Positions 1 through 58,822 of a DNA stretch of 58,822 nucleotides are shown piece after piece. A model generated the notes under the pieces. It saw only the letters and a program-made list of their open reading frames with translations. It was not told where the DNA came from and made no database searches. The first letter of the stretch is position 1. Each line of letters begins with the position of its first letter. The stretch comes from Candidatus Paceibacter sp. (GTDB taxonomy: Bacteria; Patescibacteriota; Minisyncoccia; Phycocordibacterales; BOKC01): positions 7,018-65,839 of the forward strand of contig DYGD01000001.1 in assembly GCA_020724885.1 (NCBI GenBank), written 5' to 3'. The position numbers were made by a program, and so were the translations under genes.

Positions 1-1
1 A

Positions 2-481
2 TTAGATTTCCAAAAAATCCATCGTCTCGTCGTTATGCATCAAGCCGTGGATTTTCCAGATTTGATTTTTAACTCCGCCCATTCCCGGACTGCCAGCCGG
101 CATTCCCGGTAGAGCAATACCATTTAGCTCGGGTTTCTCTTGAAGCAGTTTTTCAATTGCTTCCACTGGCATATGACCCTCCACCGCATAATCGCCAATC
201 AAAGTCGTATGACAAGCCCACATTTCCTCGGGAATTCCGTGTTCTTTCTTAATTTTCTCTATTTCAGTTGTTGGAATTTTTTCTACTTCAAAACCGCTCT
301 GCTTTAGATAAGCCGCGTGAGCTCCGCAACAGCCACAATCGGGGTCGTAATAGACCGTAGCTTTTTCTTCGGCAAAGATTTGTTGATTGATATTGTTGTT
401 GCCTAAAGGCAGAAAATTCAGAACAAGCAAAGCGGCAACCGCTATTCCGCCGATAATTAGAATTGATTTTAAGTTTTTCAT
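2..481 (-). CDS. DUF411 family metal-binding protein
   Basis: N-terminal TM plus YYDPDCGCCGAH Cys motif typical of DUF411; last gene of the copper operon. Confidence 0.85.
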   Translation of the reverse strand: MKNLKSILIIGGIAVAALLVLNFLPLGNNNINQQIFAEEKATVYYDPDCGCCGAHAAYLKQSGFEVEKIPTTEIEKIKKEHGIPEEMWACHTTLIGDYAVEGHMPVEAIEKLLQEKPELNGIALPGMPAGSPGMGGVKNQIWKIHGLMHNDETMDFLEI

Positions 482-585
482 AAGTTGTTAATTAACAAGT
501 TAGTAATCAGAAGTCAATAATTAGTAATTTACACAAACACAAAAAACTCATCGCCCAGATACGAACTTTGAGTTTTTGAAAGAAA

Positions 586-1014
586 TTAAATCCGAGTAGG
601 ACTATGCTCTAAAAAAGAGAGCCAAGAGATAAATTTATGGTGCGCTTGAAAATATGATTTTAGTTGATTTATTTTTTGAGAAAAATTAGAAAAAATTTTT
701 TTAATTATTCCCGAGGCAAGAAAAGACAACAAACCGAAAGCTATGACTGTCAAAGTCAAAACCAGCAAGGTTAAAAAACCGCTGCTGTTAAAAATCGTTT
801 CCGAAAAATTCTTCAAAACTTTCAAATGTAAAATAGCAAACTCCACTCCACTTGCTAACATTGAACAATCTTCTTGAATCAAGGGACTCACAATACAGCT
901 TGCCCCGTGCTCGCCGTGTCCAAATAAAGCCAAATCAACAGCGCCAAACGCAAAGACCCCAAACAGAACTATAATACTGACCACGGCAAGATTTTTCATA
1001 TTTGTTTCAATCAT
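586..1014 (-). CDS. hypothetical small membrane protein in copper operon
   Basis: ORF with two hydrophobic segments, same strand between copB and DUF411 gene. Confidence 0.6.
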   Translation of the reverse strand: MIETNMKNLAVVSIIVLFGVFAFGAVDLALFGHGEHGASCIVSPLIQEDCSMLASGVEFAILHLKVLKNFSETIFNSSGFLTLLVLTLTVIAFGLLSFLASGIIKKIFSNFSQKINQLKSYFQAHHKFISWLSFLEHSPTRI

Positions 1015-1031
1015 ATCACTTTTTGGCCGGT

Positions 1032-3167
1032 TTAAGCCAATGTTTTCCTTCTCAAAAGCAGGGCGTTAAAGGCAACAATTACGGTGCTTGCCGACATAAA
1101 GACCGCCGCCAGCGCGGGTTCTACCGGCGGAATTCCGTAAAACATCAAAGCGCCGGCGGCTAAAGGCAAGGCAATAATATTGTAGCCGGTTGCCCAGAAA
1201 AGATTTTGAATCATTTTAGTGTAAGTCAAGCGGGAGAGTTTGGTGATTTTTGGAATATCGCGAGGGTCATTTCTAGCTAAAATTATGCCGGCTGATTCAA
1301 TTGCCACATTAGTGCCGGCGCCGACAGCAATACCGACATCGGCTTGAGTCAAAGCCGGCGCATCGTTTACTCCGTCACCTACCATCGCCACCTTCAAATC
1401 ACGACCTTGTAACTCTTTCACTTTTTCAACTTTTTGCTCCGGTAAAACTCGCGCAAAATACTCGTCAATTTCAAGCTCTTTTGAAACCCACTTGGCAACG
1501 TCTTCTGAATCGCCCGTAATCATCACCACCTTTTTATCCTGATCGTGAAGCATTTTGATCGCTTCTTTTGATTCTTCTCTTATAATATCCGCCAAAGAGA
1601 TCGCTCCAAAAAGTCCGTTCTCTGAAATGACGTAAATGACGGTTTTGCCTTGTGATTCTTGTTCTTTTATCTTTGCCGAAAAATCGCCACTTATAGAAAT
1701 TCCTTTTTCTTTAACTAAAACCTCGCTGCCAACTAGAATTTCTTTTCCATCTACAATTCCTTTTGCCCCTTTGCCCGGAATTCTTTCAAAACTTTTTACT
1801 TCGGGAAGAACAAGTTTTTTATTTTTCGCTTCTTTAACAATAGCTTTAGCGATTGAATGTTCGGAGTGCACGTTCACAGAAGCCGCCAGCTTCAGTATTT
1901 CTAAATCTGAAATATTAAATCTGAAATCTGAAATTATCTCTGTGACTCCGAACTCTCCTTTAGTTAAAGTGCCGGTTTTGTCAAAAAGAACAACATTAAC
2001 ATTGCGCGCCGCTTCCAGCGCCAGTCGCCTTTTAATAATGAAGCCATTTTTAGCCGCCATATTGGTGGAAATTGAAGCTACTAAAGGCACTGCCAATCCT
2101 AGAGCATGAGGACAGGCAATTACCAAAACCGCCACCAAACGCGCCACCGCAAAAGCAATTTCTCTTCCGGCTATCAGCCAAGCAATTAAAGTAATGACGC
2201 CGGCCGAGACAGCAATGATTGTCAAAACCAAAGCGGCTTTGTCAGATAGAATTTGCAATCGTGATTTTGACGCCTCGGCCTCGGAAACTAGCCGCATAAC
2301 ACCGGAAAGAAAAGTTTCTTCGCCAATTTTGGTAATTTCCACTTTTAGAGAACCGTCGCCGTTTATTGTGCCGGCGATTATCTCATCGCCAACTTTTTTT
2401 AAGACCAGTTTTGACTCGCCAGTGATTATTGATTCGTCCAATTCCGACTGGCCATCAACAATTTTTCCATCAGCCGGTATTTTCGCTCCGGGTTTTACCA
2501 AAACCCAATCTCCCTTCTTTAATTCCGAAATCGGAACTGTCCTTGTTTCCAATCTAAGGGTGTCGGAAACCCTTAATATTAGTTCGGCGGTATCAGGTAA
2601 AAGTTTGGCCAACTCCTTTAACGCGCCCCGAGCTCTTTTAACCGACTTCATTTCAATCCAATGGCCTAAAAGCATTACGGCAATCAAAGTAGAGAGTTCC
2701 CAAAACAAAGTCATATCTTCCACAAAAGTGGCATATATGCTCCAGAGATAAGCAGCAGAAATTGCGAGTGCAATCAAAGTCATCATCCCCGGCAGGCGAG
2801 CTTTGAGTTCACGCCAAGCCCCCATTAGGAAAATTCCGCCACCATAGAAAAAAACAATGGAACCCAAAATTAGATTAAGATATTCGAAACCGAGAAATTT
2901 GGGAGTAGAAAAACCAAAGAAAAGCATCGGCAATTCCGAATAAGCAATAATTGGGATGGTCAAAACAAGTGAAATCCAAAATTTCCGAAGAAACATCTCC
3001 GTGCTATGGCCTTGATGTTTGTCATGTTCTTTGTTCTTTGATTTTTGTTTTTTACTATTTTCTTTTTTAACTAAACTCATACCGCATTCCGGACACATTC
3101 CGGGCTTATCCCGCTCTATTTCCGGATGCATCGGGCAAGTGTAGATTTGATTATTCTCTTTGTTCAT
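1032..3167 (-). CDS. copB: heavy-metal (Cu/Ag) translocating P1B-type ATPase with N-terminal heavy-metal-binding domain
   Basis: DKTGTLT, CPH membrane motif (CPHALGLA), GDGVNDAP, N-terminal YTCPMHPEIERDKPGMCPECGM. Confidence 0.93.
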   Translation of the reverse strand: MNKENNQIYTCPMHPEIERDKPGMCPECGMSLVKKENSKKQKSKNKEHDKHQGHSTEMFLRKFWISLVLTIPIIAYSELPMLFFGFSTPKFLGFEYLNLILGSIVFFYGGGIFLMGAWRELKARLPGMMTLIALAISAAYLWSIYATFVEDMTLFWELSTLIAVMLLGHWIEMKSVKRARGALKELAKLLPDTAELILRVSDTLRLETRTVPISELKKGDWVLVKPGAKIPADGKIVDGQSELDESIITGESKLVLKKVGDEIIAGTINGDGSLKVEITKIGEETFLSGVMRLVSEAEASKSRLQILSDKAALVLTIIAVSAGVITLIAWLIAGREIAFAVARLVAVLVIACPHALGLAVPLVASISTNMAAKNGFIIKRRLALEAARNVNVVLFDKTGTLTKGEFGVTEIISDFRFNISDLEILKLAASVNVHSEHSIAKAIVKEAKNKKLVLPEVKSFERIPGKGAKGIVDGKEILVGSEVLVKEKGISISGDFSAKIKEQESQGKTVIYVISENGLFGAISLADIIREESKEAIKMLHDQDKKVVMITGDSEDVAKWVSKELEIDEYFARVLPEQKVEKVKELQGRDLKVAMVGDGVNDAPALTQADVGIAVGAGTNVAIESAGIILARNDPRDIPKITKLSRLTYTKMIQNLFWATGYNIIALPLAAGALMFYGIPPVEPALAAVFMSASTVIVAFNALLLRRKTLA

Positions 3168-3212
3168 AAAATTATTCGTGTTATTCGCATAAATTCGTGA
3201 ATTGGTGTCGTG

Positions 3213-3497
3213 TTATTTCTTTTGCGCTAATTTATAAACTTTCAAAATCTCCGAAACAGCTTTATTTTTTTGCCCGCCTCCTATCTGTTCCATCACATGA
3301 GTTGATAAATGATTTTCCAGAATCAAATTTTCCACGCCGGAGAGCGCGCTTTTAACTGCCTCGGCTTGGGTAATAATATCCACGCAGTATTTCCCATCTT
3401 CAACCATTTTCTGAAGTCCTCTAATCTGCCCCTCAATTATTTTCAACCGCCTTTTTGCTTTATTTTTGTATTCTTTTCGCATTTTCCCAGTGGCCAA
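3213..3497 (-). CDS. csoR: CsoR-family metal-sensing transcriptional repressor
   Basis: RRLKIIEGQIRGLQKMVEDGKYCVDIITQ motif; operon with copB. Confidence 0.9.
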   Translation of the reverse strand: MATGKMRKEYKNKAKRRLKIIEGQIRGLQKMVEDGKYCVDIITQAEAVKSALSGVENLILENHLSTHVMEQIGGGQKNKAVSEILKVYKLAQKK

Positions 3498-3521
3498 GCC
3501 CTAATCCCTAATTACTAGTTT

Positions 3522-3549
3522 AGTATACCCCCCTAGGGTATATTGTCAA
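3522..3549 (-). promoter_or_regulatory. csoR operon promoter (TTGACA-16-TATACT) with CsoR-type operator TATACCC-n5-GGGTATA between the boxes
   Basis: Inverted repeat 3524-3530/3536-3542 lies in the -35/-10 spacer. Confidence 0.75.
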
Positions 3550-3700
3550 GCTGATGACCATTATTGCCCATAAAAATAACTGTGATAGACTAACCGCCAA
3601 CATGCTTTGTAACCACAGTACAAAAACTTGGTCTAGTTTTGCCAAAATTACCGCCTTCTCTTAAAAGAGCGGTTTGGATAGTATTTATTTCCTATTTCAA

Positions 3701-3727
3701 AAAACCGCTTTCTCGGGCGGTTTTCTA
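3701..3727 (+). terminator. intrinsic-terminator-like hairpin AAAACCGC...GCGGTTTT
   Basis: 8-bp stem followed by T-rich tract, in divergent intergenic region. Confidence 0.5.
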
Positions 3728-3789
3728 TTAACTATCAAAAAGCTGCGCGCCCATGGAATTAATCCGTGAGTGCATGGCCCACTCGGACC

Positions 3790-4500
3790 ATGATCATTAA
3801 ACCAATAAAAACTAGAATTTTTGAGGAAAAAGAAAATTTACTTTCTTTTGTCACTTCCTATTTCAAAAAAATTCCGGAAAAATCAGTGGTGGTTATAACT
3901 TCAAAAATCGTCGCTTTATCAGAAGGTCGGACGGCAGAAATTGAGAATGAAAAAACCAAAGAAGAGCTAATTCGCAGAGAAAGCGACCTAGCTTTAAGAA
4001 CCGAGCACGTTTGGCTGACTATAAAAGACGGAGTAGTGATGGCTTCGGCCGGCATAGACGAATCCAACGCCGATGGAAAATTGATTCTTCTGCCCCGCAA
4101 CAGTTTTAAGACGGCGGTAGATCTGCGCAAGAAATTACAGAAAAAATATAAAGTGAAAAATCTCGGCGTCTTAATTGTTGACAGCCGAACAATGCCTTTG
4201 CGAGCCGGAGTGGTCGGTAGCGCTTTGGGCTATGCGGGGTTTAGGGGTATTAAAGAATATGCTGGCAGCCGCGACCTTTTTGGCAGGAAATTCAAATTCT
4301 CTCGCACTAATGTAGCCGACGGGCTAGCAACCGGCGCAGTTCTCACAATGGGGGAAGGTAGAGAAAGGCAACCTCTGGTCTTAATTACTGGGGCTCCAAT
4401 TAAGTTTTCCGACCGAATTTCCCGTGCTGAATTGAAGATAGACATCAAAAACGATATGTATAGGCCACTTTTTGTAAGATTCTGTAAAACAAAACCGTGA
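3790..4500 (+). CDS. CofE-like coenzyme F420-0:L-glutamate ligase family protein
   Basis: VVVITSKIVALSEGR..., ADGLATGAVLTMGEG... as in CofE/FbiB ligases; internal ATG preferred as start. Confidence 0.8.
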   Translation: MIIKPIKTRIFEEKENLLSFVTSYFKKIPEKSVVVITSKIVALSEGRTAEIENEKTKEELIRRESDLALRTEHVWLTIKDGVVMASAGIDESNADGKLILLPRNSFKTAVDLRKKLQKKYKVKNLGVLIVDSRTMPLRAGVVGSALGYAGFRGIKEYAGSRDLFGRKFKFSRTNVADGLATGAVLTMGEGRERQPLVLITGAPIKFSDRISRAELKIDIKNDMYRPLFVRFCKTKP

Positions 4501-4513
4501 TACAATTTCTACT

Positions 4514-4645
4514 ATGATGGGATATGGTGGTGGTTGGGGCATGATGGGAGGAGTGGGGTTAATTTTCACAATCTTCTGGATTGTGGCATTTGTGGACCTT
4601 ATCCTACTCGGCATCTGGCTCTGGCAGCAAATCACAAAAAAATAG
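4514..4645 (+). CDS. 43-aa Gly/Met/Trp-rich single-TM miniprotein (MMGYGGGWGMMGG...WLWQQITKK)
   Basis: Short ORF read from sequence, absent from supplied track; Gly/Met/Tyr N-terminus plus one TM helix. Confidence 0.55.
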   Translation: MMGYGGGWGMMGGVGLIFTIFWIVAFVDLILLGIWLWQQITKK

Positions 4646-4680
4646 TTGTAAACATCAGATGTTTAACATTTAGCGGTAAA

Positions 4681-5535
4681 TTAAGGACTTGCGATGTCCA
4701 TAATTTTTTCTGTTTCCGGTTCACTAAGTTGTTCTAACTCATCATTATGTTCATCTTCCAGAGCCACCAGAGACAGCATTATGGCAATACCAACCAAAAT
4801 TGAAACGAATTGGATCGCTGATTTTTTGGGGTTGCGGGTTTTCTGGATTTCTGGCACCAAATCCGAACCGGCAATATAAATAAAAGCGCCAGCGGCAAAA
4901 GCGCCGATAAAAAAAACATATCCTTCTAAAACGGAACCCAGAGCGATTGTCATTGCGGCGCCCAAGACAGCAAATAAAGCGGTGGCAAAGTTCCAGATCA
5001 AGGCCTTCAAGCGTGACATTCCAGAATGAACCAATAAGCCGAAATCGGCAATTTCCTGCGGAATTTCATGCAAAGCGACAGCAATAGTTGTCGCAATCCC
5101 GACCTCAATGCTTATAAAAAAACTGGCGGCAATTATGACACCATCAACCAGATTATGAATTGAATCTGAAGTTAAAATCAAAACGCCTAATGGCTTAATT
5201 CTACCGCCAGAATTTTTTAATTCTTCGGAAACTAAGCACGTCTCGCTATCTTCAATCCCGTGATGATGGTGCCAATGCAGAAATTTTTCTAAGATAAAAA
5301 AAGCCAGAAATCCGGCAATAATCAATAGAGAAACAAGGGTCAATCTGTCGGTATGTTCAAAGGCCTCGGGTATGAGATGAAGAAAAGCATCGCCAAAAAG
5401 AGCGCCGGCAGCCAAACCCACCAGCACAAACAGAGCTCTCTGTAAAAATTCTTTCTTCCAAGACAATGTCAGAGCACCGACCAGAGATATCAAACTTATT
5501 ATAAAGACGCTAAATATTATGTATATCGGGGTCAT
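4681..5535 (-). CDS. ZIP family metal transporter
   Basis: DSIHNLVDGVIIAASF, ALHEIPQEIADFG ZIP signature. Confidence 0.92.
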   Translation of the reverse strand: MTPIYIIFSVFIISLISLVGALTLSWKKEFLQRALFVLVGLAAGALFGDAFLHLIPEAFEHTDRLTLVSLLIIAGFLAFFILEKFLHWHHHHGIEDSETCLVSEELKNSGGRIKPLGVLILTSDSIHNLVDGVIIAASFFISIEVGIATTIAVALHEIPQEIADFGLLVHSGMSRLKALIWNFATALFAVLGAAMTIALGSVLEGYVFFIGAFAAGAFIYIAGSDLVPEIQKTRNPKKSAIQFVSILVGIAIMLSLVALEDEHNDELEQLSEPETEKIMDIASP

Positions 5536-5541
5536 AATTTT

Positions 5542-5556
5542 TGCAAATAATTTGCA
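5542..5556. promoter_or_regulatory. Fur-family-type 7-1-7 operator TGCAAAT-A-ATTTGCA
   Basis: Perfect 15-bp palindrome between divergent zip and Fur-family genes. Confidence 0.65.
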
Positions 5557-5576
5557 TTTAGTTTAAGCTAGGGAGA

Positions 5577-6002
5577 ATGAAAACACAAGTAAAAAGTGTG
5601 GAAAAAGACAAAGAAGTCCTAAAACGGGCAGGCCTTAAAAACACCCCCGCCCGACAAGCAGTTCTAAGCACTTTCGGAACAGGTTGCCTTCCCCTCTCGG
5701 CCGAACAGATTTATCAGTCCTTAAAGAAAAAATATGACTTGGCAACAATTTATCGAATACTCAATAAATTTGAGCGAGGTGAATTAATCAGGCGGATAAA
5801 TCTCAAAGGCGGCACCGGTTATTATGAGCTAGTCGCCAATCACCACCATCACCTAATCTGCCAAGGTTGCGGATTGATAGAAGATTTCAGCCGATGCGGT
5901 ATAGAAAATATGCAAAATGCTATAATCAGATCAAGCAAAAAATTCAACGAAATTAAGGGACACTCTTTGGAACTGCACGGCTTATGCAAAAAATGCTCCT
6001 GA
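5577..6002 (+). CDS. Fur-family transcriptional regulator (Zur-like)
   Basis: Winged helix plus HHHHLICQGCGLIEDF and C-terminal CKKC. Confidence 0.9.
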   Translation: MKTQVKSVEKDKEVLKRAGLKNTPARQAVLSTFGTGCLPLSAEQIYQSLKKKYDLATIYRILNKFERGELIRRINLKGGTGYYELVANHHHHLICQGCGLIEDFSRCGIENMQNAIIRSSKKFNEIKGHSLELHGLCKKCS

Positions 6003-7123
6003 AAAAAATTCAAATTCTGGCAATTCTGGCGATTATCATTTTTCTCTCTTTGCCCGGGAACTCTTTCAGCCAAGAAATCCACCGCGACTTCCAAGGAACT
6101 TGGAAATCAAAAGTTGAAAGGGTTTTACAAGAAGAAAGGGTTCTGATCCCAGGGACAAACACGGAAACAACAGTCCAAACTCTTGAAGCCACAATTATGG
6201 AAGGAGACAGAAAGGGAGAGCTAATAACTTTCCAAAATGATTATCTGCCTCTTAAAACCGGAGATGTCTTCTTTTTGAACTTTTTAATAACCATAGACGG
6301 CCAGGAAATATTTTCAGTAAGAGATGTTGACCGACGCCCGGTTCTTCTGTTTTTCACACTGATATTCGGCTTGGCGGTTATCGCCTTCGGCGGTTGGCAA
6401 GGTCTCCGCGCTTTGATAGGTTTATTCGGAACTTTTTTGGTAATCATCTTCATCCTCCTGCCCCTGTTGTTGAAAGGGTACCCGCCGGTCTTAACCAGCA
6501 CATTCATTTCAACAATAATACTTTTTTTGGCCATATATTTTACTCACGGCTTTAATAGAGAATCAACTGTAGCTTTTACCGGAACAATAATCGCGGTCTC
6601 TTTGACAGGAATTCTGGCTTACTCGGCGGTCAGATTAGGTCGTCTGACAGGATTTGCCAGCGATGAGGCAATATACTTGAACTTCAGCACTTACGGACAA
6701 TTGGACTTATCCGGTCTTCTTCTGGCCGGCATAATAATCGGTGTCCTGGGAGTATTAGACGACATTTCTATAACTCAATCGGCGGTAGTAAGCGAGCTTT
6801 ATGGGGCAAACCCTAATCTTTCCAGAAAAGAAACCTACCACAAGGCCTTAAGAGTCGGTCGAGAACACGCTGGCGCATTAGTTAATACCCTGGCTTTGGC
6901 CTATACCGGCGCCGCTCTTCCCTTGCTCTTGCTTTTCTCAATATCCGAATCCGGTTTCAGTATGATAGTCAACCAAGAAATTTTTGCTTTGGAAATACTA
7001 AGAACCATCGTCGGCAGTATTGGCCTTATTCTAACTATTCCTGTCACGACTTTGATTGCGGTTTTTGTTCTGGAAAAATATCGAGGGCGCAAGCCAGAAG
7101 TCACTCACGGTCATGTGCATTAA
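5984..7123 (+). CDS. YibE/F family membrane protein
   Basis: Multi-TM, GVLDDISITQSAVVSELY motif of YibE/F; overlaps the Fur-family ORF by 19 bp. Confidence 0.85.
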   Translation: MQKMLLKKIQILAILAIIIFLSLPGNSFSQEIHRDFQGTWKSKVERVLQEERVLIPGTNTETTVQTLEATIMEGDRKGELITFQNDYLPLKTGDVFFLNFLITIDGQEIFSVRDVDRRPVLLFFTLIFGLAVIAFGGWQGLRALIGLFGTFLVIIFILLPLLLKGYPPVLTSTFISTIILFLAIYFTHGFNRESTVAFTGTIIAVSLTGILAYSAVRLGRLTGFASDEAIYLNFSTYGQLDLSGLLLAGIIIGVLGVLDDISITQSAVVSELYGANPNLSRKETYHKALRVGREHAGALVNTLALAYTGAALPLLLLFSISESGFSMIVNQEIFALEILRTIVGSIGLILTIPVTTLIAVFVLEKYRGRKPEVTHGHVH

Positions 7124-7129
7124 TACAAG

Positions 7130-7159
7130 TTGTCAAAACAAAAGACCTTTTGGTATAAT
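7130..7159 (+). promoter_or_regulatory. sigma70-type promoter of candidate 6S RNA (TTGTCA-18-TATAAT)
   Basis: Box sequences read directly. Confidence 0.7.
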
Positions 7160-7165
7160 TGAAAC

Positions 7166-7326
7166 GGGGTTGTTTGAGATATTCTCTATAACATTTGTCA
7201 GGGAGTTCAAATTGCTCCGTCCCTTGGGTCGGACGCTGAGAGCACCCACCTATAACTTTATAGGGCAAATGTCTTCAAATGACCCCCGATTAAGGCCTCT
7301 CCATTTGTTTCCGGAGGGGTTTTGAT
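7166..7326 (+). ncRNA. ssrS: candidate 6S RNA
   Basis: Own promoter; 5' GGGGUUGUUUGAGA pairs with UCUUCAAAUGACCCC, then ACAUUUG/CAAAUGU; CACCCACC followed by small hairpin CCUAUAACUUUAUAGG as in 3' side of 6S bubble; own terminator. Confidence 0.6.
7297..7326 (+). terminator. intrinsic terminator CCTCTCC...GGAGGGGTTTT
   Basis: 7-bp stem plus T tract. Confidence 0.75.
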
Positions 7327-7333
7327 TTGAAAT

Positions 7334-7741
7334 ATGGCCGGAAAAATTTTAAACATAATCTTAGGTTCGATAGTGGCAATAGCCATCGCCCACACTTTGG
7401 CTTTGAAATTTTATCTTTACTACGAACTTTGGTGGTTTGACATTCTAATGCATTTTGCCGCCGGCGCCTGGACAGTTCTATTTTTTCTTTGGCTTTTGTT
7501 TTTTTCAGATTTTTTTCTATTGGACGTGGAGAGAAAAAATTTTTTACTCACCTCTGCCCTGTCTATCTCTTTTCTGTTTCTGGTTGCCGTCGGTTGGGAG
7601 ATTTTTGAATTGCACTTCGGTTTAACATTTATAGAAGATTCGGATTACTGGCAAGATACAATTTCTGATATCTTTTCGGCTCTTTCCGGCGGGCTTTTAA
7701 CTTTGTGGCTTTTCTTTCGGGCGGTCTTCACAAAATTTTAA
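7334..7741 (+). CDS. DUF2238/YjdF-like small integral membrane protein
   Basis: WWFDILMHFAAGAW..WEIFE...DTISDI..G. Confidence 0.6.
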   Translation: MAGKILNIILGSIVAIAIAHTLALKFYLYYELWWFDILMHFAAGAWTVLFFLWLLFFSDFFLLDVERKNFLLTSALSISFLFLVAVGWEIFELHFGLTFIEDSDYWQDTISDIFSALSGGLLTLWLFFRAVFTKF

Positions 7742-7815
7742 AGACAAGATCTAAACAAAAAAGCGCCCCTGAACAACTAGGATAGAGCTGTGCGGATGAG
7801 GGTGTCATGCCGAAT

Positions 7816-7986
7816 TCATTCCGGCATTCTTGAACCACCCACGATCTCCGCCTTTAAACCGGCCTCGAGCGGGACAGTGATCTTTTCTGGTTTCCCTTTG
7901 CCCCCATCGGACCCTTTTTCCGCCGGCTTCTGGTCCTCGGGTCTCTTTTCAGCTTGACCTGTCGGTTTCTGCCCATTCTCTTCCAT
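7816..7986 (-). CDS. 56-aa hydrophilic orphan protein
   Basis: MEENGQKPTGQAEKRPED...; strong SD GGGGAGGA 4 nt upstream; promoter-like TTGAAT-16-TATTAT. Confidence 0.55.
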   Translation of the reverse strand: MEENGQKPTGQAEKRPEDQKPAEKGSDGGKGKPEKITVPLEAGLKAEIVGGSRMPE

Positions 7987-8087
7987 GAATCCTCCCCTGC
8001 CTCAATGAGGCGGTTAGTTGTGCGTCTCAAAAAATAATACCAAAAACAAAACCGGATTCAAGGTGTCCGGAGTTGATTGCTAGGAAA

Positions 8088-8432
8088 TTAGGAAATTTTT
8101 TGGATAATCCGATTGAAAGTTTTCGGATTATTTTGAGCCAAACTGGAGAGAATCTTGCGATCAAGAGAGATATTTTTTTTCTTGAGAATGTCAATCAACC
8201 GGCTGTATGACACACCCTGTGATTTAGCCGCGGCGCCGATTCTGACATTCCAAAGCCGACGAAAATCGTTTTTCTTGTCGCGACGATGAGCAAAAGCGTG
8301 GGCGCCGGCATGCGCCAGAGCTTCATAGGCCTGTCTTTCTTTTTTTGAACGGCCATGCCTATAACCCTTGGCTCTCTTTAAAATATTTCTTCTCGTCTTT
8401 AGAGCATTTTTTCCTTTTTTTACCCTTGTCAT
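8088..8432 (-). CDS. rplT: 50S ribosomal protein L20
   Basis: Family sequence; synteny infC-rpmI-rplT. Confidence 0.97.
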   Translation of the reverse strand: MTRVKKGKNALKTRRNILKRAKGYRHGRSKKERQAYEALAHAGAHAFAHRRDKKNDFRRLWNVRIGAAAKSQGVSYSRLIDILKKKNISLDRKILSSLAQNNPKTFNRIIQKIS

Positions 8433-8508
8433 GATATCTAGATGAATTCTAATAATGAAGATACAAACTCCAAAATAATATAATTAGCGCGGATAATTTA
8501 GACACAAA

Positions 8509-8694
8509 TCAACGCTGTGTTAAAAACCTCTTGATCGCTTTTTTATTTAGATTCAATTTTGTCACCCTTCTTTTAGCAACACGCTGCCTGCCAGAATCTT
8601 TTGAATTAAAGTGGTTTTGACCAGCTTTTCTGGAAAGGATTTTTCCATTCCTCGTAACTTTCAATCTCTTGGTGTATGACTTATTGGTTTTCAT
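8509..8694 (-). CDS. rpmI: 50S ribosomal protein L35
   Basis: Family sequence; synteny. Confidence 0.93.
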   Translation of the reverse strand: MKTNKSYTKRLKVTRNGKILSRKAGQNHFNSKDSGRQRVAKRRVTKLNLNKKAIKRFLTQR

Positions 8695-8697
8695 ATT

Positions 8698-9210
8698 TTA
8701 TTTCTTTTCTAAAACTATTGTCATCCCTTTCGGGCTTTTTTTGGCTGGTTCGGCGATTTTGTATTCTATTGGCAGAAGTTTTAGTATTCTATCCAATCTA
8801 TCTCTTAAAAAGTTTTGTTCAAGATACTTCGTTCGCCCCGGTAAAAACAGATCTATTTTTACCCTATTACCCTCGCTGAGCCATTCCCCAGCTTTTTTTG
8901 CCTTTAATTCCAGATCATGCTCTCCGGTGCCTATTTTGATTTGAATATTTTTTACTTCAACACTTTTCGATTTTACTTTTGCCTGCTTCTGTTTTTTGTT
9001 CTCCTCATACTGGTGCTTCCCAAAGTCAGCTATTTTGGCAATCGGCGGGTTGGCATTTGGCGAAATCTCTATGAGGTCAAGCCCGAACTCTTCGCTTCTT
9101 TTCAAAGCGTCGCTTAAGGGCAGAATTCCTAGATTTTCGCCTTTCGGCCCAATCACCCTCAATTCCGAAACCCTAATTTGATGGTTTATTCTGGCTTTCC
9201 AGTTCTTCAA
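8698..9210 (-). CDS. infC: translation initiation factor IF-3
   Basis: NHQIRVSELRVIGPKGENLGILP; synteny. Confidence 0.97.
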   Translation of the reverse strand: MKNWKARINHQIRVSELRVIGPKGENLGILPLSDALKRSEEFGLDLIEISPNANPPIAKIADFGKHQYEENKKQKQAKVKSKSVEVKNIQIKIGTGEHDLELKAKKAGEWLSEGNRVKIDLFLPGRTKYLEQNFLRDRLDRILKLLPIEYKIAEPAKKSPKGMTIVLEKK

Positions 9211-9287
9211 TTAATTTTAGACAGCCGACTAATAACTCCTTAAGTTTAACACAATTCAAAACTGACTGCAACTACCTTTGGTAGAGA

Positions 9288-9875
9288 TTATTCATCAACA
9301 CCAAATCTCCGGTAATCAAAAATTGGAGGATTTTTACCAAACCAATGATTGATTTCGTGCTGAGCCTCTTCAGGGGTTTCCGAGCAGTGAAGAATGTTGG
9401 CGATTGCCCGCTTCTCTTTGTTGGCGATTGCCGGTGAATCAATTGAAAAATCACCCCGAATCGTACCCATGTCAGCCAGATATGGCATCGTGGGGCCGGC
9501 AATTTTCCGAACCACATCAACGGCATGTATCCCTTGCACCACCATACGAACCAGTGGCGCCGAAATCATGTAGTTGATAAGCCAGTTTCTGATTTCCGGA
9601 CCAATTTTCGCCGCCTCTGTTGTGCCAAAATCACTTTCGGCGTCAAGGTTGTATTTTTGATAAGTTGCCAAGGTCTTCTCACCCAAGCGGGTTATCCAAG
9701 CGCTGTCCTTCGGGTAGTGATTGTCAATCTGCTCGCGAGTCGGCTGAAACATTTCAATCGCCACAATTTTCAAATCGCGCTGTTCAAAACGTCGAATAAT
9801 TTCTCCGGTTAAACCCTTGCGCACTCCGTCGGGTTTTATTAAAACAAAAGTTTGTTCTTTTTTTAAAGCAGACAT
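9288..9875 (-). CDS. ndk: nucleoside diphosphate kinase (long form)
   Basis: FVLIKPDGVRKGLTGEIIRRFE and ILHCSETPEEA active-site region. Confidence 0.93.
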   Translation of the reverse strand: MSALKKEQTFVLIKPDGVRKGLTGEIIRRFEQRDLKIVAIEMFQPTREQIDNHYPKDSAWITRLGEKTLATYQKYNLDAESDFGTTEAAKIGPEIRNWLINYMISAPLVRMVVQGIHAVDVVRKIAGPTMPYLADMGTIRGDFSIDSPAIANKEKRAIANILHCSETPEEAQHEINHWFGKNPPIFDYRRFGVDE

Positions 9876-10013
9876 AATCCTAATCTACAAATTCACCCTC
9901 CTAACTTTCTAAGAAAGTTTGGCGGGTAAATGCCGATCTACTAATATAATGACTACGAATAATTGAAGTAGTATAACTAAACCAATAAAAAATAGCAAAG
10001 CAAAACTAAAAAC

Positions 10014-10053
10014 CTCTGCCATCAATCTGGCGATCGTCAGATTGATGACAGAG
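10014..10053. repeat. 40-bp near-perfect palindrome, CGATCG-core family copy 1
   Basis: CTCTGCCATCAATCTGGCGATCGTCAGATTGATGACAGAG; two mismatching pairs, both G-U on the minus-strand RNA; T tract downstream on minus strand (possible map terminator). Confidence 0.85.
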
Positions 10054-10077
10054 TATAAATAATCAAAAAGGGATAGA

Positions 10078-10845
10078 TCAATCTTTAGTTAAAACAATCG
10101 GCCCGGTTTCAGTAATAGCTACCGTATGCTCAAAGTGGGCGCATCTTTGGCGGTCTTTGGTGCGGATGGTCCAACCGTCGCGCTCCAAAAAAATATCGCC
10201 GTTGCCGAGGCAGAGCATCGGCTCAATCGCTAAAACCATTCCAACTTTCAATTCTTCCCCTTGACCGCGCTTTCCGGTATTAGGCACTAGTGGATCTTCA
10301 TGAACCTTATAACCAACACCATGGCCAGCCAACCCTCTGGCAACACTGAAACCATATTTTTTAGCGACACTCTCTATCGCAAAGCCGATGTCGCCGATAA
10401 AGTTCCCGTGGCGGGCAACAGATATGCCAGCTTCCAAACATTCTCTGGTGGCTTTAAGCAGAACTTTTGACTGTTGGTCAATCTTGCCAACCGGCGCGGT
10501 AGTCGCCGAATCGGTTATCAAGCCCTTGTGAACAAGACCCATATCAATACTCACAATGTCGCCGTCTCTTAATCTTTTCTCGGAAGAGGGCAGTCCGTGC
10601 ACCAATTCTTCGTTGACAGAGACACAAAGAGTCGCTGGATATGGCTTGCTGTCTTTATCAGGACTATAATCTAAAAAAGCCGGCCGATCACCAGCTTCGC
10701 TGATTAAGTTAAAAGCTAGTTCGTCCAGATCTTTAGTGCTGACTCCGGGAGCAACGGCTTTTTTGACTTCATTAAGAATTCCTGCCAGCCGCCGGCCGCT
10801 TTCACGCAAAACTTCTATTTCTTCTTTGGTTTTGATTAGGGACAA
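10078..10845 (-). CDS. map: type I methionine aminopeptidase
   Basis: Family motifs; next to adk. Confidence 0.96.
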   Translation of the reverse strand: MSLIKTKEEIEVLRESGRRLAGILNEVKKAVAPGVSTKDLDELAFNLISEAGDRPAFLDYSPDKDSKPYPATLCVSVNEELVHGLPSSEKRLRDGDIVSIDMGLVHKGLITDSATTAPVGKIDQQSKVLLKATRECLEAGISVARHGNFIGDIGFAIESVAKKYGFSVARGLAGHGVGYKVHEDPLVPNTGKRGQGEELKVGMVLAIEPMLCLGNGDIFLERDGWTIRTKDRQRCAHFEHTVAITETGPIVLTKD

Positions 10846-10855
10846 TTGGCAAAAA

Positions 10856-11437
10856 TTAAATTCCAGAACTTTGGATTATCTCTTTATGAACCTCTTCTAT
10901 CGGTTGTTCGCCGTTTACTTCAAAGAAAAAATAGTCGGGGTTGTCCCTGAAAAAATCAACAGAAGGGGCGACCTCTTTTTCATACCAATCTAGCCGACTA
11001 TTAATGTATTCTTCGGAGTCATCTTTCCGACCTCTGGATTTCAATCTCTCCAACGACCATCCGCGAGAAACATTAAGCGAGATAACAAAAGGTTTGCCAA
11101 GATTATAGAATTTCAAAGCAGAATCTAAGACGGGCGCCTCGTAAGGCCGGCGACAAAGACCATCGAGGATCAGAACTTCCGCGCCAGTAAATTGTTCATT
11201 CAGGTTTGTGGTCCAAAGCCAAATTGGCAAAAAGGCGGGCAATAAACCGCCCTTATCTATAATCGCCTTTGTCAAATGGCTGGTGTGGGTGTCGGTTTTG
11301 ATAAATTCCCTTATCTTTTGACCGGTCTCAATGTAGATCGTTTTTTTATTTTTTTGATTTTCCAAATAATCAATCAGTAACTTGGCTTGAGTGCCTTTGC
11401 CCGATCCGGAAGGGCCAAAAAAAAGGAAAGTGTGCAT
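10856..11437 (-). CDS. adk: adenylate kinase
   Basis: FGPSGSGKGTQAK; synteny secY-adk-map. Confidence 0.92.
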   Translation of the reverse strand: MHTFLFFGPSGSGKGTQAKLLIDYLENQKNKKTIYIETGQKIREFIKTDTHTSHLTKAIIDKGGLLPAFLPIWLWTTNLNEQFTGAEVLILDGLCRRPYEAPVLDSALKFYNLGKPFVISLNVSRGWSLERLKSRGRKDDSEEYINSRLDWYEKEVAPSVDFFRDNPDYFFFEVNGEQPIEEVHKEIIQSSGI

Positions 11438-11452
11438 ACTTAATTGGTTTTT

Positions 11453-12724
11453 CTAATATTCTCGCGCGGTGATTTGCGCTTCTACTTTCTTAATAAGATC
11501 AATAACTACGGAAACTACGATGAGCAATCCCGTGCCGCCGATGGCAAAAGCTGTCACATCAGTAAGCGCCACCATCACAAGAGGCAGAACAGCGATAATT
11601 CCCAAAAACATCGCGCCGACTAAAGTCAATCTGGTTAAAATCCTCGCAATGTAAGATGAAGTATTTTCGCCTGGTCGCACCCCGGGTATAAAAGCTCCAT
11701 TTTTCTGCAGGTGAGTCGCGGTGGTGTTTGGATCAAAGGTAACTGCTGTGTAAAAATATGTAAAGACAAAAACCAAACCAAAATAAACAGTGGCGTAGAT
11801 CCATGGCTGTTCCACAATCCTCAACAAAATTCCAGCTATATTCTGGATCGAGACGCTGTTTACACTACCCAAAAAGTTCAAAATCATCTGCGGAAAAAGC
11901 AGAATTGATAAAGCAAAAATTATAGGAATAACTCCGGCTTGGTTAAGACGAAGGGGTAAATATGTTGAAATTCCCCCAAAAACCTTTGACCCTCTGATCC
12001 TTTTGGCGTAAGTAATTGGAATAGGGCGTTCCGCTTCGGTGATATAGACAACCCCATAAGTTATAGCTAGAGCAGCCGCTAAAGCAGCCAGATAAACCGG
12101 TATTTGCGCCGGTTCAAAGGTGAACAAAAGTTGGGAAACGGTAGCCGGCAAAACCGCCACAATTCCAGCAAAGATAATTATGGAGACACCATTACCAATT
12201 CCAAATTCTGAAATAAGTTCGCCAATCCAAGTTAGAAGAATTGACCCAGCGGCAATTATAATAACATTGATTATCTGTTCGGATAAAGTCATTTCACTTA
12301 AAACCCCCTGGGCCCTAAGAAAAGCCAAAAATCCGAAACCTTGAATCAAAGCCAGTGGCACGGTCAACAACCTAGAATACTGGTTGAATTTTTTTCTGCC
12401 GGCTTCGCCCTCTTCTTGGTACAGAGCTTTCAACTTCGGTGACATTATTGTCAAGAGTTGCATAATAATTGAGGCAGTAATATAAGGAGCGACCCCTAGC
12501 ATCACAATTGAAAGGTTCGCCAAACCGCCTCCGGAAAAGATATTTAAGAGGCCTAGGAATTGATTATCAGATAGAAATCTTTCCAATTGAAAAGTGTCAA
12601 CTCCAGGTATTGGTATAGATGACATCATTCTGAAAACAACCAAAGCGCCAAGAACAAAAAAAATCCTTTTTCGCAAGATCTTGTCCTGAAAGATAAGTTT
12701 TAACTTTGAACTAAAACCTTCCAT
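11453..12724 (-). CDS. secY: preprotein translocase subunit SecY
   Basis: Full-length SecY family sequence. Confidence 0.98.
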   Translation of the reverse strand: MEGFSSKLKLIFQDKILRKRIFFVLGALVVFRMMSSIPIPGVDTFQLERFLSDNQFLGLLNIFSGGGLANLSIVMLGVAPYITASIIMQLLTIMSPKLKALYQEEGEAGRKKFNQYSRLLTVPLALIQGFGFLAFLRAQGVLSEMTLSEQIINVIIIAAGSILLTWIGELISEFGIGNGVSIIIFAGIVAVLPATVSQLLFTFEPAQIPVYLAALAAALAITYGVVYITEAERPIPITYAKRIRGSKVFGGISTYLPLRLNQAGVIPIIFALSILLFPQMILNFLGSVNSVSIQNIAGILLRIVEQPWIYATVYFGLVFVFTYFYTAVTFDPNTTATHLQKNGAFIPGVRPGENTSSYIARILTRLTLVGAMFLGIIAVLPLVMVALTDVTAFAIGGTGLLIVVSVVIDLIKKVEAQITAREY

Positions 12725-12729
12725 AAAAT

Positions 12730-13161
12730 TTAGACCTTAATTTGACCGCCGGCTTCTTCAATCGCTTTCTGGGCAGATTTTGAAAAAAGGCAACCCGAAA
12801 GTGTTATTTTCTTTGTTAGCGTTCCGTTGGACAAAACCTTGAGGACACCTCGTGATTCTGAAACACTAACTAGTCCCTTTTTAAACAAAGAATCTGGACT
12901 GACTTCTTCCCCATCAGCAAATTCACTTTCAATATCCTGCAGAGAAATTACCAGAGGACTTTCTTTAAAACTTTTAAAACGATATCCTCTCCTTTTGGGC
13001 AGTCTTTTTATTATATCTCTCATCTCCGGTCTCATCTTTCTTCCAGCCCTTGCTTTTTGACCCTTGGTGCCTCGTCCGGAGGTCTTCCCGCGCTTGCCAC
13101 CACGACCAACCTGCCTTGACTTTTTTCTTTGAGTTTTTGATTTTAAATTATGAAATTGCAT
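12730..13161 (-). CDS. rplO: 50S ribosomal protein L15
   Basis: GRGTKGQKAR; synteny. Confidence 0.96.
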   Translation of the reverse strand: MQFHNLKSKTQRKKSRQVGRGGKRGKTSGRGTKGQKARAGRKMRPEMRDIIKRLPKRRGYRFKSFKESPLVISLQDIESEFADGEEVSPDSLFKKGLVSVSESRGVLKVLSNGTLTKKITLSGCLFSKSAQKAIEEAGGQIKV

Positions 13162-13169
13162 ATTGAATA

Positions 13170-13739
13170 TTACTTTATTTTTGAAAAAGCATTTATGGCC
13201 GCCTTGGCGTTGTTTAGCTTGTTTTTGCTTCCAGAAACAATTTTGGCATTAATGTTTCTGACCCCAGCCAACTCAACCACATCCCTTACAGAACTTCCGG
13301 CCAAAACCCCTTTGCCAGATGCCGGCATCATAATAACTTTTGAACTGCAGGATTTTCCTTTGACAGGATAGGGAATAGATAATTCTTGGTTTAACGATAT
13401 GTTTATAAGATTTTTCTTGGCATCTCGGTAGGCCTTTTCAATAGCAACCGGGGTTTCTGTCGCCTTTCCTAGACCAACGCCCACGGAACCTTTGCGGTTA
13501 CCGGCAACTAGAGCCACGCTAAAACTGAATCTTCTGCCCCCTGAAACAACCCGAGCAACGCGTCTAATATCTATTATCTTTTGCTCAAATTCCGGTTTGG
13601 GTCTACCGACCCTTTCATTTTTCTCATGACGCCTTCTTCGATTCTTCACAAAACCACCGGAGCTTTTTTCCGCCTTGCCGATTGGGGTTGCCACTGGTCC
13701 CCTTTTTTGATTTTGTTGTTGTCCTGTTTCTTTTTCCAT
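13170..13739 (-). CDS. rpsE: 30S ribosomal protein S5
   Basis: RRVARVVSGGRRFSFSVALVAG; synteny. Confidence 0.97.
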   Translation of the reverse strand: MEKETGQQQNQKRGPVATPIGKAEKSSGGFVKNRRRRHEKNERVGRPKPEFEQKIIDIRRVARVVSGGRRFSFSVALVAGNRKGSVGVGLGKATETPVAIEKAYRDAKKNLINISLNQELSIPYPVKGKSCSSKVIMMPASGKGVLAGSSVRDVVELAGVRNINAKIVSGSKNKLNNAKAAINAFSKIK

Positions 13740-13754
13740 ATTCCAGAAGTTAAA

Positions 13755-14099
13755 TTAAAATTCCAAGCCGCCCTCCCTAAGACCGTCTGCTAAAGCTTTT
13801 ATCTTACCGCCATAAAGATAACCCCCTCTGTCAAAAACAACCTTGGAAATTTTTTTCTTTTTTGCTTCTTCGGCTAACAACCTGCCGGTCTCTTTGGCCC
13901 TTTCGGACGGCTTCACGTCTTTTGTCTTTTTTGAATTGATTGAAACCAACGTCTTACCGCTTTGGTCATCAATAATTTGAGCGTAAACATATTGGTTTGA
14001 ACGAAAAACACTGACTCTTGGTCGAGTATTTGTGCCTGAAATTTTTGACCGGATCTTCCTATGTCGCCTCTCAATTTGTGACATTTTCTTCATAATCAA
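13755..14099 (-). CDS. rplR: 50S ribosomal protein L18
   Basis: Family sequence; synteny. Confidence 0.95.
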
Positions 14100-14113
14100 A
14101 TTCTAGCTAAAAA

Positions 14114-14653
14114 TTAAGCAGATTTTTTACCCTGTTTCCTTCTAATATGTTCGCCCTCGTAATGAATACCCTTTCCTTTATAAGGTTCGGGTTTTTTGAC
14201 AGATCTAACTTTGGCGGCAAATTGACCAACCAATTCCTTATCAAACCCGGACACCGTTATGACATTTTTTTCCGCAGAAACTTTAAGCCCGTCCGGAACA
14301 GCAATTTCAACCGGATGAGAGAATCCGACATTCAACACAAGAACATTGCCTTTGATTTCTGCTTTGAAACCAACCCCCTCAATTCCAAGCTTTTTTTCAA
14401 ATCCGCCGTTCACGCCAGCTATCATATTAGAAATATGGGAAGCATAAGTCCCCCACAAAATTCGGCTAAATTGATCACCCTTAGCCGGTTCTAATTTGAT
14501 AGTTTTTTCTTCCGTAGACACTAATATACTGACATTATCTTTGAATTTCCTCGCAGTTTCACCCTTCGGACCCTTCACGGTCAAGAGACCGTCTTCTAAA
14601 CTGACGGCGGTGTCTTGGGGTATGATTATTGTTTTTTTGCCTATTCTGGACAT
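14114..14653 (-). CDS. rplF: 50S ribosomal protein L6
   Basis: MSRIGKKTI start; PYKGKGIHYEGE. Confidence 0.96.
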   Translation of the reverse strand: MSRIGKKTIIIPQDTAVSLEDGLLTVKGPKGETARKFKDNVSILVSTEEKTIKLEPAKGDQFSRILWGTYASHISNMIAGVNGGFEKKLGIEGVGFKAEIKGNVLVLNVGFSHPVEIAVPDGLKVSAEKNVITVSGFDKELVGQFAAKVRSVKKPEPYKGKGIHYEGEHIRRKQGKKSA

Positions 14654-14669
14654 TTTCTTATTTAGATAA

Positions 14670-15059
14670 TCACCAAATGCGAAACAGGGCTTCGCCTCCA
14701 CTTCTTTCTTTCGCCGCCTCCCGATCTGTCATCAAACCTTTTGAGGTGCTGAGAATCAGACGTCCGCGACCCTTCCTGCCGGAAGCCAGTTCTTTGTTTT
14801 TTAAATAAACTCTTTTAGAAAATTTTGAAATTCTCTCTACCCCGTTTATTTTCGGGCCATGACTATCGTAAGAAATTTCAAATTCTATAAACCGGCTGAC
14901 TGGGTCTTTTCCTTTAGTGCTTAATTTCTGGATAAACCCTTCTCTTTCTAAGATCTTCGCTAACTCAAACTTGATTTTTGAATACGGGACAGAGACCGGA
15001 CGGATATCCGCATCGGCTGCATTTTTTATTTTGACGATAAAATCAGATATCGGGTCCAT
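14670..15059 (-). CDS. rpsH: 30S ribosomal protein S8
   Basis: Family sequence. Confidence 0.96.
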   Translation of the reverse strand: MDPISDFIVKIKNAADADIRPVSVPYSKIKFELAKILEREGFIQKLSTKGKDPVSRFIEFEISYDSHGPKINGVERISKFSKRVYLKNKELASGRKGRGRLILSTSKGLMTDREAAKERSGGEALFRIW

Positions 15060-15068
15060 AAATTAAAA

Positions 15069-15254
15069 TTACCAGCTTGACTTCTTTATACCTGGCAGCA
15101 TTCCCTCATTGGCCAATTCTCTAAAACAGATTCTGCAAAGATCAAAATCTCTCATATATCCGCGGCAACGACCACAGACAAAACAACGCCGGACTTTCCT
15201 GGTCGAGAATTTCGGTTTTTTCTTTGATTTTGCGATTTGCGCGGCGGTTGCCAT
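15069..15254 (-). CDS. rpsN: 30S ribosomal protein S14 (zinc-binding type)
   Basis: [23 protein letters not shown]. Confidence 0.95.
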
Positions 15255-15263
15255 GATAGATTT

Positions 15264-15401
15264 TTAAGGAGTGAAACGACTAAAAAAATCATCACCCTGT
15301 AAAATCGAAATTCCTTTGGAATTTCGGAGATTTGAGCTTTAGCTCAAATCTATTTAACAGGGTTGTGAAAATTATAGTAGCTCGCTATACTCGCTCCTTA
15401 A
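15264..15401. repeat. nested inverted-repeat spacer element A
   Basis: Outer arms TTAAGGAGTGAAACG / CGCTATACTCGCTCCTTAA, frame CACCCTGT...TTAACAGGGTT, inner hairpins CGAAATTCCtttGGAATTTCG and AGATTTGAGCttTAGCTCAAATCT. Confidence 0.75.
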
Positions 15402-15591
15402 TTTTTTACAAAAATCAGCTCTAAACGAGCTCTCAAAAGAATAGCAGAAAGCGAATTAAAGTCAAATGAAAAAAGAACTCTCTGTTTCCTAAAAAAGTAG
15501 GGGCGGGCCCTGTTTTTTAATTTTCAAAAGAAAATTTTGTTAGTTTTAAAAATATTTCTTTAGATTTAGAAAAAAGATTTTTCCCTAGTCC

Positions 15592-15624
15592 AAAAATGTT
15601 CAACACCAGGCGTTGAACATTTTT
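15592..15624. terminator. strong hairpin AAAAATGTTCAAC-accaggc-GTTGAACATTTTT
   Basis: 13-bp perfect stem, A/T tails both sides. Confidence 0.6.
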
Positions 15625-15658
15625 TGTTCTCTAAACCATAGTAGCTAGTGGCTATACC

Positions 15659-16195
15659 TTACTTTTTAAAAGGCACGCCTATATGTCTGAAAAATACCTC
15701 GGCTTCTTTTCTGTTGCGAGCGGTGGAAACAATAGTGATCGCCATACCAAAAACATCTTTCAAATCCTCGTCGGCGGTCTCCGGAAAAATAGTGTGTTCT
15801 TTGATGCCAAAGGTTAAATTCCCCATTTCATCCAATACATTCAAGGGAATCCCTTTGAAGTCCTTGGACCTCGGGAGAGCAATGCGAATGAATCTTTCCA
15901 AAAAATCTCTCATTCTTCTGCCTCTTAAAGTTACCTTTAATCCAACCACATCTCCCTGGCGGGACTTAAAATTGGCAATGGAAATTTTGGCCGGTCGGGG
16001 CGATGGTTTTTGGCCGGTAATTTTCGCCAAACGGTCCTCAATCAATTCCAGTTTTTTCTTGTCTTTGAGTGAACCAACTCCAACATTCAAAACAACTTTG
16101 ACGAGCTTCGGCGCCTGCATTCTGTTCTTATAACCGCCCTCATCTTTGGTCGCAATAAAAGTTTCTTTTATTCTTTTTTCAATAACGGTTGTCAT
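15659..16195 (-). CDS. rplE: 50S ribosomal protein L5
   Basis: Family sequence. Confidence 0.97.
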   Translation of the reverse strand: MTTVIEKRIKETFIATKDEGGYKNRMQAPKLVKVVLNVGVGSLKDKKKLELIEDRLAKITGQKPSPRPAKISIANFKSRQGDVVGLKVTLRGRRMRDFLERFIRIALPRSKDFKGIPLNVLDEMGNLTFGIKEHTIFPETADEDLKDVFGMAITIVSTARNRKEAEVFFRHIGVPFKK

Positions 16196-16209
16196 AAATA
16201 AATTTAAAT

Positions 16210-16518
16210 TTAATCAATCAACTGACCGCTTTTTATGGCATATCTTTTCATCTTTTCACCCTCCAATCGTCGGCCGATTCTGGTCGGTTTTTGGCTTTTG
16301 GGATCAACAACCATAACATTAGAAATGTGGGTTGGCATACTTTTCTCTACAACTTGGCCTTTTTGACCTTGCTTTCTCGGTCTTTGGTGCGACTTAAAAA
16401 GATTCAGGCCTGGGATAATGACCTTGTTTACTTTCGGAAAGACCCTGCCGACTTTACCGGTTTTTCCTCTGTCTTTGCCAGCGATTATTTGGACTGTGTC
16501 TCCTTTTTTTATTTTCAT
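16210..16518 (-). CDS. rplX: 50S ribosomal protein L24
   Basis: KKGDTVQIIAGKDRGKTGKV. Confidence 0.96.
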   Translation of the reverse strand: MKIKKGDTVQIIAGKDRGKTGKVGRVFPKVNKVIIPGLNLFKSHQRPRKQGQKGQVVEKSMPTHISNVMVVDPKSQKPTRIGRRLEGEKMKRYAIKSGQLID

Positions 16519-16532
16519 GGCTGATTTTTCTT

Positions 16533-16662
16533 ATGAGCGAAGCGAATTTGAAATAATCGCCACCCTGTTAAATAAAAATTTCTTGAATTTTTAGAATTCT
16601 GCTTTGCAAAATTCTATTTAACAGGGTTAAGAAAAAAATATTCACTCGCTTTACTCGTTCAT
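16533..16662. repeat. nested inverted-repeat spacer element B
   Basis: Contains exact 31-mer GAGCGAAGCGAATTTGAAATAATCGCCACCC (16535-16565) shared with element C; CACCCTGTTAAATA...TATTTAACAGGG. Confidence 0.8.
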
Positions 16663-16669
16663 TATTTTT

Positions 16670-17041
16670 CTAAATCACTTCCGGCGCCAAAGAAATAATT
16701 TTCTGAAAACCGCGTTCGCCAATCTCTCTAGGGATCGGACCGAAAATTCTTCCGGCAATCGGTTCATTTTTTTCTTTTTCCAAGACCACCACAGCGTTAT
16801 CATCAAAACTTACGTAGGAACCATCAGAACGTCGGAATGGCTTCTTCTGCCTTACTACCACCGCCCTCAAAACATCTTTCTTTTTGACTGATTTTCTAGG
16901 TTCAGCTTTCTGCACCGATAAAACCAAAATGTCTCCGATCCGAGCATATCGGCGCTTGCTACCTCCCAAAATCTTAAAGACACGCCCTATTTTGGCTCCT
17001 GAATTATCAGCAATATTTACTAATGAGCGTGGTTGTAACAT
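16670..17041 (-). CDS. rplN: 50S ribosomal protein L14
   Basis: Family sequence. Confidence 0.97.
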   Translation of the reverse strand: MLQPRSLVNIADNSGAKIGRVFKILGGSKRRYARIGDILVLSVQKAEPRKSVKKKDVLRAVVVRQKKPFRRSDGSYVSFDDNAVVVLEKEKNEPIAGRIFGPIPREIGERGFQKIISLAPEVI

Positions 17042-17054
17042 GGTTTATTTTTCT

Positions 17055-17153
17055 TAACGAGCGAAGCGAATTTGAAATAATCGCCACCCGCCTAAATTTT
17101 TACAAAGTAAAAACCTTGGCGGGTTGTGTAATTCATAATCGCTTCGCTTCTTG
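17055..17153. repeat. nested inverted-repeat spacer element C
   Basis: 31-mer repeat at 17059-17089; CCCGCC...GGCGGG stem; outer arm GCGAAGCGA/TCGCTTCGC. Confidence 0.75.
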
Positions 17154-17399
17154 AATTACTACAAAATGTTTATCTTTCGATATCGGTTTACACTCCTGGA
17201 TTGAAACCTTGTCGCCGATCTTTCTTTTATTACCAACATCGTGGGCTTTAAACTTCTTGCTTATCCTGACATATTTGCCGAATCTCGGATGTTTAACAAG
17301 TCGATCTATCCTGACCACAATTGTATCTTTCATCTTTTCAGAAACCACAACCCCCGACAGAATTCGCCCTCGTATTTTTTTATTATTTTCTTTTTCCAT
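17133..17399 (-). CDS. rpsQ: 30S ribosomal protein S17
   Basis: Family sequence; synteny. Confidence 0.95.
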   Translation of the reverse strand: MEKENNKKIRGRILSGVVVSEKMKDTIVVRIDRLVKHPRFGKYVRISKKFKAHDVGNKRKIGDKVSIQECKPISKDKHFVVIQEAKRL

Positions 17400-17404
17400 G
17401 AGAG

Positions 17405-17605
17405 CTATTTATTAACATTAATCGCTCTTTTGCGCAACTCTGTAAGAATTCTAGCGATTTCTTTCTTAAGATCACGACCTTCTTTGGTATTTCTGGTCTT
17501 GCCACCAGCTATACCAAAACGAAAATTGCGGAGCGCTTCTTTCTTCTCTTTCAAAGATTTATTTAAATCGTCATTATTCTTTTTTGCCAAGTCCTGATAT
17601 TTCAT
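17405..17605 (-). CDS. rpmC: 50S ribosomal protein L29
   Basis: Synteny and family sequence. Confidence 0.9.
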   Translation of the reverse strand: MKYQDLAKKNNDDLNKSLKEKKEALRNFRFGIAGGKTRNTKEGRDLKKEIARILTELRKRAINVNK

Positions 17606-17617
17606 TTTTTATTATAT

Positions 17618-18034
17618 TTACCTTGAAACAATCTTCGTTTTGACAGGCAGTTTTGTCCCGCCTTTACGCAGAGCTTCAGAAGCAACCTCCGATGATACTC
17701 CGTCAACTTCAAAAAGAATCCGACCGGGTCTGACCTGGACTTGATATCCTTGGATATCACCCTTACCTTTGCCCATCTTCACCTCTGCCGGCTTCGCCGT
17801 AAAAGGCATATCAGGGAAAATTCTGATCCACATTTTCCCCGTCTTACCCAGCGCCCTGGAGATAACTTTTCTGGCCGATTCTATCTGATTTGATCTTATT
17901 CTGGCTGGAGTCATTGCTTTCAAACCAAAGGAACCAAAAGATACTTCCGTACCGCGCGTGGCAACCTTCAGCTTTTTAGGATTCTCTCGAAGAGTGTGCC
18001 ATTTTCTGTATTTTACTTTTTTGGGGAATAACAT
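17618..18034 (-). CDS. rplP: 50S ribosomal protein L16
   Basis: Family sequence. Confidence 0.97.
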   Translation of the reverse strand: MLFPKKVKYRKWHTLRENPKKLKVATRGTEVSFGSFGLKAMTPARIRSNQIESARKVISRALGKTGKMWIRIFPDMPFTAKPAEVKMGKGKGDIQGYQVQVRPGRILFEVDGVSSEVASEALRKGGTKLPVKTKIVSR

Positions 18035-18061
18035 AATTTCAAATTATTCTAATTGGTCTAT

Positions 18062-18730
18062 TTATTTCGGCGACTTGTCGGCAAAAATGTCTCCTTTATA
18101 AATCCAAACCTTTATCCCCAAATTGCCATAAGGCAAGGCCGCTTCTTGTCTAGCAAAATCGACATCAGCACGCAGTGTTTGCAAAGGAATGCGACCGGCT
18201 TTTTTGCTTTCTTTTCTAGACATAGTCGCCCCGCCCAACCTTCCGGAAAGCTGTATTTTTGCTCCCAAAACATCTCTATTAGCCATGACCTTGTCCAAGG
18301 TCTGCTTCAAAACTCGACGGAACGGCATCCTCTTCTCCAGACCTTCGGCTATCATCTGGCTTACGATTGTCGCGTTAGATTCCGGTGATTTTATCTCTCT
18401 TATATCAATTTTTATCTCTTGGTTCGTATCAAAACCAGCCCTTCTCAACTTGCTGATTATCTCTTCTTTTAACTTGATTGCCCCTTCTCCATTTCGGCCT
18501 ATAACTAGCCCCGGACGCGAAGTTTCAATAATTATTTTCAGAGCTTTTTGACCTCTCTCAATAAAAACATTGGAAACATAAAGACCTTTCAGTCGGCCTT
18601 TCAAATATTCCCTTATAAAAATATCACTTCTCAAAGATTCGGTGTATTTTTGTTTCAGGCCAAACCACTGAGATTTCCAATCTCTTAGAATCCCGAGACG
18701 ATGAGCATATGGATGTACATTGTGTGGCAT
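18062..18730 (-). CDS. rpsC: 30S ribosomal protein S3
   Basis: MPHNVHPYAHRLGI start; KH domain GLVIGRNGE. Confidence 0.95.
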   Translation of the reverse strand: MPHNVHPYAHRLGILRDWKSQWFGLKQKYTESLRSDIFIREYLKGRLKGLYVSNVFIERGQKALKIIIETSRPGLVIGRNGEGAIKLKEEIISKLRRAGFDTNQEIKIDIREIKSPESNATIVSQMIAEGLEKRMPFRRVLKQTLDKVMANRDVLGAKIQLSGRLGGATMSRKESKKAGRIPLQTLRADVDFARQEAALPYGNLGIKVWIYKGDIFADKSPK

Positions 18731-18740
18731 AAAAAAGTGA

Positions 18741-19097
18741 TTAGGGGTTAGGGGTTCCTTGTTCTCGCTCTGCGAGAATAAGGGAAATGCGGCTGGTTCT
18801 CTTGCGAATCGGCATGGTTCGACCCCTGGCTCTAAATCGCCGGCGGTATAAAATTGCGCCTTCATCAACGGTAATTTTCTTAACAAACAAATTGCCAGCA
18901 TCAACTCCCAAACTTTTAGCATTGGCAATCGCAGAGTTCATCAGTTTTTTGACAGGGTCAGAAGCTCTCTTGTTCAAAAAATCCAACACCAGAAGGGCGT
19001 CTGACACGGCTTTGCCGCGCACAGCGCCGGCTACCAAACGGACTTTTCTGGGCGACTGCCGATACATATTCAATTTTGCGGTTATATCTTTCTTCAT
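18741..19097 (-). CDS. rplV: 50S ribosomal protein L22
   Basis: Family sequence. Confidence 0.95.
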   Translation of the reverse strand: MKKDITAKLNMYRQSPRKVRLVAGAVRGKAVSDALLVLDFLNKRASDPVKKLMNSAIANAKSLGVDAGNLFVKKITVDEGAILYRRRFRARGRTMPIRKRTSRISLILAEREQGTPNP

Positions 19098-19119
19098 TTT
19101 TCAATTAAATAATTAGGTA

Positions 19120-19479
19120 TTATTTTCCGGGTGCTTTGTTTGTACCCTCTCCCGCCGCTGACTTGGCTGCTTTGGCCGCCTCAATTTCGGATTCTTTCTT
19201 TTTCTGCTCAAGCTCTTTCTGCATTTTACCGCCATGCCTAATGAATTTTCTGGTTGGCGAAAATTCTCCCAAGCGGTGACCCACCATATCTTCCGAGACC
19301 CTGACTTCAATATGCTCACGACCGTTATGCACCCCAAAAGCAAAACCAACCATTTCCGGCGAGATTTGGCTGTCGCGAGACCAGGTTTTTATCACGCTGA
19401 CCTCATCCGGCTTTTTGCCCGAGATTTTCTTCAATAATCTCGGATCAACATACGGACCTTTTTTTGCGGATCTAGTCAT
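19120..19479 (-). CDS. rpsS: 30S ribosomal protein S19 with Lys/Glu/Ala C-terminal tail
   Basis: [16 protein letters not shown]; start trimmed from ORF track. Confidence 0.95.
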
Positions 19480-19513
19480 AACAAAACAAAAACTCGCTGA
19501 GACGAGTAGCTTA

Positions 19514-19541
19514 ATACTAACAAAAAGCAATTTATTGTCAA
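19514..19541 (-). promoter_or_regulatory. promoter TTGACA-16-TAGTAT restarting the operon at rpsS
   Basis: Boxes read on minus strand between orphan 19596-19946 and rpsS. Confidence 0.65.
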
Positions 19542-19595
19542 TCAGGAATAAAAGAAAGCCCGCCGGGTGTTCGGCGAGCGTGGGGGCTGTTGGGG

Positions 19596-19946
19596 TCAGT
19601 AAGGGTCCATAGTCCTCCAACCCTGCGGAAGAATTACTTGGCTCTGGAAGCCGACGTGTGGATTACCAAACCCAACCTGAAGCTTGCCGATGGTTCCATC
19701 CAGTATCCAATCAAGAGCATCCTCGTGGGTTTTGAATAAAACCGGGATGAAGAAATGACAGCTGCTGTCGGAGTGACACTGGGCCATCAACATAGTGCAG
19801 GTCTCGCGATCCGCCACGGCAAAGCCGTTTGGAAGAAGCTGAACCGCGTAGAGGTTGCTGCGAAGTACCTTCGCCGTGTCGCCATGGTAGTCCACCGTTC
19901 TCGTTACCACATCGCGACTTTCCTTGCCGATCCCTGTTTCAGGCAT
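19596..19946 (-). CDS. orphan hypothetical protein inserted between rplB and rpsS
   Basis: ORF with strong SD AAAAGGAGGG before ATG; GC-rich hairpin near 3' end. Confidence 0.65.
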
Positions 19947-20048
19947 AGTTTACCCTCCTTTTCATGTTGCGAACCACTAGAACTCTGATTCTCAGACTAA
20001 CATCTTTTAAAAACTACTGCAAATTCTTAACCCTACCGCTAAAATTAA

Positions 20049-20073
20049 AATAACGACTTACGATGTCGTTATT
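20049..20073. repeat. hairpin AATAACGAC-TTACGAT-GTCGTTATT (TTACGAT-loop family)
   Basis: Perfect 9-bp stem. Confidence 0.75.
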
Positions 20074-20141
20074 CATTAAAATATGACTACTATTTTTAGT
20101 TTTTAAAATCTAGAAAAAAGATTTTTTCTAGTGATTAGTCA

Positions 20142-20166
20142 AATAATGGCTTACGATGTCATTATG
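20142..20166. repeat. hairpin AATAATGGC-TTACGAT-GTCATTATG (TTACGAT-loop family)
   Basis: Same loop, near-perfect stem. Confidence 0.7.
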
Positions 20167-20169
20167 TGT

Positions 20170-21015
20170 CTATCCCCGCTTTTTCCCAACTTTTCGTCTG
20201 GAGACAATAAATCTATTTGAATACTTTTTAGGACGCCTGGTTTTTTGGCCCTTGCCGGTCGGTTTGCCCCATTTGCTTTTTGCTCTTCTCGTACCTCGTC
20301 CGCTTCGGCCCTCGCCACCGCCGTAAGGATGGTCAACCGGATTCATAGCGGAACCGCGCACCGTCGGGCGAATTCCGAGCCAGCGATTGCGCCCGGCCTT
20401 GCCGATATTCACCAGACGATTTTCTTCATTGGAAACCGAGCCAACTGAAGCCCAACAATTTTCAGAAACCTTGCGGACTTCGCTTGACGGCATTTTAAGA
20501 CCGACATAGCCGGCGTCCTTGGCCACAATTTCGGCGTAATTTCCGGCGCTTCTGGCCAATCGCGCCCCACCGAAAGGTTTCAGTTCAACATTGTAGACAA
20601 AAGTCCCAACTTCAAGATTTTTAAGCGGTAAGCGATTGCCGGCTTTAATCGGCGCTCGTGCGGAAATCAAAAGACCCTCGCCGACATTAACTTTCTGTGG
20701 CAAAAGAATATATCTTTTTTCACCGTCGGCAAAAACCGCCAGACCGATAAAACCGGTTCTGAACGGATCATATTCCACCGAAACAATTTTGAAGGGAATG
20801 TCTTTTTTATCCAACTTGAAGTCAACCATTCGGTATTTCTTTTTGTGACCACCACCTTTATGGCGAGTGGTAATGCGACCGAACTTATTTCTTCCAGATG
20901 CCTTTTTGCCGCCCTTAGTTAAGGCCTTTTCCGGTCTGACCGCATTTAAAACACCTTTAAAACTAGGTGTTGTCATCTGTCGTCTGCTTGGTGTTGTCGG
21001 TTTAAATTTTTTCAC
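20170..21015 (-). CDS. rplB: 50S ribosomal protein L2
   Basis: Family sequence. Confidence 0.97.
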   Translation of the reverse strand: MKKFKPTTPSRRQMTTPSFKGVLNAVRPEKALTKGGKKASGRNKFGRITTRHKGGGHKKKYRMVDFKLDKKDIPFKIVSVEYDPFRTGFIGLAVFADGEKRYILLPQKVNVGEGLLISARAPIKAGNRLPLKNLEVGTFVYNVELKPFGGARLARSAGNYAEIVAKDAGYVGLKMPSSEVRKVSENCWASVGSVSNEENRLVNIGKAGRNRWLGIRPTVRGSAMNPVDHPYGGGEGRSGRGTRRAKSKWGKPTGKGQKTRRPKKYSNRFIVSRRKVGKKRG

Positions 21016-21044
21016 AATATTTACTATTTTCTATTTGCTATTTT

Positions 21045-21434
21045 TTATACCAGCTCTATCCTGTCGCCCTCTTTTAAATATACATAGGCCTTTTTCACGG
21101 CCGGTTTTCTACCGACTTTACCTCTAATGAAAAGTTTCTTGGCCGGATTCTTAACGATATTTATTTTCCGTGGGACCATCTTATAAATCTGCACAAAAGA
21201 TCTTTTTATCAAGGCCTTTGTTGCGTATGGAGCAACCTCAAAAACATAAACGCCACGCTGCTGCTCATCGGTTGCCTTTTCAGTTATCCGAGGACGGAAA
21301 ATCACATCAACCGAACGCTCAGTAGAAGCGACTGACACTTCTCCAACCGAACCCCTCTCCGGCATTTCTTTAACTTTATCGGATTTAGTTTGTTTGGATA
21401 TGTTTTTGTCTTTTTTTGATTTAAACAGCGCCAT
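21045..21434 (-). CDS. rplW: 50S ribosomal protein L23
   Basis: Family sequence; synteny. Confidence 0.93.
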   Translation of the reverse strand: MALFKSKKDKNISKQTKSDKVKEMPERGSVGEVSVASTERSVDVIFRPRITEKATDEQQRGVYVFEVAPYATKALIKRSFVQIYKMVPRKINIVKNPAKKLFIRGKVGRKPAVKKAYVYLKEGDRIELV

Positions 21435-21449
21435 ATTTGTTTATTAAAA

Positions 21450-22112
21450 CTACACTTGACCAGCCGGGATACTTTTTATTGATTTTTCTGGGTCAGTTAT
21501 GATTAAAAATTTGTATTTAAGCAACAGATCCAAATTGATATTTCTTATCTCGCTGGTCTCCAAATTACCGAAATTCCTGAAACTCTTCTTGATATTCTCA
21601 TCTCGCTCATTGAATGTAATCAAAGATGAATTTTTTTTCTTTGAAACAAGACCCTCCAAGCCGCGAATCTGACTCAAAGAAGCCAAAACTTTTTTGGCCT
21701 CGCTTGCTTTCGGCTCGGCGAAATCAAACGATTCAATAAAAAAAATTTCGCCATCATTGAGTTTCTTGGAAAGAACAACGCGCAAGGCCTTGGCTTTCTC
21801 CTTTTTGTTTATCTTCCGACTGTAATTCTTATCATTTCTCGGCCCGTGCGTCACACCGCCACCAACCCAAATCGGACTCCTTATTGACCCGTGTCTGGCT
21901 CGACCAGTACCCTTCTGTCGCCAAGGTTTTTTGCCACCGCCACGAACTTCGCCACGAGTTTTAGTATGAGCCGTACCAGCTCTTTTATTGGAAGCAAAAA
22001 TCATAGACGCCCTGTGGACCAAGTCGTCATTCCAAGGGACACCGAAAACACTTTCCGGCAACTTTATCTTGCCTGTCTCTTTGCCGTCCTTGTTGTAAAT
22101 TACAGCTTCCAT
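21450..22112 (-). CDS. rplD: 50S ribosomal protein L4
   Basis: Family sequence; synteny. Confidence 0.95.
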
Positions 22113-22117
22113 AAAAT

Positions 22118-22741
22118 CTACATTGAGACAACTTCAACAACCGTACCGCGCCTGCCGGGGACAGCGCCAGATATCAACAGACGCCCCTCCTCCTTATCAA
22201 GACCGACGACTTTAAGGTTCTTGACAGTTATTTTCTCACCACCCATTCGGCCAGCCATCCTTATTCCCTTGGCAACCCGACCGCCGGCTCGACCACCACC
22301 ACCAATAGAACCCGGTTCTCTTTCAGAATGTTTCTGTCCGTGACTTCTAGGACCACCGGCAAATCCATGCCTCTTAACCACCCCTTGAAAACCTTTTGAC
22401 TTTGAAAGAGCCGAGACCCGGACACTGTCGTTTTCAGAGAATATAGAAAGATCAATCTTATCACCAACCTTAAATGCAGACAATTTTTCGGCCGGTAAAC
22501 GAAACTCTTTAAAATAACGGAAACTACCGATACTCTTAAGATGCCCTTTTTGTGGCTTCTTTACTTTTGAATCCTTTATTCCCTGAAAGGCCACTTGCAA
22601 CGCCGAATATCCGTCAGTTTCTTGATTTTTGACTTGGGCTATCGCTTGTGGATAGACCATCACCAAAGTCGCCGGAATCGCTTTCCCATCTTTATCAAAT
22701 ATTTGAGTCATTCCGACTTTTTTTCCGATGATAAACTTCAT
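22118..22741 (-). CDS. rplC: 50S ribosomal protein L3
   Basis: HGFAGGPRSHGQKHSEREPGSIG. Confidence 0.96.
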   Translation of the reverse strand: MKFIIGKKVGMTQIFDKDGKAIPATLVMVYPQAIAQVKNQETDGYSALQVAFQGIKDSKVKKPQKGHLKSIGSFRYFKEFRLPAEKLSAFKVGDKIDLSIFSENDSVRVSALSKSKGFQGVVKRHGFAGGPRSHGQKHSEREPGSIGGGGRAGGRVAKGIRMAGRMGGEKITVKNLKVVGLDKEEGRLLISGAVPGRRGTVVEVVSM

Positions 22742-22805
22742 AATATCTCGGCACTAATTTACTAACGCCCGCCTTTGGCGGGTGCGTTCGTGGATTGGTG
22801 TCGGG

Positions 22806-23165
22806 TTAGATAATTTTCACATCTATCTCAACTCCGGAGGGCAAGCTGAGATTGGTAAGCGATTCAATAATTTTTGGATCGGGGTTGACTATATCAATCA
22901 TCCTCTTGTGAATCCTCATCTCAAACTGCTCTCTGGAGTTCTTGTAAACAAAAGAGGCGCGATTGACTGTATATTTTTTAATTTCTGTTGGCAAGGGTAC
23001 CGGTCCCACCACCTCCGCATCAAACCTCAAAGCTGTATCAATTATCTGTTTGACAGAAAGATCAAGAACTTTATGTTCGTAAGCTCTGACACGAATTCTC
23101 AACCTTGAAATACTGGCCGTTTCGGCCTTCTTGCCTGCCTTTTGTTTTTTTTCTTTGGTGGGCAT
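22806..23165 (-). CDS. rpsJ: 30S ribosomal protein S10
   Basis: Family sequence. Confidence 0.95.
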   Translation of the reverse strand: MPTKEKKQKAGKKAETASISRLRIRVRAYEHKVLDLSVKQIIDTALRFDAEVVGPVPLPTEIKKYTVNRASFVYKNSREQFEMRIHKRMIDIVNPDPKIIESLTNLSLPSGVEIDVKII

Positions 23166-23229
23166 AACTCAATCAACAACCCATACAACGCTAAGTGAGT
23201 GTTGTGTGGGCTGAAGAATTTTTATAAAC

Positions 23230-24420
23230 TTATGCGATAACCTTGGTCACCACTCCGGCGCCGACAGTTTTACCTCCTTCGCGAATGGCAAATCTCTGTT
23301 GTTCTTCCAGGGCGACCGGAGCAACCAGCTTGACTTTCAATTTAACCGTATCCCCGGGCATTACCATTTCTGTCCCTTCCGGCAAAGTCGCTTCGCCAGT
23401 CACATCAGTTGTTCGCATATAGAATTGTGGTTTGTAGCCAGTGAAAAACGGGGTGTGGCGACCGCCTTCCTCTTTCTTCAAGATATAAACTTCGGTTTCA
23501 AATTCAGTATGAGGGGTTATTGACCCAGTTTTAGCCAAAACTTGACCTCTGTGAACATCCTCTTTTTTAAGCCCGCGAAGCAAGATTCCGGCATTATCGC
23601 CAGCCATACCTTCCGACAGAGATTTGTTGAACATTTCAATACCGGTGACAACTGTTTTTTGGGTGTCTTTCAGACCAACAATTTCTATCTCCTCTCCAAC
23701 CTTCAGCTTACCTCTCTCAATCCTTCCGGTGACAACGGTGCCTCGGCCCTCAATTGAAAAGATATCTTCAACTGGCATCAAAAACGGCTTGTCAATCTCA
23801 CGCTCCGGCATCGGAATATATTCATCCAATGCATTAGCCAAATCAAGAACCTTTTTTGACCATTCATCATCATTATCCTTGGCTTCCAAGGCCTTGAGAG
23901 CGGAACCACGGATAATCGGCGCATTTGCTCCGTCAAATTCGTATTTGTTCAACAGTTCCCGGACTTCTTCTTCAACCAAATCAATCAATTCGGCATCAGG
24001 CACAGCGTCGCACTTATTCAAGAAGACGATGATTTTTGGCACGCCAACCTGCTTTGCCAAGAGAATATGCTCTCTGGTTTGCGGCATAACACCATCAGTC
24101 GCGGCGACAACCAAAACCGCGCCATCCATCTGTGCCGCGCCGGTAATCATGTTTTTAATGTAATCGGCATGTCCCGGAGCATCAATGTGGGCATAATGCC
24201 TTTTGTCGGTCTCGTATTCGTTGTGAGAAAGAGCAATAGTAATGCCTCGGGCCTTTTCTTCCGGCGCCGAGTCAATTTGGTCAACTCCTTTCAACTTAAC
24301 ATTTTTGCCGGCGCGATTTAAGACATTTAGAATCGCGGCGGTTAAAGTGGTCTTGCCGTGATCAACGTGGCCAATGGTGCCGACATTGACGTGTGGCTTG
24401 GAACGATCAAATTCAGTCAT
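23230..24420 (-). CDS. tuf: elongation factor Tu
   Basis: [14 protein letters not shown]; full length. Confidence 0.98.
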
Positions 24421-24502
24421 ATTTTTATTTAAAACTAATTATTAATTATTTGGATGTTGTTTAAAAAAACAACAAAGACCATTACACTTTTGTGTAGACA
24501 CT

Positions 24503-24543
24503 ATCCTAACAGAAAATCTTATGGCGTCAAGCGTTTTCTGTTA
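24503..24543 (-). promoter_or_regulatory. tuf promoter TTGACG-16-TAGGAT overlapped by 10-bp inverted repeat TAACAGAAAA...TTTTCTGTTA
   Basis: Boxes and inverted repeat read directly. Confidence 0.65.
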
Positions 24544-24562
24544 ACTGCCTGTTGATTAAAAA

Positions 24563-24590
24563 CTGCCCCGTCCGCAAGCGGACGGGGCAG
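24563..24590 (-). terminator. intrinsic terminator CTGCCCCGTCCGC-tt-GCGGACGGGGCAG-TTTTT
   Basis: 13-bp stem, T tract on minus strand. Confidence 0.85.
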
Positions 24591-24635
24591 AGAAGGTCAG
24601 GGTGCTTGAATCTGGTACACCCAGATTCCTGGAAA

Positions 24636-25154
24636 CTAAGCGCGGAGGAACAGCCGGCAACCGGCTCTCCAAACACATTCATGTAGGTCAGACTCAGCGC
24701 CCCAGCCCCAGCCATAACCGGAGTACACACCAATCAGTCTGACACACACGACCGCAAGCGCAAGAGGGTCATCTTCAGTCAGAACTAAGAAGAGAACATG
24801 CTTAATGTTGAGGAGGAAGTGGCCAGTCACCCCATCCCACGAATCGTTCAACACATAATTCCACTGATCCACCGCGTGGCGGATCTGACTGGGGGTAAAG
24901 ATGTGTTTCTCGCGAACAACCTCCTCACCTCCGGCTGCTTCCACTATCTCGTCAATCGTCATGTCATGATCCAGAGTGTACCCCTGGAATCTCATTGCCG
25001 GGGTTTCTCCATCACGCATCCGAACGGGAAGAAGATCCCGTTGATGGAAGGGTGAACTGGGATCTACGCTCGCCGTAAGGAAAGCATCAGCCCTCGACGA
25101 GAGAGCCGGAATCTCCAGAACAAAGTCCTTGGCAACGGAGAGTGTCCCTGTCAT
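24636..25154 (-). CDS. orphan hypothetical protein inserted between fusA and tuf
   Basis: ORF with SD AGGAG, own promoter (25330-25357) and terminator. Confidence 0.6.
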   Translation of the reverse strand: MTGTLSVAKDFVLEIPALSSRADAFLTASVDPSSPFHQRDLLPVRMRDGETPAMRFQGYTLDHDMTIDEIVEAAGGEEVVREKHIFTPSQIRHAVDQWNYVLNDSWDGVTGHFLLNIKHVLFLVLTEDDPLALAVVCVRLIGVYSGYGWGWGAESDLHECVWRAGCRLFLRA

Positions 25155-25329
25155 TTTTTTCTCCTATTCTTTTATTCTTTTTGTTATGCTTCACCTCTCA
25201 CCCTTGACAACGCGCCGCAGGCCACAGGCAAAGCATTTTAGATACAGCCCATAAGGGGCTAAATTTGGCAAAAACCACTTTTGGGCTGTATCCAAGAACT
25301 TCCACGCTTCAAAGAGCAAAACTGCCTCT

Positions 25330-25357
25330 AGTATACACTAAAGCAGTGTTTTGACAA
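25330..25357 (-). promoter_or_regulatory. promoter TTGTCA-16-TATACT upstream of orphan gene
   Basis: Boxes read on minus strand. Confidence 0.6.
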
Positions 25358-25391
25358 GTTCGAAAAACCCCCTATTGGCTAGCGGCCAAAA

Positions 25392-27527
25392 TTATTTCCT
25401 CGCCTCAATAATTTCCTGCGCAACATTGGGCGGAACAATGGCGTAATGGTCAAATTCCATCATCGCCGTGCCACGACCTTCGGTCATGGAACGCAAGGAG
25501 GTGACGTAACCAAACATTTCCGAGAGCGGGACTTTGGCGACGATTGATTTCAGTTCGCCTTTATCTTCCATTGATTCAATCACACCCCTTTTTGAATTCA
25601 AACTGCCGGTAATATCACCCATAAACTTTTCCGGCACTACCACTTCAACTTTCATCACCGGTTCAAGCAAAACCGGCTTGGCGCGTTTGGCTGCTTCTTG
25701 AAAGGCCTGCGAAGCGGCGATTTTATAGGCAATTTCTGAAGAGTCAACATCGTGGTAAGAGCCGAAAGTCAGTTCGCAAGAGATGTCGGTCATCTTGTAA
25801 CCGGCAACAACCCCTCTTTCCATCGCCTCTTTGACACCCTTTTCAACTGCCGGAATGAATTCCTGCGGAATGACACCGCCCTTGATAGAATCAATAAATT
25901 CAAAGCCCTCATCTCGTTTAATATTTTTCGGCAGTTTTTCCGGCGCCGGCCCGAGTGGCTTGACATTGATTTTAACATGGCCGTATTGTCCGCGGCCGCC
26001 GGTCTGTTTGATGTATTTATTTTCAACTTCAGCAGTGCCGGTAATGGTTTCCTTATAAGCAACCTGCGGCTTGCCGACATTGGTCAGAACACCAAACTCC
26101 CTTTTCATTCGGTCTACCAAAATTTCAAGATGAAGCTCGCCCATACCCATAATGACCGTCTCACCGGTTTCCGGATCACTCTTGACTCTGAAAGTCGGGT
26201 CTTCATCAGACAACCTCTTTAATGCAATGCCCATCTTCTCCTGATCAGCTTTGGTCTTTGGCTCAACTCGAAGCGAAATAACCGGCTCCGGAAATTCTAT
26301 TTTTTCTAAAATAATCGGCTCGCTTTCATCACAAAGTGTGTCGCCGGTCTTGGCATTTTTCAAGCCAACTGCCGCTGCGATTTCTCCGGCATAGACGGTT
26401 TTAACTTCCTCTCTTTCATTGGCGTGCATTCGCAAAATCCGACCGAGCCGTTCGCGTTCGCCGGTAGTGGCATTATAAACATAAGAGCCGGCAGAAATTA
26501 TGCCCGAATAGACCCGAAAATAGGTTAATTGGCCAACATAGGGGTCGGTCTGTAATTTAAAAGCCAAAGCGGCAAAGGGTTCCTCATCGCTTGAATGTCT
26601 TTCAATCGATTCTTCGGTCTTGGGATCAATGCCTTTGATCGGTGGGACATCTGTCGGAGACGGCAAGTAGTCAACGACCGCATCCAAAACCAACTGTACC
26701 CCTTTATTCTTCAAAGCCGAACCAGTGAAAACCGGTACAATTTTATTTTCAATAACCGCCTTGCGCAAAATCCTTTTAAGATCAGCGAATGGAATCTCTT
26801 GGCCTTCAAGGTATCTACCCATCATCTCTTCATCGTTTTCAACAATTTTTTCAACCAGTTCGGAGTGGTATTTCCGGGCAAGCTCTTTATGGCTGTCAGG
26901 AATTTCAGCTTCGCGGACAGAATTGCCCATTTCTCCATCAAAGTAATAGGTCTTCATCTTGAGAACATCAATAATCGCCTCAAAGGCGCTTTCTTCGCCA
27001 ATCGGGATCTGCATTCTAACGGCGTTTTTAGTCAAACGTTTCAAAATTGATTGAAATGATTTTTCAAAACTGCCACCCATCCGGTCCAATTTGTTAATAA
27101 AACAAATTCTTGGAACTCTATACTTGTCGGCTTGTCGCCAGACGGTCTCGGATTGTGGCTCTACTCCAGCAACTCCGTCAAACACAACAACTCCACCGTC
27201 TAAGACCTTGAGCGACCGCTCTACTTCCACAGTAAAATCCACGTGTCCCGGGGTATCAATAATATTGAAACGGTGTTTCTTGCTCTGGTCTGTTTTATCT
27301 TCATAAGTCGGAACCCAAAAGCAGGTGGTCGCCGCCGAAGTGATGGTAATACCCCTTTCTTTTTCCTGCTCCATCCAATCCATAATGGCCTGACCTTCGT
27401 GAACCTCTCCGATTTTATGGGAAACTCCGGTATAAAAAAGCACCCTCTCGGAAGTAGTGGTCTTGCCAGCGTCTATGTGGGCGATAATGCCGAAATTTCT
27501 TACTTTTTCTAGTGGATAATCTCGCAT
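25392..27527 (-). CDS. fusA: elongation factor G
   Basis: Full-length EF-G. Confidence 0.98.
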
Positions 27528-27534
27528 AAAAACT

Positions 27535-27563
27535 AATTACAAATCTAATATAAATATACAAAT
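27535..27563. repeat. left terminal inverted repeat of GxxExxY element
   Basis: AATTACAAATCTAATATAAATATACAAAT; 25/29 complementary to 27953-27981. Confidence 0.85.
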
Positions 27564-27564
27564 T

Positions 27565-27954
27565 TCAACCTCTGATATTTAAAATTCTCTTGAATTTCAC
27601 CTCATCCGTCCCAAACTGTGCAATTATTCCTAGTTTTAGATTCTTGGCTTTTAAGTAACTTAGAATTTGGTCTATATTTCTTTTGCTAACTCTATTTCCT
27701 TTTTTTAATTCAAGAACAATTTTATCTTCTATCAATAAATCTAAATAATACTTTCCTATAACCTTATTCCTAAACTTCACTGGAAAGTAGACCTGTCTGT
27801 TATGTTTTATTCCATTTTCCGTTAATAAGCTTGAAACGGCTTCTTCATAAACTTTCTCCTTGTGTCCAGGACCAATCGTGTTATAAACTTCAAACAGAAA
27901 CCCAACTATTTTATAGCTCAATTCTGGATAGACCAGTTCTGAATCTTTCTTCAT
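27565..27954 (-). CDS. GxxExxY family protein
   Basis: FEVYNTIGPGHKEKVYEEA...YYLDLLIEDKIVLELK. Confidence 0.92.
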   Translation of the reverse strand: MKKDSELVYPELSYKIVGFLFEVYNTIGPGHKEKVYEEAVSSLLTENGIKHNRQVYFPVKFRNKVIGKYYLDLLIEDKIVLELKKGNRVSKRNIDQILSYLKAKNLKLGIIAQFGTDEVKFKRILNIRG

Positions 27955-27981
27955 TTGTATATATGTATCGGATTTGTAATT
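27953..27981. repeat. right terminal inverted repeat of GxxExxY element
   Basis: ATTTGTATATATGTATCGGATTTGTAATT. Confidence 0.85.
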
Positions 27982-27990
27982 GGCTCTTCA

Positions 27991-28461
27991 TTACCATGCG
28001 AAGTGAGCAAAGGCCTTATTGGCCTCCGCCATCTTATGGGTATTTTCCCTCTTTTTTACCGCCTCGCCTTCGTTTTTGCTTGCAGAAATTATTTCATCGG
28101 ACAATCTTTCTTTCATTGGCTTACCTTTTTTATTTCTGGCTGCCTCTACAATCCATTTCATGGAAAGCGCTTGACGTCTCTCGGCCCTGACTTCTCTAGG
28201 AATTTGATAATTGGCGCCACCGATCCGACGAGACCTGACTTCCATTGAGGGCGCGGTATTTTTCAGCGCGGTCTCAAATATTTCCAAAGGATCTTCTGTT
28301 TTGGTTTTTTGGGAAAGTAAAACAAGGGTGTCGTAAACAACCTTTCTGGCAACCTCTTTCTTGCCGTCTTCCATCACATAGTTAATAAACTTCTCAACTT
28401 TCGGCGAGTCATACTTGAAATCCGGCTTTAATTTTCTTTTGTTTTTTATTTTTCTACGCAT
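27991..28461 (-). CDS. rpsG: 30S ribosomal protein S7
   Basis: Family sequence. Confidence 0.97.
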
Positions 28462-28574
28462 GATTTAACTTACAACCTATACCACCTCTACTACCTATAC
28501 AACCAATACCAACTACCGGTTGAATTGTGTGGATGTCGGTTTAATTGCTGTTTTTGTTGTAAAGGTTGTCAGTG

Positions 28575-28988
28575 TTAAGAGGCCTTCGGCCTCTTCGCCC
28601 CATACAAACTTCGTCCGCGTTTCCTACCCTCAACTCCGGTTGCATCCAAAACACCACGAACGATAGTATATCTTAACCCGACATCTTTTACCCTACCACC
28701 TCTCAAAACAACAACAGAATGTTCCTGGAGGGCGTGTCCGATTCCTGGAATATAAGCCGTCACCTCCATACCGTTGGTCAAACGAACCCTGGCTATTTTT
28801 CTAATAGCAGAATTTGGTTTTTTCGGGGTCTTGGTTGTCACCTTCACGCAAACCCCTCTTTTGAAGGGCGAAGGATAGTAGGCCGGCTTATTCTTAAGAA
28901 CATTAAATCCCTTGGCTAAAGCAACGGCTTTTGATTTTTTGACAATCTTTTTTCTTTTTCTCTTTACTAGCTGATTTATCGTTGGCAT
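28575..28988 (-). CDS. rpsL: 30S ribosomal protein S12
   Basis: [20 protein letters not shown]. Confidence 0.97.
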
Positions 28989-29042
28989 AAATTAAAAACG
29001 CATGAAAAGCGTCCTTGAATGCTATCAGAGACAGTAATATTG

Positions 29043-29693
29043 TCAACTAAAAAAACGCCCCAAACCTTCCAGGCCAGACGGGCCGGTTATAAAATAGAAG
29101 AGCCAGAGAACCAGAGGAAAGATAAAACGCCAAAGCACAAAGATAAATAAAATTACAAAAATAAGACCGAACTGCTCCAAAACAAAGCGGAATCTCTGCA
29201 TATGGTAGGGCAAGATGGAAAAAAGAATTTTTGAACCATCCAGTGGCGGAATCGGCACTAAATTGAAAATTGCCAAAATTATATTAATAAAGACCACCAC
29301 GCTTGCCAAGTCATTAAAAGACATCGGCAAAACCCCCGCTACCGCATTGAACCTCACAATCAGCCCGAAAACAACAGCAATCAAAATGTTGGTCAAGGGC
29401 CCGGCGCCGGCGACAATCGCCTCGCCCCATTTTTGATTCCGCAAATTATACGGATTGTAGGGCACCGGTTTAGCCCAGCCAAAAATTATATTGGTTTGCA
29501 GAATATAGAGAAGCAGCGGAACAAAAACCGAACCAACCGGGTCTAAATGTTTTAGAGGATTTAAAGTTAGCCGCCCGGCATATTTGGCGGTCTGGTCGCC
29601 TAGCCAAAGAGCCGAGTAGCCGTGCGCCAATTCGTGCAAAACCACCGACATTATGAGAATGATTATTATAAAAATGAAATCTGCTCCGGCCAT
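29043..29693 (-). CDS. M50 family site-2-type metalloprotease
   Basis: VVLHELAHGYSALWLGD, NLVPIPPLDGSKIL. Confidence 0.92.
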   Translation of the reverse strand: MAGADFIFIIIILIMSVVLHELAHGYSALWLGDQTAKYAGRLTLNPLKHLDPVGSVFVPLLLYILQTNIIFGWAKPVPYNPYNLRNQKWGEAIVAGAGPLTNILIAVVFGLIVRFNAVAGVLPMSFNDLASVVVFINIILAIFNLVPIPPLDGSKILFSILPYHMQRFRFVLEQFGLIFVILFIFVLWRFIFPLVLWLFYFITGPSGLEGLGRFFS

Positions 29694-29867
29694 TGTTGTT
29701 AAAAAGTAAAAAAGTAAAGAGTAAAAAGTAAATTTTTATAATATCGCTTGGACTTTTAATGAGAGTATGATAACATTACCCGACACAAATTACGAATAAA
29801 AACGAATGACACCAATATTATCTTATTCGTGTAATTCGCTCAATTCGTGGATTAGTGTCGAGTTTGT

Positions 29868-30107
29868 ATGAAAATCTGTCCAATCACAAAAAAGAAAACA
29901 ATTGTCGGTGGCGGTTATTCCAATCGCACCCGCGCCACCAAATTCAATCCGACCGGCAAATCGCCCAAACGACCGAACATCCAGCGGAAAAGAATTTATA
30001 TTCCGGAATTAAAAAAGACGGTTTCTTTGAATATCTCAACCAAAGGCCTCAAGACCATTCGCAAAAGAGGCGCTTACCAAACTCTCAAAAAAGCGGGAAT
30101 AATCTAG
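29868..30107 (+). CDS. rpmB: 50S ribosomal protein L28
   Basis: MKICPITKKKTIVGGGYSNRTRATKF. Confidence 0.93.
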   Translation: MKICPITKKKTIVGGGYSNRTRATKFNPTGKSPKRPNIQRKRIYIPELKKTVSLNISTKGLKTIRKRGAYQTLKKAGII

Positions 30108-30227
30108 TAGGGTCTAGAGAATAGTCCCGACCTACGACTAAAGTTTGGGTCAAGGAACCTCGATTTTGTTTACAAAATCAGGGCCACTTTTTTACAGCAA
30201 GGACTCTCCTTGCCATATTCCTTATTA

Positions 30228-30256
30228 AAATAATGACTTACGATGTCATTATTTTA
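30228..30256. repeat. hairpin AAAATAATGAC-TTACGAT-GTCATTATTTT (TTACGAT-loop family)
   Basis: Perfect 11-bp stem. Confidence 0.8.
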
Positions 30257-30427
30257 AGATGAATTTTAGATGTTATTAATTTTAAAAATATTTCTTAAAA
30301 TTTAGAAAAAAGGGGGCTTTGGAAGTCCGGATGGTTTTTATATAAAAACAGCGCTCTTCCCGGTGAACTGGGTCAAGCGCTGGGGTGCCGATCTGTGGAC
30401 TTCCGAAGTCCACGGGGGGGCATTGGG

Positions 30428-31156
30428 TCAGAAGACGGCTATCAAGATGGCGATCGCCATCGAGACAAGAGCCACGACGCTGAAGAAACGGAACGCCCTG
30501 ACGTCTTCTTCGTCGAAGACGGCGAAGAAGGCGCCGACGGCGGCGAGGGCGGCGGCGGCGAGGGCGAGGAGGGCGGGGAGGGCGAGGAGGGCGGGGAAGT
30601 CGGGGAAGTCGGGGAAGTCGGGGAAGGCGGCGAGGAAGGCGAGGAAGGTGGCGAGGAAGGCGAGGAAGGTGGCAGCACCTATTTTCTTGCTTTTCAGCAC
30701 GTTGCTAATAAGCAAGAGACCGAGTGAACATACCGCCAAGAGACCGAAGGGGTTGGCCTTCTCCACCTCTCGGAGAACTCTTTCCGCCTCGCTTTTCGGC
30801 GCCCGGATGTCCAAGACGTCTCCTTCTCGCACCAGGACCAGCTTGTTTTCCCTCGTCTCCGCCCATGTCCAGAGGCCGACCATCCGCTGGTCAAACACCT
30901 TCGTTCTGACCGGCAGGAAGTCCCGTTCTTCGGCGATCAACTGCTTGATCGCCTCGGGGTACTTCATTGCCTCCGGAGTAGCCGTGAGACCGGTCTCCGT
31001 GTAGGACACTTCCTCTGACTGAAATCTGACACTGCCGTCAGAGCCGACGAGAACAGGTCTCGGCTCGCTCTCTTGAGCTTGAGCCAGGACAGGGACACTT
31101 GCCACGACAAGCACCACTAGCACAGCGAGAACAGCCAGCTTACCTTCTTCTTTCAT
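30428..31156 (-). CDS. orphan secreted/membrane protein with repetitive Phe/Leu/Ala/Pro TM region
   Basis: Signal peptide, SD AGGAGG, TTGACA-16-TATAAT promoter at 31215-31242. Confidence 0.65.
   Translation of the reverse strand: MKEEGKLAVLAVLVVLVVASVPVLAQAQESEPRPVLVGSDGSVRFQSEEVSYTETGLTATPEAMKYPEAIKQLIAEERDFLPVRTKVFDQRMVGLWTWAETRENKLVLVREGDVLDIRAPKSEAERVLREVEKANPFGLLAVCSLGLLLISNVLKSKKIGAATFLAFLATFLAFLAAFPDFPDFPDFPALLALPALLALAAAALAAVGAFFAVFDEEDVRAFRFFSVVALVSMAIAILIAVF
30592..30671. repeat. tandem repeats: 9-mer cggggaagt x3 (+1 variant) and exact 21-mer x2
   Basis: 30592-30618 and 30630-30650/30651-30671. Confidence 0.9.
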
Positions 31157-31236
31157 CGTTCATTCCTCCTGTTGGGGTTGGGTCTTCTGATTTCAAATTC
31201 ACAAATCCGACCGGATTATATATTAAAGTAATTTTT

Positions 31237-31358
31237 TGTCAAATTTTTTGAGTGAGTGAAACTACAACCCCCGGACTTTAATTGTCCGCCCATCCGACCT
31301 AAACAAAATCGTGCCGAGGTCGTAGTTGCCAAGGGTTTTGACTCCGTTGTTTTGCAGA
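31237..31358. repeat. 122-bp direct repeat, copy 1 (truncated duplicate of MBL gene 3' end plus -35 box)
   Basis: One mismatch to 33160-33281 (31252 vs 33175). Confidence 0.95.
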
Positions 31359-31442
31359 AAATAAAAACAAATTTTTAAATGTTAACAATTTAGCGCGAAC
31401 GTCTTGGAATTGTTAACATGAGAAATTAATTAAGCAATGAAA

Positions 31443-31470
31443 AACCCGCCGGATACGACCCCGGCGGGCT
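31443..31470 (-). terminator. intrinsic terminator after SPFH gene
   Basis: CCCGCCGG...CCGGCGGG with T tract on minus strand. Confidence 0.75.
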
Positions 31471-31487
31471 TGGAGAGAACATGCTGG

Positions 31488-32756
31488 TTAGTTGTTGTTG
31501 CCACTGACCTCAAGGTCGAGCGCTAGATCCCTGGCTGCCTTGACAGTCAGAAGATTGATGAAGTCGAGAGCGCCACCGCCGACTGCCTGATTGAAGCCTC
31601 CGTTGCCACCCATGACGACCGACGGCACCCAGGCCCCTTGGTAACCGCGGATCGCATCAGCGAACATGCGATTGACCTCGAGATAGGCCTCCAACTTCTT
31701 GTCCAGTGCTCCATCGGCAGACATGACCAGTTCCCGCCGGCGCGCTTCGCCCTCGCCAAGCAGAATTTGCTCCTGCTTGCGCAGATCGGCAGTATCCAAG
31801 TCGAGTTTGGCGACATCGCGCCGCTGTTCGGCCTCGGTCACCGCCTGTGCCTTGAGCACTTCCTGCTTCCACTTGGCTTCGGCCGCGGCTGCCTTACCCT
31901 TCTGCTCGGCGGTGATGGCCTCCTGCTCCGCCTTCTTGGCGGTAGCAATCGCGGTCTGAACCTCCATGATTGCTTCCTGCTGCTGGCGGATCTGGCTCAG
32001 AACGTTGCCGTCGTAGGAAACTTCGTTCAAAGACAAGTTGAAGATTCTGATGCCGAAGTCGCCAAGCGGGGATTCCGCTTCGCGTCGGTAGCCGAAGTCT
32101 TGCGGCCGTTCGCTCTCCACAAGCTCCACCACCCGTACGGTCTTGGTGTGACCAGTGATCGGATCAGTGGTTCGCTCGTCCCGCGACCGGGTAGCATAAG
32201 TGCCGTACTTGATCTGATCATCGATAAGTCGCAGAAGATCGTTACGCCTCGAAGCGTACGACTCAGCGGAAGTCATCAGGGGACCAGTCATGTAGACGCT
32301 CTTCTCCACCACTGTGCGGATAAGCTGCTGCTCGATCGCCCGAGGACTGCCGTAGCGAGTGTGCAATCCTCGAAGATTGTCCTCGTCGAGCGGCATCTCC
32401 CAGGAGAGCGAGCCGGAGATGTCGGCGCTGGCGCCGTCGTTGAAGAGGACCCGAATGGCATCCTCAGCGTCAGTGCCCTGACCCTCCTTAGAGGAGAACC
32501 AGAAGTGGGCGCGCTTCGGATAAGCAGTAACATAACCGAAGCCCTGCCACTTGATGCCGGGAGTAGAGTGCCAAGTCAGCTTGCCACTGATCGGACTCTG
32601 GATGACGACAACCTCGTCGGCATCGACGTTCTCAAACAACTTGAACGCCGAAAGCGAACCAGCGATGGTCAGAACCAACGCCACAATCACCAACATGATG
32701 TGCAGGGGATTGGGGTTGGCCGGACGCTCGTCACGACTCAATCTGCTCTGACTCAT
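31488..32756 (-). CDS. SPFH/Band 7 (prohibitin-like) membrane protein
   Basis: N-terminal TM, SPFH-like body, long Ala/Glu/Lys coiled coil. Confidence 0.75.
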   Translation of the reverse strand: MSQSRLSRDERPANPNPLHIMLVIVALVLTIAGSLSAFKLFENVDADEVVVIQSPISGKLTWHSTPGIKWQGFGYVTAYPKRAHFWFSSKEGQGTDAEDAIRVLFNDGASADISGSLSWEMPLDEDNLRGLHTRYGSPRAIEQQLIRTVVEKSVYMTGPLMTSAESYASRRNDLLRLIDDQIKYGTYATRSRDERTTDPITGHTKTVRVVELVESERPQDFGYRREAESPLGDFGIRIFNLSLNEVSYDGNVLSQIRQQQEAIMEVQTAIATAKKAEQEAITAEQKGKAAAAEAKWKQEVLKAQAVTEAEQRRDVAKLDLDTADLRKQEQILLGEGEARRRELVMSADGALDKKLEAYLEVNRMFADAIRGYQGAWVPSVVMGGNGGFNQAVGGGALDFINLLTVKAARDLALDLEVSGNNN

Positions 32757-32823
32757 ACTTTTCCTTTCTTCCTGTTTTGTTCGGCTGAACTTTCTTCAGA
32801 CCGAAAGTGAGTGAATGAGGATT

Positions 32824-33075
32824 TCAATCCTCATCGAGATCGAGAACTTCCAGAGCTCTATTAACATCCTCCTCGGCGCCCCGAACGATTCGAGCGTCTC
32901 CAAGAGTATACCTAGACTTCATGGCCTCCGACTCCACAGTTCTTCCTCCCCTGAAAATAAAACGAATGACCGGAAACGGTCTCGTCCTATTGAACAGGGG
33001 GAGAATGATCTCCGAGAGTAAAAGACCCAACAGCATGGCCAGGGCCAGAAACACCAAGAGTCGCAACAGAAACAT
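32824..33075 (-). CDS. 83-aa small membrane protein upstream of SPFH gene
   Basis: N-terminal TM; SD AAGGAGG; same operon. Confidence 0.65.
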   Translation of the reverse strand: MFLLRLLVFLALAMLLGLLLSEIILPLFNRTRPFPVIRFIFRGGRTVESEAMKSRYTLGDARIVRGAEEDVNRALEVLDLDED

Positions 33076-33137
33076 GGATTGTGCCTCCTTCTCGGCCTAA
33101 GCCGGGTTATGACAAGTTGCAAACTAACTCTTTTTTA

Positions 33138-33165
33138 ATTATAACAAATCAAATAAAAATGTCAA
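33138..33165 (-). promoter_or_regulatory. promoter TTGACA-16-TATAAT of the SPFH cassette
   Basis: Consensus boxes on minus strand. Confidence 0.8.
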
Positions 33166-33281
33166 ATTTTTTGAATGAGTGAAACTACAACCCCCGGACT
33201 TTAATTGTCCGCCCATCCGACCTAAACAAAATCGTGCCGAGGTCGTAGTTGCCAAGGGTTTTGACTCCGTTGTTTTGCAGA
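33160..33281. repeat. 122-bp direct repeat, copy 2 (native MBL gene 3' end)
   Basis: See copy 1. Confidence 0.95.
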
Positions 33282-34048
33282 GTTTCCAAAACTTCCTTGT
33301 GCGGATGTCCGTATTTATTGTCCCGACCGGCTTGAATAACGGCAATGTCCGGCCGAACCGCTTTGACGAAAGAATCAGAAGTAGAGGTCTTTGAACCGTG
33401 GTGGCCGACCTTTAGAACATCGCTTTTTAGAATCTCACCGTCCAGAAAAACCAGATATTCTTCAATCTTTATCGGCGCGTCGCCGGTGAGCATAAAAGAA
33501 TTCTCGCCAAAAAATAATTTGCCGACGATAGAAGCATCGTTGGGGTTGAGTCCCGAAACATCCCTGTCCGGGAAAAGGACGACGAAAACTGCGCCGCCGC
33601 CCAAATCAACAAACATTCCTCTTTCAGCAACAATTCGCTTGGCTGGCGATTCTTCCGCTAAATAATTAAAGTTATCGACAATTCTGGTAGGGTGAGCTAC
33701 TCCTGATTCAATAATAAGATCGGTTTCAAATCTCTCCAAAATTGGAATAAAACCGCCGATGTGGTCAGCATCCGAATGGGTAACGAGCAATACTTCTATC
33801 TTTCGGTCATGAAAAGGCAGAGATTTTGACAAAGAATCCAAGACCGCGCCTCCCTGGCCAGCATCTATGAGCATTTTGTTGCCAGATGGCGATTTTATCA
33901 AAATAGCGTCCCCCTGCCCGACATCAAGAAAATAAACCCGGAGAGAAGAATCAGATGACCAGACGAAATTCCAAATAAAGAGATTAGAAACCGCCAAAAA
34001 TCCCAAAGTCAAAAACCAATGATACTTTACAAAAAATGATTTCATCAA
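33185..34048 (-). CDS. ComEC C-terminal-like metallo-beta-lactamase-fold protein
   Basis: LDVGQGDAILIKSPSGNKMLIDAG, THSDADHIGG. Confidence 0.88.
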   Translation of the reverse strand: MMKSFFVKYHWFLTLGFLAVSNLFIWNFVWSSDSSLRVYFLDVGQGDAILIKSPSGNKMLIDAGQGGAVLDSLSKSLPFHDRKIEVLLVTHSDADHIGGFIPILERFETDLIIESGVAHPTRIVDNFNYLAEESPAKRIVAERGMFVDLGGGAVFVVLFPDRDVSGLNPNDASIVGKLFFGENSFMLTGDAPIKIEEYLVFLDGEILKSDVLKVGHHGSKTSTSDSFVKAVRPDIAVIQAGRDNKYGHPHKEVLETLQNNGVKTLGNYDLGTILFRSDGRTIKVRGL

Positions 34049-34105
34049 AAAAAGAATGGTGGTAAAATATATTTGAGATTATACATCTAATTCTAAACAA
34101 TCATT

Positions 34106-34696
34106 ATGGAAAACTACCAGGAACAGAAATTTAACATCCCAAAATTAAAAGGAATTTCAGAAAAAAGCATTGAAGAACATCTGAAGCTTTATGCCGGCTA
34201 CGTTAAGCATACCAACTTGATTTTGGAAAAAATTACCGAGCTAAATGAGGATTCGGAAAAAAATATGTATCTTATCGGCGAACTTCGCCGGCGGTTGGGG
34301 TTTGAATTTGACGGAATGAGAAACCACGAATACTACTTCCGGTCGTTTGAAGGCGGTTCAACTCCGCTTGCCGAAAATTCGCCACTAAAAAAACAAATCG
34401 GGAACAGCTTCGGCGGTTTTGAAAATTGGCTGAAAGAATTCAAGCAAACAGCGGCCACTCGCGGCATCGGCTGGGCGATGCTTTATTTTGACCCGCAAAC
34501 AAAACGACTGCTGAATGCCTGGATTGACGAACAGCACTTGGGACACTTGACCGGCCTCTCGCCGGTTCTGGCACTTGATATGTGGGAACATTCTTATGTC
34601 TTTGACTACCAACCCAGCGGCAAAAAGCAATACATTGAGGACTTTTTTGAAAATCTGAACTGGCAAGTGATTGAAGCTAATTTTTTAGAAAATTAA
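34106..34696 (+). CDS. Fe/Mn superoxide dismutase
   Basis: Ligand region DMWEHSYVFDYQ; RNHEYYF. Confidence 0.9.
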   Translation: MENYQEQKFNIPKLKGISEKSIEEHLKLYAGYVKHTNLILEKITELNEDSEKNMYLIGELRRRLGFEFDGMRNHEYYFRSFEGGSTPLAENSPLKKQIGNSFGGFENWLKEFKQTAATRGIGWAMLYFDPQTKRLLNAWIDEQHLGHLTGLSPVLALDMWEHSYVFDYQPSGKKQYIEDFFENLNWQVIEANFLEN

Positions 34697-34705
34697 TTTT
34701 TGAGA

Positions 34706-36220
34706 ATGAAACCGGCCGATTGGCTTTTCTTTTTTTGTCTCGCTTTCATCGGCGGAGTGTTCCTAAAATCTTTCTGGGATACTCCATGGCTGTTTTTCCT
34801 AAATTTGGCTTTTGTCTCTCTGGCCGCTTTTGTTTTAAGTTTTTTTGTTTTCCATAAACCGGTAAAAATTTTTCTGCCAATCTCTTTGGTTTTTCTCACC
34901 GCGGGCTTGGGAATTCTGCGGACCGACTTCAAAATTTCCGCTCCGGACCAACTGCAGGCCTACAGAGACAACGAGGAAATTGTTGAGATTGCGGGGAAAA
35001 TAAAAGGCCAGCCGAGTTTGAGAGACAATCATATCAAGTACACCGTATTAACTGACACTTTCAGCGAAAAAATTTTAATCAACGCCGAGCTGACGGAAAA
35101 ATTTAACCCGGGTGACAAGATTTTAATCCGGGGCAAGCTCCAGACCCCCGCTGAATTTCCCGACTTTAATTATCGCGAATTCTTACAAAAAGACGGAATC
35201 CAAACAGTCGCCTATTATCCGGAGATTGAAATTTTGAAAGAGAAAAAATGGAGTTTTTTGGGCTTGGTCTTAAAAGCTAAAAACAAACTTAGAGAGGCAA
35301 ACAGAAAAATTATTCCTTTTCCGCAAGGTGAAATTTTGGCGGCGATGACACTCGGCGACGCCCCTCTTATGCCCCAAACGGTAAAAGACAATTTTAATAA
35401 AGTTGGTATTCGCCATATCACCGCCATCTCCGGAATGCATATCGGAATTATTGCGGGGCTCTTAGCGGGGATCTTGTATGCAAGCCCGTTAAAGAATAAA
35501 ACTTTTTGGATTGTCTCAATCTTTTTAATTTTTTATGTGACACTGGTCGGCTGGCCGGCCTCAGCTGTCCGGGCCGCCATTATGGGTTCAATCTTGCTTT
35601 TAGCCGAGAAAGTCAGAAGGAAATATTTTGCCGAACGCGCGCTGGTCTTAGCCGCTTTTGTAATGCTTCTTTTAAACCCCCTACTCTTGCGTCTTGATGT
35701 CGGCTTCCAGCTTTCTTTTCTGGCGGTTTTGGGAATTATCACTACCGCTCCATTTTTTGCCCAGATTTTAAAAAGGTTTATAAGATTTAAATACCTCACC
35801 CAAATCGTCGCCATCACTCTCGCCGCCCAAGTTTTTACCCTGCCGATTTTAATTTACAATTTCGGAATTTTTTCCACCGTCTCGCCTCTGGCAAATGTTT
35901 TAGTGGTACCGCTCGTGCCGTTTATAATCGTCGGCGGATTTCTGGCGATGATTGGTGGCGCAATTCACGAGTGGTTGGGTTTGGTTTTGGCTTTTCCAGT
36001 TTATCTAATCCTTAAATACATCACTTGGCTAAGCGAATTTGCGGCTGACTCTCCGTGGTCATTCCAAACAATCTCCGGCCTCCATGTCTTCTGGATGATT
36101 CTTTATTATTTGATTCTCCTACCTTTTGCCTTCTGGCTGAAAAGAAAACTGCCACAAGCTGAATTAAATCTTCTACCGAAAACTAATAAAAATGAAAACA
36201 AAAACACAGATCGGAATTAA
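34706..36220 (+). CDS. comEC: ComEC/Rec2 competence-domain membrane protein
   Basis: AMTLGDAPLMPQTVKDNFNKVGIRHITAISGMHIGI. Confidence 0.9.
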   Translation: MKPADWLFFFCLAFIGGVFLKSFWDTPWLFFLNLAFVSLAAFVLSFFVFHKPVKIFLPISLVFLTAGLGILRTDFKISAPDQLQAYRDNEEIVEIAGKIKGQPSLRDNHIKYTVLTDTFSEKILINAELTEKFNPGDKILIRGKLQTPAEFPDFNYREFLQKDGIQTVAYYPEIEILKEKKWSFLGLVLKAKNKLREANRKIIPFPQGEILAAMTLGDAPLMPQTVKDNFNKVGIRHITAISGMHIGIIAGLLAGILYASPLKNKTFWIVSIFLIFYVTLVGWPASAVRAAIMGSILLLAEKVRRKYFAERALVLAAFVMLLLNPLLLRLDVGFQLSFLAVLGIITTAPFFAQILKRFIRFKYLTQIVAITLAAQVFTLPILIYNFGIFSTVSPLANVLVVPLVPFIIVGGFLAMIGGAIHEWLGLVLAFPVYLILKYITWLSEFAADSPWSFQTISGLHVFWMILYYLILLPFAFWLKRKLPQAELNLLPKTNKNENKNTDRN

Positions 36221-36228
36221 CAACAGAG

Positions 36229-36258
36229 GAGACAATTTGACGATCGCCAAATTGTCTC
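36229..36258. promoter_or_regulatory. CGATCG-core palindrome copy 2, overlapping -35/spacer of the regulator promoter
   Basis: GAGACAATTTG-ACGATCGC-CAAATTGTCTC; TTGACG 36237-36242, TATAAT 36259-36264. Confidence 0.85.
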
Positions 36259-36270
36259 TATAATAGAATT

Positions 36271-36780
36271 ATGAGCTTCACAGAAGATTTACTTTCAACT
36301 CTCACCACTTTGAGTGACTACTCACGGCTTTGGGCTAGAGTTCGCGGGTCTGGAAAGATCTACGGAAGACCTAAATCGGATTCGGTTGACTCTATATCTT
36401 ATAAAACTTTTTGGAAAACTCTCTCCCGTTTGGAACAAAGAGGATTGGTTGAGAACAAAGGCAACCAATGGAAGATTACTTCTCTAGGATTGGACTATCT
36501 CAAAAAACTACAGAGAAAGAAAAAATTACCGAAACACTCCGCCAAATCTCTGTCGTCCAAACCCAAAAGAATGATTATAATTTTTGATATACCGGAAAAA
36601 TTCCGGCGAGAGAGAGCGTGGTTAAGGTTTGAGTTAACAAATCTCGGCTTTGTAATGCTTCAGAAAAGCGTTTGGTTTGGCCCAGCGCCATTGCCAAAAG
36701 AATTTATAAAATCCTTAAAGGAACTGAAAATTTTACCCTATTTGAAATTCTTTAAAGCAACTGAAGAAGAAATCGTTTAA
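36271..36780 (+). CDS. PaaX-like regulator: winged-helix N-terminus plus Cas2-fold C-terminus
   Basis: FWKTLSRLEQRGLVENKGNQWKITSLG (wHTH); RMIIIFDIPEKFRRERAWLRFELTNLGFVMLQKSVWFGP (Cas2-like ferredoxin fold). Confidence 0.75.
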   Translation: MSFTEDLLSTLTTLSDYSRLWARVRGSGKIYGRPKSDSVDSISYKTFWKTLSRLEQRGLVENKGNQWKITSLGLDYLKKLQRKKKLPKHSAKSLSSKPKRMIIIFDIPEKFRRERAWLRFELTNLGFVMLQKSVWFGPAPLPKEFIKSLKELKILPYLKFFKATEEEIV

Positions 36781-36801
36781 CACCAGAACCCAACTCAAAG
36801 T

Positions 36802-36843
36802 TCAACGGAGACAACTTGGCGATCGCCAAGTTGTCTCCGTTGA
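36802..36843. promoter_or_regulatory. perfect 42-bp palindrome, CGATCG-core copy 3, abutting -35 of next gene
   Basis: TCAACGGAGACAACTTGGCGATCGCCAAGTTGTCTCCGTTGA; TTGACA 36840-36845, GATAGT 36862-36867. Confidence 0.9.
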
Positions 36844-36942
36844 CATCTGAAACGAGAAAATGATAGTGTCAGCGGAACAAAATCAGCGGTGCTCGTAGCA
36901 CCGCTAACAGACGGGGAAGAAACAGGGGTAAGGAGACATAAT

Positions 36943-37263
36943 ATGGAATGGTTTTGGGTCATAACCATTACCTACGGATGTGTCGCTATAATCGGAGGTA
37001 TTTACTACTTCGCCTTCGTCAGCAGTGATTGCTATCGAGAAGAGGAGGAAGCTGGTCGAGTTCCCATGGATCCTGTCTTCACTCAAGTGATGATCTTTCT
37101 TGTCGTTCCTATACTTTTCGGCATTCTCTGGCTACCGCTGCTCATCGTACTCATGCAAGAGAAGAGAGAGAGGGGGGGTGAAGTGATCCGAATCCAGGAA
37201 GCCGACCCGTCAAACCGCCGGCACTCGCTCGGCGGTTTTTTCATTTTCTCCAACTTTCTATAA
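36943..37263 (+). CDS. orphan two-TM membrane protein (C-terminus possibly frameshifted)
   Basis: SD AAGGAG, ATG at 36943; ORF reads through a terminator hairpin. Confidence 0.55.
   Translation: MEWFWVITITYGCVAIIGGIYYFAFVSSDCYREEEEAGRVPMDPVFTQVMIFLVVPILFGILWLPLLIVLMQEKRERGGEVIRIQEADPSNRRHSLGGFFIFSNFL
37212..37240 (+). terminator. intrinsic terminator AAACCGCCG...CGGCGGTTTTTT
   Basis: Stem plus T6. Confidence 0.75.
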
Positions 37264-37951
37264 TCTTCTTTTCTTCTTCCGCACTAAAAACTTTTTTATA
37301 TTTCGCGCCACTTTTGCCTTTGACTCTTTTTTCACACTCCGCCCATGTCTTATGAGTTTTTATGACTCCGTTTATCATACTGACATAAGAATACGCTTTG
37401 CCTCTTTTACCTGTTTTAGCTTTGCTAGTTGGAGGTGGAGTTTTTAAATGCTCATATCCAGAAAGCAAACCTGAATAAAGCTCAAGGGGGTTCCGGTCGG
37501 CAAAAGCGGTGGCGATTCCATCTGCGCGTTCGTTGCCGGAAACTCCGCTGTGCCCGGCCACATGTTTCCATTCAATTTTTTTATTTTTAACAAGTTCCAA
37601 AAGATTTTCCCATAAATCCTTGTTTAAAACCGGCTCTTTGTTTTTTGTAACCCAGTTTCTTTTCTCCCACGAGTAAATCCATTTAGTTATTCCATTGATA
37701 AGATAATTAGAATCAGTATATATAATTATTAGTTGATAGTTTATAGTTGATAGTTTATAGAAAGAAACAAATTCTAATGCTTTAATTGCCGCTGTAAGTT
37801 CCATTCTGTTGTTAGTTGTGTGATCTTCGTGCCCGCCAAGTTCAACGACTTTTGATGAGCCGTTTTGGTTTTGCAAAACCAAAACGGCGCCCCAGCCACC
37901 GGCCCCCGGGTTGCCACGCGAAGCGCCATCGGTAAAAATTATAGTTCTCAT
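37241..37951 (-). CDS. rnhA: ribonuclease HI with C-terminal viroplasmin-like domain
   Basis: IIFTDGASRGNPGAGGWGA, NNRMELTAAI, HVAGHSGVSGNERAD; C-term SGAKYKKVFSAEEE. Confidence 0.92.
   Translation of the reverse strand: MRTIIFTDGASRGNPGAGGWGAVLVLQNQNGSSKVVELGGHEDHTTNNRMELTAAIKALEFVSFYKLSTINYQLIIIYTDSNYLINGITKWIYSWEKRNWVTKNKEPVLNKDLWENLLELVKNKKIEWKHVAGHSGVSGNERADGIATAFADRNPLELYSGLLSGYEHLKTPPPTSKAKTGKRGKAYSYVSMINGVIKTHKTWAECEKRVKGKSGAKYKKVFSAEEEKKIIESWRK
37731..37758. repeat. 14-bp tandem repeat AGTTGATAGTTTAT x2 inside rnhA
   Basis: Exact repeat, encodes the YKLSTINYQL segment. Confidence 0.85.
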
Positions 37952-37957
37952 TTAATT

Positions 37958-39658
37958 TTAATTAAAAACATCAACAATCCTTAATCGGAATTCCGGACGA
38001 CCCAAAAAGAAGGATTCTTCCAGAGAAACTATGAGGTTCGCTTTTTCTCCTTCATTTAAAAATTTAATTTTTTCTTTCGGAGCAAAAAAATAAATCGCCC
38101 GAACATCCGTCCCGATAAACTTAATTTCAAAATGTTTGCCTTGTTTTCCAAATTCTTTCAAAGACTTTATTTCAATTTTTTCAATTAAAAATATCGGCTT
38201 TGGATTCCCAACACCAAACGGCGCCAGTTTTTTTATAATCTCAAAAGTTGTTTGATTTGCATCTTTGATATCAAGCTTTTCATCAATAATGATTTTTTCC
38301 GGTTGAAAATCCTTAACGCTAGAAACCGTTTCGCAAGCCAAAGAAATTTTTTCCGGCAAGGTGTGAATCTTTTCAAAAATTACCGAAAAACCGCCAGCCA
38401 TTTTATGCCCGCCGAACTCAAGAAAACAATCGCGAGTTTCTTCCAAAATAGACAATATATTAATTTTTCCGTCCGAACGGCAAGAACCCTTGATAACTTC
38501 TTCGCCGTCCCGACCCCAAAGAAAAACCGGTTTTTTGAATTCCTCAACCAAATTATTAGCAACCAAACCCAAAAGCGCCGGACGCCATTTTGGATTGCCA
38601 ATAACGAGCGAACGACCGGAAAGTATCGCGTCATTTTTGAAAATATGCTGTTTTATTTCCTTTGAAATCAAAGCCACCGCCCCTTTTCTCTCATTATTTA
38701 TTTCATTTAAACGGATAGTCGCTTCCTCGGCTTCCTTGAAGTTCTTCGTGGAAAGAAGTCCGAAAGCGTCTAAAGCGCTACCCATTCTAGACGCGGCATT
38801 AATTCTCGGCGTAATCATAAAAGTTATGTCATCTTCAGAAAGATGTCTTTGTTCAATCCGCAGTTTTTCAAACATTTTACGCAAGCCCGGCCGGCGGGAC
38901 TTTCTTAAAACCAAAATTCCGTAATACGCCAACACCCGGTTCTCGCCGACTAAAGGCACCATATCAGAAAGAGTGGCTAAGCCGGCCATGTCTAAAAACC
39001 ATTTTTCCTGACCCTTCTTCCATTCAAAACCGCCACGCTCAATTAGGCCTTGAATCAATTTATAAACCACCGCCGCGCCACAAAGGTGCAAAAAAGGATA
39101 GGTTGAATCGGGGCGTTTGGGGTTAATTACCGAGAGAGCTCCTTCCGGCAATCCACTGCTATTTACCTCATGGTGATCGGTAATGATGACATCAATGCCG
39201 AACTCATGCGCTTTTTGAACTTGCGCGGTATCAGCCGTGCCACAATCAATAGTAATTATTAAATTAACTTTTTTCTCGGCAAAACTTTCAACTGCTTCCA
39301 AATGCAAACCGAAGCCATCGTTGTGCCGATGCGGAATATGATTTTCAAAATTATTGAAACCAATTTCTTTGAAAAAGTCGTGAAGCATCACAGCTCCGGG
39401 AATTCCGTCAGCGTCGTAGTCGCTGTAGATAACAACTTTTTCGTTATTTTTTACAGCCGTAGAGATTCGCTGAACCGCCTTATCCAAATCATTCAATAAA
39501 AACGGATTATGAAGGTGTTCTTCATAATCGGGATTTAAAAATTTTTCTATTTCCGGCCCGTCTTTTATGCCACGCAAGTGCAGAAGTTTTTTTAAAAGAG
39601 AATCAGGATCGTTTTCCAAGCCGTCTAGATTAATTTCCGCCAAAGAATATTTTTCCAT
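37958..39658 (-). CDS. recJ: single-stranded-DNA-specific exonuclease RecJ
   Basis: SDYDADGIPG, DHHEVN; start trimmed. Confidence 0.94.
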   Translation of the reverse strand: MEKYSLAEINLDGLENDPDSLLKKLLHLRGIKDGPEIEKFLNPDYEEHLHNPFLLNDLDKAVQRISTAVKNNEKVVIYSDYDADGIPGAVMLHDFFKEIGFNNFENHIPHRHNDGFGLHLEAVESFAEKKVNLIITIDCGTADTAQVQKAHEFGIDVIITDHHEVNSSGLPEGALSVINPKRPDSTYPFLHLCGAAVVYKLIQGLIERGGFEWKKGQEKWFLDMAGLATLSDMVPLVGENRVLAYYGILVLRKSRRPGLRKMFEKLRIEQRHLSEDDITFMITPRINAASRMGSALDAFGLLSTKNFKEAEEATIRLNEINNERKGAVALISKEIKQHIFKNDAILSGRSLVIGNPKWRPALLGLVANNLVEEFKKPVFLWGRDGEEVIKGSCRSDGKINILSILEETRDCFLEFGGHKMAGGFSVIFEKIHTLPEKISLACETVSSVKDFQPEKIIIDEKLDIKDANQTTFEIIKKLAPFGVGNPKPIFLIEKIEIKSLKEFGKQGKHFEIKFIGTDVRAIYFFAPKEKIKFLNEGEKANLIVSLEESFFLGRPEFRLRIVDVFN

Positions 39659-39674
39659 CCCAAAAATTATACCA

Positions 39675-39707
39675 CGCCCCGCCAAGGCGCTTTGCGCCTT
39701 GGCGGGG
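39675..39707. repeat. perfect GC-rich hairpin GCCCCGCCAAGGCGC-ttt-GCGCCTTGGCGGGGC
   Basis: 15-bp stem, between divergent recJ and HIT genes. Confidence 0.85.
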
Positions 39708-39737
39708 CAATTTCCTTCCTATGATATAATTTTTATT

Positions 39738-40118
39738 ATGAAAGATGAAAATTGCACTTTTTGTAAAATTGCCAAAAAAGAAATTCCGGCGCACATAGTT
39801 TACGAAGATAATAATTTTATGGTATTTCTTGATATAAATCCGCAGACACCCGGACACGTTCAAGTCATACCGAAAGAACACTACCGATGGGTATGGGACG
39901 TCCCCAATATCGGTGAATATTTTAAAATTGCGCAAAAAATTGCCCTGGCTCAAAGAAAGGCCTTTAAAACCGAGTGGATTCTTTCAAGAATTATCGGCGA
40001 CGAACAACCTCACGCTCATATTTGGGTTTTTCCCGCCGGCGATGCCGATGGTCACAAAGGCGACCTGCATGGAAATGCCAAGAAGATAATTGAAGTATTG
40101 GAAGAGGTAAAAAATTGA
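39738..40118 (+). CDS. HIT family protein
   Basis: CTFCKIAKKEIPAHIVYED, QPHAHIWVFP; TATAAT just upstream. Confidence 0.9.
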   Translation: MKDENCTFCKIAKKEIPAHIVYEDNNFMVFLDINPQTPGHVQVIPKEHYRWVWDVPNIGEYFKIAQKIALAQRKAFKTEWILSRIIGDEQPHAHIWVFPAGDADGHKGDLHGNAKKIIEVLEEVKN

Positions 40119-40215
40119 CCTAATTGCTCCAATCAACCTAAAAAATCCTAAACGCCGATTCCTAATTTAGAAAATGGGTCAGTAAGTATTGTCTAAAATA
40201 ATTAGGCAAATTAAG

Positions 40216-41337
40216 TTAATTCTCCAAAGCTTCAATCCCCCGTAATGTCTCGTTCGCCAAAAAATCAAGCATCGCGCCGCCAGCAGTTGAGACAAAAGTG
40301 AATTTTAATAAATCGGAATCAGACAAAGCTGAAATGGTGTCGCCACCGCCCAAAATTGTCTGGGCTGAACTTTGAGAAATCAGGTCGGCCAGTTTTTGAG
40401 TCCCTTCCAAAAAACCTTCTTCCAGATTTCCCATTGGTCCGTTCCAAAGAATAAATTTTGATTTTTGGATAATTTTTTCAAGCGATTCCAAATCGCCGAT
40501 CACCAGATCTTTGATGGCTTCTTCCACCCGCATTTCATTTATAGATTTTTTTGCATGATTTTCTCTGTCTCCAATTATGACATTTTGAGGCAGAATCACT
40601 TTTGAATTTTGCGAGAGCTCTATAATTTGCCCTTCAATGCCTTCCGAAACAAGCGATTCTCCAACTTCAAAGCCGCGGGTTTTAAAAAAATCATTAGCTA
40701 AAACTCCGCCAACAAAAATATAATCAGCGGTCTTCGCAAATTTTTTCAGAAGGGGCACTTTTGTTTCCGTTTTGGCGCCACCTAAAATAAAAAGGAATGG
40801 GTGCGACGGATTAAAAGCCAAGCGCAAATTTTTAACTTCTTCATCAAAAAGCAAGCCGACAAAACTAGGCAGAAATTTCGGCAAGCCGACGATAGAAGCA
40901 TGTTTGCGGTGGGAAACAGAAAATGCCTCGTTAACATAAATATCGCCAAAAGATGCCAACTTTTTGGTAAAATTTTCATCGTTTTCTTTTTCACCAGAAT
41001 TCAACCGCAAATTTTCAAAAAGGATGACTCCGCCACTACCAATTTCCCCAACCTGTTTTTCCAATTCCAAAAAATCAGCGGCAAAAATCAGATCCGGAAT
41101 TTCTTTTCTTAAATATTCAAAAACTGACCTCAAACTTAATACATTTTTGTCTTTGTCTTCTATGTGGCTTAGAAGAATAATTTTAGCGCCCCTCTCTTTA
41201 AGAAAATTTATGGTTGGCAAAACTTTTTTAATACGGAAACTTTCGCCGACCAAGCCGTTTTGGAAAGGAACATTAAAATCAACTCTGACTAAAACCCTTT
41301 TTCCTTTTAACTCCTCCGCCTCTGTTATTTTTTTCAT
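40216..41337 (-). CDS. pgk: phosphoglycerate kinase
   Basis: VLVRVDFNVP, GGGDTISAL. Confidence 0.96.
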   Translation of the reverse strand: MKKITEAEELKGKRVLVRVDFNVPFQNGLVGESFRIKKVLPTINFLKERGAKIILLSHIEDKDKNVLSLRSVFEYLRKEIPDLIFAADFLELEKQVGEIGSGGVILFENLRLNSGEKENDENFTKKLASFGDIYVNEAFSVSHRKHASIVGLPKFLPSFVGLLFDEEVKNLRLAFNPSHPFLFILGGAKTETKVPLLKKFAKTADYIFVGGVLANDFFKTRGFEVGESLVSEGIEGQIIELSQNSKVILPQNVIIGDRENHAKKSINEMRVEEAIKDLVIGDLESLEKIIQKSKFILWNGPMGNLEEGFLEGTQKLADLISQSSAQTILGGGDTISALSDSDLLKFTFVSTAGGAMLDFLANETLRGIEALEN

Positions 41338-42110
41338 TTTAAACTCTCCAGAACTTTTAAAATTTTTTTCACCGTCTCCGGTTCCAAGCTGGCTCTGCCC
41401 GGTAAAATTCCAGAAACTTTACCATGAGAAACAATATCTAAAACATTTGCCTCGGAAACCGAACCGCCATAAATAATTTGCGGTCTAAAAGCCGCGGTCT
41501 TACCGTAATTTTCCGCCAAGACTTTCCGAATAAAAATCGTCATTTGGTGCAAATCTTCACCTTTCATGTTCTCTTTGTCGTTCTTGCCAATCGCCCAAAC
41601 CGGCTCATAGGCGACAATTATTTTCCCTAGATCATTTTTCTTTAACCGACTGAAAGTAGTCTTAACTTGCGCCTTTAATATTTCAAAAAAATGACCGTCC
41701 TTATCTCTTTCTTTTTCACCGATACAGACAACGGGTTTCAAACCGGCTTTCAAAGCGACTTTTATTTTTTTATTCACCATTTCGTCGGTTTCCCCTCTCT
41801 CTCGTCTTTCAGAATGGCCTAAAATCACATACTCCACTCCTAAATTTTTCAACATCGTCGCGCTAATTTCGCCAGTGAAAGCCCGACTACCAGAGACAGG
41901 GTCTTCCTCAAAAATATTTTGAGTGCCGATTCCAATCACCGATGGCTTAGTGCTAATAACTGACAGATAAATAGAAGGGGGGCAGATGACCAATTCGGTT
42001 TTTTTAAAATTTTTAGCCAAATGATTAAGCGCCGAAAAAATCCTCCGCGCTTCATTTAAAGTTGCTGGGTTCATCTTCCAATTACCGATTAAAATTTTTC
42101 TAGATTTCAT
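41334..42110 (-). CDS. tpiA: triosephosphate isomerase
   Basis: GNWKMNP, YVILGHSERR, AYEPVWAIG. Confidence 0.96.
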   Translation of the reverse strand: MKSRKILIGNWKMNPATLNEARRIFSALNHLAKNFKKTELVICPPSIYLSVISTKPSVIGIGTQNIFEEDPVSGSRAFTGEISATMLKNLGVEYVILGHSERRERGETDEMVNKKIKVALKAGLKPVVCIGEKERDKDGHFFEILKAQVKTTFSRLKKNDLGKIIVAYEPVWAIGKNDKENMKGEDLHQMTIFIRKVLAENYGKTAAFRPQIIYGGSVSEANVLDIVSHGKVSGILPGRASLEPETVKKILKVLESLK

Positions 42111-42285
42111 CGAACTTATTATATCCCATCTCGCCTAAAATCCGAAAACGTAAGAAGCTTTAAAAAAGTAATTTCACATCGCGCCAAAAACTCAAGTTAG
42201 CAATATAACGATCGTCAATGTGTTTAATCTGATTCTCCAGTTTTTAGCTTAGTGAAATAAAGAAATAACAAGGTGGAGAAAATTC

Positions 42286-43701
42286 TTATCTAATCTCCTG
42301 CCAGTTTAACAGCTTAAAATCGGGGTTTATGTATGGAGTAAAAACGGGCGGATTATAGATTTGACCGGAATCAAAGTAGCTTTCTCTCTTGCGATAGCCG
42401 GAAACTATCTCACTTCCGGATATCCACTGAGTTCCAACACGGCCATTGCTTACAATTGAGCCGTAAATTTCCAGCTTCTCCTTTATATTGCCATTATAAT
42501 GATTCCTGGAAAACCTTCCTTTTTGAGCGATAAAAATTCCCCTTAATTCCATTTGATCCGGAGAGTTGGGACCGATCAAGATATTCCGTTGACCGATTAA
42601 AAGCAAACCCTCGGAACCATCTTTGAGAACATAATCAATATTGCCCTGCAATATAACATCGGTATCAACATTTGAGTCAATTAGATTGGCCGAGGCCAGC
42701 GCTATTTTCCCATCAACTTCCCCTTCCGGCCAAATATTATCTTCAACAAAAATCGCGGAACATTCCGATGGTATAGAAAAATTATCATGAAAATACTGGC
42801 TACTTATATTGAAATAGTCGTAATGCCAACCCTCTTCCAAAGAATAAGCCCAAGTAGAAGACACCCCAGTAATCACAAAAACATCAAAGGTTCCATCACT
42901 TTTGAAAACTACTCGATAACCCCTGCCTTGAGGATTTAAGTCGGTTGAGGGCGGCAAATATACTCCACTACCTTGCGCGGCGTTTTTCATTTGAGCTAGG
43001 TCAATAGTAATACCATTAAAATCAAAAGAAGGGACAGGAAAATCAAATAAATCAGGATTGGCGACTCCGGTAGTGGTGAAAACCCCATCTTCTTCCCTGG
43101 TCGGGTCGCAACCAAAAGAAGAAGTGCATGTCCAAGTCTCTAGAGCTGAGCTGACGATGGACTGATTCTCGCCGTCAAACCTAATGCCACCGTTAGAATG
43201 ATATCTCCCCCTAATTTCATGGTCGGATCCAATCCAGACATTACTGTTCAAAACATAAGAATAGCTGGCGACTGATTCCCTGGCATAAAGAGCCGAGACC
43301 TGACGCTTTGTACTAGGCAATCTTTCGGTCCAACCGGTCGAGGCGATCCCGTCTTGAATAGTCAAACCGCACGATTCAACTTTTTGGGTATCAAGAGAAA
43401 AATGACCGAGCAATTCCCCGCTAGCGCCGTAGTACGGGTTTTCCGCCAGACAACTATCCTCAACTTCATTATTCAAACACCAACGATAATAATTCAAGCC
43501 GGCTTCGGCAATATGCAAGGCCTCATTCCAAGCCAATCTTTGGGTTGAAATTTTAAATTGATTAAGAACAAAACTAAACAACCCCCCAAGTAAAATTAAA
43601 AATACAATTCCAAAACTTAAAACATAAAGAGTGATCGCCCCCTTGTTTTTCTGTTTCAAAAAGTCGGGATTATTCTTCTTTAAGATTGCGTATTTGAACA
43701 T
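42286..43701 (-). CDS. PilX-like pilus-associated protein (hypothetical)
   Basis: KNKGAITLYVLSFGIVFLILLGG N-terminus; pilus gene cluster. Confidence 0.6.
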   Translation of the reverse strand: MFKYAILKKNNPDFLKQKNKGAITLYVLSFGIVFLILLGGLFSFVLNQFKISTQRLAWNEALHIAEAGLNYYRWCLNNEVEDSCLAENPYYGASGELLGHFSLDTQKVESCGLTIQDGIASTGWTERLPSTKRQVSALYARESVASYSYVLNSNVWIGSDHEIRGRYHSNGGIRFDGENQSIVSSALETWTCTSSFGCDPTREEDGVFTTTGVANPDLFDFPVPSFDFNGITIDLAQMKNAAQGSGVYLPPSTDLNPQGRGYRVVFKSDGTFDVFVITGVSSTWAYSLEEGWHYDYFNISSQYFHDNFSIPSECSAIFVEDNIWPEGEVDGKIALASANLIDSNVDTDVILQGNIDYVLKDGSEGLLLIGQRNILIGPNSPDQMELRGIFIAQKGRFSRNHYNGNIKEKLEIYGSIVSNGRVGTQWISGSEIVSGYRKRESYFDSGQIYNPPVFTPYINPDFKLLNWQEIR

Positions 43702-44668
43702 ATGACTCCAACTCAAAATCGTTCGGGGCGCGGTCTACCCGGACATTAACTATTAAATGCACTTTGACCATCCGGACGTCAATCAAACGTGCTGGCAAAT
43801 CTTCAACCTTGTTCCCTCCAGCATCAAAGTATTCAAAAATCGGCGGAGAGTTCCTGACATAAGAAGTCAAAATTGAAACATCTTCTTGGTCTGAAGGATA
43901 GCTGACCTGTCCGTTTTGACCAATAATAGGTTTTGTCACCCCTTTTTTGAATTCATGAGCAAAGGCTGATAAATCTTCTTGCCAAGAAAATTCAAACCTC
44001 GCTTTCATGGCATGAGGACAGATTGGATCAACGGTGCTTCTGGCATCAGCAAGCAACGAGATAGAGCCATTTTCAACATGATTTGTGACATCAAAAACGC
44101 TCGTGCCTTGCCAATTTGACGGACAGTCGTTGCACCCTGATTGACAGACCCGTCCAAGATTACTGACGGTATTGGCATAAATGTCCGCATATTCGTTGCC
44201 AGCGCCAAAATCTCCGTCGACCAAAACCCTTACTTGAGCTGAGATCAAGCCACCCTGTAGAAAATCAGAAAATTGAACATCACAAGACCCACCGGCCGAA
44301 AAGGTTTCGCATTCGGTGACTTGATCTCCATACCCGACTGTTCCCAAAAAATACCGAACCCGTTCAACTAATCCATCACTATCAATATCGCTATAAAAAA
44401 CGAATTCTTTGCCTGCAGCGGTTTCAATAGGATAAGCTCCGTCGTCTCCGGTCCTAGCAGTTCTGATTTCTCTGACCAAAACTTCAATTCCTCTCCTAGC
44501 TTCGTTTATTGCCATTGATTGCTCCAAACCATAGCCGTAAGTACGATAAAGAGACGCGATTAAACCAGATACAGCCCCCATCATCAAACCTAAGATCGCC
44601 ACCGCCACCAAAGTTTCAATTAAAGTCAGACCCCTCTTTTGATTAAAATCAATCATAAGTTTATTCAA
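43670..44668 (-). CDS. prepilin-type N-methylation domain protein (PilW/GspJ-like)
   Basis: KRGLTLIETLVAVAILGLM. Confidence 0.85.
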   Translation of the reverse strand: MNKLMIDFNQKRGLTLIETLVAVAILGLMMGAVSGLIASLYRTYGYGLEQSMAINEARRGIEVLVREIRTARTGDDGAYPIETAAGKEFVFYSDIDSDGLVERVRYFLGTVGYGDQVTECETFSAGGSCDVQFSDFLQGGLISAQVRVLVDGDFGAGNEYADIYANTVSNLGRVCQSGCNDCPSNWQGTSVFDVTNHVENGSISLLADARSTVDPICPHAMKARFEFSWQEDLSAFAHEFKKGVTKPIIGQNGQVSYPSDQEDVSILTSYVRNSPPIFEYFDAGGNKVEDLPARLIDVRMVKVHLIVNVRVDRAPNDFELESYVQIRNLKEE

Positions 44669-45980
44669 TTCGGTCTAAATCTATATCCATAAAAGTGTTG
44701 CCGAAGACAGACACCGAGGTGGAAAAAGAGCTATAACTTTGGCCGGCTGATACTTCCAAATCATAATCTCCAGATTCTAATGGGATAAACAAAATTTGTC
44801 CGTTAGAGTCGGTAAAACTGGTCTCGTCGTATCCACCATTAAACAACCTGACACTAGCTGAAAAGACCGGATCTGAAGTATCCTGCTCTTTGACTGTAAC
44901 CAAAAGAGTATTTTCGGCGCTGACAAAAAGTTGAACATTCATTGCGTCTCCGGGATCCAGAGCGATTGGCTGTGGCGATGGGACAATATCAACCAAACTC
45001 AAATTAGAAGGTGAAACGACGGAGAACTCGTAATTATCCCATTCCAAATTATATACACCAACCACACCCTGAGAATTAGTGGTGTGATCAGCCAAATACT
45101 TATAAACCGGCTGGTCATTTATATCTGTGCCGATAATTTTCTGCCCTTTCAAATTGAAAGTGACATTTGGCACCGGGAATGTCTCTTCATCAATTACAGA
45201 TAAAGTTTCCACCGAAAAACTCGCTGACTGATCAATCACAAAGGTCTTTTGGGTAAGTTCCAAATCGATGACATTCAAATGAGGATTCAGGGGTGTGGTT
45301 ATCTCATCACTGCCGTATGTTCGCTCGGAATTAAAACCGGATTTTGAGACGACGACTTTATAAGACCCGGAGGGAAGAGAAAAATAGTGTTGCCCTTCAA
45401 AAGGCGTAGCCGAATTCAAAAGATCGTTTGTATCGGGATCTCGCACCTCAATCGTTGGCGAAGAAACCAACAATCCAGAAGTGTCCGCTACCGCGATCAA
45501 GAGAATACCCCCGTCATCAGCGCATTCTTGAGCAAGATTCTTGGGAGGAATATTTGTCACCATAAAAATATCCACCTCAAACCTACCCGAAGATAGCACG
45601 CTAATTTCAGCTTTTTTGTAATCATTTGGACACTCGTCTCCATCGCCCTGGGCTATGCCGTCAGCCGAATCTGCTACATAGTCAACCCTCCTGTTTATTG
45701 AAAAGGTAACCCCGCCAGAAATAATTTCATCTGTCGCCGCAAGCACCCCTTCTGGGTGGGAATTAACAACACCGATATCTTCGTAAGGCATATTGCGAAT
45801 CTTTTCTAATTCAGCATTAGCAATCGCGGTGGCAATAACCCTAGCTTTAGAAGTTCCGATGACTTTCAAGCCCGCCTGATACGCCGCGATAATAGAAGAA
45901 AAAACCAACAAAGCCAGAGCCGTTCCGACAACAACATCAATCAAAGAAAATCCTCTTGTTTTGTTTTGGAAAAAAGACAT
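44661..45980 (-). CDS. prepilin-type protein with carboxypeptidase-regulatory-like repeats
   Basis: RGFSLIDVVVGTALALLVF; LLVTVKEQDTSDPVFSASVRLFNGG. Confidence 0.8.
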   Translation of the reverse strand: MSFFQNKTRGFSLIDVVVGTALALLVFSSIIAAYQAGLKVIGTSKARVIATAIANAELEKIRNMPYEDIGVVNSHPEGVLAATDEIISGGVTFSINRRVDYVADSADGIAQGDGDECPNDYKKAEISVLSSGRFEVDIFMVTNIPPKNLAQECADDGGILLIAVADTSGLLVSSPTIEVRDPDTNDLLNSATPFEGQHYFSLPSGSYKVVVSKSGFNSERTYGSDEITTPLNPHLNVIDLELTQKTFVIDQSASFSVETLSVIDEETFPVPNVTFNLKGQKIIGTDINDQPVYKYLADHTTNSQGVVGVYNLEWDNYEFSVVSPSNLSLVDIVPSPQPIALDPGDAMNVQLFVSAENTLLVTVKEQDTSDPVFSASVRLFNGGYDETSFTDSNGQILFIPLESGDYDLEVSAGQSYSSFSTSVSVFGNTFMDIDLDRIE

Positions 45981-45988
45981 TTTAAATA

Positions 45989-46468
45989 TCATGGCAGAAC
46001 CTCAATCGCGCCCGTCGGATAAATGGCCAAAGTGATACTATTTTCGGGTTGGGCTGAAAGAGAAATAATCACCGTGCCGTGTTGCTCAGCTGAACCAGCC
46101 GGTCGGGAGAAAATCACTGAATCACCATTGCCACCGATTAAATTAACTTCCGAAATCACAACAGATTCATCTAGAAAATAGCTCTGATTGGTTAGAGAAG
46201 TAGGCAAAAAAATGTCGCCGCGGAATATCACGACTTCCCGTCCGCCAGCCTTTAAATAAACTCCATAATGCGACGCATCTTGCGCCGAAAGAGTCAGCAA
46301 GCGAGCTTCTTCAAAAATTGAAACAATCTTGCCGGCTTCTTTGTTCAAAACCTGATTTTTCTGAAAGCCGCCAAAAGCAAAGTAAGAAAAAATGGCCAAA
46401 GCGGTAAAAGTCCCCAGGACGACAAGAGTTTTCGGAATTGCAAGACCTGCTTTTAGTTTGTAGTCCAT
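45989..46468 (-). CDS. pseudopilin-like protein
   Basis: N-terminal TM, GspH-like organization; cluster context. Confidence 0.6.
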   Translation of the reverse strand: MDYKLKAGLAIPKTLVVLGTFTALAIFSYFAFGGFQKNQVLNKEAGKIVSIFEEARLLTLSAQDASHYGVYLKAGGREVVIFRGDIFLPTSLTNQSYFLDESVVISEVNLIGGNGDSVIFSRPAGSAEQHGTVIISLSAQPENSITLAIYPTGAIEVLP

Positions 46469-46534
46469 AGTTGATGATTTATAGTCCGCGATAAAAAACT
46501 TTTTCTTTTCAAAAATATAAACTACCGACCAACT

Positions 46535-47758
46535 TTATATCGCGTCAACCAAAGAATAAATCGGACCGAGCATAGAAACAGCGAAAATACCAACAAACAA
46601 ACCAATGCACACCATCAGAACCGGCTCCACAATGGTAGAGAAATTTTTGGTTTTCTGATTGACCTCTTCCTCATAAAAATCTGCGACATTAGAAAACATT
46701 TCAGAAAGCTTTCCTGTTTCCTCGCCGATGGAAACCATCTCACCGACAAATGGCGGATATAATTTTTGAGCGCTATCCTCTAAAAAAACCGAGGCAATGG
46801 AGTCGCCTTTTCTGACACTGGCTTCGGCTTTTTCCAAAATCTTTTTGTAAAAATGATTTTGGATGACATCACGCGTAATTTTAATCGCCACCAGAAAATC
46901 AACACCGGCAGACAACAAGCTGGATAATGTCCTAGCTGTTCGCGCCGAATTACTCTCTTTTATCAAAGTTGAAATAATCGGCAATCTTAAAAAACTGAAT
47001 CCAAGAAATCTTTTACCGCCTGGAGTTCTGAAAATAAAGACAACAGAAGAAACAAAAAAGATAATAAGGAGAAGGGACGATAAAGTATTATCCTTTAAAA
47101 AACTGCTAAGACCGATGATAATTCTTGTTGAAAGAGGTAAATCAAGATTCAGCTCCGAAAATGTCTGGGTCAGTGTCGGCACCAAAAAAATAAGAAGTAA
47201 TATGCTGATAATAATCATTACCGAGACGACAATCGCCGGATAAATCATCGCCCCTCTCAATCTTTTTATCAGAAGATAATTTTTTTCCATTTGTTCAGCG
47301 ACTGATTTCAAAGATTTGGTGATACTCCCGCTTTCTTCCCCAGCTTTAACCATTGAAATAAAAAGCGGGGAAAATACTTCTGGAAAATCAGAAATTGACT
47401 GACTCAAAGATTCACCATGCCCGACTCCTTGGGTTATCTTTGAAATCACCATTTTTAGTTTTTTGTTTCTAGTTTGGCGCTCCAAGACAGAAAGCGCTCG
47501 CGTCATCGGCAAACCCGACTCAATCATAGCGCCGAGATTTTTAGCAAAATTTATTTTTTCCGCCATCCCGACTCTGCCCAAAAATCCAACCAAGTTTAAG
47601 AAAGGTCTTCTTTTGCCGCGCCCTTTGTCTTCAACGGCTGAGATGACAGAGTCCCCGCTCTTCTTTAATTCTTCATACAAAGAATGCTGGTCGGTTGCTT
47701 CCATAGCACCCTCATAGACCTCGCCACTTGGTTTAACTGCTTTGAATTTAAACAACAT
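46535..47758 (-). CDS. pilC: type IV pilus/type II secretion inner membrane protein
   Basis: GspF domains; FAKNLGAMIESGLPMTRAL. Confidence 0.94.
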   Translation of the reverse strand: MLFKFKAVKPSGEVYEGAMEATDQHSLYEELKKSGDSVISAVEDKGRGKRRPFLNLVGFLGRVGMAEKINFAKNLGAMIESGLPMTRALSVLERQTRNKKLKMVISKITQGVGHGESLSQSISDFPEVFSPLFISMVKAGEESGSITKSLKSVAEQMEKNYLLIKRLRGAMIYPAIVVSVMIIISILLLIFLVPTLTQTFSELNLDLPLSTRIIIGLSSFLKDNTLSSLLLIIFFVSSVVFIFRTPGGKRFLGFSFLRLPIISTLIKESNSARTARTLSSLLSAGVDFLVAIKITRDVIQNHFYKKILEKAEASVRKGDSIASVFLEDSAQKLYPPFVGEMVSIGEETGKLSEMFSNVADFYEEEVNQKTKNFSTIVEPVLMVCIGLFVGIFAVSMLGPIYSLVDAI

Positions 47759-47770
47759 ACCTATACAACA

Positions 47771-48148
47771 TTAATTATTATTGATTGTTTTGATTTTCCT
47801 TTTAAAACCGCCGAGTTGGTCACAGATTCCGGAAACTTCCTGCTGGATAAATTCAAAATCTTTTTGGCTAATCAGTTTGTTTCTGATTAAAGTATCACTA
47901 GCGGCCAATGTCTCGTAAGCTGAACCTAAAGCAATATCCAAAAATCTGTTAAGCTCCGCATCTGATATTTTACCACTTCCTTCGGCAATATTTAAAACAA
48001 CAGAAAAATTAGAACGAACCAATTGACTACCAAGCTCATAACGATACTTCTTCGGAAGCTTTTCTACTACATTTAAAATAAAGGAAAATAATTCTTGAGC
48101 ATCTTGGTATACTTGCCATTCCAGAAAGCGGAACTTTTTGATTGCCAT
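47771..48148 (-). CDS. four-helix-bundle (23S rRNA IVS/S23-type) protein
   Basis: QLVRSNFSVVLNIAEGSGK, LDIALGSAYETLAASD. Confidence 0.93.
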   Translation of the reverse strand: MAIKKFRFLEWQVYQDAQELFSFILNVVEKLPKKYRYELGSQLVRSNFSVVLNIAEGSGKISDAELNRFLDIALGSAYETLAASDTLIRNKLISQKDFEFIQQEVSGICDQLGGFKRKIKTINNN

Positions 48149-48185
48149 TTCTGTTGTTGGTTGTAGAGGTTGTAGAGGTTGTTGG

Positions 48186-49934
48186 TTACTCGGAAATTAC
48201 TCTCAAAATTTCCTCAAGAGTAGTATAGCCCTGAACGGCCTTGAAAACACCGTCTTCAATCATTGTCATCATCCCTTCACGCTTGGCCTGATCTTCTATT
48301 TCTTTGTCGGTTTTATTCTGAAGAATCAATTCTTTGACAGCCGGAGAAACTTTCAAAACTTCATAGATGCCAACTCGACCACTGAAACCGTCCTCCGACT
48401 CTTCCCCCGCTTTTGGCTTATAAAAAGGAACCTCCTGCCATTTAGCTTTAGTGTCAACAATTTTTTCCTGTTTTAGGAAATCTAGGATTCTGTCCAAATC
48501 AACCATCTTGCCCAAATTTTCCAATTCGGCTTGGCTCAAAAAATACTTTTCTCTTTTGTCGGTCAATTTTCTTACCAACCGTTGAGCAATGACCACATTG
48601 ACAGTAGACACAATGAGAAAAGGTTCAATTTTCATATCTACCAACCTTGGAATAGCGCCGGCAGCCGAATTGGTATGCAAAGTAGACAACACCAAATGTC
48701 CAGTGAGAGCCGCATTGACTGCCAGAGAGGCGGTTTCGTTATCACGAATCTCGCCAACCATAATAATATCCGGATCTTGTCGGACAAGCGTCCTTAAACC
48801 GGCGACAAAAGTCAAACCGATTTCTGGTTTTACTTGAGTTTGGTTTACCCGATCCATTTGATATTCAACCGGATCTTCAATTGTGGAGATATTAACATCG
48901 GGTGTATTCAAAATCTCCAAAACAGAATAAAGAGTGGTGGTTTTGCCGGAACCGGTCGGACCGGTCGTTAAAATCATTCCGTTTGAAAGTCGTGTAGCGG
49001 CGTGTATCCGCTCCAACGCTTCGCCATGAAAACCAAGCGACTCCAAAGTAAAGCCGGAGGCGTTCTCCCGCAGAAGACGCATAACCGCTTTTTCGCCAAA
49101 ATAAACCGGCAAAGTAGAAACACGAAAAGAAACTTTTTCACCGGCCATGTCAATTCTAAATCTTCCATCTTGTGGCAGTCGTTTTTCGTCAAGTTTCAAA
49201 TTCGCCAAAACTTTAACTCTGGCGACGATGCTCAAAGCGACATTTTTGGGCAAAACCATGGCATCCCGCAAAATTCCATCTATCCGATATCGAACGACAA
49301 CCTGATTTTCCAAGGGCTCTATATGAATATCAGAGGCCTTTTGGATTATGGCGTGCTTTAGCAAAGTATCAACAATCCTGACCACCGGCAAATCTTCAGC
49401 CAGTTTTTTCAAGTCATCTCCTGACATTTCGCTCCCTTCTTCCGGCACCGTCTTCAAAGAGTCAGATTCTTTCCTTATAATTTCGCCGAATTCGGCTTTA
49501 AGCGATTTCTGATACTGGATCAAGGAATTCCTGATTGATTGTTCATCGGTCAATCTGGGCAAGATTTTTAAACCGACTTTTTTCTTGACGAAATCAATTG
49601 CCGGCAAGTCATTGGTATCGAGCATAGCGACTTCCAGAGAGTCACCGCCTTTCTTAAAAGCAATAATATTGTGACTTCTAGCAACCGGCTCGGGGATCAG
49701 GGACAAGGTTTCAAAATCAATTTTCTGATTTTTTAAATCTACATAAGGAATTCCCAGGACCATTGCTTGAATCCGGCGAATTTCATCCGGATTTAGAAGA
49801 TTCTTTTTCAAAAGAACCGCTTCCAAGCTTTCCTTATTTTTTTCAGCCAATTTTTCTGCCTCTTTTAGATCCTTCTGCGCAACAAGGCCGGAGTCGGCGA
49901 TAAATTCTTTTAATTGTTCGGGGTTAACAAACAT
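48186..49934 (-). CDS. pilB: type IV pilus assembly ATPase
   Basis: Walker A TGPTGSGKTTTLYS; GspE/PilB family. Confidence 0.95.
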   Translation of the reverse strand: MFVNPEQLKEFIADSGLVAQKDLKEAEKLAEKNKESLEAVLLKKNLLNPDEIRRIQAMVLGIPYVDLKNQKIDFETLSLIPEPVARSHNIIAFKKGGDSLEVAMLDTNDLPAIDFVKKKVGLKILPRLTDEQSIRNSLIQYQKSLKAEFGEIIRKESDSLKTVPEEGSEMSGDDLKKLAEDLPVVRIVDTLLKHAIIQKASDIHIEPLENQVVVRYRIDGILRDAMVLPKNVALSIVARVKVLANLKLDEKRLPQDGRFRIDMAGEKVSFRVSTLPVYFGEKAVMRLLRENASGFTLESLGFHGEALERIHAATRLSNGMILTTGPTGSGKTTTLYSVLEILNTPDVNISTIEDPVEYQMDRVNQTQVKPEIGLTFVAGLRTLVRQDPDIIMVGEIRDNETASLAVNAALTGHLVLSTLHTNSAAGAIPRLVDMKIEPFLIVSTVNVVIAQRLVRKLTDKREKYFLSQAELENLGKMVDLDRILDFLKQEKIVDTKAKWQEVPFYKPKAGEESEDGFSGRVGIYEVLKVSPAVKELILQNKTDKEIEDQAKREGMMTMIEDGVFKAVQGYTTLEEILRVISE

Positions 49935-49954
49935 ATCGTATGTTTAAAAATTAT

Positions 49955-49986
49955 AACAAAATCTCCGCGAAAGCGGAGATTTTGTT
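49955..49986. terminator. hairpin AACAAAATCTCCGC-gaaa-GCGGAGATTTTGTT
   Basis: 14-bp perfect stem with GNRA loop. Confidence 0.75.
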
Positions 49987-50027
49987 GTGTATAGTTTATG
50001 AAATTTCCAAAACTTAGTTTTAAATCA

Positions 50028-50609
50028 CTAAGGCTGTTCCGGGCCCTGAGTGTCAAGAAATCTCAATTGAGGCAAACAACAGATCGCGGTGGCAGAGACC
50101 GAAGTCGATAACTGCGAACACTGGACTTCCCACCTCTGTTGGGTCGCGTGCGGTCTTGAATAATTAATTGTCCTATTTCCACAATCCCCGCCTCCGCCGG
50201 TCAAAATTTCTCCCGGGACACAAGAAACCGAGGCGGTTGAAGAATTAGAAGATATTCCAGACCTTCTCTGACAAGAGAAAGATTCAACTCCCGACCAGAC
50301 GGCTGCTCCCGCGCTATCTTCCGCCACTAAAACTTTCCCGGCCCCCGGTTCACCACCACCAATTGTTATCGTGCCGCCAAATTCAGCGGGGCCTTGAGCA
50401 AAAAAACCGCCTGCTGTGGCCAAAAAAGTATCAACCCAAAGCGTTCCGGTTTTTGTCTGCGTGCTATCGCCAACATTGACTGGGGCCGGAGTATTGCCGC
50501 CAAAAGGAGATTCAGTCGGACCTGCCCATTGGGCAAAAACAAAGCCAATACCGAAAGAAAACAAAACTCCTACGATTATAATTTTGATACTGTCAGTATA
50601 TTTTTTCAT
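50028..50609 (-). CDS. secreted hypothetical protein
   Basis: N-terminal TM/signal, WAGPTESPFGGNTPAPVNVG. Confidence 0.6.
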   Translation of the reverse strand: MKKYTDSIKIIIVGVLFSFGIGFVFAQWAGPTESPFGGNTPAPVNVGDSTQTKTGTLWVDTFLATAGGFFAQGPAEFGGTITIGGGEPGAGKVLVAEDSAGAAVWSGVESFSCQRRSGISSNSSTASVSCVPGEILTGGGGDCGNRTINYSRPHATQQRWEVQCSQLSTSVSATAICCLPQLRFLDTQGPEQP

Positions 50610-50630
50610 GATAAAAAGTTAGGTAAATTA

Positions 50631-50975
50631 TTAATTTCTATTTAAACGATTTTCAATTATTTCTCTCTCTTCCGGCGAAAGAATTTTGGCTTCAACGTCA
50701 GCGCCCAAAACCTTTCTCTCAATTTCCCTTCTTTCATCCAACCCCAAATCCCTTCTAGCCCAGCCGGCAAGCAGGCGATTTTCAATTTCTTGGCGATCTT
50801 CCAGTGTTAAAATCCTTCTGCCTTCTTGAACTTCCACAAAAAAACTTGTTTCTGACTTAATTATAACAAGTAGCAAAATAACCGCCACCGAGATAGCGCT
50901 AAAAAGCGCCAAATAATACCACTTGACCCTCTTTAACCTTTTTTCCAATTCTTGTGAATAAGTTTTGTGAGTCAT
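50631..50975 (-). CDS. hypothetical single-TM protein with repeated EIENRLLA/EIERKV motifs
   Basis: ORF, TM segment, contextual. Confidence 0.5.
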   Translation of the reverse strand: MTHKTYSQELEKRLKRVKWYYLALFSAISVAVILLLVIIKSETSFFVEVQEGRRILTLEDRQEIENRLLAGWARRDLGLDERREIERKVLGADVEAKILSPEEREIIENRLNRN

Positions 50976-51019
50976 AATTATCTCGACACAAATTCGTGGA
51001 TTGGTGCCAGGTTATTTTT

Positions 51020-52318
51020 CTAAATTTCTCTAAAGAACAAACCACCCGGGATAATAAATGTAACCGGACAATCATAAAATTCTATGCCTCCATCAACAGA
51101 GACCTGAGTAAATTTAGGCCCTACAGTGACATAAGAAACTTCGCAGGTTGATCCATCGCAGATATCCACCCCGCCATCACCACTCCAGACGTATTCATAT
51201 TCGTCTCTACCTCCTTCACCCCCTTCTCCTCCTCCACCTTCTAACACCTCCACCCTCCAGATAACAGTATCATAAAGGAAGAAAAATTTGCCCCCATAAA
51301 AACTCTCACCTTCAGCTGAACAAGTCACATCCGTCACATCCGGCGGCGGGTCTTGGGGGTCCGGCACTGTAAATCTCACTTCAGTTGTCTTATCTAACAG
51401 TGAACCTGAAACAATAAAAGAATATTGCCCGTCCGCAACCGACTCTCCAACACTTATTCTAAGGGTTATATTGCAATTAGGATTGCATGGGTTATCACCC
51501 TCAACCTGACTAACAAATATTCCATCAAAAGGATCGGAATTATAACCAATTGTCACCCCCTCTGAATTCCCACTTACAAGCTCTAGATTTACAGAAACAT
51601 CCGCAGAAGTTCCGGCTGGAATTGCTATTTCATAATCTGGAGAAGAGTTAGATATTGAGTAGTCAAAAATTTCCGACTGCGCGTCAGGCAATCCATACCA
51701 AACATTAGGCCAGGAATTGGTCCTGTCTCCAAAATAGAGCCAGCCGACCACCGGCCCGCCCCAAGTAGCACCAATCAATTTGCCCAAATTTGGATCATAA
51801 GTCACTCCGCCGTTTCCATCTAGCTGTGGAGAAGAATGATTATTGCCAGACATTGAAACCCAGCCATCCCAACCGTCGTCTGGGTCATCCGCTCCGGCTA
51901 AAAATCTAGCCCAACCTCTGACTTTACCGTCTCCGAAAACAATATTGGCGTTGACGGACTCGGTGCCAGAACCGGACGGAAAACTGGACAAACCGCCAAA
52001 CTGAAGCCAACCAATGTTGGAAGACCAAGCAGAGCCGGTTAAGTTGCCGGTTGAGCTATTTACCTGCACCGAATAATCAACCGAGCTGGGCGGACAATTT
52101 TCCGTCCCCTCCGACAAATTAACCTCGCAGGAATTAAAGCTGACCCAGCCGATATTAGAAGACCAAGCAGAGCCGTAAAGAGAAACATTTGAAGCCGGCA
52201 ATCCCCCGCCGATTTGGGCTTTGACAATATGATGACCAACAAAGAAGACAGAAACTGTGCTCAAAAAAACAGCGGAGAAAAACGAGGCGCGAAATAGATT
52301 CTCTCTCATCTTTTCCAT
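51020..52318 (-). CDS. secreted cell-surface protein with repeated (S)AWSSNIGWxxF motifs
   Basis: Signal peptide; repeated GSAWSSNIGW. Confidence 0.65.
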   Translation of the reverse strand: MEKMRENLFRASFFSAVFLSTVSVFFVGHHIVKAQIGGGLPASNVSLYGSAWSSNIGWVSFNSCEVNLSEGTENCPPSSVDYSVQVNSSTGNLTGSAWSSNIGWLQFGGLSSFPSGSGTESVNANIVFGDGKVRGWARFLAGADDPDDGWDGWVSMSGNNHSSPQLDGNGGVTYDPNLGKLIGATWGGPVVGWLYFGDRTNSWPNVWYGLPDAQSEIFDYSISNSSPDYEIAIPAGTSADVSVNLELVSGNSEGVTIGYNSDPFDGIFVSQVEGDNPCNPNCNITLRISVGESVADGQYSFIVSGSLLDKTTEVRFTVPDPQDPPPDVTDVTCSAEGESFYGGKFFFLYDTVIWRVEVLEGGGGEGGEGGRDEYEYVWSGDGGVDICDGSTCEVSYVTVGPKFTQVSVDGGIEFYDCPVTFIIPGGLFFREI

Positions 52319-52358
52319 TAGTATAAATATACCCTAAAAAGAAAAAAGGGGAAGACAC

Positions 52359-52386
52359 AAAGCCCCCGCTTAAGCGGGGGCTTTGT
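52359..52386 (-). terminator. intrinsic terminator AAGCCCCCGC-ttaa-GCGGGGGCTTT
   Basis: Palindromic GC stem. Confidence 0.8.
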
Positions 52387-52427
52387 TCGGGCAAGAGAGA
52401 TAGAGCTATGCCCGTAAAAACTCAAAT

Positions 52428-53003
52428 TTATCTAGCCGTACAACTCTTCCAAAGATTCAAGAATGCATTGAAGTCATCTTGGCCAACAACGCCATCGCTA
52501 TTGATATCAGCGGCGACATCCTTTTGAGACCAGACGTTTAGATAAGCTGTAAGATCTCTAGTGTCAATTGTGGCATCTTTGTTAAAGTCAGCAACGACAC
52601 ATTTTGTGATACTACCCGGATTCGGCTGGCATCCTTGTCGCCAAGCGGACATAAAGGCGCGGAAATCTGATCTATCAATAACCCCATCGCCATTGATGTC
52701 AGCCCTTATCTCTCTAGCAGTCCAATCACCCAAGAAAGCAATTATGTCTCTTGTATCAACGGCAGAATCGCCATTCCAATCAACAAAACAATCAGAGCCA
52801 CGAGTTCCGGTAAAAGAGCCGGAAGGCGCGACCTTAATAATACCGAGGTTTCCAGATTGAATTTTTATGGGGCTCACGGAATAAGGCGTAATTGATTTGG
52901 CTTTGTTTTCGCCAACTTCAGCCGCCGAAGCGGAACCAACAAAAGCGAATACCGCCATCAACAGAACAGTCAAACCAGACATAAAGATTATTTGTTTTTT
53001 CAT
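52428..53003 (-). CDS. secreted dockerin type I domain protein
   Basis: Repeated DxNxDGxxDxxDxxAF Ca-binding repeats. Confidence 0.85.
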   Translation of the reverse strand: MKKQIIFMSGLTVLLMAVFAFVGSASAAEVGENKAKSITPYSVSPIKIQSGNLGIIKVAPSGSFTGTRGSDCFVDWNGDSAVDTRDIIAFLGDWTAREIRADINGDGVIDRSDFRAFMSAWRQGCQPNPGSITKCVVADFNKDATIDTRDLTAYLNVWSQKDVAADINSDGVVGQDDFNAFLNLWKSCTAR

Positions 53004-53184
53004 AATATAATCTTATAATTAATAAGATAATTTCGCACGATACTTAACCTCGACCAAATCTAAAGACGGACAGAGCTGGAGATGCTTACATTAAACTTGA
53101 CCCAAAAAATGATTTAGGGTATCATAAAATTACTGATGGTTCGCCCGAAAGGCGAACTTAATTTTTAAAAATTCAACACAAAAT

Positions 53185-54372
53185 ATGTTTGATCTAAAAG
53201 TAATAAATTCCGTTCTGGAACAACTGGAACAGGAAAGGGGTATACCCAGAGAAAAAGCTCTTGAGGCCATAGAGGCGGCGCTGGCCACTGCATATAAAAA
53301 AGAATACGGCGAACGTGGCCAAATCATAAAAGCTGAATTCAACCCGCAAAATGGCGAAGTCAGATTCTCTCAAGTAAAAGTGGTAATGGACAAAAATATC
53401 GCGACAGAAGACAAAGAAGAATTTGAAGAAATTTTGACAGCCAGAAGGGAAGACGATGGAGGAGACGAGAGGCCGACGAAAGAATTATTCAACCCCGAAC
53501 ACCATATTTGGATTGAAGACGCGAAAAAAGTAAAAAAAGACGTGGAGATCGGTGAAGAACTGACATTTCCCTTGGAAACCAAGGGCGAATTTGGCCGAAT
53601 CGCTTCCCAAACTGCCAAACAAGTAATTATCCAGAAAATCAGAGAGGCCGAGAAAATTTCTGTACTGAAGGAGTACGGGGAGCAGGAAGGAGAAATAATA
53701 AGTGGCACCGTTCAGAGAATAGAGAGAGGTAGTGTTTTTATTGATGTGGGCAAAGCAACCGGTATCTTGTCTTATGAAGATCAAATCCCAGGCGAGAGAT
53801 TCTCGCAAGGAGAACGGGTACGGGCTTTCCTCTACAAAGTAGAGGAAAGCCCGAGAGGTGTTTTTTTACGCCTGTCTCGCACCAACCCGAAATTCCTAGA
53901 AAAACTTTTTGAAATGGAAGTGCCTGAAATCAGCGCGGGAATAGTAGTCGTAAAAAATATTGCCAGAGAAGCCGGTTCCCGCTCAAAAATAGCGGTGGTC
54001 TCAAAAGACGAACACATTGACCCAGTCGGTTCAATGGTCGGGCAAAGAGGCGTCAGGGTTTCCACAGTTATGTCCGAACTTGGGGGCGAAAAGGTTGATA
54101 TAATAGAGTGGTCAGAAGACCCGAAGAAATTTGTTGAGGATGCTTTGTCACCGGCCAAAGTGATAGAAGTGGAAGTTGAAGAAGGGGAGAACAAAGCCGT
54201 AGCTCTAGTAACGGAAGACCAGCAATCACTGGCAATTGGGCGAGGTGGACAAAACGTCCGTTTGGCCGCTAAACTGACAGGTTGGAAAATAGACGTCAGA
54301 TCAACCAAGGGAGAAAATCTGGCCGAGGCCGATGTCTCCGGAAAAACCGAGATAAAAGAGCAAGAAATTTAA
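53185..54372 (+). CDS. nusA: transcription termination/antitermination factor NusA
   Basis: N-term NusA, S1, KH domains. Confidence 0.95.
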   Translation: MFDLKVINSVLEQLEQERGIPREKALEAIEAALATAYKKEYGERGQIIKAEFNPQNGEVRFSQVKVVMDKNIATEDKEEFEEILTARREDDGGDERPTKELFNPEHHIWIEDAKKVKKDVEIGEELTFPLETKGEFGRIASQTAKQVIIQKIREAEKISVLKEYGEQEGEIISGTVQRIERGSVFIDVGKATGILSYEDQIPGERFSQGERVRAFLYKVEESPRGVFLRLSRTNPKFLEKLFEMEVPEISAGIVVVKNIAREAGSRSKIAVVSKDEHIDPVGSMVGQRGVRVSTVMSELGGEKVDIIEWSEDPKKFVEDALSPAKVIEVEVEEGENKAVALVTEDQQSLAIGRGGQNVRLAAKLTGWKIDVRSTKGENLAEADVSGKTEIKEQEI

Positions 54373-54379
54373 TCAAAAT

Positions 54380-54907
54380 ATGAATCTTCTACACGACATA
54401 GCGCCCGGCAGCATTGAAAAGATGAATGTCATCGTGGAAATTCCGCGCGGATCAAAAAACAAATACGAAATTGACAAAGAAACCGGCCTGATCGCCCTAG
54501 ATCGGACAATGCACACCGCCCAGGACTACCCGGTTGATTATGGTTTTGTACCTCAAACTCTTTGGGACGACAATGATGCTCTGGATGTAATTGTTTTAAC
54601 GACTTTTCCATTAATGCCGGGAATTTTGGTCCGAGCTAGACCGGTGGCTATTTTGAATATGACCGACGATGGCGACAATGACGACAAAGTAATCGCCGTG
54701 CCAACCGACGATCCGCGGTTTGCCGAAACACACGACCTCGCCGACATAAACAAGCACACCCTGAAAGAGATCGAGCACTTTTTTTCTACTTACAAAAAAC
54801 TCCAGAACAAAGAAGTCGCGGTTTTGGGCTTCAAGGGTAGAGACGAGGCACAAAAGGCCTTTTTGAAATCGATTGAATTATACAAAAATAAATCCAGCCA
54901 AAAATGA
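54380..54907 (+). CDS. ppa: inorganic pyrophosphatase
   Basis: VEIPRGSKNKYEIDKETG, DNDALDVIVLT. Confidence 0.95.
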   Translation: MNLLHDIAPGSIEKMNVIVEIPRGSKNKYEIDKETGLIALDRTMHTAQDYPVDYGFVPQTLWDDNDALDVIVLTTFPLMPGILVRARPVAILNMTDDGDNDDKVIAVPTDDPRFAETHDLADINKHTLKEIEHFFSTYKKLQNKEVAVLGFKGRDEAQKAFLKSIELYKNKSSQK

Positions 54908-55023
54908 GTAAGAGATTGCCGACTAATTCGTCTTAACTAACGCAAAGATTGCTTTTCCAAAAGCGAATCAAAATTAAATTATTAGCATTAATAACATCGT
55001 TTATTATTAACCAACAGAAAACT

Positions 55024-56064
55024 ATGAAAAAGATTTTTCTTTTTGCTTTATTGGGAGTAATTATATTAGGCGCCCCGGTTTACGCTGAAGAGACCGAAGC
55101 CCCATCTCACCGAATTGAAGGAGAGATGGAGAGAACGCTTGATACAACTACGATTTTTAACCCCGAAGAAGACGCTTCCGGTGTCAGACCAAACGTCGTG
55201 AACCCCGGACAGCCGGCGGCAATCACTCCCGGAAGAATCGCCCCAGCCCCGGGACGACTAGCCCCAGGCAGAGTTAACCTAACGCAAATATCGACCCTGA
55301 TTCCGTCTGAAGACAGAATCTTTGGTGATTTAAACGGCGATGGTCATGTGGATTTCACCGATTTTAAAATCCTAGTTGAGTCGTTTGGGCCATGCTCACT
55401 TTTAAAATCAAGTTGCCCGGCCGATCTAAATGACGACAAAACCGTAAACACCCTGGACGCTCTTCTACTCCTGAACAATTTTACTCGTTATGGAGATGAT
55501 ATGCCCGGGATTGCTTCGTCGCTAGAAAGATGCCAGTCCATAAGAACAGCCGAACTACAGAGAAGGTGTTTGTCGGTCTCAATGCAAGAGGCAGAAGTGT
55601 CATTAAGGGCCAAGAATGTAGCCCCGATTTTGGCAGAAAGAATGGCTATGAGGGCCGAGAACGCCGAAAGCGCCCCAGAGCAAGTAGGTGTGAGAGTTGA
55701 AATGCGGGTTAGAGCTTATCTGGGCTATATGAGCAATATGCTTATCAGAATGACCGCCGCTATTGAGAGATTGGAAGGTTTGGCAGACAGAATTGATTCC
55801 CGAATCCAAAAAATTGAAGCGGAGAGTGGTGCTGACTTATCAAATGCCAAAAGCGTTTTAACAGAAGCCAGGAGGCAAATTGAAATAGCCAAAGCCAGCC
55901 ATGCCACGGTTTCTCAAAATTACGAAGAAATTCTCGAAGGCGAAAACCTGACCGAAGAATTTGCCAGAATCAGAGAACTGGTGCAAAAATTGAGAGATGA
56001 AATCAAAAATGTTCACCAATCTCTGGTTGGTGTTATCAACATTATCGGATCCAGTATTAATTAA
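55024..56064 (+). CDS. secreted dockerin domain protein with coiled-coil C-terminus
   Basis: Signal peptide; GDLNGDGHVDFTDFKIL ... ADLNDDKTVNTLDALLLL. Confidence 0.8.
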   Translation: MKKIFLFALLGVIILGAPVYAEETEAPSHRIEGEMERTLDTTTIFNPEEDASGVRPNVVNPGQPAAITPGRIAPAPGRLAPGRVNLTQISTLIPSEDRIFGDLNGDGHVDFTDFKILVESFGPCSLLKSSCPADLNDDKTVNTLDALLLLNNFTRYGDDMPGIASSLERCQSIRTAELQRRCLSVSMQEAEVSLRAKNVAPILAERMAMRAENAESAPEQVGVRVEMRVRAYLGYMSNMLIRMTAAIERLEGLADRIDSRIQKIEAESGADLSNAKSVLTEARRQIEIAKASHATVSQNYEEILEGENLTEEFARIRELVQKLRDEIKNVHQSLVGVINIIGSSIN

Positions 56065-56082
56065 AAAAATAACCAACAAAAT

Positions 56083-56415
56083 ATGGACAATTTCGGAACA
56101 AATCAAACAAATCCCGGATCGCCGGTACCGGGAAACAAGTCGGCGAAATCTTCTTTGGGACCGACTATTGGGCTTATTATTATCTTGGCTATGATAATCA
56201 TCGGCAGTTTGTATTTCTTCGTGAATGACAACGGAACGCTTCGGCCGACATCAGACGAGCCGAATGTAACCGACATTGAAAGAGAACTCGGGGATTTGAG
56301 GAATCTTGATGAGTCCGATGAGTTATCTGCCATTATGGCAGACCTTGAGGCCACCAACTTGGACAATCTGGATGCCGAGCTTGATGCCGCCGAGCAAGAA
56401 TTGTCCGAACTTTAA
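56083..56415 (+). CDS. hypothetical single-TM acidic protein
   Basis: ORF with one TM, followed by terminator. Confidence 0.55.
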   Translation: MDNFGTNQTNPGSPVPGNKSAKSSLGPTIGLIIILAMIIIGSLYFFVNDNGTLRPTSDEPNVTDIERELGDLRNLDESDELSAIMADLEATNLDNLDAELDAAEQELSEL

Positions 56416-56434
56416 AACAAAAAAATAAAAGTTC

Positions 56435-56466
56435 AAAACCGCCCCGACTTGCGTCGGGGCGGTTTT
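56435..56466 (+). terminator. intrinsic terminator AAAACCGCCCCGAC-ttgc-GTCGGGGCGGTTTT
   Basis: 14-bp stem. Confidence 0.88.
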
Positions 56467-56564
56467 GTTTTGCAGGCAAAAACTTGAAAGTCGGCGACAA
56501 AAAAGATATAGTGCCTTGAATTACGAAACCCCTATTTCGTGATTCAAGATGTAATACACCAAAT

Positions 56565-57578
56565 ATGAATAACAAAGTTTTTCAAGCAACCATAAACAAG
56601 CTCGCAAATTCCGAAATGGAAATCATTTTGGAAATCAACAAAGATAAGCTGGAAGAAAGGCGGGCAAAAATACTCAAGCAATACGCCGAAAACACCGAAC
56701 TGCCCGGCTTTCGCAAAGGTAAGGCGCCGGAAAATCTCATTGTCGAGCGTGTCGGTGAAATCAAAATCCTTGAAGAAGCGGCTGAAGAAACCGTTCGGGA
56801 AATTTATCCGCAGGTCTTAGCCGAGCATCAGATCCAAGCCATCGGCCGGCCGGATGTCTCAATCACCAAACTGGCGCGCGGCAACGAGCTTGGAGTAAAA
56901 ATCAAAACAGCGGTGGTGCCGGAAGTAAAACTCGCCGATTACAAAAAAATCGCAACTGAAGATAAAAGTGTTGTCCAAGAAAATCCGGAAATCACCGACG
57001 AAGAGGTGGAAAAAGTTATTGAATCGGTGCAACAAGCGCGCAAGGACGGAGAAGGGAAGGTGCCAGAAATAGATGACGACTTCGCGCGGGAGCTCGGCAA
57101 CTTTGCCGACTTGGCAGATCTCAAACAAAAAATCAGAGAAAATTTGCGCCGAGATAAAAAACACCGAGAAAAAAGCAAAAAGCGAACAGCCATAATAGAC
57201 AAAATCATCAACAGCTCGAAAATTGAACTACCGGAAATTTTGGTTGCAAGCGAACTTGAAAAGATGCTGGCGGAATTTAAAGAACAGATTGAATCTGCCG
57301 GAATGGCCTTCAAAGATTATTTGGACAAAATTAAATCCGACGAAGAAAAGATCCGGAAAGATTGGCGTCCACAAGCGGAAAAAAGAGCCCAAGGCCAACT
57401 TGTTTTAAACAAAATTGCTGCCGTGGAAAACATCACTGCCGACCCAAAAATTCTTGAACAGGAAGTTGAAAAAATTATGCGCGAGTATCCGAGCGCCGAC
57501 AGAAGCCGCGCCGAAATTTTTGTTGAAACTATTCTAATCAACAACGCCGTGTTGGAGTTTCTGGAAAAGCAGGAGTAA
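56565..57578 (+). CDS. tig: trigger factor lacking a recognisable FKBP/PPIase domain
   Basis: ELPGFRKGKAPENLI ribosome-binding loop; C-terminal SurA-like region follows directly. Confidence 0.88.
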   Translation: MNNKVFQATINKLANSEMEIILEINKDKLEERRAKILKQYAENTELPGFRKGKAPENLIVERVGEIKILEEAAEETVREIYPQVLAEHQIQAIGRPDVSITKLARGNELGVKIKTAVVPEVKLADYKKIATEDKSVVQENPEITDEEVEKVIESVQQARKDGEGKVPEIDDDFARELGNFADLADLKQKIRENLRRDKKHREKSKKRTAIIDKIINSSKIELPEILVASELEKMLAEFKEQIESAGMAFKDYLDKIKSDEEKIRKDWRPQAEKRAQGQLVLNKIAAVENITADPKILEQEVEKIMREYPSADRSRAEIFVETILINNAVLEFLEKQE

Positions 57579-57677
57579 AATATAATCTACCTGATTATTC
57601 TAAAGAAGCGCCGAGTCCAATTTCAACTTAGTCATTGGTGCTTGGTCATTGGGAATTCTTTAGGTCAATTAGGCCTG

Positions 57678-57709
57678 CCCCGTACCGAGCTTTGCTCTGG
57701 TACCGGGGT
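57678..57709. repeat. hairpin CCCCGTACC...GGTACCGGGG upstream of pilin
   Basis: Inverted repeat with GAGCtttgCTC inner stem. Confidence 0.7.
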
Positions 57710-57735
57710 TAATTAGAATAATTTTTAATATTTTT

Positions 57736-58206
57736 ATGTTAAACAAAAATCTAAATACCAAAGCCGGTTTCACTTTAATAGAGGTTCTCATCGTCATCGG
57801 TATTTTGGCGATCTTGGCTGGCATTGTTTTGGTCGCCATCAATCCGGGCCGGCAGTTCGCCCAAGCCCGCGACACTCAAAGAGCCAGCGCCGTCCACGCT
57901 ATTCTAAACGCTATCGGCCAAAATATGGCAGAAAATCGCGGCACTCTTGATTGTGAAAATGTAGAGATTCCCGAAGGAGAAGAACAAGCTAAAGAAATTT
58001 CTTCAGATTCGGAAAGTGGTGTGGACTTGTATGACTGTCTTGTTCCAAACTATCTAGCCGAGTTGCCGGTTGATCCGGAAGAAGGCGCTATGAATAAAAA
58101 TACTGGCGAATACGACACCGGCTATCAAATCTTCAAATCCGCGGGCGACCGAATCACCATCACCGCCCCTCACGCCGAGTTAGACGACATTTCGGTGACG
58201 AGGTAG
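57736..58206 (+). CDS. type IV pilin-like protein
   Basis: KAGFTLIEVLIVIGILAILAGIVLVAINP. Confidence 0.9.
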   Translation: MLNKNLNTKAGFTLIEVLIVIGILAILAGIVLVAINPGRQFAQARDTQRASAVHAILNAIGQNMAENRGTLDCENVEIPEGEEQAKEISSDSESGVDLYDCLVPNYLAELPVDPEEGAMNKNTGEYDTGYQIFKSAGDRITITAPHAELDDISVTR

Positions 58207-58218
58207 GTTTTTAATTCA

Positions 58219-58252
58219 ACCCCCCGTCCCGCTGAAGCGGGACGGGGGGTTT
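58219..58252. terminator. bidirectional intrinsic terminator AACCCCCCGTCCCGC-tgaa-GCGGGACGGGGGGTT
   Basis: GC-rich perfect stem between convergent genes. Confidence 0.88.
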
Positions 58253-58292
58253 GATTTTTTTACTTTTTACTCGCTACTTTCTACTTGTTAAC

Positions 58293-58822
58293 TCAACAAC
58301 AAGGAGTAATATCTCCCGAAGAACCCGAAGGCGGATCTCGCCAGTTGTATGGGTCTTCGTAGAGCCAAGGAGTGAATTCCACATTGTTGGAAACTCTATC
58401 CCCTTGTCCATTAGGATTGTTAGTTGAATGATAAGGTCCGCTCTCGTGCCCCCAGAAATTGTATTGGGCAGTTGTTGTCCCGGTGCCGGTGTGGTAAATT
58501 CCGTAAGAAGTGTTGTCTCTAATGGAGCTTTGAGTGATGTTGGCGTTGCCCGAGTTATTCCGGTAAATCCCATAATTGTTCTTGGTAATCAAAGAATCAG
58601 AGATGTTAACTTCCCCATTGTTGACCCGCAAGACACCCGAGTAGATAGTGCCGCAAGAGTACGACGAACTATTGCCCCCATAGCGAATGACGGCGTGAGA
58701 GATGTCCACCGAAGCGCCACTACAGACATCAATACTACGCCAGTCGGAAGAAGTGGGACTGGTGGCATTGCCGTCGCCGTTAGAATCCCCGCCGACCGAG
58801 TCGTCTTTGTAGGAGGTGAAGT
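58293..58822 (-). CDS. right-handed beta-helix surface protein, truncated by window edge
   Basis: ISDSLITKNNYGIYRNNSGNANITQSSIRDNTSYGIY; frame continues to window end. Confidence 0.75.
   Translation of the reverse strand, partial: FTSYKDDSVGGDSNGDGNATSPTSSDWRSIDVCSGASVDISHAVIRYGGNSSSYSCGTIYSGVLRVNNGEVNISDSLITKNNYGIYRNNSGNANITQSSIRDNTSYGIYHTGTGTTTAQYNFWGHESGPYHSTNNPNGQGDRVSNNVEFTPWLYEDPYNWRDPPSGSSGDITPCC

Follow-up and report, generated by a model that had tools for sequence, protein, structure and literature searches.

A foreign two-gene transcription unit, encoding a small TM protein and an SPFH protein, may well have been added recently beside an MBL-fold gene of this Candidatus Paceibacter genome by additive recombination. 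The insertion beside the MBL gene is itself well supported, while the overall mechanism is plausible but unproven. Similar repeats surround other gained genes, which makes the repeat at the MBL gene one of several such scars, and it is this recurring scar, rather than the single case, that is the more interesting part.

Results

Two other species of the same genus, G001 and G002, served for comparison; their identity is 97% to one another and about 72% to the studied genome over aligned DNA. In both relatives the gap between the MBL gene and the gene for ribosomal protein L28 is only 73-87 bp and contains neither cassette nor repeat, with SOD lying outside MBL and an M50 peptidase outside L28. 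In the window (the whole 58,822-nt stretch of DNA that was analysed) the L28 gene (29868-30107, plus strand) forms the left flank of the insertion site. Because the site is empty in the relatives, the most likely reading is a gain of about 3 kb in the studied genome, as two cassettes, the SPFH unit and a secreted-type gene. No homologue of the SPFH gene or of the 242-aa secreted-type gene was found in either relative, and the GC content of both genes, near 0.6, exceeds the 0.43 of the genome. An earlier note on this DNA had proposed a recent insertion and advised a search for the empty locus in related genomes. Finding that locus in two same-genus species, together with the GC-rich insert absent from them and a flanking repeat of 99.2% identity, supports the proposal, and the unrelated flanks that the note had named as a possible objection were not seen, since SOD-MBL and L28-M50 are syntenic.

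The direct repeat lies at 31237-31358 (copy 1) and 33160-33281 (copy 2), with 122 bp per copy and a start-to-start distance of 1923 bp. Its copies differ at one position (31252 G, 33175 A), as the earlier note had reported with coordinates that proved exact on recheck, and without interruption they match exactly over at most 106 bp. For random border pairs the longest exact match had a median of 10 and a maximum of 23 bp; the 106-bp block between these borders is far beyond chance. No further copies were found in the 592-kb genome. Copy 2, when read on the minus strand, shares the reading frame of the MBL ORF (33185-34045), a gene resembling the ComEC C-terminal domain whose 3' end is the duplicated target, and comprises the last ~31 MBL codons and the stop followed by 25 non-coding bases in which the SPFH unit has its -35 box. 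Copy 1, also read on the minus strand, encodes the same C-terminal residues (QNNGVKTLGNYDLGTILFRSDGRTIKVRGL, then the stop) and supplies the secreted-protein gene with its -35 box. Since in-frame stops sit just upstream of its codons, copy 1 is an orphan MBL fragment, so that reading frames and upstream stops agree with the earlier view of copy 2 as the real 3' end and copy 1 as the orphan. The near identity of the copies implies either that the event was recent or that gene conversion has held them alike.

On the minus strand both copies end exactly on TTGACA (33160-33165 and 31237-31242), with TATAAT 16 bp later (33138-33143 and 31215-31220), and the boxes that had been noted at these positions are all perfect and exactly placed. 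By consensus match only, they form candidate promoters for the SPFH unit (33138-33165) and for the secreted-protein gene (31215-31242). A perfect TTGACA/TATAAT pair lies near just 4 of the 674 ORFs called in the genome, three of which are lineage-specific GC-rich genes, both cassettes here among them. The common TTGACA need not belong to the duplication, as each cassette could carry its own consensus -35. The earlier idea of a 122-bp leader travelling with cassettes found no support: besides being confined to this locus in the genome, the repeat yielded a 52-mer that does not occur in IMG/VR, and SPFH cassettes in other genomes have no flanking repeats of this kind. What is duplicated is a stretch of the neighbouring gene together with a -35 box.

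The insert between the copies (31359-33159, minus strand) measures 1801 bp with a GC content of 0.54. It encodes, on the minus strand, a small one-TM protein (32824-33075, 83 aa) and the SPFH/Band 7 protein (31488-32756, 422 aa, GC 0.59); a terminator-like G+C-rich hairpin and a T run (31440-31471, minus strand) stand directly past the SPFH stop codon, and an AT-rich inverted repeat (TGTTAACAATT / AATTGTTAACA, 31380-31419), folded as a hairpin, lies between this terminator and copy 1. The second gained cassette is the repeat-rich 242-aa gene (30428-31156, minus strand, GC 0.60), whose product has an N-terminal hydrophobic signal-like segment and for which no relatives were found. The 422-aa protein contains an SPFH domain (Pfam PF01145, E 3.3e-10, 40.7 bits against a cut-off of 23.6) and its residues 25-415 match the PHROG 11908 profile (E 1.4e-54). 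Its model shows an N-terminal membrane helix, an SPFH fold and a long coiled coil at moderate confidence (pLDDT 66.5), with prohibitin and HflK/C as the top PDB fold matches; a sequence search of solved structures gave no match. By analogy with its superfamily, the protein may organise membrane. PADLOC gave no defence-system match for the SPFH, 83-aa or 242-aa proteins, and the search for RNA families at the locus returned nothing credible, with a single sub-threshold match.

Within CPR the SPFH gene has a patchy distribution, being present in 7 of 299 sampled genomes of the order, the studied one counted. Four of the other six matches are at 46-55% identity and two are weaker; the phylum sample adds one genome, with a match at 54%, and two CPR records match at 42-43%. 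Five IMG/VR contigs carry a match (43-53%), two of them with neighbours whose translations read as NAD-salvage genes, and matches are also found in a 462-kb uncultured phage (51%) and in crAss001 (31%). CPR and phage copies are intermixed in the tree, in which many forks are poorly supported. In many of the CPR and phage loci, as in the window, SPFH has upstream of it a gene for a small one-TM protein. The sequence of this protein is little conserved, most copies having a short P...FP.FR-type motif, and the pairing therefore leans on position and shape over sequence. The phage SPFH/Band 7 proteins (PHROG 11908, crAss001 gp91, huge phages) are homologous to the one studied and often share the upstream small-TM gene; unlike them, the studied copy is chromosomal and GC-rich, has its own promoter and terminator, and lies in a CPR genome.

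Local direct repeats were listed in the three genomes and filtered for a length of at least 30 bp, at least 93% identity, not being coding on both sides and not being perfect palindromes, filters that were picked post hoc, after the data had been seen. Under these post hoc filters, 7 of the 8 repeats in the studied genome enclose one or more ORFs that neither relative has, where 1.65 would be expected for random intervals (p=0.0002); one of the filtered cases sits at a contig end. Among them, a 33-bp repeat (C6 5193/6069) surrounds a 0.9-kb insert, a 101-bp repeat (C15 6166/7284) surrounds a gene of GC 0.69, and an exact 74-bp repeat (C15 37384-37457 and 39063-39136) duplicates a gene's 5' end, which is a mirror image of the MBL case, and brackets a unit that appears HicAB-like from its sequences. 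Repeat length differs among the other gained units (33, 74, 101 and 140 bp in the studied genome, 34-43 bp in G002), and the sequences are unrelated from locus to locus.

Between G001 and G002 there are 14 gene-size indels, one with a clean 34-bp duplication and most with none; this 34-bp target duplication flanks an insert in G002 and is single copy in G001. A G002 stretch absent from G001 consists of cassettes, each headed by a 43-bp promoter-bearing repeat. Similar repeats head tandem GC-rich cassettes at C15 5993/7888 and at G002 508-512 kb, the latter with duplicated coding DNA still visible at 81%. There was no preference for convergent pairs (co-directional/convergent/divergent 17/3/2, background 353/63/62), and an end motif, TTAAAATTTAG, common to three cassettes is too rare to judge. 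Tentatively, the genus may gain cassettes of one or two genes, which carry a promoter and a terminator and are often GC-rich, by a recurrent integrase-free process, with tandem stacking via a duplicated, locus-specific leader of ~33-140 bp, so that integron-like arrays would arise from ordinary recombination and shared leader/promoter DNA.

Several other elements were seen in passing. A 316-aa ORF of GC 0.69 lies between two hammerhead-III-like ribozymes (C15 (L022) 6178-6268 and 7299-7383, minus strand) separated by about 1.1 kb; Rfam scored them at 35.2 bits (E 4e-5) and 23.4 bits, in both cases under the gathering score. A PaaX/Cas2-like winged-helix gene in the window (36271-36780) has palindromes on both sides (36229-36262 and 36802-36845), the right one, of 44 bp, having an identical counterpart at contig C10 15072; a gene resembling it (C2 9946-10572) likewise has palindromes at both sides, and perfect 40-52 bp palindromes recur intergenically. 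Repeat pairs at C16 26582-26698 and 26987-27103 (ORF 27486-28463) and at C8 52271-52386 and 52752-52867 differ mostly at A (or T) positions of one copy, and one of them adjoins a reverse-transcriptase-like ORF; read by eye, these pairs are likely diversity-generating retroelements. An identical 72-bp flank with a terminator-like hairpin occurs at two separate islands (C4 11334-11405 and C9 6023-6094). Two raised-GC ORFs of the window that have no Pfam family (24636-25154 and 36889-37263) resemble single-gene cassettes, the first lying within an island absent from both relatives.

Discussion

How might the unit have come to stand between two copies of a gene end? We favour additive recombination, in which the ancestor would already have carried MBL, TTGACA and the secreted-gene cassette, and would have taken up DNA of a sister lineage in which that MBL 3' end was followed by the SPFH cassette. 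Either the fragment would have circularised and entered by a single crossover within the shared 122 bp, or homologous recombination at MBL on one side would have been combined with illegitimate joining on the other. Both options would give R - SPFH unit - R - secreted gene (R being the repeat), with MBL intact and an orphan 31-codon fragment, and would leave each cassette a perfect promoter starting in the repeat. The donor lineage, the uptake route and the recombination step are inferred. The same two routes, one-sided homology with illegitimate joining and circularisation with one crossover, are described in PMC3240628, where foreign DNA beside a homologous anchor would yield R-insert-R, as here; they were demonstrated in laboratory strains, while the present event is known from its scar alone.

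In favour of this proposal stand the repeat at the end of a host gene, the empty syntenic site in both relatives, the GC-rich insert that they lack, the association of such repeats with lineage-specific ORFs, the G002 insert with its 34-bp duplication, and the absence of Ku. The anchor homology is duplicated around the insert at 122 bp and 99.2% identity, the presence of DprA and a ComEC-like region in the genome is compatible with DNA uptake, and variable repeat lengths and sequences are as expected of recombination scars. Against it count the failure to find a donor allele (MBL-SPFH lacking copy 1), the lack of a long duplication at most G001/G002 gene-size indels, and the lack of microhomology at the other junction of the insert. 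Moreover, as the repeat stops exactly at the -35 of both cassettes, the additive route requires shared or convergent promoter sequence.

A staggered break would do away with the need for homology, the 1801-bp linear fragment being joined in and the 122-bp target duplication made by fill-in of long overhangs. We consider this unlikely: duplications of variable length (33-140 bp) and unrelated sequence across loci are in its favour, as are the other indels, mostly with small deletions or none, yet the absence of Ku from the genome argues against Ku-type end joining, overhangs of 122 bases are long, and a cut just past the -35 box with an insert-borne TATAAT at the right spacing would be a coincidence.

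The assembly could also have produced the arrangement, had it merged two strain variants, one MBL-SPFH and the other MBL-secreted, or else a free R-SPFH circle and the chromosome, in one path. An exact repeat of 106 bp exceeds k and makes a graph loop, in which insertion, circle and tandem array look alike. The 55-bp overlap that contigs show at several ends and gaps indicates an assembler k of ~55, not 122; the window is a single gap-free contig between two 100-N gaps, the mismatch tells the copies apart, and similar repeats occur at other loci and in a complete relative, all of which makes a merged path doubtful. A simple k-mer overlap artefact was rejected, because at k=55 a 122-bp repeat with an internal mismatch inside one contig is no such overlap. 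Misassembly, which the earlier note had named as able to overturn its reading, is therefore improbable given k and the gap-free contig, with a residual chance kept pending reads.

Slightly less probable still is that an ancestral unit of MBL end and cassette was duplicated in tandem and one cassette then replaced. The tandem repeat-led cassettes on C15 and in G002, the latter with its duplicated coding DNA, offer a parallel, but the SPFH and secreted genes lack mutual homology and two events breaking at the same -35 box would be required.

A site-specific integrative element is very improbable. Such elements likewise duplicate a gene 3' end as attL/attR and leave the gene intact, as many do by restoring it with the repeat, but the 1.9-kb unit holds only the 83-aa ORF and SPFH and no recombinase, the genome's sole tyrosine recombinase match (PF00589) is on another contig (C10), and no common att sequence is found at other cassettes or around SPFH genes elsewhere. 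The features to compare with an integron gene cassette, defined by an attC site and an IntI integrase, are the AT-rich hairpin at 31380-31419 and the lack of an integrase nearby. As to transposons, no inverted repeat of at least 20 nt joins the insert ends, and the unit has no transposase ORF. The varying repeats, the missing recombinase and the missing terminal inverted repeats argue against a dedicated transposase or integrase, and a transposon with target site duplication does not fit, since the duplications have no fixed length.

CPR bacteria have minimal genomes with few described mobile elements and are thought to take up DNA. Genomic islands of Patescibacteria comprise, in the part of PMC12455944 considered here, many small acquired regions for which competence is one proposed route, as here; flanking gene-end duplications are not described in that part, unlike at this locus. 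A recognisable scar of this kind, with copies of a gene end on both sides of the insert, would allow gains to be counted and roughly dated, and strain-level genomes could then be used to test what part competence plays. Through SPFH, moreover, CPR chromosomal cassettes are tied to giant-phage genes.
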